Shown here one piece after another: positions 1 through 64,000 of a DNA stretch of 64,000 nt. Both the position numbers and the translations under genes were made by a program. The notes under the pieces are model-generated. The model was not told the origin of the DNA, searched no databases, and saw only the letters and a program-made list of their open reading frames with translations. This DNA is from Tubulanus polymorphus (taxonomy: Eukaryota; Nemertea; Palaeonemertea; Tubulaniformes; Tubulanidae). Where the stretch lies: positions 7,786,231 through 7,850,230 of the forward strand of contig NC_134033.1 in the NCBI RefSeq assembly GCF_964204645.1, read 5' to 3'. Numbering within the stretch: the first letter of the stretch is position 1; the number at the start of each line of letters is the position of its first letter.

Positions 1-520
1 TAACTTATAGAATTTATACAATGTCTTCAACTTTCAGGATTGACTTGCATGTTTTTTTTTTGTTTTTTGGTTTTCTTTTTAACTATCAGACGTTAAGGGC
101 GGGGGGATGTTGTCTACTGTTATGTACTAACTCATACTATGGTCAAGTTTCAGGTTCGCGCTTCATGCACAGCGTATTCCTGGCTTCTTATATTTCAGAT
201 TTCCGGTTTGTAACTGTTTCTGTGTATGGGTATTGTCCCTATTGTAGTTACCTCTCTATGTAAGCGCATAACATTTAGTTTTCTGGGCATTTAGACCATG
301 TGAATCTAGCCGGATAAAGAGCTTTAATTCGCTATCGTTTTTCGCTACCGCTCCGCCGGTCATTAAACAGTTTGACGTTAAAGCGTTGTCCGTTGTTAGT
401 CCTTTTGTCGCTCAGTCTCCGACATGAATTATAGTGCATTTAAGATCAATGGATAGATACACCTACCTCATTTCTATCAGTGCTGTTCGTTTTGTGTATT
501 ATTCCATTCGAATGAATCAC
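1..520. other. No recognised gene or repeat
   Basis: Pyrimidine-rich sequence to the left of the last visible URB2-like exon, probably intronic. I see no splice-bounded coding stretch and no repeat that recurs elsewhere in the window. Confidence 0.4.
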
Positions 521-685
521 CTGACATTTCGCAAGACATGAAGACAACAGATGTATAACAGCCGGTAACATCGTTACTACATTAATGACATTTTTTGGAA
601 TGTCGTTCAACAGGTCGTTTGTTATTTGTTCATGAAGAATTTTCATCTCCGCTGTCGTTTCACAACTTTTCTGAGTGTTCTTCAT
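521..685 (-). CDS. URB2: URB2-like, exon 12 of those visible
   Basis: This 165-nt exon lies between a CTTCAG acceptor and a TCAG/GTGATT donor, phase 0 to phase 0, 55 codons. It encodes ILHEQITNDLLNDIPKNVIN and LPAVIHLLSSCLAKC. It fits as the next exon after 13403 by phase and by resemblance to the APAALSELLQ-type stretch of URB2, but an intervening exon in 2.4-4.2 kb cannot be excluded. The gene continues past the left edge of the window. Confidence 0.6.
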
Positions 686-1377
686 CTGAAGGAGAATGAA
701 AACAGTTTGTTTAAGGTTTTAAATAAATTGCCCATGGGCAAAGTGTGGTTTACCTTGAAAGCTAGAGGTTGTTTGGAGTAAGGGCATTGCTTGAAAAATC
801 TTATTAATTCGTGACTTCAAAGTTCTAGAAGTTTATATTGTATTCTATGTTTCTTACAGTATTATTTTGTAGTCAAATAAGACCAAAGATAAACATTGGT
901 TTATGGTCTGCGTCCAAAATTTCGTAGGGTACAGGCAGGCGCGGGAGGGAAACTATTTTATATTTTCAAAAAAATATTTTTCACAATATGAAAAAATATT
1001 CAAATAAAATTCACATGATGTCACATCTCAGAGGGTGGCTGAATATCGAGTCTTGGGAACGAAACCTCTTCCAATGTAAGGCCGCGGAAGCTAAAACACC
1101 GGGGCGTAGTATTGGATCGTTTTAAATCCTGGAATTTACCACTACAATATTCAGACCTCGACCTATACCTATAGTTTGCTGCTTAGTATTTTCAGGTCAC
1201 AAGAAATTACAATTTATTACAAATTCTATCAAACAGCGTTACAGCATCACCATACCAGTATAGTAGTCATTTGAACGTGTGTTTGTGTGCAGCAGTCTAA
1301 TGTTTTGCACTCATGCGCAAGTGGAGGCCTGTGTAGTGAACGTTCGCTTCACTTCAATCTCAATCACCGGGTATTAA

Positions 1378-1966
1378 CCCTTTCGCTACGTACACGCTTG
1401 CACCGCCCCGTACGTAAGGTATTTTCCGAAAAATTCGATTTTTTTCAAATTGTTTTTAACCCCGATTTTTCGCGTTTTTATCGAAGATTATGATGTTATT
1501 TAGTGAAAATCAGTAAAAATTCATACCAACAGCCTTTTCTGTAGGGGGGCGTGTTGGGGGGGGGGGGGTCAGGATGGGTTAGAAATTTTTTTTTTTCAGT
1601 TCGTCCCAAGAGTCGTCTCCGCCCAGTCCGAAATCACCCCCGTCATCTAAATCGTCATCTTCACTGTCGTCGTCGGCGTAAATCTTGCCTAAAACTTGAT
1701 TAGCACTGAAAACTTTCTTTCGAGCAGCCATCTCAATCCCGCGCAAATTACCATGTGCTCAACAGGCTGACAGCACCAACTACTGACGCATTTTCGCCAT
1801 CTGTTGTTTAGAAAGCTAACTATCTTGTCTTACATGCGTTTCCATACTGTTTGCTGTGTACGCGTTCGAGTTATAAATCAATAGGTGCATGACGTTTCTA
1901 CAACGTCATACGCACAGCACGTGTCACTCATATGACGTTTCCAAAACGTCACACGTAGCGAAAGGG
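1378..1966 (-). mobile_element. piggyBac-type non-autonomous element (589 bp) with TTAA target duplication
   Basis: The ends are CCCTTTCGCTACGT and its reverse complement, a perfect 14-bp inverted repeat. TTAA flanks both sides (1374-1377 and 1967-1970). The host repeat without the insert is seen at about 57110. TTAA plus a CCCTTT terminus is the piggyBac signature. Inside the right end are two near-palindromic ACGTTNNNNAAACGT-like blocks, possible transposase binding sites. It retains only a short N-terminal open frame. Confidence 0.8.
1579..1731 (-). pseudogene. Truncated piggyBac transposase N-terminus, 50 codons
   Basis: The frame starts MAARKKVFSANQVL, continues through an acidic Asp/Glu/Ser-rich stretch (DDDSEDDDLDDGG) and ends after ELKKKNF at an A-tract. 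Transposases of the PGBD4/piggyBac group begin with a short basic helix and then an acidic disordered segment. The DDD catalytic core and the C-terminal cysteine-rich domain are absent, so this is a deletion derivative that may be carried only as element filler. No promoter is visible. Confidence 0.55.
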
Positions 1967-2419
1967 TTAAAATGAAACAATACCTATGGCGATATGTGAA
2001 ATAATTATATTCTCACCAGCAATGAGCATTTAAAATTCGCACATATACGGCACCAGTCCAATGAAACGTTCGCCATTAATGGCTTTCCCATAATTATTTT
2101 AGTAGCGCCGGGAATTCCCCGTATATCCCAAAAACAGCCAATCACATTCGCTCGTAGAGACGACGCCCCCGATCGAGGTCATTGCAATTTTATACGCAAA
2201 AGCTAAGAATTTTCCCGCCAAAAACAGTTTTTCGTCGAATTTAAACAAAGTTGACCATGTCATCGACGGAGTTCATCATGCCTTCAATCGCATCGATTAT
2301 ATGTCGTTTAACCCGAGAACCAATGAAAAAAATGCTCACATAAAAAAACGTACCGCGATTTTACATGAATTGGCTCAATGCCAACCTCATACTGCTAACA
2401 AAGGTAAACCAAAAACCAA

Positions 2420-4190
2420 GAGGTACCTGGTAAGAGGTCGAAGCAAGGATCCCTGAAGGCTTATGGCATCTAAAGTACTGGTAGATAGAAATAATGTTTA
2501 AGTAATGTTTAATGATGTTGCCCAGCCTCTGACAGCCCCGCATTTTAGAAGCTTGCCAAACTAATAATATTGTACCTAGTCTGGGTTAGAGTACCGGTCT
2601 AGTATTTTCCCTTACAATTTTTAAAACATGCACTGAGCGAGGTGCTGGCTTGGTGATTGGCTTGCGGTACTTTGTAATAAGCTGAATCCCCTTGTTGAGT
2701 ATTAAGTGCATCGCTGGATGGTTTCTGAGCTGTTATATGATGATGTTTTGATGTGGTGGCAGGTTTTGTCACCTGAAATCTTATGTTTACAACTGCTGTT
2801 TGGTCATTGTTTGTGATCTTATTAATTGAAACAAACAAGGAAACTAATCTAGATATGTTGTTGTTGCAATCACACCTATCATCATCTTTATACCTTCTAA
2901 TAATGAGTGTCACTTACTAAAGTATCACAATAATAGGGAAATTTGATTATTTTTCAGCTCCCACGCGTAGTGGGTAATGCTTTTAGATTTGGCCAACACA
3001 TGATCTGAAAAATGCCCGCATCTCAGCTATTAATAACGAACCGGACATGACGTATATGGTACAGAACATTCAAATTGAGCGAGCTAAAGTGCTTCTTTTT
3101 TTATATAGCTTTGACCAAATCGCAATTAACAGATGTTGAAGGATCCAGAAATCAAATCAATTAGCCATTATCAAGTGCAGGAGTAATAAGTATAAAAAAA
3201 TTTGAAAATTCAGCATGTACATAGATTCAAATAATCCTTCAAAGTAATTTTTTATTCATTTTTTCAGACTGACAAATAATAGTTCAATCTACCTTCTAGA
3301 TAATTCTCAAAGCTATTGAATGGCACGAGAACAGGAACTGGCATCGAGATTGAACAGAAAATACATGGACTTTCCCAAAGAGATGCCAGTTTCAAGAGAT
3401 GCCAGTTTCCAGCCTGCTCAAAAGCTAAACGCATATGATGCATGTTGAAAATGCTGGCAAGTTTAAGAACATAAATTGATCCAACCTTACCTTAGCTAAA
3501 CAGTTCCTAATCACCAGCCGTGTCCAAAATCCAAGAATCTTCCCCCGTTTTGTAGTATTAAACTTATTTATCTAAAAAAATGAATCAAGCATTACGTATA
3601 GATAAATGCAGAGAGGATGACCTGAGCTCCTCAAATTGTGAAATTGAATTCAGAGCCAGATTTTATAAACCAGATTTAACTTTAATATAGGGTTTGAATA
3701 AACTATGAACCAATTGTGAACACCCAGGATCCATGCGTCAGTTCATTTTGGGGTCCCTTACGACAAATCAATATCAGTTTTGGATATATCTTCACATTGA
3801 CACGTTTTTTGGGGTGGGTCAAATATCATTTATAATTAGTTTAGAGTACCTAAATATTTTCAGAGAAACTTCATAATCTGAAAAAGTGCATCCTTTAATG
3901 TGTTCCATAATGTGTTCAGTGTTCCATATATGACCCCAATTTGTTGATTGAAAACGTACAAGCTAGGTTCTAGCCATGGGTATATATATATGACCCCTTG
4001 GGTCAAAGTTGTAAATCTAATTTCATGGAGCACCACCTGGTGAATTTTCTACTAACCTACAAGGCTCATATATGAAACATTGGACTTTTTAGTTTAGGTA
4101 GCACAGGTGCTATTAAACACAGCTATGAACTGTTGCACCATCAACAATTCTTAAACTTATGATAGGCTAATTTGGAGGGGTTAAATTTGA
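2420..4190. other. No recognised gene
   Basis: AT-rich sequence without a splice-bounded coding stretch. The minus-strand open frame at 2599-2913 has no family resemblance. The end of this stretch carries fragments related to the repeats at 742 and 4199. Confidence 0.35.
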
Positions 4191-4429
4191 CCCGCAGGGC
4201 CATGGGCAAAGTGGTATACCTTGAAAACTGGAGCTTTCCAGCTTGGAGTTTGCCAAGGGCATTGCCTCTTAAGAGTTTATAGCCTTCAAAAATCTATCAT
4301 ACATTGCATTTTATTTTCAAATAAGGCCAAAAAATAAACATTTGTTAATGGTTTGTGTCCAAAATTTGGTAGGGTAGGTAGATAGGGAAACTAGGGGTCC
4401 ACCATGCCCACTTGGGAAGTGGTTCCAAA

Positions 4430-4579
4430 TGCTCAACAATCTAACAATTTCAATATTCAACGCCCCCTGGTGACCGTATACAAAAACCAATGACCTTGAA
4501 ACTCACCACAATCATATAACATGTCAGCAGCTATGATTTTGTAATTGATTGTGATAACAATATATGCCTCGTTACCAAT
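4430..4579. repeat. Left part of a CTCF-motif dispersed repeat, split by the 7-kb transposon
   Basis: It contains CAACGCCCCCTGGTGACC, the TGACCTTGAAACTCACC block and the ATTGATTGTGATAAC block, in the same order as the units at 11640-12060. It stops at CCAA, followed by TTAA and the transposon. The repeat resumes with TATGGAAATACTAAG directly after the second TTAA at 11626, so this and the next repeat entry were once continuous. Confidence 0.75.
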
Positions 4580-4583
4580 TTAA

Positions 4584-4597
4584 AGTAGTTCTAGAAT
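4584..4597 (+). repeat. Left terminal inverted repeat with TTAA target site
   Basis: AGTAGTTCTAGAAT directly follows TTAA (4580-4583). It is a perfect 14-bp match to the reverse complement of the right end; identity is lost at base 15. Confidence 0.85.
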
Positions 4598-4732
4598 CTA
4601 AAAATGAAGTTTATGTCATATCATGGCTAAGGGTTTCTTAAGATGATTGGAAAAGAATTAGTGCAAAAAAAAAATTTTTAACAGATTTAGAGAGCTTTTT
4701 CTACTATAGCCTGAATCAAAACATTGCGCCAT

Positions 4733-4764
4733 AGTCACGTGACCTGATGACGTAGTAAATTGAC
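4733..4764 (+). promoter_or_regulatory. Subterminal inverted element upstream of the THAP gene
   Basis: This 32-bp block contains the palindrome GTCACGTGAC (E-box CACGTG) followed by TGATGACGTAG (CRE/ATF-like). It matches the reverse complement of 11430-11461 at 29 of 32 positions. It lies 75 bp before the THAP start codon. The matched copy is immediately upstream of the start codon of the other gene, so a paired promoter element is the simplest reading. Transposase binding is the alternative. Confidence 0.6.
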
Positions 4765-4839
4765 ACGCAGTAGTACTACTGGTTAGTAGACGCTCCATTC
4801 CTACTGTACTACGGCGATCAGTTTTTTAGCGTGTTTATA

Positions 4840-5195
4840 ATGGTAAAGAAATGTGTAGCATACGGTTGTTCTAAAACAAACAAAGACGGAGTATCTCTTC
4901 ATCAATTTCCGAACCCAGAGAAGAATAATGGGAACGATTTAGCAGAATTGAACCGGCAAGTAAAACAAACGCGAGCCGATTGGGAAGGCCCTCCCGGTCA
5001 GTACGGCACTCCGGCTTGGAATTCGTGCGTTTTATGTTCGGATCACTTTACCCCTGACCGTTTTGAGCCTAAAAGCTCAGTTGCCATAGCCCTCAGATAC
5101 AAAGTTAAAAAGTGTATTAAAGGATGGAGCGGTCCCGACTATTTTTAAGCGGAGATCCGACTCCAAAGCTCAGCGTTGTGGTAGCGAGTCGCGAG
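4840..5195 (+). pseudogene. THAP zinc-finger exon with a single-base frameshift
   Basis: The start codon is ATG at 4840 (MVKKCVAYGCSKTNKDGV). Zinc ligands are C5 and C10, then the CSDHF Cys and His. The frame reaches RYKVKK and then runs into a stop at 5146. One base out of frame the sequence reads VLKDGAVPTIFKRR, the canonical THAP C-terminal AVPTIF motif. Removing one A from the A5 run at 5107-5111 would reconcile the two. The exon ends GAG/GTTAGT at 5195. The run length could also be a consensus error. Confidence 0.8.
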
Positions 5196-5449
5196 GTTAG
5201 TATTGACATTTTGTAAATCCGAGATGTATATTTACTGTGATTGGTATGATTTATTTGTTTTATTGACGCTTTGAACGCACATGTTGACATCTGTCAAACT
5301 TGATCAATTCAATTTCAATTCAGTATTTTCAGGCCTAATTGCTTGATTCAGTCGTGCTGCATGTCTTATCTGAGCGTTTTATACATATCAGCGCTAATTT
5401 GTCTTTTAATCAGCTCATCAACTCGCTGTTGGCTGAAGAAAATCAAGCA

Positions 5450-6863
5450 AGTGTATGGAAGGCGAAAACCACCAAAACATGGTTATATGTCATTCGATAA
5501 TAAAAAGGTTTAAATTGATGATGAAAACATATAAAAAGGTGATGAAAACAAATAAAAAGGTGATAAAAACATGAAAAACTGTCAAAAGGCGATAAAAGGT
5601 CGATCGATGGTATTTCATCATATTTTCATATTTTATCACCTTTTTATCTTTTACCACCTTTTCATTATCTTTCAACAGCAACCATTCGATGATACGAATG
5701 CCATCTATCGGCATAGAGACGCGTCAATCCATCTATTTCAGGCGAATAGCAGATAGGACAACTCTAACAAATGCGTAATAATAAGTGTCGGGTAGCCTAA
5801 ATCAACTTAGTCGAGAAATCGTTGAATGCGCGGGCGTCATGACATGTGTATTTGTATAGGTTTTATTGCACTTTTGGGTTCAGGTCCAGGAGAAAATTCA
5901 TATTTACATGAACTTTGATAATGCCAGTTGCACTAGTTCAGTCGTGCGTGCTACGGGCAATAATCTCGATTACTCGGGAAATGTCTTCTGACAATTTGTC
6001 GAGACTAAGTTAAGCTAAGGCTCGAATCCAGAATGTCAAATAGCAAATGATCTTAAATTTTCAGCAACACCTTCACTTGTTTGCTGACAAGCGAATTGTC
6101 CAAATAAATTGATCAATTCTATTCATAAATCATTTTGCTCGTTAATCAATAAGGATAATGAATTTTTCGCTTTGTCAGTTTTAGAAAGGATTACTTAGTA
6201 TCTTTCCTGATAAGAGTCATTCATGAATTGCCAAAATTTTATGAATATGTGATACATAAAATTCTCACAACAGTCTAATAAGAGTAAGTAAGGCATCACA
6301 ATTGTTGACGCAAAGTTTTTCTTAAGAAAAATTAATAAGCATTTTCTTATTAATATTAAAGGTACCCCGAGAAGTCATTGAATGGAACAAAAATGCCTCA
6401 GAATCCAAGCATTCTAGATAAATTTACAAAAAAATGATCAAAATTCATTAGGAAATACATGTAAATAAGGGACTCGAACATGATCATATTCAATTTGTTC
6501 GGGATTCGAAGATTATAGCGCGACAACAGAGTGTGGAGTAGAGACATTGGAAATCATATCTACTTTTTACCAGAAATAGATGGATTGATAGCCTCTATAT
6601 GCACAGATGGCGTTAGTAGTATCATCGAATGGTTGCTATTGGCAACCGTTGAAAGATAATTAATAGGTGGTAAAAGATGAAAAGGTGATAAAATATGAAA
6701 ATATGATAAAATACCATCAATTGACCTTCACCTTTTGACAGGTTTTCATGTTTTCGTTTTACATGTTTTCACTATCTTTTTGTATGTTTTCATCATCTAT
6801 TTAAACCTTTTGATTATCGAATGACATACAACCATGTTTTGGTGGCTTTCGCCTTCCATACAA
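5450..6863. mobile_element. Long inverted-repeat element inside the transposase gene
   Basis: Arms of about 300 bp (5450-5752 and 6572-6863) are reverse complements at high identity. They begin TGTATGGAAGGCGAAA and end TTTCGCCTTCCATACA. The middle is about 820 bp with no coding sequence. Both arms are rich in AAAAGGTGATAAAA-type repeats. The sequence left of it (AAAATCAAGCAAG) and right of it (AGTGACACAACAAC) reads as one open frame if joined, so it may sit in exon 2 rather than in an intron. It is likely a foldback or MITE-like element; a short AG or CAAG duplication is possible. Confidence 0.65.
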
Positions 6864-7973
6864 GTGACACAACAACAACAAACCAAGAAATCTCTCCTAT
6901 GCCTATTGATGACTGCTTTGATGATACTCCTCCACCATGTCCAAACACTGCTGATTTTTCAACCCAAGTCAATTTGAAACCCGTCAAGTCAAAGATTTAC
7001 AAAAGAAGTAAAGGTAGGTTTCATAATAGGTAATTAAATTTCAATTTTTATGACCCAGGCCTAGGCAATAGCCTATTCAACACTCAACCGTTACTTTTAA
7101 TTCAAGGTTCAACAGCAAAGCCGCGAATTAGAGACGTGATGACTCAGACACGAGGTTCACTGACTAACTCATGCGATCAAAGTTTTGTCTCTGTCCAGGA
7201 CTATTTGGACGATTTTTCTGATATCGACGATGACCCTGAATGTGATTTCATGAGCCAGGATCCCGATTATCGACCGAGCACTGATGATGAACAAGATGAA
7301 GTGTAAGTTGGTCATTGTTTTTTTCTAGTTCATTTTAACTTGACGTGGTCAATACCGTATGGTATTATGTATCATTTTAGAGACGAGATTGCTGTAGGAC
7401 CCTGTAGTAGTAAAGGCGAAAAAATGTATCTCGTTAGTGAAAGTCATCTGCTGTCACTATTCAAACAATGTCCTATGTGTTTAACAGAGTCAGAACACAG
7501 GATTAGTATCAACGGTACTGCGATAACGATTTTTCAAGAATGCCAATCAGGTTTTTGCGGCTATACAAGGACATGGTCAAGCCAGCCGACTATAGGCAAT
7601 ATAAAAGCAGGCAACATAACCCTGAGCGCTGCTTTTCTACTTGCGGGACTGTCACCTGCTAAAGCACTAAGATTTTTAAATCATATAAATGTGCAGAATA
7701 TTTCATATGACACCTACATGAAACATCAGGCCAAATATCTAATTCCGTCCGTAAATGATGTCATGACAGTCGAACACGCTGAATTCGTGAATGAAATCGC
7801 TCACGATGGAAATGGTGGTATCATGGCATTCGGTGATGGTCGAGCAAGTAGTCCTGGTAAGTTTCTTATCTTTACGTTTGGACAAATAACATTCTATTGA
7901 AATAATATGATATTATTAACATATGTATACCAACAATTTTTAGGTCATTGCCATGGAAAAAGAAGGCCTTACT

Positions 7974-7976
7974 TGA
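7974..7976 (+). other. In-frame stop in the transposase exon
   Basis: In exon 7944-8112 the frame reads MEKEGLT-stop-ALAQLDAEG and stays open to TWHVDK. The family usually has a basic residue at the stop position. TGA is one C-to-T change from CGA, so CpG decay is a simple explanation. Confidence 0.75.
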
Positions 7977-8693
7977 GCCCTAGCCCAATTGGATGCGGAG
8001 GGGATTAAAATAAAGGAACTGGTAACCGACAGGCACGTGTCGATACGGAAAATGATCAGGGAACAACATCCAACTATCAGACACAGTGTCGATACATGGC
8101 ACGTTGATAAAGGTACGAAATTATCTTAGATAAAGTGAATATGGTAGATATCAGGTTAATAACCAGTAAAGTAATTTTTTAAGGAATGAGTAAGAAACTG
8201 ACTGCTCTTGGCCAGGAAAGAGATTATGAGCTTGTCAAAAAATGGAAACCAGCAATTTCTAAACACCTGTACTGGTGTGTGAATAAGGGGAATGGAAACG
8301 CTGATGTGTCTGTGGCAGCATGGAAAGCCCTCGAGAATCATGTGATTAACATTCACAATCATTATGACCCGGACTTCGATAGATGTTTGCATGGTGAGAT
8401 AGAGGAAAGAGAATGGTTTAAACCTAGTAAGTAATAATAAGCAGTTTGGCTTGTATCAATGCATGTGGAATTCTGATCAACTGTTAAATTTGCAGTCTAT
8501 TTCAGAATAATTGATGGATCACAATCCAAAACATAATAGGTAACATGTATCATATCAGACTTGTTTACATATATTTATGTCATACATTATACGGTAACAT
8601 GTATCATATCAGACTTGTATCTATGTCTTACGGCTTCTGGTGTTTGTCTACTCTCACTCTTTTTTAACCTGAATCTTACTATTGTATGTGTGC

Positions 8694-9135
8694 TATCAGT
8701 ATAATGCTTTTTGATAATCTTGCTACATATAACTTAATTTCTCAAGAATTTTATCATCTGTTCTGTGATGTGTTACTACACTGACTACACTATATATGGT
8801 TTTTACCATGCACTGGGCTACAAAATTTGAAAACATTATGCTAGTGAGATGAAATATTTTAATTGCAGCGTCTAAGGCTTACACAAAGTTAAAAGGAATA
8901 GCCTTCTCGACCAATATCAGTATAATGCTTTTTGATAATCTTGCTACATATAACTTAATTTCTCAAGAATTTTATCATCTGTTCTGTGATGTGTTACTAC
9001 ACTGACTACACTATATATGGTTTTTACCATGCACTGGGCTACAAAATTTGAAAACATTATGCTAGTGAGATGAAATATTTTAATTGCAGCGTCTAAGGCT
9101 TACACAAAGTTAAAAGGAATAGCCTTCTCGACCAA
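8694..9135 (+). repeat. Tandem duplication of 221 bp over a transposase splice acceptor
   Basis: 8694-8914 and 8915-9135 are essentially identical. The unit carries the 3' part of an intron, its AATTGCAG acceptor and the first 45 bp of the exon. A 3-bp overlap (TAT) sits at the junction. The second acceptor (exon from 9090) restores the normal exon, so splicing could skip the first copy. Confidence 0.9.
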
Positions 9136-9836
9136 TATGATGAAAGATGTCAGACAGCTGACACCTAATAGCATTACATCTGGAGGCGAATCTTCTTTCA
9201 TTATTGAATCATATGGCTCCCAAGATGCTACATTTCAGCTATCACTGTATTCGTGCTAGGTAAGTAACAACTATGGAATAAATAATGAGAAAGATTATTG
9301 GATATCATTGGTGTGACGTGTAAATAGTACAAATACTGGTAAAATTGTGATGTTGATTAAATATAGGTATCAAAAAGCTGTGTTACATCACAATGAAAAT
9401 TCAAATAGGGCTCAATCCAAGACCAAGGATGGTGATGACGGGTATAATATTGTTTACCCAAAGAACAAGAAAGGCAGCCACACACTTTGTAAAGTGTTTG
9501 AAAAGGCCACATATGGTAAAGTCTAATAGAAATGCAGTGTTAATTGCCATGATGGAAAGAAATGATAGATTTATACTGTTTTTCCCATTGTAGGATATGC
9601 CACTAGGCTAATGAATGCTGTCTACGAGAGGGTCTTGAGTGACAACAAATATTTAGAAGATTCGTCAAAGCCACCACCGTTGACCAGCTCTGTTAATAAA
9701 GTATCGAAAGAGGAGGCCATCAAGCTGCATAAATCGAGATTTGTTGACAAATGAAACAAATCATGAGCAATAATGCTGCATTATAATTGACCTGTAGTTT
9801 ATTTGTACATATATACAGTTATTTACACATATAACG

Positions 9837-11425
9837 TCATTTTAGATGAGGGAGCTTGAATCCCTTATAACTGTTACTGCCATCCGGGAATGAACTTCGG
9901 ATTTTTGAGACAGAACATGATGGAATCGCAATTCGGTTTCCTTTCCCTAACCTTTCATGTATCCACTCGGTGAATTGTCGGTAACTGGTAAAGCGATATT
10001 TCCTGAAAGTAAATTTGTATATGTGTTCAACATATAATTCCTAAACAGATACTGGTAAGTAAAATAATATTTTATTTGTTGAACTGTCTAATATTAGATA
10101 AACTAAACTGATATGATGAGTAATATTGTACATATTTTATGATTTATCAGAGCGGTGAAAATAGAATCTATGTTTAATACTGATTTACTCACTCTGGTTG
10201 TGATTGGTTAGGTTCTATGTAGTCTGTTTTCTTGTAATGTTGGTATCCAAGTTCCAGAGCCCAAGGATCGAGGCATACACCATAAAAACTTGGATAATCC
10301 ACGAAGCATTTTAGTTCTACATTATTTTCCGAGGCGTGCTGCTCCATCTTATAGGCTACCTTATTCAATTCCTGACAGCAACCACATTCATCTGGTGTAC
10401 TCATGGCGGTGCAGTTGGTGCAGGTACACCTGAAGAAAATACACATTTATAAATGGTTCAATTAAATTAATATGTTATATTGAAAATGTATTTCGAAGAA
10501 AAATTGTGTTTTCTATGGTATAAAAACATTGTTTTGCATTTTATATTTCTATCATTCCTATCTTAATAAAAAATAAAACATTATTAAAGATTCATTAAGA
10601 CCAGGATTTATCAAGTTTTGTTATGATTTACCAGTCATTGTTGTCAACTCTATAGGCATACTCGTGTTCCTCGGATTCTTGGTTTTCATTTTGGGTAGCA
10701 GGATTTGCCAAGGGTTCCAATGCATAAGGGTCGAGCTCGTTTAAGTCTATGGAGTCATCACTGACATCTGCAAATGAGAAATGAAAAGCTGATAAGGCTA
10801 AGTGCCAACTGTCCATTCGGTTTTAGGTTGATAGTCATAAACCATCCGATAGGCCTAATACCAATTATTAGGTTAGGCCTATTCAAGTTCAAGTGGCCAA
10901 GACCTCTATTACAGAGCGTAATAGCATCTTTTGAGACTATAATTGTATCTTAAAGTGATGACAAGTCGCAATGAACTTACAAACGTCACTTTATACCAGG
11001 AATAAAATGAATTTAAATTTGTGTTTGGTGACGGGTCGTATTAGAAACCGAGTGAGTCCACCCCTTCAATGCACGAAAACCGAGTTTAACAAGTGCCAAT
11101 ACTTATGAATATGATTAATATTTATGCCTACCCGAATGCTGCTGTAAATATTGTTGTATACCGTGGTTATAAGTACAGTGAGAGTCGGCGATGGCTGACG
11201 CACGGTGCCGGATCGAGTCTGATTGTATTAGCGACTCACTTCGAAGCAGCATTCAGCTTTAACACGATCATTGATATGGCCGAGATGTGTCAATTATCAT
11301 AAAATCACATTGATTGATTCACCTCTGCTGGAAAATGACTCGTTGTCGTTTTCAGTTACATTTTCCTCCGGATAATTGCTGTCAGAATCGCTCAATTCAT
11401 GTGTGTTTACACTGGATGCTGCCAT
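9837..11425 (-). CDS. P2X7 cytoplasmic-tail-like protein, 213 aa, four exons, intact
   Basis: Exons: 11425-11323, 10767-10632, 10429-10193 and 10002-9837, phases 1, 2 and 2, all with consensus GT-AG. Coding length is 642 nt with one stop at the end. Residues 1-80 are acidic and Ser/Asn-rich (MAASSVNTHELSDSDSNY), then the domain starts W-CTCTNC, CGCCQEL, VDYPSFYGVCLDPWAL, TSYRQFTEWI, IPSCSVSKIRSSFP and YKGFKLP. This cysteine pattern and the terminal IPSC..S.IR..FP...Y.GFK.P match the zinc-binding C-terminal domain of vertebrate P2X7. No transmembrane channel part is present. Free-standing relatives are common in invertebrates. It is convergent with the transposase, its stop 82 bp away, and shares its promoter-proximal repeat. 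Function unknown; metal or nucleotide binding is plausible from the domain. It lacks the lesions of the neighbouring gene. Confidence 0.85.
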
Positions 11426-11429
11426 GTTT

Positions 11430-11461
11430 GTCAATTTGCTACGTCATCCAGTCACGTGACT
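11430..11461 (-). promoter_or_regulatory. Subterminal inverted element upstream of the P2X7-tail-like gene
   Basis: Reverse-orientation partner of 4733-4764, with the same GTCACGTGAC palindrome and GATGACGTAG. It ends only 4 bp before the start codon at 11425, so the mRNA leader must begin within or just outside it. Confidence 0.6.
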
Positions 11462-11608
11462 GCTAATCAGAATTTCAAGGAAGAGGTTCTCGGAAAGTCG
11501 ATTTAAATGCTCATATACAAGATTGAAATGAACGATATGATTATTTTAAACATTCTCATATTAAAAGAATACCATTATAGTTTACAGTTACCGACAGTTT
11601 GCTATAAC

Positions 11609-11622
11609 ATTCTAGAACTACT
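11609..11622 (-). repeat. Right terminal inverted repeat with TTAA target site
   Basis: ATTCTAGAACTACT is followed by TTAA (11623-11626) and then by the resumed dispersed repeat. Confidence 0.85.
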
Positions 11623-11626
11623 TTAA

Positions 11627-12660
11627 TATGGAAATACTAAGTTCTTCTACTATTCAACGCCCCCTGGTGACCATATTCAAAACAAAATGACCTTGAAACT
11701 CACCACAATCATAGACCATGTCACAAACTATAACTTTGTAATTGATCATGGTAACAAAACATGCCTAGGTACCAATATAATAAGGAAATACTAAGTTATT
11801 CCACTATTCAATGCCACCTGGTGACCATATAGGATAACTAATGGCCTTTAAACTTGCCACAATCATAGATGATGTCATGAGCTACAACTTTGCAATTGAT
11901 TGTAGTTACAAAATATGCATTGATACGAATATAATATAGAAATACTAAGATATTGTATTATTCAACACCCCCTGGTGGCCATATACAAAAACCAATGACC
12001 TTGAAACTCACCACAATCATAGAACACGTTATGAGCTACAAGTTTTTAATTGATTGTGGTAACAAAATACGCTTAGGTATCTATATAATGTGGAAAAACT
12101 TTTTCTCAACTACGAATGAGTACTGATGACACCTAGATGGCCGCCAATTGCGTCATAATTGGCTGATCAAAAATACCTGTCTCAGGTATAAAACATCCCT
12201 TTTCAAAGAATACCCATCACAAATTGCAATGAGAAATGGCAAACCAGTAGGGAGCTACAGGACTCAGAATTCGGGCCAAAATTAACATTTTTGGGCACTA
12301 AAAAAGGTCATAGGACGGTCATCTTGAGTCCGATCGACCCAATTTTTGTTATGCTGATGGGCCCTGGGGGATTCACATACATCCAAAAGATCGAGGTAAT
12401 TGACCAAAGCGTCTTCAAAATTTCCCTCAAAATGTTCAAAATTGTGTAAGAAGTGTTGATTATGGCAAACAACAATGGCTGCCAGTCGGCCATCTTGATT
12501 CTGACAGGGCCAGTTTTTGGGCTGAAGATGTGTCTAGGGTAGATACATGTGTAACCTATATATCAAGGCATTACATTGAAGCGTCTTCAAAACTTCCCAA
12601 AATAACTGGATTCCGTCTACGGACGGACGAAAAGTAAACGCAAGTCCCAAGTGGGCTAAA
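11627..12660. repeat. Dispersed repeat with about 155-bp tandem units carrying CTCF-like motifs
   Basis: Three units begin near 11654, 11808 and 11964. Each has C(A/G)CCCCCTGGTG(A/G)CC or a near form, TGACCTTGAAACTCACC and AATTGATTGTGGTAAC. After the units comes a 600-bp unique-looking 3' part, with GAGAAATGGCAAACCAG and a terminal CCCAAGTGGGCTAAAA. Related copies lie at 15125-16010 and 34190-35340. No coding sequence. Confidence 0.75.
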
Positions 12661-13327
12661 AACGTACCGTGATTTTAGATAATTGGCTCAATGCCAACTC
12701 CATTATCGCAAACAAAAAGGTAAACCAAAAATGTGGGTTTAATTCAGTAGACTATGAGCTGCTGTTTAATTCAGTGAACTATGGCCATTTAACTAAATGG
12801 ACTAAGAGCTGTTACACTCAATTGACTATGGGCTGTTAAACTCAAACACTTAAACTCAATGGACTATGAGCTATGGACTATTCAAAAATGTGTAAGAAGT
12901 GTTGATTATGGCAAACAACAATGGCTGCAAGTCGGCCATCTTGATTCTGACAGGGCCAGTTTTTGGGCTGAAGAAGTGTCTAGGGTAGATACATGTGTAA
13001 CCTAAATATCAAGACATTACATTGAAGCGTCTTCAAAACTTCCCAAAATAACTGGATTCCGTCTACGGACAGACGAAAAGTAAACGCAAGTCCCAAGTGG
13101 GCTAAAAACGTACCATGATTTTAGATAATTGGCTCAATGCCAACTCCATTATCGCAAACAAAAACGTAAACCAAAAATGTGGGTTTAATTCAGTGGACTA
13201 TAAGCTGCTGTTTAATTCAGTGAACTATGGCCATTTAACTAAATGGACTAAGAGCTGTTACACTCAATTGACTATGGGATGTTAAACTCAAACACTTAAA
13301 CTCAATGGACTATGAGCTATGGACTAT
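12435..13327. repeat. Tandem duplication, 446-bp unit
   Basis: 12435-12880 and 12881-13327 match throughout with only scattered substitutions. The unit contains the 3' end of the dispersed repeat, an end of the TGGTTTACC repeat, and short ACTCAATGGACTATGAGCT-like internal repeats. The junction reads CTATGGACTATTCAAAA. Confidence 0.85.
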
Positions 13328-13402
13328 GTGCTGTTTATCTCAATGGACTATAAGCTGAATTAACAGGTTTATAAAACTAGCCCACTTACTTAAGTCACTT
13401 AC

Positions 13403-13801
13403 TTTTTCAAAAAGTTTCAACGGATTTTTAAATTGGATGAAAACCATTCTAGCAATATCGCTGACCAGTTTACGGTAGTCTTCTAATATTGCCAACGATT
13501 TTTCATCATCATCCTGAGTCAACATCAGTCGTTTGTCTGTGTAAGTATATGCAGCAATCAAGATGGTGGACACGTCGAAACTCGCCACACATGACGAAAA
13601 CATGAATTCGTAAACATTTCGATTCCAACAACGATGCAGCAAACCAAACAGGATCATTGGTAGAGTCTGAAGATCAAGATTTCTAGGTGGATAAACGTCC
13701 TCGCCATTCGGAATGAGCAGAGCTAAAGCTAGCAATAACCCGACAACATTCAAATCTAATAGACCTGAAGATAATGAATCAATGGGAAGTTTTGATAATA
13801 T
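13403..13801 (-). CDS. URB2: URB2-like, exon 11 of those visible (largest)
   Basis: This 399-nt exon runs from a CATTTCAG acceptor to a GAAAAA/GTAAGT donor, phase 0 to phase 0, 133 codons, fully open. It encodes LDLNVVGLLLALALLIPN, LFGLLHRCWNRNVYEF and LEDYRKLVSDIARMVF. It is rich in leucine-heptad helices. The stretch corresponds to the L..LPPYH...LVLLSMA region and the later LEQLMQML helix of URB2. The next recognised exon is 12.7 kb downstream, beyond the two-gene transposon. Confidence 0.74.
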
Positions 13802-13867
13802 CTGAAATGAAAAAACAAAACAATCAGTTCTACTTACAGTAGTAATCAAAAATAAAATCCTAAAAAA

Positions 13868-14400
13868 TAAAACAAGAAAGAAATCCTAAGAATGGGCTTG
13901 CTGACATGGTTGTACTGAAAGCTTGCTTGGTGGTTTTGTATTTCTGTAGTAGAATTAATCGAACTTTGAACTGATTACTTTTTAAAGAGCTAAGAGATCG
14001 GTGTTGTCGTACATCATACATGAAATGTTACACACGGGGACTGGGAATCGGAATGGTTTTATTGTAGACGTGGACCCAGCTTTTGAATAGTTGTTATTTG
14101 AATATTGTAGTGTCTTAACGGAATTAATCATCATGTTGATAATTGCTAGATTACTTATCGGATTGTGTTGAAATGATTTTGCATAGAAACATTTACAACT
14201 GAAAGAAAATACGTGACTAACTCGAGTGACTTCAGGTGAAGAGAAGTGAACACGAAAATAGATAGGAGCCACGATTTTTCTTTTTAAAATAATAAAGACA
14301 TTAAGCAAGAATAAGCTGCATTTCCATCAAATGACAATCCACTATGATCATCCGATAAAGTTTATTGCCACCATAGACTACCGCCCCCTGGCTCTTTGGA
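13868..14400. repeat. Paralogous repeat, copy 1
   Basis: It starts AACAAGAAAGAAATCCTAAG and ends CACCATAGACTACCGCCCCC. It matches 44935-45472 in the same orientation along its full length, with substitutions and small indels. No coding sequence and no obvious terminal repeat, so its class is unknown. Confidence 0.75.
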
Positions 14401-14409
14401 GACAGGGAA

Positions 14410-15120
14410 CCAGTCTTCAATACAATTCAGTATTTATTTTACAGAAAAGCGGTTTTTAAGTTTTAGATATTTAAACTGAAGAATATAAATGTTCATACAG
14501 AGATTTTTCAAATGGCCGCTAACGCAAGCACCCAATGAAAGTAAAAGATCAAAAGAATTTTCTAAAAACGTGAAAGTAAATGCTTTATTGTGAAATTTTA
14601 ATTGTGTCAATAAAGAATGAATTGAATTGTCGGCAGCACTATGCCGCGCATGAATTCCAATTCCAAGACTGATCACGCACGCTCAACCAAGGTTGGTATG
14701 CGCTGCTGAAATAACAAAAACGATTAAACAAAATCATACAACAATGAAAACGACAACCGATATAGCCAATTTACGAAAGGAACCTAGATTTTATTACTGC
14801 ATTAAATGTGTGTAAATATCAGAGCCCAAGAAAGTTTCTAACGAAAGTAATCGACTCCCCAAGCAAGTTATCAATCTGTGTGATAGCAATATGGGCTTGC
14901 AATCAAGCCCATGAAAAAACAAGTATCAACAAACGACTCGACAGAGATGAGTCTAAATCGATTGAAACGTTAATCGTAAAATTTAAATTATTCGATCATC
15001 GTGAAGGTTTTGATAGCTGGTTTTTACTTCTATTTATTCCATGTAATGTAGGAATCTTAGTTTCATAGTTAAAGCATTTAGTTGTAGTTGCATATGTGGT
15101 TCTATATTCAGTTTATGCAT
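14410..15120. other. No recognised gene
   Basis: Intron sequence between repeat copies. Open frames at 14434-14676 and 14808-15068 show no family resemblance and no repeated occurrence in the window. Confidence 0.35.
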
Positions 15121-15124
15121 GAAC

Positions 15125-16010
15125 TTTAAGACAGGCGAATGGCATGAACTACAACTTTGCAATTGATTATGGTAACAAAAATATGCCTAGGTACCAATCT
15201 AAGGAAATACTAAGTTATTCTAAAACTCAACGCCCCCTGGAGACCACATAGAATAACTAATGTCCTTAAAACACAGCACAATCATAGACGATGTCCTGAG
15301 CTACAACTTTGCAATTGATTGTGGTAACAAAATATGCATAGGTACGAACATAATATAGCAATACTAAGTTAATACAAAAACCAATGACCTTGAAACTCAC
15401 CAATGGGCTACAACTTTCTAATTGATTGTGGCAACAAATTATGCTTAGGTATTAATAAAATGCGGAAAAACTTTTTCCCACCTACGAATGAGTACTGATG
15501 AAATACCCTCTTTCAGGTATAAAACTTCCCTTTCCAAAGAATACCCATCACAAATTGCAATGAGAAATGGCAAACCAGTAGGAAGCTACAGGACTCAGAA
15601 TTCGGGCCAAAATTGACATTTTTGGGCACTAGAAAGGTCATAGGACGGCCATCTTGAGTCCGATCGACCCAATTTTTGTTATGCTGATGGGCCCTTGGGG
15701 GATTCAAAGAACAACGAAAGAACAACGTAATTGATCAAAGCGTCTTCAAAATTTCCCTCGCAATGTTAAAAAATTTGTAAAAAGTGATTTTGGCGAACAA
15801 TAATGGCTGCCAGTCGGGCATCTTGATTCAAACAGGGCCAGCTTTTGGGCTGAAGATGTGTCTAGGATAGATACATGTGTAACCCAAATATCAAGACATT
15901 ACATTGAAGCGTTGTCAAAACTTCCCGGATGGACGGATGGACGGATGGACGACGGACGATAAGTGAACGCAATAGCCCACTGGGACTAAAGTCCCAAGTG
16001 GGCTTAAAAG
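15125..16010. repeat. Dispersed CTCF-motif repeat, second copy
   Basis: It carries CAACGCCCCCTGGAGACC near 15230, the ATTGATTGTGGTAAC blocks, GAGAAATGGCAAACCAG, a GGACGGATGGACGG microsatellite near 15930, and the terminal CCCAAGTGGGCTTAAA. Same order as 11627-12660. Confidence 0.75.
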
Positions 16011-16011
16011 T

Positions 16012-16755
16012 GCCGACAGCCTGGTAAACCAGTCTATGCATTCATTGATTATAAAAAGTGTTTTGACCAAATATGGCAAGATGGTCAGGGTTCAGACGTT
16101 AGAATATCAGTAGAGGAATCAAGCCCTGTACAAAGGATCAAGGAGTATGGTACTCATTGGGTCAAGTTTCAGTGATTGTTTCCCCACTTCAGTAGGTGCC
16201 CGACAGGGGTGTTTGCTATCCCCAACACTCTGTAACATATTCTTGGAAAACATCACGACGGAAGCATTGAGTCTCCCCCCAAAGTTAGCAGGCAGGGCAG
16301 TCATGAATCTACGGTTTGCAGATGGCATTGCTCTGATGTCTACTACACCCAGTGATGAACAAGCACAGCCACAGCAATTAGACAACACCAGTGGAAGATA
16401 TGGCATAGAGATAAGTCTGCCTAAGACCGAAACCATGGTCACAGGCTGTCAAGATTAAATAGATATCTATATCAGAGGCCAACATCTTGAGCAAATAGAC
16501 AAATTCACCTACCTTGGCTAAGTACAGAATGAAGATGTCACGTCACTGAAGGAGGTGAAAACCAGAATAGCCAAGGCTACGACTACTCTCATGACTGAAA
16601 CTTGTGTGGCGCGATCGCAACAACATGACAGGAGGCAAACTTTAACTGCTACGGTCCCTGAGATGAACTGTTTCCGTAGGCTGCTGCAGATTCACTATAG
16701 GACTCACACATTGAACAATGAAGTCAGAGTCAGGGTTGCCAAGGAAATTGGAAAG
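16012..16755 (+). pseudogene. Non-LTR retrotransposon reverse-transcriptase fragment
   Basis: The frame begins FIDYKKCFDQIWQDG, then GARQGCLLSPTLCNIFLENI, then NLRFADGIALMS, where the catalytic Y/FADD is changed to FADG, and YGIEISLPKTETMV. A later frame has EMNCFRRLLQIHYRTHT, the post-RT segment of such LINEs. Frameshifts separate the pieces. Clade not certain. Confidence 0.75.
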
Positions 16756-16799
16756 TATTATAGCGTGTTGTCCTCTGTAACCAGAAAGAAACTTTCCAT

Positions 16800-18026
16800 G
16801 ATGGGTTTCTGTGTAATTGTTTCTGTTTCATTCACCGAACTCGCTGTCAAAAAGGCGATTCTCGATAAAAATAGTAATGGGTTTCCCCGCGGGATACCCG
16901 CTTTGGGAAAGGCACCTGAATCGATGCTACGAGTTCGAATCCCAATATTAAGACGTAATTTATTATTCTTTGAAATAAATTCTTAGAATTTCTATTTATG
17001 ATAGGATGTGCAGGTTTTGATTTGGTAATGATGTTAATAAAAGTTAACCTCTTAAGGTATTGTTTTCTATCTATTATTTGTGACGGATTAGTTTCGATGC
17101 TCCTCACAACCCGCCCCACCACGTGTCACTTATTCACGGACACGCGGATTGTATCATTTGTAATAGGCCTACCACATGAAAGAGTCCATGGCCTACCGTA
17201 GAATAGTAGGGCCTACCGATCACGCTATGTGCGATGAAAGTAGTGTTTGAATAAAACAAATTTTTAATGAAATAAACATTATTTATCATAATTAATCAAT
17301 AGATCAGGTGCCGCCTTAATAATTGTTTGTTTCGTGAAATTTGTACAAAACTTTGCGGCTTCGTCATGTCTTGTGACCCTGAAAATACTAGAAGAATCAT
17401 CGGTAAGCTTATAAAACGGCGAGGTCAACATAGTAACAACAACTTCGGGGATTGAAAAAAAAAACTCGAAAGAATTATTTCTTATGCTGATGAGTTATAC
17501 TGATGGGGAGTAGCGACCGTCATTGACACCGGTTATTTATCCATTCACTATCAAATGTGACGAGCCCAATAAATGATTGCGCATAGATTCGGCCTCTCAG
17601 CATTTAGCACAGCAGTTCCGAGAAGTGTTAAGACCGATCAGCGCGCGCGCTATCTAAAACCGGTGCTAGTACGATCAATATCTACAGGTATATACGTGTT
17701 CAGTATTACACAGCGAGTACCAGAATGTTGATCGAGCGTCGTCGTAGCAACGCGCTATACAGCGGCTTGAACTAGCGAGTAACGTTAATTATCTTTTAAC
17801 CAAATTAGAGCACTTATAATCATTGGAATCAAATATAAACCAAGCTGCACCATCTACATCAAGTAGAGAATACCTGTGTGAAATTACAGAATTGTCGGTC
17901 CACACAAACAGCTTAAATCGTGTCATAAAGAAACATCCACAGACGGACAGACAGACAGAGAGACAGACAGACAGACAGACATGACGACGATGCCATAGAT
18001 GGGTTCGTCTGACGACGAAACCCATC
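16800..18026. mobile_element. Probable DNA element interrupting the LINE
   Basis: It is bounded by GATGGGTTTC (16800-16809) and GAAACCCATC (18017-18026), a perfect 10-bp inverted repeat. LINE sequence stops on the left (TRKKL) and resumes on the right with IRKLTWFGHV. It contains a B-box-like GAGTTCGAATCCC at 16929 and a (CAGA)n microsatellite. No coding sequence. The same right end occurs near 34065. The target duplication is unclear. Confidence 0.45.
17939..17980. repeat. (ACAG)n microsatellite
   Basis: A run of CAGA/GACA units, ACAGACGGACAGACAGACAG and on, with a GAGA interruption. Confidence 0.9.
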
Positions 18027-18140
18027 AAAAATCAGGAAGTTGACCTGGTTTGGCCATGTGATGCAAGCCAAAGGATTGCTGGCCAACACCATTCTGCAGG
18101 GCAGAGTCAGGAAGCGGGGTAGTCCCAAATGACAGTCGTT
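18020..18140 (+). pseudogene. LINE C-terminal fragment
   Basis: The frame encodes KIRKLTWFGHVMQAKG and LANTILQGRVRKRGSPK. The WFGHV...L.ILQG.V phrase is typical of the end of the ORF2 of several LINE clades. A stop follows where GRPR..W is usual. Confidence 0.7.
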
Positions 18141-18769
18141 GGACACAACGACGACGATGATGATGCATGAACAGGCTGTGGACCATTCAGATCTCGGATC
18201 AGATTTACCTCCATTGTCATGGAATGCTTTTCACGGTCATGTAAACCAATTTTTATGGTGTGAACTTTAGAAGCAGGTTCAAAATTAGATGAAAAGAAAA
18301 GACCAGCTGACACTGATAGTGGAGAGGGAACACAACTGTTGCTGTGGTTCGCTGAACAAAATTAGTGCAACTGACTGCATAATACAGATGGCAAAGAACT
18401 GAATATCAATGAACTAGACTGGATACTGAAACTAACGGTTGGCTGAGGAGATGAAAATACTTGCACCAGGCACTGACAGAGCCTTATTTCGTGGTAGGTT
18501 AGACCATTTAATATATTGTACATAATTTCAAGTTTTTTTTTGACAATTTAACGATTTATAAGTTTGGTAAAATAATTTGTTGTGTTTATCAGTCTTTATT
18601 GGTCGTGGAAACAGTTCACAACAAGGCAATTCGATACTACGTATCTATGTCCCCCGCGATAGCCAGTATAAAATGAATGAACCCTGAAGACATTGATCTT
18701 TGGTATAGAAAAATGATGAGTGAATCCAGGGATACCCATACTATGAAATATCATTTTCCTGCTATGAAT

Positions 18770-19275
18770 GGTTATTCAAGAATTGAGTTTACAGGGTTTT
18801 AGGCAAACGACGTCTACCAACCTTGACCTTTCACCCTAGAACTCCAAAATCACTAATGCACATCCTCTTCCCAGGGGTAATCATACTATGAAATAGCATT
18901 GTTCCGTTATCAATGGTTCTTCTTGAATCGTTTTTACAAGGTTTCATATGAATGATATCTAGTGACCTTGACCTTTTCCCCAAAATCAATAGGGCACATC
19001 CTCTCCCTAGGGGTAATCATGCGATGTAATATCATTGTATTGCTATCAAAAGTTCTTTCTGAATCACATTCACGACGCAAGGTTTCACGTGAATGACCTG
19101 AAGTGACCTTCACCTTTGATCCTTGGAGCCCAGAATCAATAGGGCACATCCTCTCCCTAGGGGTAATCATACTACGTAATATCATGGTCCTGCTATCAAT
19201 GGTTCTTCTTGAATGACGTTCACAAGCTTTCACATGAATGACCTGTGGTGACCTTGATCTTTGGTCCTTGGATGA
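18770..19275. repeat. Minisatellite of about four 120-130-bp units with TGACCTTGACC motifs
   Basis: Each unit has AATCAATAGGGCACATCCTC (or a near form), CTAGGGGTAATCATAC, ATCATNNTNCTGCTATCAA, and a TGACCTTGACCTTT-like block. The last is a pair of nuclear-receptor half-sites (reverse AAGGTCAAGGTCA). The minus-strand open frame over it simply reads the repeat. Confidence 0.75.
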
Positions 19276-19279
19276 AAAC

Positions 19280-21030
19280 AATGAAAACATTTTACATTGT
19301 TCATTGTACTACTTTTTTAATTATGCAGATCTGTTCGCCTAAGACAGTGGAAACAGGAACAAATACGTGAGATCAATTTGTTTTACCTTAAACTTTAGAG
19401 TTAGGTATGGCCGGTGATTGTTCAAAAAGATCAACAGACCAAAGTGTATCACTTTCAAAGACTTTTTTGACGCCTTATAAAACGTTACCATTATGAAACC
19501 TAAACAATGCTAACCATTCAGCGTCATTTTACAAACGACAGCCGTAAATCGATGTGCAAAACGTCACAAGTTTATGTGTACACAAACAAGCTATCTGGCA
19601 AAATATTATTGACATAGATGTAGAATGGCTTCCTGTGATTATATAATGACCTATATTTGAACGTCGAAATGTTATATTGCATTGAATATCATTAGAAGAC
19701 GTATTGTAATAGTAAAGGATGTATGATTATATCAGAAGCGGCAGGCATAAATAGAAATGATAAGTAAATCGGATTATTCGGTTAAATGGCGGATGTATAC
19801 ACGATGCGGAAGTCTGATATAAAAGTCAGACCCTGACGTGGGCATGCCGGTGGAATGACGAAGCTATCTACGATGTGTGTAGGGCCGGCGTGAATTTCAT
19901 CAGCGGCTACAAGCGGTTAATATGAAAATGTGTAAACATATAATTTCAATATTCAATCGTTTGTGAAAATATGTTTGATATTAGGAGTATGCAAGTTTCG
20001 TGAGATTAGCAATTTATAATAGCATAGCTGTCATATACGGCTCCGTGTCCTCTGATGGCATGTGTATTAGGTGACAATTCAATTCAATTCTTTATTGATC
20101 CTTATTACATTGAAATTCCGGGATAAAATTCCCAAATTCAATAAATACAAATTTTAAAATAAATTAATACAACATACAAGACACACGGGTAATTCATACA
20201 GAACAACATAAGCATGTTATTTTAAATGACAATGTCTACTTCAACCCACCCAGACTCAAGACTCTAGGAAATCGAGTGACAGCCAAACGCGTGGCCCGGG
20301 CCGGCTGGCTAGGCCACACGATATGCTCGAAGTCATAATGAAGCAGACATCAGAAGAGCTCTTTCTTCATCCATGGAGGCAATGAAGTTGCAGACCAGCT
20401 TAGAGGCATAAGTAAATGAAGTCGGTCGCAAGTTCGCGATCAATTATTGAGAATTTTCAATAAAAAAATTTAAACCACTACTAGAGTCGAAGACCTGTAT
20501 CATCTACCCAATCGCCAAATCTCATCATTCCCCAAATTTCTTAAAACTTTGATTTCAAAATTGCAATTCCACATTAGCTTAGCCCAGAAATTCTACATTT
20601 TTTTCCCAGGCCTCAAATAATTTTCTAAAATTAATTTTCTTGTTAATAATAATTGGACCGATAATAATATGAAAATCTATAATAAACTTTATTTCACTTT
20701 AAATACAAATTGCCCATTGGCCAAGAGGTTTACCACAGCCTCATGAAATGCAGAGATGAGATGATTTAACTAAGATCAAAATATATCAGTAAACTAAATA
20801 GGGATGCAATTTGAAATACATGAGTATCAATAAAACAAATGTTCACGTAAAAAAAACATACCTCAATTTTACATGATTGGCTCAATGCAAACCAAAAAGA
20901 GTGAAAACTGTATTGGATTAAATTAAAATGATGGGAGATTATTTTTGCACTTTTGCACTTTTTGCAAATAATTAGATGGAAAATTAAGACAGTTATATCA
21001 AGAAATAATAGCTTTTAATGTAATTATGAA
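19280..21030. other. No recognised gene; weak repeat remnants
   Basis: Unique-looking AT-rich sequence. A possible LINE tail (RAGWLGHTI) sits near 20300 and a TTCAATTCAATTCTTTATTG stretch near 20078, which often accompanies retroposon 3' ends. Confidence 0.35.
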
Positions 21031-21056
21031 AACATTACAATTTTTGGAACTAAAAT

Positions 21057-21197
21057 TTGTATTTCCGAGTAGTACTTAACCTTTCCTATGGTTTTTGCCA
21101 ATATTTTCTAAATTTGGATTGATCGCCAATGGTTTTTCTATACGACCCGGCCCTGCGGTATTGCATTTAGCCACCGGCGAAATCCGCCATCTTTTTA
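21057..21197 (+). repeat. DIRS copy 1 left inverted terminal repeat
   Basis: Reverse complement of 27183-27324 at high identity, from the TTGTATTTCCG end through GCCATCTTTTT. Confidence 0.85.
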
Positions 21198-21272
21198 CGT
21201 CATAGCAGACCCAAAAAAGAAAACAGCTATGCGGGGCAGGTGGGCGGGATTCCCACCATAGGAGAGGGTAAA

Positions 21273-21351
21273 TACTACTCGGAAATACAAATTTTAGTTC
21301 CAAAAATTGTAATATTTCCGTCGAGTACTGTACCCTTTCCTATGGTTTTTG
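21273..21351. repeat. DIRS internal complementary region
   Basis: 21273-21310 is the inverted copy of 21033-21070. 21311-21351 (CGTCGAGTACTGTACCCTTT core) repeats the reverse complement of the extreme right end at 27285-27320. Such a block guides circularisation in DIRS elements. Confidence 0.7.
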
Positions 21352-21522
21352 CTAGACTAGCCTAGCACAAGGATGGTGGGAAAGGTAGATAGAAAAACCA
21401 CCGCTCAAACGCAAGGTAAGAGGGGAAAAAGAGAGCACTTACCCAAGCACGGAATGGATCACTGTAGCACAGGGAAGACCGGTGGGGTCCAGCTCAGGGC
21501 CCCCCCCCAAAATTTTGCGAAA

Positions 21523-22488
21523 TTAATACTTGCAGATATGAGCCCAAACTATGTACAAGGATACACCCCCTGTGATCCTGATAATGCAACATAAATATTC
21601 TACACTACAACGGACACCTTGAGCCATAACAACAGGACCAAGTGAAGCTAATGAGCCTAACTGGCCTGAAACATCCCGTAAATAAAATGATGTGAATGTC
21701 GATGGAGAATTCCAAAAGGCGGCCCGACAGACTTCCTCCAACGGAGCACCAGAAAAGGCTGCGCAGGAAGTAGCCATAGACCTCACTTGATGAGAAACCA
21801 CTCCCTCCGAGGAAAGATTCTCCTTCAATAAAATGTCCTTGATCAGTGAAGAGACCCATCGGGCCACTGTGTCCCGTGAAATATCACCCTTCAGGTGATC
21901 CAGCAGCGGAATAAATAACCGTTCCCGTCAACCCCTCCGTGAAGCAGAGCAATCTAAATAGAAACACAACGCCCGTACAGGACATAAAGTCCTGTCTGGA
22001 AGGCCCGGTTCCACTCGATGTTTTTGGGCTTCAATTCGCCATTGACGCCCAACCGAGCCTGGTTGTTGGTTCTTTGCCAAAAATTCCAAAGCAGGCCGCA
22101 GTGAAACAAATTCCTTCGCTGGCCCAGAGACAATATGACCTTGTCGGACTGAAAGCGCATGAATCTCAGAGCGACGGGCCGAGCAAGCCAAGAACAGCAA
22201 AAATACAGTCTTTTTTGACAAATTCACAAATGACGCTGCCGAAAAAGGTTCAAATGGAGCCTCCATTAACTTCTTCAAAATTACAGACAGATCCCATGGT
22301 GGAACTATCCTTGGTACCCGAGGCCGGGAAATAGAAAACCCTGCAACAAGCTGGGATATCCGATGATCCCCTGCTACATTTGACCATCCAGAAGCACGCA
22401 ATGTATGAGAAATCGCGGAGCGGTAACCTTTAATAGTTATGACCTGCAAACCTTTTGCTACAAATAGGTGCAGTAAAAAATCTGCCAA
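21523..22488 (-). pseudogene. DIRS copy 1 tyrosine recombinase
   Basis: One frame with a single internal TGA at 21928-21930. The catalytic Arg lies in LLFLACSARRSEIHAL, the His-x-x-Arg in VSHQVRSMATS, and the nucleophile Tyr in SFYLRDVSG. The N-terminal helix phrase is LQVITIKGYRSAISHTL. The enzyme would integrate circular DNA copies. The stop lies between the Arg and His-Arg motifs and so removes the active site. Confidence 0.85.
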
Positions 22489-23014
22489 TTGAGCTACAGA
22501 GGGTGAGCATGGATCAATTTCCCCTGCAGCACATCAATCCGCAAAATGACTCCATTTGGCATCGTAAATGGCACTTGTTGATGGCCGCTTAGATCCTGCG
22601 ATAAAGGAGGCAGCCTGTTCTGAAAAGCCTGAAGCTGACAAGGATCGCTGGACAATGGCCAGGCGAGCAGATTTAACCACTGGCTGTTTGGATGATGCCG
22701 AAAGTTCCCCTGAGACAGAAGCGATGGGAAATTCGGAAGAATCCTGGGGTTGTCGCACACTAGGTTGAGAAGTGGTAGGAACCATTTCTGAGCCGGCCAA
22801 CATGGTGCTACCAGAACTATGTTGCAATTGAATGACCTCTCTATTTGATCCAGTAAGCGTGGCAGGACTGGTGTGGGCGGGAACGCATACGCATGCATCT
22901 CCGACCCCCGGCATCGACCCCCCACGCTTCCGCGTCTGGAAACGGGGACACAAACAGAGGACACCTCCGATTGAACCGGGTGGCAAACAGATCCAGCAGC
23001 GGATTGCCAAACAT

Positions 23015-23560
23015 GCCCCGAACCCGATCGGCTACTTCTTGGTGGAGAACCCATTCCGTCACAATAGCCTGACCTCAACGAGACAGAGCATCGGCCATCA
23101 CGTATATTTTCCCTGCTAAATGTGCAACAGTCAGGGACAAGCCCTTTGTCTGGCACCAAAGAAGAATTTTGGCCGACAGACCCGTGAGGGTTTCTGAGTG
23201 AGGACCCCCTTGGTTCTGAAGGTAAGTCCTCACTGTTGAATTGTCTGTGGCTAACCAAACGTGGTGGCCCTCCACTCTCCTGTGAAAGAACTTCAGGGCC
23301 TTCCACACGGCCAGCATTTCTAGGAAATTTATGTGGTTGGTGGCCTCGTAGCGAGACCATCTCCCGGCTTTGACTCAGTTCTCCAGATGTGCCCCCCATC
23401 CTTGGTGACTGGCATCCATGAATACACGAACTGGAGCCTCTAACGGGGCTAGTCACACCCCGCGCAGAAGATTTGTAGTTGCCGCCCACCACTGAAGATC
23501 CGGACTTAGATCGGTTGGAGGTACGGGAATCAAAGTCTCCCAGTTGCCCTTCGACCGAGA
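23015..23560 (-). pseudogene. DIRS copy 1 RNase H and linker
   Basis: The frame carries FMDASHQGWGAHLEN, then TGA (23375-23377), then EMLAVWKALKFF, VWLATDNSTVRTYLQNQGG and MADALSR, then another TGA and FGNPLLDLFATRFN. The D/E/D residues of RNase H are visible. A further TGA lies upstream near 23450. The linker DLFATR..N is shared by DIRS families. Confidence 0.8.
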
Positions 23561-23573
23561 CCAGAAGACCTTC

Positions 23574-25115
23574 TTATATTGTTGCAAGCGCCTGCTTCTG
23601 GCGGCCTAAGGGCACCACCAGACCCATGGAGCTGATGGAGCCTAGAAGCCGTGACCAGTAACGAGCTGTTCTCGGGGTTGTGGACACTCCCACTACAGCT
23701 TCTTGAAGTTTGGCTACTCGAGCCATAGACGGAAAGACTTTGCCGAATCGGAGATCGAAGTCCCTGCCTAGATAAGTGAACTGTTGGGCCGGCGTCAACT
23801 GAGATTTTTCCCTGTTTACGCGGAACCCTAGCAGATGGACTAAGTGCAAGACTGAGGTCATTGCGTCCCGACATTCCTGAGCCGAGTTCGCGACTATTAA
23901 CCAGTCGTCGAGGTAAACGAACAGTCCAACACCCCTTGACTGAAGTACCTTCTGAACTGACTTGACCAACTTGGTGAAAACCCACGGGGCCGTACTGAGG
24001 CCAAATGGAAGAGACCTGAATTGGAACTGGCGGCCTTTCCACTTTATCCTGAGAAATCGACGAGATTTTGGGTGAATTGGAACCTGAAAGTAAGCATCTT
24101 TCAGGTCCAACGAAGCCGCCCATTGACCCGGACGGAGCCCTTGAATCACGTCCTTGGGTTTGGTCATCCGGAACCTTGGAATGTCTAGGTGCCGATTGAG
24201 GGATGACAGATCTATCACCGTCCGTTGACGCCCTGTGGCCTTTGGTACCATGAATATTCGAGAAAACCAGCTGGGAGAAGTTTCGTTGCAAACTGGTTCT
24301 GTCGCTCCCTTCTCGGCCAATTCCTTGAGAGCCGGAGAGATTAAGGCCTCCTGACCTGGTTTTGGCCACATGTCGGGAGGTGACCTCGTCAGGCGCGGTC
24401 GCCTTAGGAAACGGAGACGGTAGCCATGAGAGACGACCCGAGAGGGCCAACCGTCTCTGAAAAGGTCGGACCAGTGGGTTGCTGCCTGCTGTAGACAACC
24501 TCCCACTGGTCCCAAGAATTCATTTCGAGTTTTTCCGAAAGGAAGAGCCCCTTTTTGGAGCCTACCCCTTGCCTCGATACGAACCGGAACTATTACGACT
24601 GGACGAGGCTTGACACGATTGTTGAAGTTGCGTGCTAGTTCTCCAACCGGCATCCGAAGCCGCCTGAGAAAGTGCTGAAGTTTGAGATGGTCCTGTTTGC
24701 ATCCGTTCCGAACCTTGCACCGCCGGCGTCGGACCAGAACGCTTTTCCACGTAGTTCGGGGGTTGGACTTGGCCTGGACCTCCCGAATCTTCCTGAGCTC
24801 TGCAGAAACCGGAGCGCACCAACAGGAGAAGAGACGTGAAGACGTCCCCAATGGAGCTCTGAGCAAAGCATTGGACACCATATCCGGTAGACGGGTTTTG
24901 GAACTGGAGTCCATAACTGACTGACGGGAGGCTAACACAAGATTAGCCTGACCCCGAGGAGCTGCTGTGGGCTTAGCGCGAGTTGCCCCGTGCTTGACAA
25001 AGAACTCACTTATCATCGCTCTAAATGGCATGTCCCCCGCTGGTTCGGATAAAACTGACAAGGCGGAGATACATTGCGAGCCAGGGAAGTCCCCATCGTC
25101 TGGGGCAACCCACAA
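23574..25115 (-). pseudogene. DIRS copy 1 reverse transcriptase, 513-codon open frame
   Basis: Residues 1-220 are the C-terminal part of a gag-like region and linker. The RT begins near ALISPALKELAEKGA and includes SWFSRIFMVPKATG, VIDLSSLNRHL, ASLDLKDAYFQVPI (first catalytic Asp), LPFGLSTAPWVFTKL and VYLDDWLIVANS (YLDD catalytic pair). The frame itself is intact, but it ends early at 23574, and the RNase H continues in another frame, so a frameshift separates them. It acts on its own RNA to make circular DNA. Confidence 0.87.
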
Positions 25116-26007
25116 TTGCTGGCGACAGGAACGACCCCAGAAGGAATTGCCGCTTCTGGGACCAGATCCTCATTGAAATCAGACCATACCGCAGCATCCA
25201 GGAATTCAGAGTCAGAATTCCGAAGAACTGAGTGGGCTGGCGAACTTCTAACCGGACAATCAGGAATAGGCTTACCTGTTGTGGTGGTTGCAGCGACTTG
25301 TTGCGACGATGATAACAAGTTTAAAATCTTCTCTTCAAATACATGGAAATCCTTCTGAGTCAGGAATTTTCCAGTATCCCGACGATCATGCCGACTTCGG
25401 TGATGGTCCCTCGAACGGGATCGGGACCTACTAGAAGAATCGCCTTCATCGCTAACCGACGTCGACGAACGATGAGAAGACCGACGGCGAAACTTCCTAC
25501 AATAACTATCGTAATCCCTCTCGCGATCAAACCTTGATCTGCGAGAAGGAGATCTTGTGCGTTTATAACGCTCACGGCGTATAGATCTAGTGGGAGAGCC
25601 GTTCCCGACTACCGCGGCGCGCGCTCGGTTCAGAACATGTAGTCTGAACTGCCCGACCCGGCCAAACCGGCTGAACCGGTGAACGACCAGAGACCGGTGA
25701 ACGACTGGAGACCGGTGGCGATGAACCAGCGTTCCTCCCCGGTGAACGGAGTTGGGAAGCCGATCATACCAGAACGACCGGCGACCGCTCCGCTATACGA
25801 TTAGAAATAGAAATAGAGACGTCAGTTGGCACAATCCCTGCTATTAACTCGACGACGATCTCTTAGTTTAAGAGCCTTATCGGCCCGAAGCCAAAGGTCC
25901 TCGGACCACACCTCGCAAACTTTGCAAGGATTGCTCCTTGCACATATTTGACCGGATTTGCGCCTGCACGACGCACACGAATCGTGATTGTCCCAGGCGC
26001 CAAACAA
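25116..26007 (-). pseudogene. DIRS copy 1 gag-like region, frameshifted
   Basis: The start region at 26007-25822 encodes CASCRRKSGQICARSNPC and CEVWSEDLWLRADKAL, a cysteine pattern seen at the gag N-terminus of DIRS elements. Then come an Arg/Ser-rich stretch (SRSRSRSRDHHRSRHDRRD) and PIPDCPVRSSPAHSVLRNSD in other frames. Function: nucleoprotein assembly, inferred. Confidence 0.65.
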
Positions 26008-26086
26008 ATGCCCGCATCCCTCCCCACCACAATGTTGACCCTAGGAGGGGGCGGCATAATTATTCTGTCACAATAATACAGAGATG

Positions 26087-26551
26087 CTAGGGCCAAAGTA
26101 CCAAAATTCCGGAATTTAGAAGGGGGGGTCTGGGACAATCACGATTCGTGTGGGTCCCCCATAAAAAATTTTGCGTTTTTGCATCGCCGGAGATGCGTTC
26201 TAGAGCGGTCTGGGTGGTCTCGGTAACTGTTACTACATTTTCAATATTCGGAGCAGCTCCATACAGGACGGATACTTTTACTTCTTTTTCTACTTTTGCC
26301 TTCTTATGCCGCGCGCTATCCGGGTGACGAAGAATATCTTTTTTCTCGCCACTACCGTATTTGACCTGGTCTTTACAAACGACGCAGTACGCCACGCCAG
26401 CTAAGTCTAACTTACGAATGTAGTTCAATAAGTAGTCCCCGTTACTGTCCTTACACTCTTGCCAGTGCCAGTTAAATTTATTTTTTATACCGCTGTCAAT
26501 TGCCTTTATATCGGCCGACTCCCGACTGACAATCTTTCCGTGCGTGCTCAT
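26087..26551 (-). pseudogene. hAT-like transposase N-terminal zinc-finger fragment
   Basis: The 154-codon frame starts MSTHGKIVSRESADIKA. It encodes a C2H2-like finger: YCVVCKDQVKYGSGEK, then ILRHPDSARHKK. The layout (tryptophan-containing lead, CxxC, H-x-5-H) is the same as in the transposase at 60107-62691. The frame then runs out into the element end, so the catalytic part is missing. Confidence 0.6.
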
Positions 26552-26624
26552 TTTGCAGACCGTCCTGCTTGACAGCTGCAGGTAAAAAGAAAGTTACAAA
26601 GCTGCGTGCCTCAGGACATAGCAC

Positions 26625-26683
26625 GCACGTGGTAATAATTAAGATGATATTTATTAAATATCATCTTAATTATTACCACGTGC
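26625..26683. repeat. 59-bp perfect palindrome (hairpin) inside the hAT-like element
   Basis: 29-bp arms beginning GCACGTGGTAATAATTAAG are exact complements around a single central T at 26654. The ends contain CACGTG. Confidence 0.95.
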
Positions 26684-27182
26684 ATCTTCACATTGTTGGC
26701 CGTCAGCGGGACGACGTACAACAGCGCGTAAAGATTTGACTTTTAATTGGAAATGGCGTCACAACAGTGGCGCTCCGCCTACGCACGCACAGATACCACA
26801 ACAAGCACACATATATACATTTTAGCAGATCGTCCTCGGAAACAGAGACCAAGATAAAATAACACAGAAGCGACGACGAGTACAAGCAAACGAATGCTTT
26901 TACGGTCCTTCCATTACTGGTCGCCGCGAGGAATTCTCACCCAATTTCCGGAAATTACATCGGCGATCCTAAATTTCCGGTATTCTAGCATCTCTGATAA
27001 TAAATTCAATTCAATTCAATCAAATTATATTTGTAAATAAAATTCTTACAGAAAAATAGAAACCAGGGATAACCCCCAAACCGAACGGACTCACCGTTAT
27101 GAGAGTGAAAACTCCCTAATATCCTTATTCCCAGATTTTTACGGCGAAAAAATCCAACGCGTTCTACTGCTAGAACGCCAAG

Positions 27183-27324
27183 AAAAAAGATGGCTGATTT
27201 CGCCGGTGGCTAAATGCAATACCGCAGAGCCGGGTCATATAGAAAAACCATTGGCGATCAATCCAAATTTAGAAAATATTGGCAAAAACCATAGGAAAGG
27301 GTACAGTACTCGACGGAAATACAA
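27183..27324 (-). repeat. DIRS copy 1 right inverted terminal repeat
   Basis: Partner of 21057-21197. It lies 0.19 kb outside the nested hAT-like element. Confidence 0.85.
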
Positions 27325-27329
27325 CATTT

Positions 27330-28460
27330 TTGGTGGAATTTCAGTGGGATTTGCACTACAAGTAATGAAAAAAGCCTTACATGTCTCCCCTTGAACCACG
27401 AAATTTTTTGATGCCGAAAGAATGATATACAATAATGTTTATGCATATGTGATACCTAGTATGTGTTATTTGTCAAGGGGTTCAGTGCGAGTCGATGTGC
27501 ACTACGTCATCAATATTGGCATTTTGAAATGACAATTACAATTGTGAATTTTGGGGTTTATTTTGTACTTAAATATACTTCATATTTTATTTCATTTTTT
27601 GATAAATTTTTATAAATATTTTTGAGAGGAAGTGCACTGTATCATCAGTAATGAGGCTAGACTAGTAGCCAGTCAATTCAATTCAATTATCATTATATTC
27701 AAATCCTAAATAAAGCATTCTTATCATTATTATGTAATCTATATTATTCTATTTATTGTCGACAATATTAAGCAATAAATTGGTTATGTTTCAAGGCATC
27801 AATAAACTTTCAAGTTAGTTCTATGTCCATCGATTAACAAGATCTCTGCAAAGCACTATACATGTAGTAATCCCACAGAACTCTGCATGATGATTCATGA
27901 ATATACGTGGTATTGGTTTTGCCCAATGACTCAAATAGACACCTTCCGTACAACACAGGTCAAAACAAATCAATACTTCTTATATACCGTACATTGTATG
28001 AACTTGAATGCTTAATGATTCGATTTATGAGATACACTGTATATGTTTTTTAGACAATCTATTTTAACAAATTGAACGATAACCAAGATTCATTGCACCA
28101 TTCCTTATTTCACTGCCACGAATCAATTTTTTCTATTCACTATTCTAAATTCCCTCGACGTGTCCTGAATTGTGTTTGGCTAATGTTTATGTGGTATTAA
28201 CACGGGATTTGGCCTTTATTTCTGTAAGCCTCCTTCATGCCCGGTCTCCCTGTGATATGAGACTCTGTCACAGAGCAAACCCCTGCCATAAAGACCAATC
28301 CTGCTTAGAGTATATTCAAACTTGATGAAATCATTAATTTACCACAGTAAAACCCCAAGTGACTGTCTTGATATTTGAGAAAGGGGAGAAGGCTGTTGGG
28401 TGATGCAATATTCAGTAGAGCAATATTCAGTAGAGCCATGTCATGTACCCGTGCATACAT
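27330..28460. other. No recognised gene
   Basis: Intron sequence between DIRS copy 1 and a URB2-like exon. No repeat shared with the rest of the window and no supported coding stretch. Confidence 0.35.
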
Positions 28461-28462
28461 AC

Positions 28463-28577
28463 CTGCAACAACAACTTCAGTTTCATAGTGACTTTTGGAT
28501 CAATCTTCATTCTACTTGATTGTCGAATTCCATCCCAATTCTTTATTAATTGGTCTCTAACCGGTATGAGGAATTCA
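28463..28577 (-). CDS. URB2: URB2-like, exon 10 of those visible
   Basis: This 115-nt exon lies between a TTTGCAG acceptor and a CAG/GTATGT donor, phase 2 in and phase 0 out. It encodes EFLIPVRDQLIKNWDGIRQS and a basic helix ending LKLLLQ. It is followed by an intron of 14.7 kb that holds the first DIRS element, the interrupted LINE and the minisatellite. Confidence 0.72.
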
Positions 28578-29020
28578 CTGCAAATAATTTGAGTCAAAGT
28601 TTATCTTACACAGTAAAGCCAAGACCAGAAAAAATTAATTCAGGACCATGTCCCACATTTGTGATTTACATCAAAGATCAAATGAACTGAACGGTCATTT
28701 AAACTATCTAACTGATAAGTCACCCTGGATTTTTAGCTATAATCATTATCTAATTTCAGAACAAGACTAGTTCCATCAGTCCCAATGATACCGATTTGAT
28801 TTCAACTCGGATCCTGAGCAAGAAGCTACCTTTATTTCAAACATAGGCCTTGAATTAGTGGTAACAAATCGATATGCAGAATTTGCAATAATGAAGGTAA
28901 GATGAGAGCCCCTGATTTGATGAAAGAGTGATAATCGCAACAAGCCTGATCTAAGCCTGCCTTAAATCTTGATGGCAAAACCAGGTTCAAGGATATACTG
29001 ATCACGGATTGTATACAGAC

Positions 29021-29092
29021 CTGAGTTGAGATTCTGGAATAGCATCCTCTTTCAAAAACTTTTTGAACAAAGTGATGAAATCTTTACCAGCC
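29021..29092 (-). CDS. URB2: URB2-like, exon 9 of those visible
   Basis: This small 72-nt exon has a TTTTACAG acceptor and a CAG/GTCTGT donor, phase 2 in and phase 2 out. It encodes AGKDFITLFKKFLKEDAIPE after a split lysine. It is too short to be recognised alone. The call rests on exact phase agreement with both neighbours and on its place in the series. Confidence 0.7.
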
Positions 29093-29354
29093 CTGTAAAA
29101 TTTAAGACTTTGGTTAGACTTACTTAAGAAACTAGAGGATCAATTTTTGATTTCATAATCATGGTGAAAACAAATGATTACTCATTTCATCAAGCAAGTT
29201 GGTTCATTGTCTATCTATAAGTGCCCAGGGGGACTACGCCCAATCTGTAACTTTTACTATCATCTTCATGAAGATATTGTCAATTGCAAATATACAATAC
29301 CTGCTAAATGTAATTTACACTGCACAAGTGTATTCAACTAACACCGACACAGTA

Positions 29355-30190
29355 ACTAACCGAGATATGTTTTGGTTACCCAGGCATGTTGTTTGATAAT
29401 TGTGTCAAACGTTTTCTGGATTCTACATATACACCTGGTAACAAACAGATTGAACATGAAGTCTGTCAATTCATTTCAATGTGAGCTATCTTCTCCATAC
29501 TATTTGCCCTCGAGATCAGAAATTTGTTAAAAAACACTACTGCATTGATTGCATTGATCTCAAATTTTCAGTCACTACCACAAAGATTAAGAATTTCTTC
29601 TCTTTGAAATGTCCTACTCCAAAATCCCTTAAGGCTTATGTCGTATATAAATTCAATGAGGATTCCGAGCCACCAGCTATCCCACTAGATGCCGTGCGTA
29701 TCAGTGTGACAACCCTGTCACAATCTAGTTCATGTTCACTTTCATCTAGATTTTTAGCCTTGGAATTGTTGTCTGAATGCACACTAGCAAACCTGGTGGA
29801 TCCTCGCTTGCCACAAGTGAAACCCTTATTGCCTCAGTCGAACAAAAAGTCCTCATTGTTCATGTGATGTTAACGTTTCCAATATTAGAAAAACAAAACG
29901 ATAACTAGCTAAAAGAGTTAAAGAGCATTGAATAAACAAATCTGCTATAGGACAACATTTACTTGTAGTCAGAACTTCAATGAAGACAATTTCAAGGTTT
30001 TAGACAAAGGTAACACTTTCATTGTAAAATCCTAGAGGCATTGTTTATAAAATTAGAAAAGCCAACTTAAACCAACAATTTTTTCAAAATGAATCCTCAT
30101 TCATTTTAAATGTACCGGGTATTTCATTAACCCAGCCTGTTCTGGCTGTTGCCATGTTATATTATGTAATCTACTGCTATTTTATGCACC
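29355..30190 (+). pseudogene. Penelope-like element fragment, plus strand
   Basis: It encodes KIKNFFSLKCPTPKSLKAYV and VYKFN, then after an unrelated insert of about 205 bp (29658-29862) CDVNVSN and a broken GIY-YIG-type KTKR block. PKSL...VVYKF is the segment between reverse transcriptase and the GIY-YIG nuclease of Penelope elements. Its mirror copy is at 32780-33850. Confidence 0.7.
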
Positions 30191-30839
30191 ACCATTGACC
30201 TGTTTCTGTAGCTTATATCTACTATCGCACTGTAGTCTTGTATCATTTGTGAATTGTCAAATATCAAGACTATGAGCTAAATCGTGTCATTATTATTCCT
30301 TAGAAAAAAACCTTTTCCAATCTAGGAATGAGTACAGGTGAGACTAAGATTATTCAATATTCAACTCCCCCTGGTGGCAAGAAAAAAGCCTGGGTAACCC
30401 CAATTCCACGCGAGGAGATGTATACTATGACAGTGATACTATCTATCGAATATTAGGACTATAGCTCGAAATCTGTTTATATTTTCTTCAAAAAACCTTT
30501 TCCTATCTACAAACTATACCTTCATGACACAGTAGAAGTAGAATCATTTAGTATTCAGAGTTTTACAGAAAGATTTACATTGTAACGATGTTACAAGTTT
30601 TAAAATAGTTAAGATGGCATAGGCTATATGGCGATAATGTTCATTTCCTGATTTTATATTCTCACTTGAAAAAACAATCTCAGCTGCCCCAAACCTCATG
30701 ACTGTGAAAATGGCACAAATCTTACACACAGGTCTACACAGGTCTCATAGTCCTCACCCCTAAAACAAATATACCAAGTCACTAGAAAATCAACAAAAAA
30801 CTAATGCTAAAATCGTAACAGCTAGCATGTCTGGATATA

Positions 30840-31903
30840 CAGTGCTTCATCTAGCATTAAAAAAGGGCAGGGTGCTGATTTCAAATAAGGGCATTTTTGT
30901 GCGTGATTCCATCGGAGCAAGGGCACATAATAACGCACTCACGTCTGTTTTAGGGGCAAACTGCAATGTTCCCTATTGCATAGATCGAGGTACCCCCTAC
31001 TACGATTGAGGACTAGAAACTATGTTTAAATCTGATTATGCCATGAGTGACACACTTGACCACAGTACATCCTTACACCTATGCCTGTCAATGAACAAAA
31101 GTTAATCTAGATAGGGCTTTCAAAATGATTTGGAAAACCAGTTGCAGACAAAAAAATTGCAGAAAAAACCAATCTCAAGTAGCAAATACAGCGAAAAAGA
31201 GCCAGCAATTGTGTATAGACCTACATGAAATTGCATATTTTTAATCTTAGAAATATCAAATTAATTGATTTAAATTGATAGTGTTAGTGATTGGCAAGTA
31301 ACTGTTGATAATTGGTAAGCAGTCAGCTTAAGAACACATTATTGCTATTAGGCTACTCAAACTAATTGTCTGTGCGAGTCTCTCTGTGAGTTCACCGAAC
31401 AAATTTTTTCACCTTGTATATAAAAAATTTGTCTAATAGTCTAGATAAAAAGATCCAGAGCATCACGATGTGTTCAAAACGAAACAATCCATCGAATATA
31501 CACTACCAGCTTTACAACGGCAGTCGCTAGAATGATTGGCAGTAGTTTGGAAGTCAGCCAATTTCCTGGAAACTTAAACTAGGCCACGCGTCTGAGGCAT
31601 GTTTTCACACGATGCACACTGACTGCAGAACATTTGAATATAACCACTGATCACATGAGCTACTATCGTTGATATCATACGAGATATTTCATAGCCGTTG
31701 CAGGAAACTTACTAACAGTCGGATGCGTCGGCTTATTTTGAAAGCCCTGACTCATTACTCGTGACTGACAAGGACAGGATGGCGGACCTACGGCAAGTGA
31801 TGAGGGCACAAGGGCGAGCATGGGACACATCTGAAGGGCACAAGGGCGGCTATTATGGGGGCGGGGCGGACCGCCCTTCTATTTTTGGCTCGATGAAGCA
31901 CTG
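30840..31903. mobile_element. CAGTG-ended non-autonomous element, copy 1 (1064 bp)
   Basis: The ends CAGTGCTTCATCTAGC and GCTCGATGAAGCACTG form an imperfect 16-bp inverted repeat, with ATATA on both sides. GGGCGG-rich stretches lie inside each end. The left 180 bp recur at 63822-64000. It probably belongs to the hAT-like group by its CAG end. Confidence 0.65.
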
Positions 31904-32323
31904 ATATATTCTACTCTCTCTGGGGCCCGTTGTGCAATGGCAGCTCTGCGTTGATTCAAACTCGTTTTTGAATGGCAAAATTAAACTTTTGGGCATTTTG
32001 ATCCATCAAATGCCTGTAGAACAGTGTAAATTACTTAAAACGCCAACTTGAATAAGCACTAAAGCAGCTTATTTTCGTTAACACTAACACACTTTGTTAA
32101 CACTAAGCAAACTTTAAGGTTCATGAACTAAGCATATCAGTACAAAATGAGGAAGAATAATCAGATGAAGTACATAAACTCAGTGGCGTTGAAAGAACAG
32201 TGAATGCAGCGGCAAAGCCGCGGTAATAATTTACTGAATGACGTTTTTTTTTTCTTTGAATACCAATTTTTTTAAAGTAAATTCGCTGCAATCAAAAATT
32301 GCTTCCACGTGCCTGAAACTTAC
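31904..32323. other. No recognised gene
   Basis: Short intron stretch between the CAGTG element and a URB2-like exon. Confidence 0.35.
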
Positions 32324-32479
32324 TTCGATGATTTTGATAAACCCGTAAATAATGTTTCTGCAATCTGTAACCATGTGTAAGCTACCAAAGGAGGGTGCAG
32401 CCACTGAGCTTCCTCACAAGTTTCACTACCTAAAAACTGCTGTGATAATGAATAATGTGTAAAACCGATTTCCACAGAC
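32324..32479 (-). CDS. URB2: URB2-like, exon 8 of those visible
   Basis: This 156-nt exon lies between a TTTTTTAG acceptor and a CGAA/GTAAGT donor, phase 2 in and phase 2 out. The split arginine joins exactly with the previous exon. It encodes SVEIGFTHYSLSQQFLGS and WLHPPLVAYTWLQIAETLF. The intron upstream contains the Penelope fragment on the same strand. Confidence 0.74.
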
Positions 32480-32617
32480 CTAAAAAAGAGAAACATTGAG
32501 AAATAGGGGTCCATAAGTTATACTATTCAAACGAGAAAATATCACTTATCATGTCATGAGCATTTGGGGGCTTACTATAGATTAAACTTTTTCAATTTTC
32601 CAATCACTAATGTAGGA

Positions 32618-32705
32618 ATCCATAAAAGAACAAACAGTTTCATTTTCCATATATATAAATCATGTTGAATAAGTCGAACGTTTTCTGGTTAACATATACC
32701 CCTTC
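32618..32705 (+). repeat. Inverted 5' Penelope fragment
   Basis: It is the reverse complement of 33783-33873, including the codons for MLNKSNVF.LTYTP. It lies tail to tail with the larger minus-strand copy, an arrangement typical of Penelope insertions. Confidence 0.7.
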
Positions 32706-32779
32706 TCAAGACAAGTAACAAATGATGCAAAACTACAGTATGTTAAGATATAAGTTTACAGAAACAGGTCAACAGTGGT

Positions 32780-33850
32780 GCTTCAAATAGCAGAAGATTA
32801 CATAATATAACCTGGCATCAACCAGGACAGATCAGGTTAACGAAATACATTTAAAATGAATGAGGATCCATTTTGAAACAATTGTAAGTTCAAAGACGGC
32901 TTTTCTAATTTAATAAACAAGGCCTCTCGGATTTTACATTCAAAGTCTGAGTTAGCTTTGTCTAAAATCTTGAATTTGTTTTCATTGAAGTCCTAACTAC
33001 AAGTGGAACAGATAGATAAATGTTGTCCTATAGCGGATTTGTTTGTCCGATGCTCTTTAACTCTCGTAGCTACATGTCGTTTTGTTTTTCCTATGTAGGA
33101 AACGTTTACATCACATTAACAATTGAATTTGTATACAACATTAGCCTTAAGGGATTTAGGAGTAGGACATTTCAATGAGAAGAAATTCTTAATCTTTGTG
33201 GTAGTGAATGAGCACTTGAGATCAATGCAATAATGTTTTTTGAACAAATTTCTGATCTTACAGGCAAATAGTATGGAGGGGTAGCCCACATATGGAATTG
33301 AGATAAATTGAGAAACTTCATCGCGTTCAATCTGTTTATTACCCGGAGTTAATCTAGAATCCAGAAAATGTTTGACACAATTATCAAACACCCTGCCTGG
33401 GTAACCGTTACGGCAAAACATATCACGGAGACAATCTAATTCTTTAGTGAAAACCAGACAACTGTTACAAATATTGTAAGATCTAAATAACATACAGTTA
33501 ACTAACTAAACCTATTTTCCACTTAAATGGACACATCACATTAAAGTTGAGTAAAAGACCAGTATTTGAACATTTTCGGTAGACACTTGATATAAAATCT
33601 TTTCCCATTTCTAAAGGAGTTTCTATTCGAGTATCTAGGAAGGGTACAATGTTAGGACCAAATTCGAAAGTGAATTCTAAACAAGAATGTAAATCGTTTA
33701 ATTGTTGGAATAACTTTAGATATGTGGAATGATCTCTAAATACACAAAATACATCATCTACATATCTCAAGTATAGGGCTGGGGTATATGTTAACCCGAA
33801 AACGTTCGACTTATTCAACATGATTTATATATATGGTAAATGAAAATGTT
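32780..33850 (-). pseudogene. Penelope-like element: reverse transcriptase end plus GIY-YIG nuclease
   Basis: Frame 33821-33498 encodes YLRYVDDVFCVF (catalytic YVDD), ECTF-like LEFTFEFGPNIVPFLDTRIE and SSVYRKCSNTGLLLNF. Frame 33493-33116 continues FRSYNICNSC to PKSLKANVVYKFNC, then a TAA stop, then CDVNVSYIGKTKRHVATRV (GIY-YIG nuclease core, YIGKT.R) and GQHL with a C..C pair. One frameshift and at least one stop inactivate it. Such elements use target-primed reverse transcription. Confidence 0.85.
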
Positions 33851-34189
33851 TGTTCTTTTATGGATTTTTAATTATCGGAACTCTCTACCGAGGTTTTATC
33901 ACTAATGTAGGAGTTCTGTAAAATCTGAAAGCTTTATGATATACAAAATAAGGGCGATTTTGGCAAACAACAATGCCAAATTCCTGGATTCCATATATTG
34001 ATGAATGAACAGATTGAAGACAGATGTGTGACATATGACATATGTCAACACCCCATGGCGACGAAACCCATCAAAAATTTTTTTTTCTTATCTAAGATTA
34101 TGAAAACAACTTGTTAAAGAAAAAGTTTTTGGCAGATTTTGAGAAGGGGATCCGTGCTCCACATAATTCAAATGTTATGTTAAAGTGAC

Positions 34190-35340
34190 TTGTAAGCCAT
34201 ACATGGCTGGGTTTCAATTTCAATATTCAACACCCCCTGGTGACCATATACAAAAACCAATGACCTTGAAACACACCACAATCATAGAACATGTCAGCAG
34301 CTACGATTTTGTGATTGATTGTAATAAGAAAACATGCCTCGTACCTATTAAATATGGAAATACTAAGTTATTCTACTATTTAACGCCCCCTGGCCATAGA
34401 ACATGTCATGAACCACAACTTTGCAATTGATCATGGTAACAAAATAAGGTACCTATCTAATAAGGAAATACTATTCAACACCCCCTGTTATTCTACTATT
34501 CAACGCCCCTGGTGACCATATAGAATAACTAATGTCCTTAAAACTCACCACAATCATAGACAATGTCATGAGCTACAATGGTGCAATCGATTGTGGTAAC
34601 AAAATATGCATAGGTACAAATATAATATAGAAACACTAAGTTATTGTATTATTCAACGCCCCCTGGTGGCCATATACAACAACCAATGACCTTGAAACTC
34701 ACCACAATCATAGAACACGTTATAAGCTACAACTTTCTAATTCATTGTTGTAACAAAATATGCTTAGGTATCAATATAATGTCGAAAAACTTTTTCCCCC
34801 TACGAATGAGTACTGATGACACCAAGATGGCCGCCAATTGCATCATAATTGGCTGATCAAAAATACCTGTCTCAGGTATAAAACATGCCTTCTCAAAGAA
34901 TACCCATCAGCAATTGCAATGAGAAATGCCAAACCAGTAGGAAGCTACAGGACTCAGAATTCGGTCCAAAATTAACATTTTTGGGCACTTAAAAGGTCCT
35001 AGGATGACCATCTGGGGGGGTTCAAATATATACGAAAGATCAAGGTAATTGATCGAGGCGTCTTCAAAATTTCCCTCAAAAAGTACAAAAACGTGTAAAA
35101 AGTGCTGATTTTGGTGAACAACAATGGCTGCCAGTCGGCCATCTTGATTCTGACAGGGCCAGTTTTTGGGCTGAAGAAGTGTCTAGGGTAGATACATGTA
35201 TAAACCAAATATCAAGATATTACTTGAAGCGTCTACAAAACTTCCAAAAATAACTGGATTCGGTCTACAGACGAATGGACGGACAATGGATGAAAAGTAA
35301 AGGCAATAGCCCGCTGGGACGAGTCCCGAGTGGGCTAAAA
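34190..35340. repeat. Dispersed CTCF-motif repeat, third copy
   Basis: Four motif-bearing units begin near 34226, 34382, 34500 and 34656, the last reading CAACGCCCCCTGGTGGCC. They are followed by the GAGAAATGCCAAACCAG part and a terminal CCCGAGTGGGCTAAAA. Same order as the other copies. Confidence 0.75.
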
Positions 35341-35603
35341 ACAATCATAAATCAACGGACTTGCAACAAGGCCCCAATGGCCCGCCAGACACCAAAAACA
35401 TCAAGTCGCAAACGTTATGGTCTGAATGGAACTGCTCGTATGAATTCAAGATCATATAAGATCTGGACCAGTATTGAGGAGTACAGCCCACGGCGGGAAA
35501 AGACTATATACAATTGGTTCACTTACCACCATAAGCATTATAGGCACAGTAAAAGGGTTTATTTTTTCTGAACAAAATTTAAGTTATGAAAGACCAAACA
35601 AAC

Positions 35604-35755
35604 CTTTCAGCCAGCGTTGATTCTGTGATGGAGTTGATGATGTTTTGGATAATGGGTAACAGTGTTTTCTGCGGAATGCTGTCTGTATTAGTTAAACTAC
35701 CCAAAAGAATTTTCCACTGAGCAATTTCATAATTCTCTCGACTGATATCTCCCAC
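35604..35755 (-). CDS. URB2: URB2-like, exon 7 of those visible
   Basis: This 152-nt exon runs from a TTTTAG acceptor to an AAAG/GTTTGT donor, phase 0 in and phase 2 out, 50 codons. It encodes VGDISRENYEIAQWKILLGS. The phrase VG..S...Y..A.W.....NL is a clear landmark of URB2, and this is the exon that most supports the family call. Confidence 0.76.
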
Positions 35756-35769
35756 CTAAAACAATTTGT

Positions 35770-36290
35770 AAATGAATAATTTAAAGTAGCAAGACATTCA
35801 TCCTTCAAACATATACAGTATACCAAAGTAATGAAGACCCAGTGGTTCCATATTTTGTGTTATATTAGATTAAAGATGCAGGTTCACTGTTAAATTTGAC
35901 TGTTTATGCAATTCTTTACCTAGAACTTGTCCCAGCATTATGCAGACAGTGATAGGGCATGAGAGTCAACCGAGGTATAGGGGACTGTAGTTCCTATTTT
36001 CTCAAATTCATAACATTCAATCAGTGATTCGGTCACTTGACAGTTCTACGATTTGACAGTTCGACAATTTTAAGATTCGACAGTTCGACGGAAGTAAATT
36101 TCCGCATTTTGAACCCACATTTTCACCAGATATCTTGATGCAATGTTACCTTATGCAGGGGATTTCAAAATAAGAATCGTTTAACACATTTCAAACAATA
36201 AATTGTTGTATGATACGCCTTGAGTGTCAGTAATCGCACTAGCAACGATGAATATAAACCAATTCAATTGTGCCACCATTCTATTTAATG
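35770..36290. other. No recognised gene
   Basis: Intron sequence. A run of CGACAGTTCGAC/TTCGACAGT repeats lies near 36040-36090. Confidence 0.35.
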
Positions 36291-37190
36291 CTTTACACAC
36301 ATGACGTCATGAGGGCGGTCAAAACGGGTCAACACAAATTATATATAACCGAGATTTTGAGGGGTTTCATCTTTGAAAGCCCATTTCTACGGAACAAAGC
36401 TTTGGATTTTAAGGAGATAAAGATCTTCCAACGCAAATAGCATTGAATTTTCACACGTGTAATTTTTTACAGTTAAAGATGCCGCAAAAAATGTGCTCAA
36501 ATAAATCGAATTTTTTACCCCATTTCTCAAAAAATATGAAACCCACAACTTTCAAGTTCGCGCACCATAAAGAAAAACAAACTACGAAATATATTTTTGG
36601 TTGATCGACTCAATTTCACCCATACGTAGTAAAATAACAGGCTACCGTTTGAGAGCACTAAAAACAGCCTTGAACGTAGTGTATCAAGCATAGGAATGAT
36701 TATCAATCGGCCAGACCATTGACATAGAGTTCGATCTAAGGAAGCAGACTTCTCGAGCCATGACAATAGAACCCAATGAAGCTACTGAGCCCACCTGGCC
36801 TGATACATCCTGTAAATAAAAGGACATAAAGGTTGAAGGAGCATTCCAAAAGGTAGTGCACTAGGTAGCCATAGACCACACTTGGTGTAAAGCCACTCCT
36901 TCTGAGGAGAGATTGAACTTAATTGAAATGTTCTTCATTAATGATGGCGAGCCCCAGCAAGCCACAGTCTCGAGAAATGTCACCCTTAAGATGATCAAGT
37001 AGTAGAATGAACAAATAATGCTTGTGCAAACCCCTCTGGGGCGCAGAACGATCTATCGATGGTAACATAAAGCCTGCACCGGACACAAAGACTTGTCTGG
37101 AAGACCTAGTTCCACTCTGGCTTTGACTCTCCATTCACTGCCCACTGAACCTGGTCAACAACTGCATGGCAGGCCAAAGGGTAATGAACC
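36290..37190 (-). pseudogene. DIRS fragment (3' region and recombinase end), related to copy 2
   Basis: 36300-36740 matches 49398-49810 (TATATAACCGAGATTTTGAG, TTTGAAAGCCCAT). 36960-36745 on the minus strand encodes SSEGVALHQVWSMAT and PSTFMSFYLQDVSGQ, the end of a tyrosine recombinase with the Tyr nucleophile. The catalytic Arg of HQVR is changed to Trp. It is truncated on both sides. Confidence 0.75.
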
Positions 37191-37199
37191 CCACCCAGC

Positions 37200-38040
37200 A
37201 GTCCAAAATGCCTATACTGTCCGATTTTCATGAGATTCTCCTTAAAAGGATTTCAAATTCCACAATGATTGTCTGGTAAAACTTGACAGGATATGGATGA
37301 AAATTTAAAATCCCTGTCATTTGAGCAGCAAATTGTTGACGAAAGAATTTCTTTCATCCACAATTTGCCGCGAAAATGAGAGGCATTTAATAAAGCAGCA
37401 GTTATGGATTGGCCTCAGTCTGAATGATAGTTGAAATGAGTCAACTGTCAAGTCATATCAAAGCAAATGTTGTGCGAATTGCTTTTGTTCCCTTTACAAC
37501 GATTATAAGGTTGTTGGGCCTGCAGGGCTGTTAGAGGCTGGGCAACACAGTCAGGTTCACTGGCATCACATCTGACATCTTGTTTTACAAATACCAACGA
37601 AGCAATTTTTGTGTAATATTGTCTTGGTTGTTAAAGCTTGATTCAAGAAGACTCGTCGAGTCGTTAATCTCGTGAATGTAATTTACAGCTATTCTAGACG
37701 GGGTCCGCATTATTGAATGGGTTGGGCCGGCTGGGCCCTTTGAGGTTAGGCAATATAGCCCAGCTTCCGGAGGCAAACCCATAAACATGGATACCCGATA
37801 ATCTATATGTTGCACTTGATGTTAGTATTTCAAGACCAGAATCAAGCAAGCTTGTGTAATGTTCTTGGAGTTATTGTCTTGATTAGATAAGACTCATTAT
37901 ATGTCAAGTTGATTCAGTTTGCGACTTGTTAATCACTCTAAACTACGGCGATTCTGTAACTAGGCGTCCCAGCATGTGTTTGAGCATAGGAGCACCTGTG
38001 TATCAGCATCAAGTGTGTGATGGAGTTATAACCATACGAT
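37200..38040. other. No recognised gene
   Basis: Intron sequence. The minus-strand open frame 37585-37815 shows no family resemblance. Confidence 0.35.
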
Positions 38041-38047
38041 TATGCAC

Positions 38048-38440
38048 TAATTCCTTTCCCTATGGATGATCTTTTGGAAACGTCATGAGTGACACCCTGC
38101 TGTGTGTAGGACGTTTATGAAACGTCATTCACCTATCAACTATTAGCCTGAAGGCGCACAGAGAAAACAGTATAGAAGCGCATGTGAGACTATCTAAGGC
38201 TATCTTATTTCACTTCTTAACCCTTTCAGTACTGGCCTCATACCCACCCAATATACTGAGCCAGAAATCAAAATTTTTGGTAATTCTACTAAAACCCCTG
38301 GTATAAAGATACCGTAAGTGGTTATGAAAGGGGTACTGTACCCACAGAGGACAATATAGTGGCCGAAAATTTTGGTGATAAAAGATTAATTTTCAGGCTA
38401 ATAGTTGATAGGTGAATGACATTTCATAAAATGGAAAATG
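38048..38440. mobile_element. piggyBac-like element end, degenerate
   Basis: 38051-38210 aligns with the reverse complement of the right part of the 1378-1966 element. The landmarks are CCTTTCCCTATGG, TTTTGGAAACGTCAT, GAGTGACAC and AAACGTCATTCACCTAT. A TTAACCCTTTCAGTACTGG sequence at 38217 looks like a second piggyBac terminus. 38392-38440 is an inverted partner of 38104-38155. No transposase frame. Confidence 0.5.
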
Positions 38441-38449
38441 CTATCAAAA

Positions 38450-39320
38450 TTATACTTTCTGCCACTTCTTAACAAGAAGAAACTTTAGTAAAAAATAACA
38501 ACCTGAGATCTGTCTGATGGAAAGAAGTATCTCTAATTAGCTGTAAATTAGTCACTTATTTTTCCTTCACTCCGTGCGTATTGTTCACATACAACTTGCA
38601 GTGGCGCTATTTATGATGTTATCTAGTACACGTAGCCAATGTATAATCGATCAAATAAACATCGTTTGTTCACTGTATATAGCGCTACTCACTGATATAT
38701 GTTTATCATGTCATATCCGACAGTAGCAACAGTATACAATGGTAAGATTTCAAAATTGAAAGACATTTCTAAAATGATTAAATACCCTACTTTGAAACGT
38801 CTAGTGAAATGATTGGAAGCCGGGAGCGTTTGTCAGAGATGTCAGAAACATGCACCTGCTTACATAAACAATAGCAGTGCCAATTTAAAAGTTGCATTTC
38901 TCAGAAATGGCTGAACTAAAATTCAAACCAGTTATATTTGATATTTGTGAATATATCACATTTGAAAATACCTATTACACAATATTCTATTTTGAAAGCA
39001 TTTGCTCTTGAAGTCTTATAATGTTAATAGGTTCAGATTTCTTAGCCAGGATGTAACAACTAGGGCAGAGTAGAGGTTTGTACTGTGACAGTGTCTCAAG
39101 ACCAGTTTTGTATCTGGACTGGGAGAGCATTTGTTTGTTAGAATTTGTTCATACTTCAAGGACTCAATTCCAGAGATATGACTTAAATCGCACACTTATA
39201 TTTTCAATCACTCATTCTCCAATCACAACTGAATTTGAACCTTATAACGACCGAACTCACCGTTCCATTCCATGCTTGTCCATGAAATAAATGTCCTGTA
39301 TCACTTTTGAATATTTGCTT
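38450..39320. other. No recognised gene
   Basis: The intron in which one small URB2-like exon is expected but was not identified. Confidence 0.35.
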
Positions 39321-39325
39321 TACAC

Positions 39326-39413
39326 CTTCAGTAATGACAACCATTGTTGATGCTCGGTTTGAATCAGTCATCATCAGTAAGGCTGCCTTCATCTTCTGAG
39401 TCCATAATAAACT
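39326..39413 (-). CDS. URB2: URB2-like, exon 6 of those visible
   Basis: This 88-nt exon lies between a TTCATAG acceptor and a GAAG/GTGTAA donor, phase 0 in and phase 1 out. It encodes LLWTQKMKAALLMMTDSN, which matches the QKMKRTLM-type phrase of URB2 at the right place. The donor is weak (GTGTAA). The exon after it, expected to be about 25-30 codons with phase 1 in and phase 0 out, was not found between 35756 and 39325. Confidence 0.7.
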
Positions 39414-40601
39414 CTATGAAAATACATATATCATCTAAATATTCCTTATGAGCTTATTTTTACCTCTAAAGAACCAATATACGTATCGTTCTTTGAGTTC
39501 AGATCGTAATTTCTACTGTAAGTCCCCATTTTAAGCCACAATCACAGGAGTGTTTTTGAAGGCACCTCAGAGTAAACAAAATAACTGAATATCAGAGAGT
39601 TGTAGTCACAATTTTTCCAAATCAGTTTGGTGAAATAGTTTTTCTGGCGGTTAGAGGAAGTTCAAGTGGACTTCAGTTTGACAAATAGTCAGACCAGGCC
39701 CATGGAAAATTCTATAATGGGTCAAGTAATTCCGCGAGAATGTTGATTGGTCCTGGGAGTGACTCTACATCTTTTGATTGGATTTTAGTAACCAGTGAGT
39801 GATTTATGAGTAAAAGCATTGATCCTTTGAAACGATTTATGTATGTTTCCAAGCTATTGGAACACTTTTGTTTAAGTGGAAGACAGAATACCTTGCAAAC
39901 TTGAAACACTTTTACATTGGACATGCTAAACAAAGCAATATTTCTGAAACCAGGTTCAGATGTCATTATTCAAGATGAAGGTCCAAGATTAAACAGTAAG
40001 TTAGAATCAATCATTGATAATGTATACAGGAGGGACAGTTTGATAAGGTCATGTAATCTAAAGACACAATGCACTATAACCATCTATTAACGAATTATGT
40101 CCATTAGAAATTGTTAACTACTATCTTAGATCATTCTACTAACTGACCTCCAGATATAACTAGTAAAACCAAGCAAATGCCGTAATAGAAGCAGGACCCA
40201 AAATAGTAAATTTTCTTGTAAGACATCATTGTATTTGATGTATACCTGGTTATGAATTAGTGTTTATGGTGTCGGGAGTGTCACAACGCATCAACACTAA
40301 TGTATCATATTGATTGTACACCTGGGTTTTTTTCCCAAAAATTTCTCACAATTACCACATAGTTTTGTAACTTCCACTCCTTGGGCTATTTTTGTCTGTT
40401 TCAATTTTACTGTGTTCCATATTTTCCTTGGCTTGAGGGACCATCTTCCAGACAAAAGACATAATCCTAAAGTGCCAACATTGATGACCTGAAAACCCTC
40501 ATACATTCACGGCAGTGCGTCGTGACAAGAAGCAACCTCACCCTATGATGGTAGAGCGAGCCGATCTGCTGATGACCCAAAGAATTGCCCAAATCACTTA
40601 C

Positions 40602-40820
40602 CATAAAATACTCTTCAGTTGGAGCGGAATATTCACTGCATACAACATTCCATACTTCTGGATAATAAACCGGCACAATGCAGCTCATATTAGATGTTAC
40701 ATCATCAATCGATCCAAGTTTCAACCAGTCACATTCACGACCATAAATAAGCAGCAACATGCGTATCTCCGCCCACATACTTGCTAACATAAGAAACGTC
40801 TTGCGCTCTGATTGAGAGCC
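40602..40820 (-). CDS. URB2: URB2-like, exon 5 of those visible
   Basis: This 219-nt exon runs from a TTTTAG acceptor to an ATG/GTAAGT donor, phase 0 to phase 0, 73 codons. It encodes LMLASMWAEIRMLLLIYGRE near its start. The LSYTWAQ-type helix of URB2 is recognisable as LASMWAE. Cysteine and tryptophan content is high but there is no metal-binding spacing. The next exon follows in phase 0. Confidence 0.74.
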
Positions 40821-41246
40821 CTAAAAGATAAAACATGCTCTGATGAATAGAATAGGTGCTGGTTGCAGAGTGGTGACTTAAAACCAAAGAAGTTGCCTCA
40901 AATCCTAAGACTAGTCTGAAGTTGTTAGATTAGCTAATAGCTGGTCTTAAACTGGTCTCAAGTCTAAGCAGTGACTAGGCAACAGGCTGTAACAGGTCTG
41001 TAACAGAAACCAGCGATTAACAATATAAAAACCCATTAGTCACCTAGACAACCAAATAAAACCTAACTAGTTCTATCATGTTCCCTGTATTTTTGTAATT
41101 TTTAATTGACCATGAAATATTACTATAATTCTGGTAGATTATGGCAAAAGGACAAAAACAGGCTGAAACAGTCTGTGGACAACACTGGGTTGTATGCCGA
41201 GTAAATAGTTGTGAGCTGATTAAGCACTGAGTATGCAAGGGTGTAC

Positions 41247-41413
41247 CTGTTTCTTAATAATTTTAACAGACCATACGTCGATGACTTCATTTAATGTTCG
41301 TTTCATCAGAAGTGATATGTCTTCAGCTGTTTTTGACGCCATGTTGTAATCAGGAATTTGTATACTCATGAGAAATTTGTAAAACAACTCAACCACGAAA
41401 GACTGATTCATGA
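41247..41413 (-). CDS. URB2: URB2-like, exon 4 of those visible
   Basis: This 167-nt exon is bounded by a T-rich acceptor ending TTTCAG and an ACAG/GTACAC donor, phase 1 in and phase 0 out. It encodes 55 residues after the split valine, including VVELFYKFLMSIQIPDYN and LLMKRTLNEVIDVW. The spacing of the IPDYN-type turn and the following R..NEVIDVW helix fits the URB2 family order. Confidence 0.72.
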
Positions 41414-41429
41414 CTGAAAAAAAAAACAT

Positions 41430-42680
41430 CTCATAGTATCAACTGAAAACATAATCTATATATTAATACGAAACTATGTAACAAATAATGTCGCCATGGA
41501 GAAGAATTGGGACTTGAAATTTTGTGTGGTAGTCAATCATTGTATAAACTAATGCAACGGGTATAAACGAGTGTGAAAATATTTATAGGGGGGCCAAACG
41601 AAGGCAGACAAAATTCCAGCCAATCAGTAAGCAGGAATTCTAATTATACTCTTACTGCAGCAAAACAATTCTACAGTACGGTATCAATAACGGGTCACGA
41701 TGGCCCAGTCAGAAGACAAGAGCACAAGACTTGCACCAGATGGGTAAAAAGTTGGAGCCCCACGTAGCTCCGTACATATTTTGTTTATCTCAGATAGTTC
41801 CCAGTCTCCACGGGAACAGGTCATCAAAGCTCACTGAGAGTCTCCACGGGCATGGACACATAGATTTTAAATGGCCCGACTTAATTACATTGCAAATAAA
41901 TTGAACAGTTTGAAGTTCAGGGCCAAAGAAAATCACCCGTGGTTTCCACGAGTATTACTATAGTAATGTATTAATTGATCTAAAGAGTCCATTGATATGA
42001 TCAAGATATTTCCATCTCCAATGTCAAAGAAATATGTGTAACCAAATGGAAATAATAGTGCGGTCCATGGGCCACAAAAATGGACTTGAGTGGAAAGACA
42101 TATTCGTGAATATTTCTGTATCCAGCGAATAAACTCGAACAGATAACGCTGCTTATGTCAGCCTGACAGGGCCTTCGTTAAGTTAGGTTTTCCTTGAAAG
42201 AGCAAGAGAGCTAACAAGAAATTCAAGACGTCTACAGTGGTGGCCAAATAAGATGAGTAGAAAGCTAATTTTCTATAGGTTTCATCCACCAGTCTACCCC
42301 ATTACACTTTATTTGATGTGTGTAGAGTGCTAACAAGAAATTCAAGATTTCCGCTTTGGTGACCTTATTGGAAGAGCGCGTACGCTAATTTTCAATCGTT
42401 TTCTTCCATGGGCCTACTCCATTACAGAAACCAAGTTTAAAAGAAATCACATGTTATTTCATGTGTTATGCAACAGGAAAGTCAAGATGTCCTCCGTGGA
42501 GGCCCTTTAAGCAGAGCAAGTAAGCTAATTTTTTATAGGTTTCATCCATGGGCTAAGCCCATTATACAAAACAAGTTAAAAAGAAATTGCATGTTATATG
42601 ATGTATGTTCAGTCTTATTTTCAAGTTTTGAGCAAGGATGAAACTTGGATCTGGTCTATAGAATAGATCTACAAACATAC
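41430..42680. other. No recognised gene; short direct repeats
   Basis: AAGAAATTCAAGA and TTTCATCCATGGGC-type phrases recur at about 42215, 42330 and 42470, forming a degenerate tandem array of about 130 bp units. Confidence 0.4.
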
Positions 42681-42775
42681 CTTTATTAATGTAAAAATCT
42701 GATAGTTCATCTATAAACATCGCCCATACAGCCTTCACTTGACTGATGTTCAAACCATTGATTACTTTCCCAAAA
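42681..42775 (-). CDS. URB2: URB2-like, exon 3 of those visible
   Basis: This 95-nt exon has a TTTACAG acceptor and an AAAG/GTATGT donor. One base completes the serine split with the previous exon, then 31 codons follow, leaving phase 1. It encodes FGKVINGLNISQVKAVWAMF and the following helix. The pattern 'L...Q....W..F...L' continues the URB2-like alignment directly after the previous exon. Confidence 0.72.
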
Positions 42776-43778
42776 CTGTAAATAAACAAATGAAACTCAT
42801 CTGATTTATGAAACATGTACAGAATGATTGTGATGTGAAATACCATCAAAACACAAAATGTATGTAAGACCCTTTGTGGGGCTACCTAGAATTCAAAATT
42901 ATAATCCATAGTTTATCTTGGAACTTTGTTTGTGAGGATATCTCCCTCAATTTTTGGATATTAAGTAAGACTTAAACTGACTTGTCAAATTGTGCAATTT
43001 GTATAAACTGTCAACTTTCAATCCATTTTCAGGGTTTCCAGTGGTAAGGCCAGGATAAAAAGACGTACTTTTACGGTAATTTTAGACCCCAAAAGGAATA
43101 ATAGAAGCATATTTTTGACTCAGAAAGAAGAACTTTCCAGTAAAATGAGGGCGCATCAGGAAGCATTTCTGCAATGCCTTCGCATGGATACTGGTCAAGT
43201 AGACCAAATGTCATGGTCAAATGCAAATGAAGAATGTCCTGCTCTACTTGGAATCTGGAAGCAAGACTCCATCCAGGCCCAGTTAATCATTTAGCAGATG
43301 GCAACATCTTGTTGGCCCGGCGACAAAACGCCATGTGAATGCTCACCGAAATTTGGTCCGGTCTAAATTTTCACCATACCAGGAAAGGACCCATTTAGAC
43401 CGGTCTATGAACCACTGAACGCAGCTTTACATTCCTATTGGATTCAGGTCTCGAATTTTGGCAAATCTGACCTACAGCATTTCTAGCATAGTTTGCTGTG
43501 GGTTGGTACAGCAACCCACAGCAATACTTCAAAACCTACATTTAATTTCAAATTTGCTGGGAGCAAATTATCAATTAATTGTAAGGATTTTTTGCAATAT
43601 CATTCAGACAAATAGTAAATCAACTATTGACGAATTAACTTTATCATTCAACCACTTGATATATTTATCTATGAACCACTGAAGACAATAGATTTGAGCA
43701 CCACTATTCTGGCGTTACTACTAGGCCTAGAATCAATAGGCTGTAAGTACTCTAGCTCTGTGCCTTATACAGGTAGCT

Positions 43779-44873
43779 ATGAATAGAACTGCCATCACTT
43801 CTTCTGTTTTTATACAATGTAAAAGCTTTGGTGGTGCAGCTTTGAGATGGTTCTCATCGTATTTGGAAAGGCGAAACGTTGCTGTTGTTAATGGAAATAG
43901 CAGGTCCACTAGTCAAACTCTGCTTAATGGTGTACCGCAGGGATCAGTTCTAGGTCATGTTCTCTTCACGATATATACTCTGCCGTTAAGTGATCGGATA
44001 AGTGTGCCCTATCACCTATATGCTGACGATAACCAGCTCATGGCGTCAGCTCGTTGTGGTGATAGGTCGACTTGCGGTAACACTATATCACAAGTAGAAT
44101 CGTGCGTTGCGGATGTTAGCAATTGGTTGTTTGATAACAGATTAGCTTTGAATGCCCGCAAGACGGACATGATAAATATTGTTTTGTCACGTCGAACTGG
44201 TACAATACCTGGTATTAATGTAGGTGATTCGTTTATCGAGGCTTCAGATTCCGTTCGTGATCTGGGTGTTATTCTAGATAGAAGCATGAACATGCAGTGC
44301 CACATTCAATCGATTTGTAGGAAAGCTTATGCCAAGCTATACGGCATAAGTCGGATTAGCCGTTTCCTTGATCGTCCGAGTCTCGAGCCCCATGCGTTTG
44401 TTACTTCTATCATAGACTGTAACAACAGTTTACTTTATGGATTACCGCAAAAGTCAATCGCACCACTCCAACGTGTACAGAATTCAGCGGCGCGTGTCAT
44501 TCTCCGAAAACGCAAATACGATCACGTTACGCCACTACTAGTCGAGTTGCACTGGCTACCAGTTGCTGCTCGCATTAAATATAAAGTGTTGCTAACCGTG
44601 TTCAAATGTGTCTATAGTTTAGCACCGGCATATTTGTGTGATCTGATTAAGAGACCCGACTCTGGACATGTCACGAGATCTACCTTATCAACCCTGTCTG
44701 TGAGACGTACCAAAACACAATTTGGAGATCGTAGTTTTTCTGTTGCAGGGCCAAAACTCTGGAACACAACGCCAGCATATTTACGAAACATTAACTCACT
44801 CACGCAATTTAAATCAGCAGTCAAGTCCTGGCTTTTTTCAGTGACCACCTCAGTCGGAGAACTAGCGCTTTGA
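43779..44873 (+). CDS. CR1/L2-like LINE, 3' half of ORF2 (364 codons, open)
   Basis: The frame is truncated at the 5' side and open to the stop at 44871. It encodes ALRWFSSYLERRNVAVVNG, LLNGVPQGSVLGHVLF, PYHLYADDNQLMAS (YADD catalytic pair), NRLALNARKTDM, DLGVILDRSMNM, LQRVQNSAARVI and LHWLPVAARIKYK. It ends with the FGDRSFSVAGPKLWN..P..LR phrase of CR1/L2 clades. The endonuclease and the first RT motifs are missing, as in a 5'-truncated copy. The short 3' tail AAGGCGCTATAGAAAAAC and a (TTA)n run follow. One in-frame TGA-free reading suggests recent arrival. Confidence 0.87.
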   Translation: MNRTAITSSVFIQCKSFGGAALRWFSSYLERRNVAVVNGNSRSTSQTLLNGVPQGSVLGHVLFTIYTLPLSDRISVPYHLYADDNQLMASARCGDRSTCGNTISQVESCVADVSNWLFDNRLALNARKTDMINIVLSRRTGTIPGINVGDSFIEASDSVRDLGVILDRSMNMQCHIQSICRKAYAKLYGISRISRFLDRPSLEPHAFVTSIIDCNNSLLYGLPQKSIAPLQRVQNSAARVILRKRKYDHVTPLLVELHWLPVAARIKYKVLLTVFKCVYSLAPAYLCDLIKRPDSGHVTRSTLSTLSVRRTKTQFGDRSFSVAGPKLWNTTPAYLRNINSLTQFKSAVKSWLFSVTTSVGELAL

Positions 44874-44875
44874 AC

Positions 44876-44930
44876 TTTTTATGGAAAGGCGCTATAGAAA
44901 AACTTATTATTATCATTATTATTTTTATAA
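44876..44930 (+). repeat. LINE 3' tail and (TTATTA)n microsatellite
   Basis: GGCGCTATAGAAAAACTTAT leads into TTATTATCATTATTATT, the usual simple-repeat end of CR1/L2-like elements. Confidence 0.75.
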
Positions 44931-44934
44931 CAAG

Positions 44935-45472
44935 AAAGAAATTCTAAGAATGGGCTTGCTGACATGGTTGTACTGAAAGCTTGCTTGGTGGTTTTGTATT
45001 TCTGTAGTAGAATTATTCAAACTTTGAACTTATTACTTTTTAAAGAGCTAAGAGATCAGTGTTGTCTTACTTCCAAACATGAAATTTTACACCCGGGAAC
45101 TTCGAATCTGAATGGTTTTATTGTAGACGTGGACCAAGTAAGTACAAGCTTTTTTTGGATGGTTGTTATTTGAACATTGTGGTGTCTTAATGGAATCTAT
45201 CATACGGTGATAATTTGTAGATTACGTATCGGATTGCGTTGAAATAATTTTGCTGTATAGAAAAATTCACAGCTGAAAGAAAAAACGTGACTAACTCGAG
45301 TGACTTCAGGTGAAGAGATGCGAACACGAAAATAGATAGGAGCCACAATTTTTCTTTTCAAATAATAAATACATTAAGCAAGATTAAATTGCATTTCCTT
45401 CAAATGACTATCCACTACTATCATCCGTTAAGTTAATGCCACCATAGACTACCGCCTCCTGGCTCTCTGAAG
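44935..45472. repeat. Paralogous repeat, copy 2
   Basis: Matches 13868-14400 in the same orientation. Here it begins directly after the LINE simple-repeat tail, so the LINE may have inserted at its edge. Confidence 0.75.
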
Positions 45473-45479
45473 AGAAAGG

Positions 45480-47345
45480 GTGCCGTGGGCAAAGAGACAA
45501 ACCCACAGCAATAGTTTTACAACCAACAGTAAATGCCACTGTTGCCGTTGTTAATTTTGAGGACTGTTCATCCCTTTTAGATTTACAATTGAACTGATGA
45601 TACTGTTACTTTAATGAGACACTTCTGAACCCAAAGTGTCACACAGGTTTAATATTTTTCATTATATATCGTTAAATTTCCAACATAGTACTCTGGTATT
45701 GTCTATCAATTCTTGCAGGCCATATCTTAAATGTCTTGCCTAGATTGTGGGATTAGGTAAACTAACTAGGCAGTGCTGATTAACGAGGAATAAAAATTGC
45801 AATATAAATTCAAAATGGCAAATAGAAGATGCAATACTAGGTAATAAATATACTAAAGTTTATATCCGAGTTTCGCCACCATGTATCAACAACTATGAGA
45901 ACACATTTCAATAGAATAGATAGTTAATCGCTCATTTTGAAGATAGTCCAAAATTGTTAAAAACGCTTGACACAATCAAAATGGTTCAGTCTTGAAAGTA
46001 TTAACATAGATATCAATAAATACCCTCCCCCATAAGGTGAATGTTTCCGATAAATTTTAGCATCCTAACATCAGTAACCAGACCTGCCAACATCAAAAAC
46101 AGATTTGGAGTAATTTTGATAGTAGTGTTTCTCCTTAAAAGTAGTTTTTTTGAAGATTATAAAAAATAGTAGTTTTCTCTCAGTAGGGTAGTTTTGAATA
46201 AACAGCTCAAATAAATTGTAGTTCCCGCAACAGTGTAGAAGCTTTTACTGTTTTAGCTGTGTACAGACATCAGATCATGACGGAAAATGGACCAGGAAAC
46301 GTAAGTGTCACCTTTTCTCGACGCTTTTAAATATGGATACAAATTTGAATAGAAATCCTTAAATTTCTGACACGACTTTTTGTTGCCTGTTGCTGCACGC
46401 TTCATTCTTCCACGACTTACTTCACAAAATCTATCATATATACAAGACACGTGCACACGAGAAGACGGCTCACGAGGTATTGATTCAACCACAAGATGAA
46501 TTCCTAGTATAGTAATGGGTTTTTCCCAGGGACCAAATTAGCCATGCACCGTTATAGTATAGAAATCAACACAATTTTTATTTCATACATATAGTATCTT
46601 TTATTTCTGGGCCTGTTTCATTAAAAAACTAATTAACTCCAAGATCAACTAAATAATAATTAGCGGTAGATAATCTTAATCAATCAGGAAATTAAATTGA
46701 TTAAATAGTTAATCCTTTGGGTGATATAAGGCCCTGTGAAATCAATTATCAAAGTTTGATGGACTAACGGCAACGGCAGACTATTCTATATCACGAACAC
46801 TTTTATGGTTCAGTATTGTCTACCGATCTCCAGTCAATTCAGATCTCCAGTCAATTTCCGCAGAGCAAAGGAGAACCCTGCATACGAAATGTGCGCCTGC
46901 TGAGAGACGCCCGAACACCGGTAAAATTATCGTAGGTATTTAGTTGAAATCGTAAAATTAAGAAAAGAAATGTCTTCAAGCATCAAATTAGTCTCATTTT
47001 CGTATTTTGGTCTTTAGGCCTTTCGAATCGTATTTTTCTACTACTGCCAGTACTAGCGTTGTGATAGCAACTTTCTCGTAAAAAATACGCTGATATTTTA
47101 GATGTTGGCAGGTCTGAGTAACAGGTAGTCTTATTCAATTTTCTCCGTTGATGATGGATGTGTCTGGAGATTAACTTCGTTAACAGTTAGATGTCTAAGA
47201 AAGTGATGAATGTTGATAACACATATGCCCAACCTAGAAAATTGCTCAATACCATTCATAGATTTCTAATCTTCTCTGATACAACAACGACCAAGTTTTT
47301 CATGACGTTCAAACCCAGAAAATATCAAAACTTTCTTTTCTTGCC
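45480..47345. other. No recognised gene
   Basis: Intron sequence. The small minus-strand frame 46253-46492 has no flanking evidence of being an exon. Confidence 0.35.
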
Positions 47346-47349
47346 TTAC

Positions 47350-47510
47350 CTGGTTAAGAATTCTGTCGGCCAGCTGACCTCGATTTGTTTTTCTTCAAGT
47401 TGAATGACCATTAGAATCTCTGTTATGAATTTCTCGGTTTGTGAAAGAGAGCGGTATGTTTCAGTTAGCTGTATTAACAACTTATTGCATAATACTGTTA
47501 CAGGATCATC
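47350..47510 (-). CDS. URB2: URB2-like, exon 2 of those visible
   Basis: This 161-nt exon lies between a TTTCAG acceptor and a CAG/GTAAGG donor, phase 0 in and phase 2 out. It encodes 53 residues including LTETYRSLSQTEKFITEIL and VSWPTEFLT. The previous exon ends in phase 0, so the two join without adjustment. In URB2 proteins the matching stretch carries a Y..LRQ...F...L core. The intron upstream (47511-57804) holds the second DIRS element and the patchwork duplication. Confidence 0.72.
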
Positions 47511-47819
47511 CTGAAATTGAACAGGAAATTAACATCTTCATACTCTCCGATTTTCACAGCAAGACATCTGAGATCTAATAGCAATAGGCGAGTCACCATT
47601 GCCAGCAAAACTTGTTCTCGTATGAACTTTGAAATCCTGTTTTTTCCGATTCAAATTGCCTTTAAATTAATACCTGCCTCTTATGTGGTAGTTTTTAAGT
47701 TGTGTAAACGCCCAAATCACACTTAGATTGGATGTCCCTAATTCCCAAGTCTATTGATAAGTACTTGAAGTGTAAGTGAACATTTGCTTACACTCCTATA
47801 GACATTCAAAACAAGCAAA

Positions 47820-48620
47820 GGATAAATGAAACAATACCAACGGTGGATATACATATGTAAAACATATTCTCACAAGGTGAGCATTTAGAATTCAGGTGTG
47901 TACGGTACCTACTCCAATGAAACGCTCACCATTGTGTGGCTTACCCATAATTACACAGAGCCGTCGGAAGGAATTTTTCAGGGGCGAGGCTTATTTCTGA
48001 AGGGTGGTCTGGGGGCCCTCCCCTAGAAAAATTTTGAAAATTCAATCGCCGGAGATGCGTTTTGGGACCATTTCACAGTCTCATTCACAGAAGCATGAAA
48101 AGTTGTGAGCAGACCACATAGGACAGAGAACGACGAGCCGCTACGCGGTACAGCGTGCTTTTGAAAAAATTTTTGTTAAGCAAAAAAGTGGGGCGGCTTC
48201 AGCTGCCCCTGCCGCCCCTGTTCTGACGGCCCTGTTAAGTCAGTGGCACCAGAATTCCCAGAATTTCCCATACATCCCAAAAACAGCCAATCACATTCAC
48301 TTGAAGAAACGACGCCCTTCCCTCCCCCAATCAAAGTAATCGCAATTTTATATGCAAGAGCTTAGAATTTAACGGCCAGAGTATTTTTGAGAATTTTAAC
48401 AAAGTTGACCATGCCATCAGCAAAGTTCATTGACCTAGCGGCCATCTTGATTCTGACTAGGCCAGTTTTCGGGCTACAGACCTGTACAGGGTATATGAAT
48501 GAACTAAAATCAAACTAATATCAAATCAATCCATTGAAGCATCTGCAAAACTTCCAAAAGTAACTGGATTCGGACGTCTGACAAAAAGTGAACACAATTG
48601 CCTGCTGGGACATAAGAGGG
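47820..48620. repeat. Partial copy of the TGGTTTACC repeat with an insertion
   Basis: AAATGAAACAATACC and AATGAAACGCTCACC match parts of 742-2412. 47955-48236 is an insert that starts CAGAGCCGTCGGAA and ends TTCTGACGGCCCTG, an imperfect inverted repeat. It also shares the TCGCCGGAGATGCG phrase with the hAT-like element at 26079. The 3' part from 48440 resembles the tail of the CTCF-motif repeat. Confidence 0.55.
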
Positions 48621-50282
48621 TTCAGAACATGTACAAGCATTCACACCCTGCTTGGCGACAGGCCTGAGCGCACTCTACAACAATTTACATTCATCTCCCT
48701 AGGAGGTGCTTCAGGGGATTAGCTACTACGGAAAAGCAAAGAAATTTAGGGCAATTGCAAATTATGAGGCAAAAATATGAAGTAATTCGGTCAAAGATGT
48801 ACCGGTATGCAAAATATATTACAATCAAGCATTACTATTACAATATTTTTTCTTCTATAAATCAAATAAAAATATGCAGATAAGTCAAATAAATAATAAT
48901 AACCGCTAAACATTTTTTTGAATACCCGGTACTGTACAGTGGCGCCCCCACGAGCCACGTGACTTAATTTCTTCCGAAACACAGTGCAAAGAGCCGAGCG
49001 GGGAAGACGGGTGGGAAACTCCTGTGCCCCACGGAAGTACCCCTCAGAAATACAAATTTTACTCCAGAAAATTATGATATTTCCTTCAGGATACATTTTG
49101 TGAGGCACATATTAGAAGGACTAGCCAAGCACCAGGCGGTGGGTAAGGCTCCCAAATAATGTATGTAGGCGAAGGCCTAAAATAACGGGTGTTCAACAAT
49201 GAATAAAGGACCAATAGTCCAGTGGCTCGCCAAACTGTTGTAGGGAAGTAAAAAATCTTGTCACATAGCCTACTAATACGCAAAATTCATTTCATTGAAA
49301 ATTAAACATGAAAAAATAATGAAAAGGACTCAATTTTGGTCAGTGTGAACTTTTAATGATAACTGACTAATGCACCAGCTGATCTACCTCGTTCAATGTT
49401 ATGATGTCATGATGGAAGTCAAAAGCGGGTCAACACAAAATTTTATATAACCAAGATTTCGAGGGGTTTCGTCTTTGAAAGCCCATAACTACCGAACGAA
49501 GCGTCGGATCTTGGCGATATAAAGTGGTTCCGACACAAATAGCATTGAATTTTCACATGTGTGATTTTGGACAGTTAAAGATGCTGCATAAAAAAACGTG
49601 CTCAAATAAATTGAATTTTTGAAACTTCTTGGTAAATTTCTAAAAAAATATGAAACCCACGGCTTTTAACTTTGCGCACCATCAATTTTTTGCTTAATCC
49701 GTTCAATTCGCCCATTAATAGTGAAATTACATGCAACTGAAATTGCGTTTGAGCGTGGTGTATTAAGCAGACGAATGTTTATCGATCGGTCAGACCGTTA
49801 ACATATGCTCGCTGACGCGAGCCAAAAAACTTACCCCGGAAACCATGCAAGGACCGAATCACCAACTAGACCTGCGTTCATCGGTGAAAAAAGGCTGTGC
49901 AAAGATAATAACCTGCCTACAGCATTCGGACTCTAAATTAGACTCACGACCGGAGCAAACAGACAAAATATGTACACGTATATACAGATCTAAATCTAAT
50001 CGACTAACCTGTAACTATGCAAAATATATAAACATATCACAGCCCATGGGAGCAAATGAAACCACCACACTTCCCAGGAGCTCGGCAGAGACCCCCAAGG
50101 CCTAAGCTGCCGTACAGAACTGCAAAAATCAAGATCAAAACAATACATCCATCAATCATTTTGATTCGGATCAAAAGGATCCCATGAATGACGGGGATAA
50201 GAACTGGCGTGAGCAGATCCTGAAGGAAAAACCCGAACACCCTGTGTGAAACAGCTGGGCCCACTGCCAAAAGAGAACCCAG

Positions 50283-51120
50283 CTACCCCGAAACATCCTT
50301 CAAATAAAAAAAAGCAAAGGTATTCTGACTACTCCAGAACGCCCCTCGACAAACCACTTTGATGGACGCACCCAAAAATGCTGCCCATGAAGTCACCATC
50401 GAGCATACCTGATGACTGACAACACGAGCTGGCTCGGCATCTACCGACGATAAAGCCTCACGAATTAGTTCTGAGACCTGAGAAATAGTATCCTTCGAGA
50501 CATCCTTCGAGGACTGCTCATTCAGCAACATATAAACAACCAATCTCTCTCTCCTCAAAGTGAGGCTGTCCGACGCAAATAAAATCTTAACGCCCGCCCG
50601 GTCCGGAGATCGATTGGACCCTAAGCATCAGCGCCTCCACCCTCCACTCTCTACCACCCGCACCCGGTCTTTGAATCTTAGCGATGAAGTTGAGGTAAGG
50701 CCGGAGAACAACAAAACATGATCATGGCCAAAAACGATATGACCAGGTCGAGTCGTTGATGCATGAATCTCGGACCTTTTGGCCGACATAGTCAGAAAAA
50801 GAAGAAACACTGTTTTCTAAGTGAATTTAGAAAGACTCACTTCGGAGAGAGGTTCATATGGACTAGCCATGAGAAACTTTAGGACCACCCCTAAGTCCCA
50901 TGGAGGGATTTCCCGAGGCACTTTCAGCCGCGCTACTGTGAAACCCGCAATGAGCTGAGAAAAATACAGGGATCAGTAGTTAAGTCCTGGATACCAGCTG
51001 CCCTGAAAGTATGGCCAATAGCAGGCCGGTAACCTTAATAGTTACCACCTGCTGCCTCCTAACCTCAAAAAGAGAGAGGAAAAAATCTGCAAGAGCGGCT
51101 ACAGGGGAGAGCATGGATCA
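50283..51120 (-). pseudogene. DIRS copy 2 tyrosine recombinase
   Basis: 50810-50628 encodes MFLLFLTMSAKRSEIHAS with the catalytic Arg. 50558-50283 encodes VVSHQVCSMVTSWAAF and FAFFYLKDVSG with the Tyr nucleophile. The Arg of the His-x-x-Arg pair is replaced by Cys. Frameshifts lie between the pieces. Confidence 0.78.
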
Positions 51121-51169
51121 ATCCCCCGTTGACTACAGCAATCGCCATAGAGCTTCCACTTGGAGTAAT

Positions 51170-52105
51170 TTATCCTACCTGTACTAGGGCGCTTGGATTT
51201 AGCAATGAATGAGGAAGCCCTGACTGAAAACCCTGCACTCGCCAGGCATCGCTAGACAATGGCCAGGTGTGAAGGTTGGACATTTGAAACGCCGGGTGCC
51301 TCCGGAAACCCCTCGGAGACAGGAGGAATGGAAATTGCGGCAGGTACCTGGGGTTGTCGCACAGGAGGTTGAGAAGACAACTGAACCACGCCTGAGCTGG
51401 CCAGCAAGGCGCAATCAGAACTATCAGACAGGACGCCAGCTCTATCTGGTCGAGGACTGCTGATAAGACTTGAATCGGGGGGGTACACATACACCAGGAT
51501 CCGATCCCAGTGAAACGAGAACGCATCTACCATCCTCACCATCTGGTCTGGAAACGGGGACACAAACAGCGGGAACCTCTTGTTGAACCTGGTGGCGAAC
51601 AGATCTATCAATGGTTGGCCTACCAGGGACCCCACTCGAACTGCCACCTCTGGATGAAGCGACCATTACGTAGAAATGGCCGCATCCTGACAGGAGAGGG
51701 CGTCAGCAACAATGTACCTCTTGCTCACCAGGTGAACCACAGACAGGTGAATCCCTCAGGCCTGACAACAGAGGAGAATCTCCGTCCTAGGGTTGGTAAG
51801 CATAACCGATCTAGTGCCTCCCTTGTTCCGAAGATAGGCCCTGACTGTCTGATTGTCGGTGGCTAACCACACATGTCTGCCTATCAACCTCCTGCAAAAG
51901 AACCCCAGAGCCTTGCGGACCGCCAACAGCTCTAAATGGTTGATATGGAGAAGCCCCTCCTGATGAGACCTTCTCCCGGCTTTCTGCGAACTCTCCAGAT
52001 GGGCGCCCCAACTGGCGTGACTCACGCCGGTAGACAACTGGAGAGGAGCTCGGAGAGGAGCCAGAGATGTACCCTCCCTGAGGTTGCGAAGAGACATCCA
52101 CCAAC
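51170..52105 (-). pseudogene. DIRS copy 2 RNase H and linker
   Basis: It encodes SHASWGAHLESSQKAGRRS, LLAVRKALGFFCRRL, VWLATDNQTVRAYLRNKGG and, in another frame, GQPLIDLFATRFNKRFPLF. A TAA stop precedes the WSLHPEV segment. Confidence 0.75.
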
Positions 52106-53000
52106 TTAGTCCTGGAACCAGAGCGGGAAGCAAACCTCCCAAACTCTTCTCGATCGTAGCCAGCAGGCCTTCCAGAAAGGTTGAAATGGCCGGCTGTGGA
52201 GGCGACCCATTGGAATCACAAGGGACATGGAGCTCATTTGTCCGAGGACTCGGGACCAGTACTGCGTTGACCGAGCAGAGCTCGACAGGCCGGATACAGC
52301 TTCCCGGAGCTTGTCTACCCTGGCTTGGGTGGGATATACACAACCCTTGCGAGGGTCGAACTTCAAGCCCAGATAGGTGAAATTCTTAGACAGGTGTAAA
52401 TGAGACTTCTCGAGATTTATCCTGAAGCCCCAGTCCCGTACCAGGCCCAGCACGAAGTTGATGGACGCCTAACATTCGTCCTGAGAGTAACCCACAATTA
52501 ACCAGTCGTCAAGACACACGAAAATCTACACCCTTTTTTTCTGAAGATATCATTGAACCGGCTTGACTAGATTGGTGAACAACCAGGAGAGCCGAGAACT
52601 GGTACTGGCGACCCTTCCACTTGACCCGGAAGTAGCGACGCGAATTGGGGTGAATCGGCACCTGAAAGTATGCATCCTTCAAATCGATCGACGCCGCCCA
52701 TTGACCGGGGCGGAGCCCCTGAACTACCTGCTGTGGCGTGGTCATGCGAAACATCGGCACCCTGAGATGTTTTTTGAGAAGGGACAGGTCTATCACAGTG
52801 CATTGGCCTCCTGAAGCCTTGGGCATTGTAAACACTCTTGAGTTCCAGCCCGGAGAGGACTCGTTTTGAACCGGCTGGAGAGCACCCTTCTGAAGCAACT
52901 CCTCGATTGCAGGGGTAATATGTGACTCTTGACCTCTCTTGGGTCTCATTTCTGTAGGCTGTAGTTGATTTTTTGGTACTCCGCTGCCACTGGAGCACAC
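52106..53000 (-). pseudogene. DIRS copy 2 reverse transcriptase
   Basis: 53000-52509 encodes SHITPAIEELLQKGALQPV, SRVFTMPKASGG, AASIDLKDAYFQVPI (first catalytic Asp) and RVKWKGRQYQF. The YLDD region is broken by a frameshift near 52510 (LDDWLIV is readable in another frame). 52453-52106 resumes with RINLEKSHLHLSKNFTYLGL. Confidence 0.8.
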
Positions 53001-53189
53001 TTGCCCGAAAAAAGGCGTATCAATGAGGTCCTTGCCGCCAGAATCATGTTAGCATGAGCCCCGACGGCAAGAAAAATCACATGTGAAGCTGACCGTGGCA
53101 GAGACTGGATTATCCTATCCATACCTGCCAGGGCAGACGCAACCTCCGAGGGATCCGCCGTCCCCCTTTCCAGTAGTGACTGAACCTCC

Positions 53190-54816
53190 CTGAGCTCACC
53201 AATCAGTGACCGAACTCCCGATTCGTGTGATATTCTCCAGGAATGACAAAAAAGAGACCATCCCCCGCCGTAGGCATTTGAATGTTAAGGACAGGAGCAA
53301 CCAAGGATGCGGACAAAATTGACCTAGCACTGCGTCAACCAAACCATGCATTCGTTCAGTTGACCCGGGCGTACTATAATAGGATGCACTAAACGAGGAA
53401 TCGGTGGCCCAGTGAGAGAAAAACTTTCCCTGCTTGAGCCCAGACTCTGGCGGAGGATACGCAAACCCAGTCGGCTGATCCTGACCCCACAAGTGTCTAT
53501 CGATCCGAGTCCACTCGACCATCACTGCAGAGGACTCACGAAGAGCATGAGAGCCCTGTGCAGAGGCAACATATAAGGCCATACACTCTTCCGGATCCAC
53601 AGACTTAAGAGGTTTAGGCACGGTTGGGCCATGCTTGTGGAAAACCTCTTGTATTATGAGCGTGAGAAAAGGCCTATCCACCGGCGCCGAACAGTCAAAA
53701 GTTGTGGCAACCGAGGACGAAGGGCTGGGTGGTTGAACATTACTGATGTACGGGGATTGGTCACACCGGATGGGATTGGAGGTGACGACTCCCTACATCC
53801 CGAATGCGTGCCAAGACCTACCTTCAAGGAATACTCGTCAAAGTTTTTGAGATCAGGGACAGTGAGGGGAACATCCTCAGGACTGGAGTTCTCCAACTCG
53901 GACGGCGTTGGCCGCGAAGCTTGAGTTCCTATCAGGCCGAGATGGCCCTTTACCGATTCCAATAGACTTTGCATTTCCGCCTGAAAAGCCTAAAAATCCT
54001 CAGTGGAAATGAAATTGGACATGGAGGCCGCCGGCTCAGGAGATAAAGACCTCCAGGGACAGTTCCTGTAAAATCGTTGAGGACACTCTCGGCTCCTACT
54101 CGAAGATCGGGACCTCGAGGAGCTGCTGGACCGGGAGCGTGCCCTACTTTGTCGATAACGGTCACAAATTTTCCTACTTGAAGAGGTCGAACACGACGGC
54201 GAAGTGGACCGTCTCCACCCCACTCCAGGGGAGCGACGCATTGGCGAACGGGCTGGCGGAGAAATACGTGATTCCAGTTTCCCTGTGTAGGCTGAAAATC
54301 CTGGACCAGCCGAGCGACTCGAAACGAGCCCTGATTCGGATCTATCTGAAATCCCGATTCCGGACAATTTGAGGTTTTTAATAGGACACAGCCACAGAAC
54401 CCGGGCCCGGATGAGAACGGGTAGCCAGAGCCGAAGCACGGACGGTTTTAACTAGTGCCACCTCGTGAAGGCCAGACGGGGACCCAATGGAAGGTCAACT
54501 GGGACGGGACCGGCTGAATTCGTAGGGACAAAACCAGACCGGAATCGGGAACCTGTTTGGGCCGAGGTTTAATGGCATGTTGGATGGCTGTTTGTCTGCA
54601 ACCGGAGTGTTAGGGCGGTTGGCCGAGTCCTGGCCACTCCACGACTTTCTTAGCATTCTTGCTGCGGTATTGTCGCACAAAACTTCCAGTCAAGAGCTCC
54701 CTCGAGGGAACGCCGGCCTGCACCCCTTCTGGAGGTCGAACCGCGCCACTAGGAGAGGAGGTACCGGACAATTCATAAACCCAAGAATGGGCTTTCTTAT
54801 CTCTAGAATCCGACAT
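53190..54816 (-). pseudogene. DIRS copy 2 gag-like region
   Basis: The likely start is ATG at 54816 (MSDSRDKKAHSWVYELSG). A downstream stretch is very Ser/Arg-rich (SRARSRSSSSSRSRSSSRSR at 54439-53990), like copy 1. Then come FDEYSLKVGLGTHSG and a C-terminal part with LWGQDQPTGFAYPPPE. Frames change at least three times. Confidence 0.65.
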
Positions 54817-55906
54817 ATTTATTGGTTGCTGCTACAAAAGCAACAATAAACGACCCGCGAAAAAAATTAATCTTAAATTAAATTAATTATCAGAAATAAT
54901 AATTAATGATTCGCGAAAAATTTATCTCAAATTAAATGATTAGAAAAAATTTAATTAACGATTCCTTAATTGATATTTCCTTAATCAAACCCTATTATAT
55001 ACGGTTTGTCGGATGGACTCGGACTACCCACTAACCGAGAAGTCCCGACTGAATGAAAGGAAAAGGAAACAGGTGGGCTGAGACTGATGCCCGGCCGTGA
55101 GAAAGACCGATCGAATTTATAGACGAACTCACCGAAGAACCGGAGGTGCTAGCTTGGTCCGGGACCAACAAAACTACCATTTGGCTTGAACAAGAACTCA
55201 GAATAACGTCTAGGTGGCAGCTCCATTGGAAAAAAAAGCACCAAAGATGGCGGCGCAAAGGGAGAAATTGAGTCATGTGGCTCATGGCGGCACCACCCTA
55301 CGGTACCGGGTATTCCAAAAAATGTTTAGCGGTATAGTTCTCAAGCTAAGGTAACTTCTAATATGTGCCCCACGTAATGTATCCTTAAGGAAATATCAAT
55401 GCCATTTGTCTCATTCAAGTCGCAGCCAGATATCAGTTAACACAAAGATTGTTACTACGTACATTGTTACTACGGCCTGGACTACTTGATCCGAAACCTT
55501 TTATTCTGACGCTGCCAAATATTGATTTTTTTTCAATCAGCTTTTGGACAAACTTTTTGTCCAATCGGCTTTCAAGTTCATTCAGACCAAAAATGTGACG
55601 TCACAATAATACTATGGGACAGTAGTTATGAATCAGGTAATTCAAGAACATGTACTTAAAACATCATAGTTTACTGTGGGAACTTCTCAAAGTTTATTCC
55701 TCATACACAAGTGGTACATTTATGCTACGTAATTCACTTCCATATCTCGTCCAAATTAATTTGACTTAAGCGGGCTTGACTGTATTTCTGTTATTAATGT
55801 TGGAGTTTCCAAGCTTTCTAACCTACTCCAGTAGTTATTCCTCAAGTTTTGCTCATACACATTAATCTTTACATGGACATACATAAATGGACAATTTTTG
55901 GAGATA

Positions 55907-56405
55907 CAATATTTCAAATGACCTAAGTTTACAGTGGGGAATTTAGGGTACCTCACATGCCTCATGAATTTCAAAACTTTTCAAATTTTTTATCAGGCAA
56001 ATTTCCTGAGGGTGTGCCTCAAACATTGTTTTCTTCCGAATAGTGTTTTGAATATTCAATCACAGGCATTGAGTAAAAACAATAGCAGCGTTACAGTATC
56101 GCTATAGTAGTGTATACTGTACGCGCGTGTGTTTGTGTGTGTGCAACAGTCTAATCTAATGATTTCCGGGCACACGTGGAGGCCTTGTGTAAGTGAATGT
56201 TCGCTTACACTTCAATGTCATCAAATCAATATTTCAAATGACCTAAGTTTACAGTGGGGAATTTAGGGTACCTCACATGCCTCATGAATTTCAAAACCTT
56301 TTCAAATTTTTTATCAGGCAAATTTCCTGAGGGTGTGCCTCAAACATTGTTTTCTTCCGAATAGTGTTTTGAATATTCAATCACAGGCATTGAGTAAAAA
56401 CAATA
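55907..56405. repeat. Duplicated 178-bp segment separated by a copied foreign segment
   Basis: 55907-56084 and 56227-56405 are nearly identical (one inserted C). Between them, 56085-56230 is nearly identical to 56956-57101, which lies inside the repeat copy to the right. Junctions share CAAT. Confidence 0.85.
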
Positions 56406-57550
56406 ATAAATTGCCCACGGGCAAAGTGTGGTTTACCTTGAAAGCTAGAGGTTGTTTGGGGTAAGGGCATGGCTTGAAAAATCTTTTTAATTCGTGACTT
56501 CAAAGTTCTACAAGTGTAAATATTGTATTTTATCTTTCTTAAAGGATAATTTTGTAGTCAAATAAGACCAAAGATATACATTTGTTTACGGTCCACATCC
56601 AAAATTTTGTAGGGTACAGGTAGGCGCGGCATGGAAACTATCTTATATTTTCAAAGAAATATTTTCTATAATATGAAAAAATATGCAAATAAAATTCATA
56701 TGATGTCACATATCAGATGGTGGCTGAATGTATGGCCGCGGAAGCTAAAATACCGGTGCAGTAAGATATCGGCGTATTAGATCGTTTTAAATCCAGGAAT
56801 TTACCACTACAATATTCGGACCTCGACCTATACCTATAGTTTAGTTTGCTGCTTAGTATTTTCAGGTCACAAGGAATTACAATTTATTACAAATTCTATC
56901 AAACAGAAAACACAGCGCTCTTCTTCAGCTGATGAAATGTCAAACGCGCCAGCAAGCAGCGTTACAGTATCGCTATAGTAGTGTATACTGTACGCGCGTG
57001 TGTTTGTGTGTGTGCAACAGTCTAATCTAATGATTTCCGGGCACACGTGGAGGCCTTGTGTAAGTGAATGTTCGCTTACACTTCAATGTCATCAAATCAA
57101 TCGCCGGGTATTCAAATGAAACAATACCTATGGCGTTTAATAATTACATTCTCACCAGCAATGAGCATTTGAAATTCGCACGTATACGGCACCTAGTCCA
57201 ATGAAACGTTCGCCATTTGCTTTGCCATAATTATTTTATTAGCGCCGCAATTCCCCATATATCCCATAAACAGCCAATCACATTCGCTCGTAGAGACAAC
57301 GCCCCCGAATCGAGGTCATTGCAGTTTTATACGCGAGAGCTAAAAATTTTCCCCCAAAAACAGTTTTTCGTAGAATTTTAACAATGTTGACCATGTCATC
57401 GACGGAGGTTCGCCATGTCTTCAATCGCATCGATTATACGTCGTTTTAGCCGAGAACCCATGAAACAAATTCTCACATAAAAAAACGTACCGCGATTTTA
57501 CATGAATTGGCTCAATGCCAACTTCATATCACTGACAAAGGTAAACCAAA
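56405..57550. mobile_element. Non-autonomous DNA repeat, copy 2
   Basis: Same order as 742-2412 but without the piggyBac-type insert: TTGCCCACGGGCAA, TGGTTTACCTTGAAAG, then the body, then TTGGCTCAATGCCAA and AAGGTAAACCA. It supplies the empty site for the insertion at 1374-1970. Confidence 0.65.
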
Positions 57551-57804
57551 AATGGTTGACTTTTACTTTGACTTTCACTGTGCATGGGGTTGATTCCTAT
57601 AATAAACCTCTTCTTGAATAAAGTGCCTTTTTTTCTTTGGTGAGGCAGTCACAATTGGACCCTGAATCCACACCTGGTCTATAATGCATGGCAACAATCA
57701 AATGTCTCGAATGTGTAAAACCGCAACACTGCTTCAATTTTGAGGAAGGTACTAGAATTGAAACAGAATCCTTCTTCTCGGCCCAATACAAGTATCAAAC
57801 CTAC

Positions 57805-57922
57805 CTGATTTGTTTGTATCCAGCAATGCTTCCATATTTTCAACACGTTTTTGAAGAGTAACTCATAGTTCAATTCAAGAATGTGTAACAAGCAGTGGAA
57901 CCAGGCCTCGTGTGCTGAACCC
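57805..57922 (-). CDS. URB2: URB2-like, exon 1 of those visible
   Basis: This 118-nt exon starts after a TTGTAG acceptor and ends at a CAG/GTAGGT donor. One base completes a previous codon, then 39 codons follow and it ends in phase 0. It contains HEAWFHCLLHILELNY and ends WKHCWIQTNQ. In vertebrate URB2 a segment with an AWF..L...I.LN...L core followed by a tryptophan helix sits directly before the equivalent of the next exon. The exon is all helical and has no catalytic motif, as expected for a HEAT-like scaffold. No further upstream exon was found between here and the right edge; that stretch is occupied by LINE and hAT sequence. Confidence 0.68.
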
Positions 57923-57929
57923 CTACAAG

Positions 57930-58740
57930 ATATTTGTGTACAAATAAAGATTTCCCAGCAAGTTCAGAATGAAATGTCAACATTCAGATGAAACAGATTT
58001 CCAAACAAGTTCAGAATGAAATGTCAACATTCAGACAAAAACAAACATGTGAAAAATCAAGGAGCAAATAATACCAGTTTAGCTTAGACCAGTTGAACCA
58101 ATTTCACCTGTCAACTTTTTCAACAATTTTCTTTTATTCAACTAATGGGAGAGTGCAATTAAAAGATTTTTCCCGATTCCTTTAAAAAAACATATTGGGT
58201 AATATTGGAAATTCCTGCTGTATGGTACTTCATCTTGATCTTGATTACTGTATTTTCCAGCCAATTAGCCGATTTTCGAACCTCAGATTTCTATCCCAAA
58301 ATATCATGATTGGCTTATTGGACGCATACCATCTGACCTAAAAAATCACTTCCCGAACTATGACCCATTTAAGCTCCCAAAGATCATCAAAAATAGGGAA
58401 GAGTGGTCTATATTTATTTTAGGTCAATATTTACTACCAATAATCTATTTTGATCTATTTTGCTACTTTGTTTCTTTCAATACCTTACAGCAGCGATGTA
58501 CATTGTAATAATACATTAGTATATATGCGCATCAGCATATATAGGTTACAATATATGGCTCTGTTAATGGCATGCGGGGCTGTTTTCAGTTGACAACAGT
58601 GAAGGGGACAAACGGGTTCTTATACTATTTTGTTGTGGCTCTGATTGTTTGAATTTTATTGTCGTTTGACAACCTAGTTTTCTGGTTCAAAACTGAATAG
58701 AGTCGTTTGGGTTGACTGCGATTTGGTGGTTAATGATCTA
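57930..58740. other. No recognised gene
   Basis: Sequence upstream of the first visible URB2-like exon. A duplicated CAGAATGAAATGTCAACATT phrase occurs at about 57965 and 58012. Confidence 0.4.
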
Positions 58741-58745
58741 GTTCA

Positions 58746-59412
58746 TTAGTGGAATTTCTGTTTGGCATTCAGCAAGCGATGACAAATTTGCCTTTTTAGC
58801 ATTCCTGTATGACAGATGAAGCTTGCCTCACCGGGTCCCAGACCGCAGCTCCATATTCTAGTTGGGACAGACAAGTGAAGTGTAGGCTCCTGTTCAGCTG
58901 TCTTGGTGCATGCTTGAGGTTTCACCAAATGATTCCAATGCTTCTCTCTGATGCACGAGATGAGCTTACTCCAATTCAGGTCAGCCGATATGGTGAGGCC
59001 AAGATATCTATTGCTTGTAAATTCTTCAAGAATATGGTGACCAAGTTGGTAGAACTAGAATATGGCTTTTTTCACGTAAAAGCGCATAGGCCTACCCAAT
59101 TTCAGGGCCCAGTCTGGGAGTGCCTCCAGGTCATGCTGCAGATCAATCTGGTCAGCAATCAATTTTATGTATTTGTAGATGCAGTCGTCTACATTGTGGC
59201 ATAATCAAACACTTGACTTAACTCGGTGGTCCCTCCCAAGACTGTGCCATGGAATACTCCTGAAAGGTCAAAAGCATTGTCGGAAGTTGTAACATCCAAC
59301 TGTACTTGTTTGGGGCATTGGTAGACCATGCTTTAATCCTTAACCTGCCGGCAGCTTTAATGTTAAGTCCTGTTTGTGCCAGATGATTTGCATGTGAATG
59401 AAATTGACACAT
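58746..59412 (-). pseudogene. Degenerate LINE reverse-transcriptase end
   Basis: Readable pieces in shifting frames: GVFHGTVLGGTTELSQVF (for SGVPQGTVLGP...), SSCIREKHWNH and IWSCGLGPGEASFIC. They keep the order of the C-terminal half of a LINE ORF2, with many stops. Confidence 0.5.
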
Positions 59413-60106
59413 TAAATCCTCATAACTTCCAAACTACATGTCTTGTACATAGAGCATTGAAACTTCACAAAGCAGTAGGTTATTGTCATAGCCATGGAAT
59501 AGCGCTGAGAGATAAAATTTCCGACCTGTGAAAGAGGGGGTCCAATGGGTAGGGTAGGCTAAAACGCAAAAAGAACCCCTACAAAGTCAGAATACTTTTG
59601 TGTAACATTGTCCATATACTCACCATTTTGAGTAACATTGTCGATATTCATAAATAAAGACACTGTAGATTTCTATATCCATCGTTAAAACATTTACTAT
59701 GCCTCTTATGACAGTCTTAATGTTTGAATCAAAGTATCAAATTTACGGGTTGTTTTTAGAGCAAAATTCTTCGAAAATATCAGAATGTGAAATTAGTTGC
59801 AAGTTTGGATTCCATGGTTCAAAGCTTCCATGACCTATCTGATTCAATGACTTTCCATGACCTTTTCAATCCCAATTCAATGACCTCTCCAACCCTAATT
59901 TCATATCTGAAACCCCGAGGAATGACCATGAAACGACAAACTTAACTATAAAAGAACAAACGTTAAAAAGACAAATTATTAATTTGTTAGAATATTAATT
60001 TTATTTCATAATTATATACTCATATACTTCATGGTGCAGACAAATGATTAATCTTTTATTTACATAAACCTAAACCGGTAAAGCATTGATATATCAAAGT
60101 AACATC

Positions 60107-62691
60107 TTAAAGTCCTTTTAGTGCTTCTTGTTTTTTATCAATAAGTTCTGAAATGTCATTAATTTCTGCACGTTTATCATTGGCCGATTTGCGGAATGAC
60201 ACTGATTTCGTAATCAGTGGACGAACATCTTTTAAAGCTGTTGCCTGTTCTGCTTGCTCAATAAACTTATTTGCGGAGGTGGTGAGCGACTCGATGTCAA
60301 TTTCAAGCAATTTCTTTTTTCGTTTTAATTTCTCCAATTCGTCACATTCGGCTTTACGCTTAATACCCCTAGCACTTTTTTCTGAATCAGCCTTACATTT
60401 CTCCAGATAGGCCTTGTACTTCGAATATGCCTGAGATGCGGAAAGAAGTAACTCCTTGGTAATTTGTACTTTCAGCACACCACCTACGGATCGAATGTGG
60501 TCTACAATCATTCTTTGAGCTTCATACGATTCATTAGCTAGGTTTTCAACCTCGATCTGCTTATTTACCGAAAACCCTCTCTCTACAGAAGCCTGCCCAT
60601 GAGATAATAACAGCAGGTTGCTTATAACTGACCATAATTTATCAAATGATGAATTGCATTGCATATGTTTATGATAGAAAGTATCTAATCGATCTGTTTT
60701 TTTGTTGAAGCTCACAAAATCCGATTTAGTTTTTACGACTACGCTATTGATGAATTCATCCATTTGGTTTAACACGGTATCACAATCCGAATCATCTATA
60801 TGATTCGAGCTCGACAATGAACTTATTATTCTCTTGAACTGAGCGCGACTTTGGTCACAATTAGCGGCAAGCTCGTTCGGATTTAAACATACCATATTTC
60901 TAACCAAAGAATATTAGATCGGCGCTTTGGCTATTATTTTATCCACTAAACTGATAAGAAATTTTCGAGTGTTCATTCTCAGATCGAGAAACTGGCGCTG
61001 ACTTGCTTTTCCAACTGCAATAAGTTCCTTAACTTTTGCCTCCGCGATAAATCCGATGTCGATTTTAGAATGAACGCAATAATTCGATTCCTTTTTTGTA
61101 TCTATCTTGATCAACTTAGTGAGAGTATCTGCTTCCCGAATTATATCACTTTTGATGAATCGCTTCATCAGTAATCGGAGAACATTATGTATGTCTTCCG
61201 CCAAAAATGGCAGCATTGGCCTGTCCGTCTGGTAGATGGTTAAGAACGGTGTAACTGTTTTTGCAATAGATACATACGCATGCAGTCTCGGCAATACCAT
61301 ATCAGATGACGCTAAGTCTTTTATGTATAAATATGGTTTCGATGTCGGTATGTTAGCCTTTTTCAAAGTTTGAACGTGCTCCACGAATTTTATGATATAC
61401 GGCCATAGTTCAATCGCACGTTCTGCAGCTGGCAGGTTATCCAGCCATCTAAAACAAAAATAGAAATGTTGAGTTTAACTGCTAACATACGGCAAGGAGA
61501 TAAAACAATAATTGATAACCAGGGTAATTTGGATTGCCTAATTAAGTACATGTATTTTAATAACAACTAAAATCCAATTCACTTACCTAGTAGAGCAAAA
61601 TTTATATGGAAACTTCTGACTACCAGTGACCTCAGTAAACATTTCTCTTCTGACAGGAGCATCTTTGAACAAATAACGCAGGTTGATAAGAAGTGACTCC
61701 AAATCCCAGTCAGTAGCATGGTCGCCGGCTTTGAAGGCATTATGCATGACATGTAAGCCACAGCTGCCTATGTTCAGAATAGACTTTCGAGTATTACACA
61801 TACTTGAAATTTCTTGTTGCAACAATTCATAAAATTTCCAATTCACATTTGGACCATCCATGGACAGTTGATAAAGATTGGAGTAATTGAGATCTCCAAA
61901 TGTGTCCATAAATGAATGCAGCATATCGTCTGCAGTCGCTCGTCCAATGAAGTCTGAACCGTAATACGAAGACCTTACTACATCATGGTCCCAGAACCTA
62001 ATTAACACATCCAACTGTTTAGTTTGCGTACGCTGATTCAATGATTCGTCGAATAGTAACACGTATTGTTGGTCTTTGATTTTCCGTCTCATTAGATCCT
62101 TTACATGTGGCATAATACCAAAACGAACTAGATATGCTGCTTTCTGTTGACTAAGCGAAAACATCTCGGCTATTTGACTGTCTGGAAAGCATGCCTTAAG
62201 TATGTCATTCATTCCAGAACAGGAATTGTAACTGTGGTGATTGTTTATCATATTCAAAGCATAAATTATCTCGGATTTCAGGACAGTATCTTTTGCAATA
62301 TATGAGTCCATTATTGGCCTGCAAAATAAAAATAATAATTGTAATAACTAACATAGTTGTAATAAATTCAATTGTAAAATATTAACAATTCTGTATATTA
62401 ATGATTAACTTACCTTGATGTTTGACGATTACTTGCTATCAAAATACTGCTTGTTGTATTACTCGAAAACATGTTAGGAATACCTCTTGTTGAATTCGCC
62501 AAGGTCATCCATGACACATGGAGTTTACTTTTAATGTGACTTTTCAAAGCAGCCTCTCCCATATTTGCGATGCTGAAGTTCCGAAGACATTTCATACATC
62601 TGGCTTCATATTCTGATTTTGTTTTTCCTATCCAAGGACTATAATCCTCATGATTAAGCCAGGAATCTTTAAATCTACACTTTCCGGGCAT
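60107..62691 (-). pseudogene. hAT-like transposase, three exons, one in-frame stop
   Basis: Exons 62691-62414, 62318-61587 and 61448-60107 join in phase (2, 2) to 784 codons. Exon 1 has a zinc finger: KTKSEYEARCMKCLRNFSI, then LKSHIKSKLH. Exon 2 has the RNase H-like start YVLLFDESLNQRTQTKQLDV and LSMDGPNVNWKFYELL. Exon 3 ends with LLLLSHGQASVERGFSVN, which resembles the hAT dimerisation ERxFS motif, and a Lys-rich coiled coil (LEKLKRKKKLLEIDIESL). A TAA at 60914-60916 interrupts KAPI-stop-YSLVRN; the frame stays open on both sides for more than 100 codons. A C-terminal extension of about 150 residues past the dimerisation motif is unusual for hAT. Confidence 0.8.
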
Positions 62692-62699
62692 ACTGAATA

Positions 62700-63400
62700 T
62701 TTCTTTAAGGACTGAACTCTGATGGATGTTTCCTCATGCAGATGCAATACATATCTAATGAAAGGCCCAGTTTTGCTAGGCCTATTATTTAGTTTCAGAG
62801 CTATTGTAAAATTAATAATTAGGAAACAATTTTGAATGAAATATTTAATAAATTAACCATGTGAAATGCATTGTTCTAACAGACCCAGTTTATGTCATTT
62901 AGAAATTAATCACAGTTATATATGTTATAGGTAGGCATAAGTAGAGTCTGAACACTGAAACGCTACTAATTTAACTGCTAATTACCAATTTCATTACAAT
63001 TCAAGCAATTATCAAGACTAACATTATTTAGACTGCAAGCCTTTACAATAGTAGATTGAATTGAGGAATGAGCCATCATAATTAACACACCTCTTCAATG
63101 GTATACTTCAATGGTCAATGCATTCAGAGTGCAATTTATAGTAACTTAGGTCCCCAGGGCTTAGGATATGTATTATTCATCAATTAAGTGGGTCCCAGTC
63201 TGGAATACACAATGATGCATGTTGTTGGATATAGGCCTTTAAACATGTGTCAGGGTTCTGTATCCTATGCACAGGGTTTATGGAAATGCAATTCCATGAC
63301 CTTTCCATGACCTAGGGACATTTAGGGGCAATTCAATGACTTTCCAGGCCTGGATTTGACAATTTTTGAATCCATGACTTTCCAGGAAATCCATGACCGC
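62700..63400. other. Untranslated 5' side of the hAT-like transposon
   Basis: No coding sequence. 63280-63405 holds the subterminal TCCATGACCTTTCCATGACC-type repeats that mirror 59820-59890. Confidence 0.5.
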
Positions 63401-63511
63401 TTTGAACCCTGGGATTCTCACGTATCTTCATCGGCGGAACTATGGCTCAACGCACTGCAAGGCGCATGTGACATAGAAACACTTTAAATGCGAAATAGGT
63501 CTGGCTATCAA

Positions 63512-63835
63512 CTACAGTTGCCTACGGCAGTTCCCCAGTTCCCCCTTGCCGATGGCAAGTAAAGGGTTAATCCATGAAAAAACTAGGTTGTTGATGTCAT
63601 AGTGTTTCAGTTTCATCCGATCCAGGAGTTGAAAATGTGGCACAGTATCAAATACCTTGATGAGAAGCAATACCATCACGTCTACTTGTTCCTTCTTCTT
63701 AAAGGATCCCATCAATTTGTCTGTAATGATCAGCAATTGTGCCTCACAGGATTGCCCTTTTCTGAATCTGTGCTGGACATCAGTTTGCAACACACGCACG
63801 TTAAGGATACTGGCACCTGTCCAGTGCTTCATCAA
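63512..63835 (-). pseudogene. LINE reverse-transcriptase fragment
   Basis: It encodes QHRFRKGQSCEAQLLIITDK, then DTVPHFQLLDRMKLKHYDIN and FSWINPLL. This is the QHGFR.G.SCE and PH..LL.KL..YGI order of the N-terminal RT motifs of CR1/Jockey-type LINEs. It is truncated. Confidence 0.7.
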
Positions 63836-64000
63836 GCATTAAAAAAGGGCAGGGTGCTGATTTCAAATAAGGGCATTTTTGTGCGTGATTCCATCGGAGC
63901 AAGGGCACATAATAACGCACTCGCGTCTGTTTTAAGGGCAAACTGCAATGTTCCCTATTGCATAGAATCGAGGTACCCCTTACTACGATTGAGGACTAGA
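63822..64000. mobile_element. CAGTG-ended element, copy 2 (cut by the window edge)
   Basis: Starts CAGTGCTTCATCAAGC and matches 30840-31015 almost base for base, including TTCAAATAAGGGCATTTTTG. Confidence 0.8.

What the first reader, a model, noticed from the sequence alone, without database searches (positions are those of the whole stretch)
4584..11622. A TTAA-flanked transposon carries a P2X7-tail-like gene beside its THAP transposase
Perfect 14-bp termini, TTAA on both sides and an interrupted dispersed repeat prove a single 7039-bp insertion. Inside it two convergent, spliced genes fill the element: a Kolobok-like THAP-DDE transposase and a free-standing copy of the cysteine-rich C-terminal domain known from vertebrate P2X7. 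I do not know of a description of this domain as transposon cargo. If general, it would explain why P2X7-tail-like genes are numerous and scattered in invertebrates, and it offers a mobile source for the P2X7 tail itself.
Basis: partly seen in the sequence, partly recalled or inferred. Interest (0 to 1): 0.92.

Follow-up and report, generated by a model that had tools for sequence, protein, structure and literature searches.

The report
Kolobok transposon carrying P2X7-tail gene
A ribbon-worm jumping gene carries, beside its own transposase, a free-standing copy of the tail domain known from the human P2X7 ion channel; this pairing was described in 2022, and here it is found again in many copies across one genome.

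Summary
Window 4584-11622 is one 7,039-bp insertion with perfect 14-bp inverted ends, TTAA on both sides and an empty-site relative. It holds a THAP-DDE transposase gene and, convergent to it, an intact four-exon, 213-residue P2X7-tail gene. The host is the nemertean Tubulanus polymorphus. The main claim is already in print: Kojima & Bao 2022 (PMC9587614) state that the Kol0 group of Kolobok transposons encodes a transposase plus KolX, that KolX is the P2X7 ballast domain, and that P2X7 arose by fusion with it. Of 68 KolX loci found here, 48 lie within 10 kb of a Kolobok transposase exon, all 48 convergent (jitter control: mean 1.8). A family of nearly identical copies carries both genes between TTAA and 14-bp ends. 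KolX and transposase diverge together (r 0.70, 0 of 5,000 permutations), and KolX differs far less at nonsynonymous than synonymous sites between families. The window's own transposase is broken. KolX is best read as a conserved accessory protein of the transposon, not chance cargo; what it does is unknown. Part of the P2X7 guanine-nucleotide site is conserved in KolX, which makes a cofactor role testable.

The parts
4580..4583 (.). left TTAA target-site copy
4584..4597 (+). left 14-bp terminal inverted repeat
4840..5145 (+). transposase THAP exon (open from ATG 4840; splice donor not fixed)
5452..6862 (.). nested inverted-repeat element inside the transposase gene (arms of 106 and 81 nt, 91-93% complementary)
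7381..7856 (+). transposase exon with first catalytic-type Asp (GDGR at 7832)
7943..8111 (+). transposase exon with second Asp (8028) and DxxH (8091); carries the deletion joint and TGA 7974-7976; exon ends approximate
8694..9135 (+). perfect 221-bp tandem duplication within the transposase gene
9188..9190 (+). candidate catalytic Glu of the transposase
   Evidence: position by eye against the A3 consensus
9837..10002 (-). KolX (P2X7-tail gene) exon 4, with stop codon
10193..10429 (-). KolX exon 3, cysteine-rich part
10632..10767 (-). KolX exon 2, acidic part
11323..11425 (-). KolX exon 1, with ATG
11609..11622 (-). right 14-bp terminal inverted repeat
11623..11626 (.). right TTAA target-site copy

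Best explanation
It is one copy, with a broken transposase, of a Kol0-group Kolobok cut-and-paste DNA transposon. Shown: it inserted at TTAA. Shown by sequence and by models of relatives: the element class encodes a THAP plus RNase-H DDE transposase and a separate cysteine-rich protein, KolX, with the P2X7 ballast fold. Inferred: the transposase binds the ends, excises and reinserts at TTAA, and KolX is a conserved accessory protein of transposition or of its regulation, not a chance passenger. P2X7-tail genes in this worm are mostly genes of this transposon or its remains. The confidence is for identity and long co-inheritance; for the role of KolX I hold about 0.6 that it helps transposition and 0.3 that it protects or represses.
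Against: 20 of 68 KolX loci have no transposase exon within 10 kb and 21 of 68 transposase loci no KolX; 13 of the 20 are unexplained. Other Kolobok lineages encode other accessory proteins in place of KolX (PMC9587614), so KolX is not needed for Kolobok chemistry as such. No expression or activity data. The models are of relatives (KolX P0005 of Tubulanus, transposase P0131 of Saccostrea), not of the window's own proteins. Placement in the Kol0 tree was not tested.
Confidence: 0.9

Rival explanations
1. Host gene captured once: the P2X7-tail gene is a worm gene that this transposon picked up by chance.
For: The window transposase is broken while KolX is intact. Such genes are annotated in this worm as 'P2X purinoceptor 7-like' or uncharacterized proteins.
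Against: Same convergent order in 48 loci; co-divergence with the transposase across 14 families; nearly identical mobile copies contain it; published as a Kol0 gene in other animals.
Confidence: 0.03
2. KolX does not help transposition but protects the element, for example against host silencing, or represses the transposase.
For: Kolobok lineages without KolX exist. Three of the 29 paired copies of the young family keep KolX while lacking a matched DDE exon; one of these has lost the DDE stretch by deletion (C8:2651252).
Against: No test here separates this from a helping factor; both predict selection and co-divergence.
Confidence: 0.3
3. The unlinked KolX loci are domesticated host genes, as proposed for zebrafish Nanor.
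For: 20 of 68 KolX loci without a transposase exon within 10 kb. Nanor precedent.
Against: 4 of the 20 belong to the young mobile family and 3 more have a convergent transposase exon 14-22 kb away. No orthologues or expression were tested for the other 13.
Confidence: 0.1

Closest known systems
Kolobok DNA transposons, Kol0 group (Kolobok-1_XT type)
   Same: TTAA target sites, RR...YY ends, DDE transposase, separate KolX gene with P2X7 ballast fold (PMC9587614)
   Different: Families in a nemertean; transposase of this copy broken; convergent order and co-divergence measured here. The passages I read give no such counts; the paper's supplement was not seen.
P2X7 receptor C-terminal ballast domain (Pfam PF20478)
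   Different: Not joined to a P2X channel; Arg574 absent in 123 of 123 rows; His547 is Phe in the window
Nanor / nanor-like proteins
   Same: Short protein with the ballast domain; said to be domesticated KolX (PMC9587614)
   Different: Described as fish genes without known transposon ends
P element transposase
   Same: THAP plus DDE in RNase H fold; Foldseek E 1.3e-3 to the model of a Kolobok relative; needs GTP (PMC7776569 passages)
   Different: Carries its own GTP-binding insertion; no KolX partner is mentioned in the passages read

Membership tests
Kolobok superfamily | TTAA target-site duplication | tested here: met
   also other copies
Kolobok superfamily | termini 5'-RR ... YY-3' | tested here: met
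   AG...CT; definition from PMC9587614 Background
Kolobok superfamily | DDD/E transposase with C/DxxH between second D and E | tested here: met
   Asp 7835, Asp 8028, DTWH 8091, Glu 9188, though the gene is broken in this copy
Kolobok superfamily | THAP domain | tested here: met
   Pfam THAP 32.3 bits, cutoff 23.9; listed as a usual motif in PMC6004289 (passages)
Kolobok superfamily | H2CH putative zinc finger | not tested
   named in PMC6004289
Kol0 group | second gene KolX with ballast fold | tested here: met
   (model of a relative)
Kol0 group | placement in the transposase tree | not tested
   no reference set of Kolobok lineages was used
P2RX7_C (PF20478) | score above curated cutoff | tested here: met
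   51.2 bits, cutoff 23.5
P2X7 ballast domain | zinc-coordinating cysteines | tested here: inconclusive
   Cys at 498, 499, 506, 572 in the window; rat Cys573 is Ser; the first cysteines lie outside the aligned rat segment
P2X7 ballast domain | guanosine site R546 H547 R574 R578 K583 of rat P2X7 | tested here: not met
   Only in part: R546 116/123, H547 115/123, R578 120/123, R574 0/123, another residue than K at 583 in at least 120/123; window R546 and R578 only
P element superfamily | GTP-binding insertion in the transposase | tested here: inconclusive
   weak overall match to P element, not among the 50 rows; the insertion was not compared by itself

The most novel reading that the evidence does not exclude
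KolX hands a guanine nucleotide to the Kolobok transpososome in trans, doing as a separate protein what the built-in GTP-binding domain does in P element transposase, where GTP positions the transposon's end. If so, the guanine nucleotide in the P2X7 tail is a relic of a transposition cofactor. Part of the site (Arg546, His547, Arg578) is kept in most KolX-type proteins seen; Arg574 is not, nor, in nearly all rows, Lys583.
Probability: 0.1. Interest if true: 0.8.

Novelty: new member of a known kind. Interest (0 to 1): 0.36.

Why it matters
It shows that in a nemertean, a phylum not named for the Kol0 group in the passages I read, the P2X7-tail gene travels with a Kolobok transposase in most places where it occurs, in one family with nearly identical and so probably recently moved copies. 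Genes annotated 'P2X purinoceptor 7-like' in invertebrates should be checked for transposon ends before they are taken as receptors. Rump et al. 2020 read two markers linked to such genes across animals as ancestral synteny (PMC7016195 passages); co-mobile transposon genes are a possible alternative that I could not check. The guanine-nucleotide site of P2X7, listed among sites 'with unknown ...' in the start of an abstract (PMC9859053, listing), becomes testable from the transposon side.

Tried and rejected
Single chance capture: rejected. A virus as carrier: a scan of viral contigs with the KolX alignment gave 37 pattern matches and no confirmed relative. dN/dS by Nei-Gojobori between families: mostly saturated; only one KolX pair was usable (L013/L017, 0.10) and five transposase pairs (0.19-0.71), so I used raw pN and pS. 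Among ten near-identical recent KolX copies, pooled pairwise differences were 63 per 14,477 nonsynonymous and 25 per 3,613 synonymous sites, i.e. weak or no selection after insertion. The two 1.4-kb same-ended elements that I read (of 17 such pairs) are not simple deletion copies: beyond the ends they match the full element at only 73-81%. PDB sequence search with the transposase profile gave E 0.17 at best. Foldseek listed no significant match of the KolX model besides P2X7, which is no proof of absence. Literature on 'P2X purinoceptor 7-like' expansions and on Tubulanus transposons: nothing to the point among the rows listed (12 of 566 papers; 6 of 5,563).

Choices behind the counts: the transposase list is all 56 rows plus 40 stretches that I merged by hand, whose last matches were not listed. 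The limit was set at 10.5 kb after a first pass at 10 kb, which alone gave 36 of 68; the farthest accepted pair is 9,978 bases apart. One search used 25 of the 48 linked pairs, those whose DNA I held, collapsed to 14 by transposase distance. One search used 9 KolX families with the domain in one exon and 12 of 15 transposase representatives. 'Matched' means present in the lists, of which the first 100 of 144 ends were listed. The 122 proteins are 2 and the 120 listed of 294; they were found through shared 5-residue words, which favours conserved motifs such as that around Arg546.
Full report
WHAT WAS CHECKED. The window lies in contig C9 of a 268-Mb genome. Proteins named Tubulanus polymorphus sit on contigs of 14,301,023, 27,807,848, 21,623,276, 27,379,721 and 31,900,244 bases, exactly the lengths of C10, C3, C7, C4 and C2 of this genome, so the host is that palaeonemertean ribbon worm. 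The flanks joined over one TTAA are found contiguous in another copy of the dispersed repeat (474 bp, 89.7%; alignment through the joint), which is the empty site.

THE GENES. Plus strand: a THAP exon from ATG 4840 (Pfam E 1.7e-7), then exons with GDGR at 7832, Asp 8028, DTWH at 8091 and a Glu at 9188. A Pfam Mutator match below cutoff (23.6 bits, cutoff 26.5) covers the first-Asp exon. The gene cannot make a full transposase: relatives L040, L042 and L043 have an exon beginning GHTAKYG and a later one with SNEV...AMEKEGLIR, whereas the window joins GH to AMEKEGL in another frame and has TGA at 7974-7976; a 221-bp stretch is perfectly duplicated at 8694-9135. Minus strand: four exons, 11425-11323, 10767-10632, 10429-10193 and 10002-9837, all borders GT-AG, give 213 residues without a stop; a 209-residue version scores 51.2 bits against P2RX7_C (cutoff 23.5). 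A nested inverted-repeat element lies at 5452-6862.

IS THE PAIRING GENERAL? A KolX query found 80 stretches, which merge to 68 loci. Two transposase queries merge to 68 loci. Of the 68 KolX loci, 48 have a transposase exon within 10 kb (41 within 3 kb, median 1.9 kb), and all 48 are convergent. Moving each transposase by up to 1 Mb at random gave a mean of 1.8 and at most 6 in 500 trials. Twenty KolX loci and 21 transposase loci had no partner. Counts of repeats are lower bounds by the tool's own statement. Of the 20, four are copies of the young family and three have a convergent transposase exon 14-22 kb off; the other thirteen are unexplained.

THE ELEMENTS. Another family, with ends AGGGTAACTGACAC, has a copy of 4,940 bp at C1:14225017-14229964 with both genes and others of 5,454-5,651 bp. 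Gene-bearing copies match the C1 copy at 99.36-99.77%, and TTAA plus end occurs 144 times, control 0. Among 29 neighbouring pairs of ends under 9 kb apart in the 100 ends listed, 6 hold KolX and a matched DDE exon, 3 KolX without a matched DDE exon, 0 the reverse and 20 neither. In one of the three the DDE stretch is deleted while flanking transposase sequence remains (C8:2651252). Eleven KolX-side ends with TTAA were seen in the loci held, in ten different flanks; two copies on C8 share one.

DO THE TWO GENES BELONG TOGETHER? For 25 of the 48 linked pairs, collapsed to 14 families, protein distances of KolX and transposase correlate with r 0.695; 0 of 5,000 permutations reach it. Between 9 KolX families pN is 0.28 and pS 0.80, with pN below pS in 36 of 36 pairs; for 12 transposase cores 0.38 and 0.83, 66 of 66. 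Recent copies differ almost neutrally. Constraint between families with relaxation among copies is what a transposon gene should show.

PRIOR WORK. Kojima & Bao 2022, Mobile DNA 13:24 (PMC9587614; abstract, Background and search passages read; supplement not seen) state that the Kol0 group encodes KolX beside the transposase, that KolX has the ballast fold of P2X7, that P2X7 arose by fusion of a P2X4-like gene with KolX, and that Nanor is likely a domesticated KolX. A search for 'KolX' found this paper alone in the library. Of two wider searches, the listed rows (15 of 196; 20 of 318) hold no other paper on it. The library lacks most subscription journals. So the pairing and the origin claim are known.

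MECHANISM. Shown: insertion at TTAA, gene content, co-inheritance, the mark of selection. Inferred from family knowledge: cut-and-paste by the THAP-DDE transposase. Inferred and weaker: KolX helps transposition (about 0.6) or protects or represses (about 0.3). P element transposase needs GTP to pair, cleave and join its ends (PMC7776569 passages), and KolX keeps part of a guanine-nucleotide site, hence the novel case at 0.1. Against it: two of five contact residues are missing in nearly all rows, a third in the window copy, and Kolobok lineages without KolX exist.

Noticed in passing
1374-1970: A 589-bp element with perfect 14-bp inverted ends CCCTTTCGCTACGT and TTAA on both sides; on the minus strand it keeps a 50-residue open frame, acidic in part, that looks like the start of a piggyBac transposase (likeness recalled, not searched). 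Ends.
   Followed up: partly
5452-6862: Foldback-like element with 106- and 81-nt arms inside the Kolobok element.
   Followed up: partly
8694-9135: Perfect 221-bp tandem duplication inside the transposase gene; being identical it is probably recent.
   Followed up: yes
L037 (C1:17451020-17454385), KolX at 1501-1866: Next to this KolX locus lie open frames that resemble a Polinton integrase and packaging ATPase (resemblance recalled, not searched). Observed only.
   Followed up: no
P0121 (Nymphon striatum, 311 aa): A predicted sea-spider protein in which the KolX domain is split by a long stretch that looks like a piggyBac transposase start (recalled), perhaps a nested insertion or a gene-model error. 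Kojima & Bao mention piggyBac families with a KolX-like protein.
   Followed up: no
L087 and L088 (C2:2445600, C4:2062380): 1.43-kb elements with the same 14-bp ends and TTAA as the young Kolobok family but only 73-81% similar beyond the ends; 17 of the 29 pairs have this size, two were read.
   Followed up: partly
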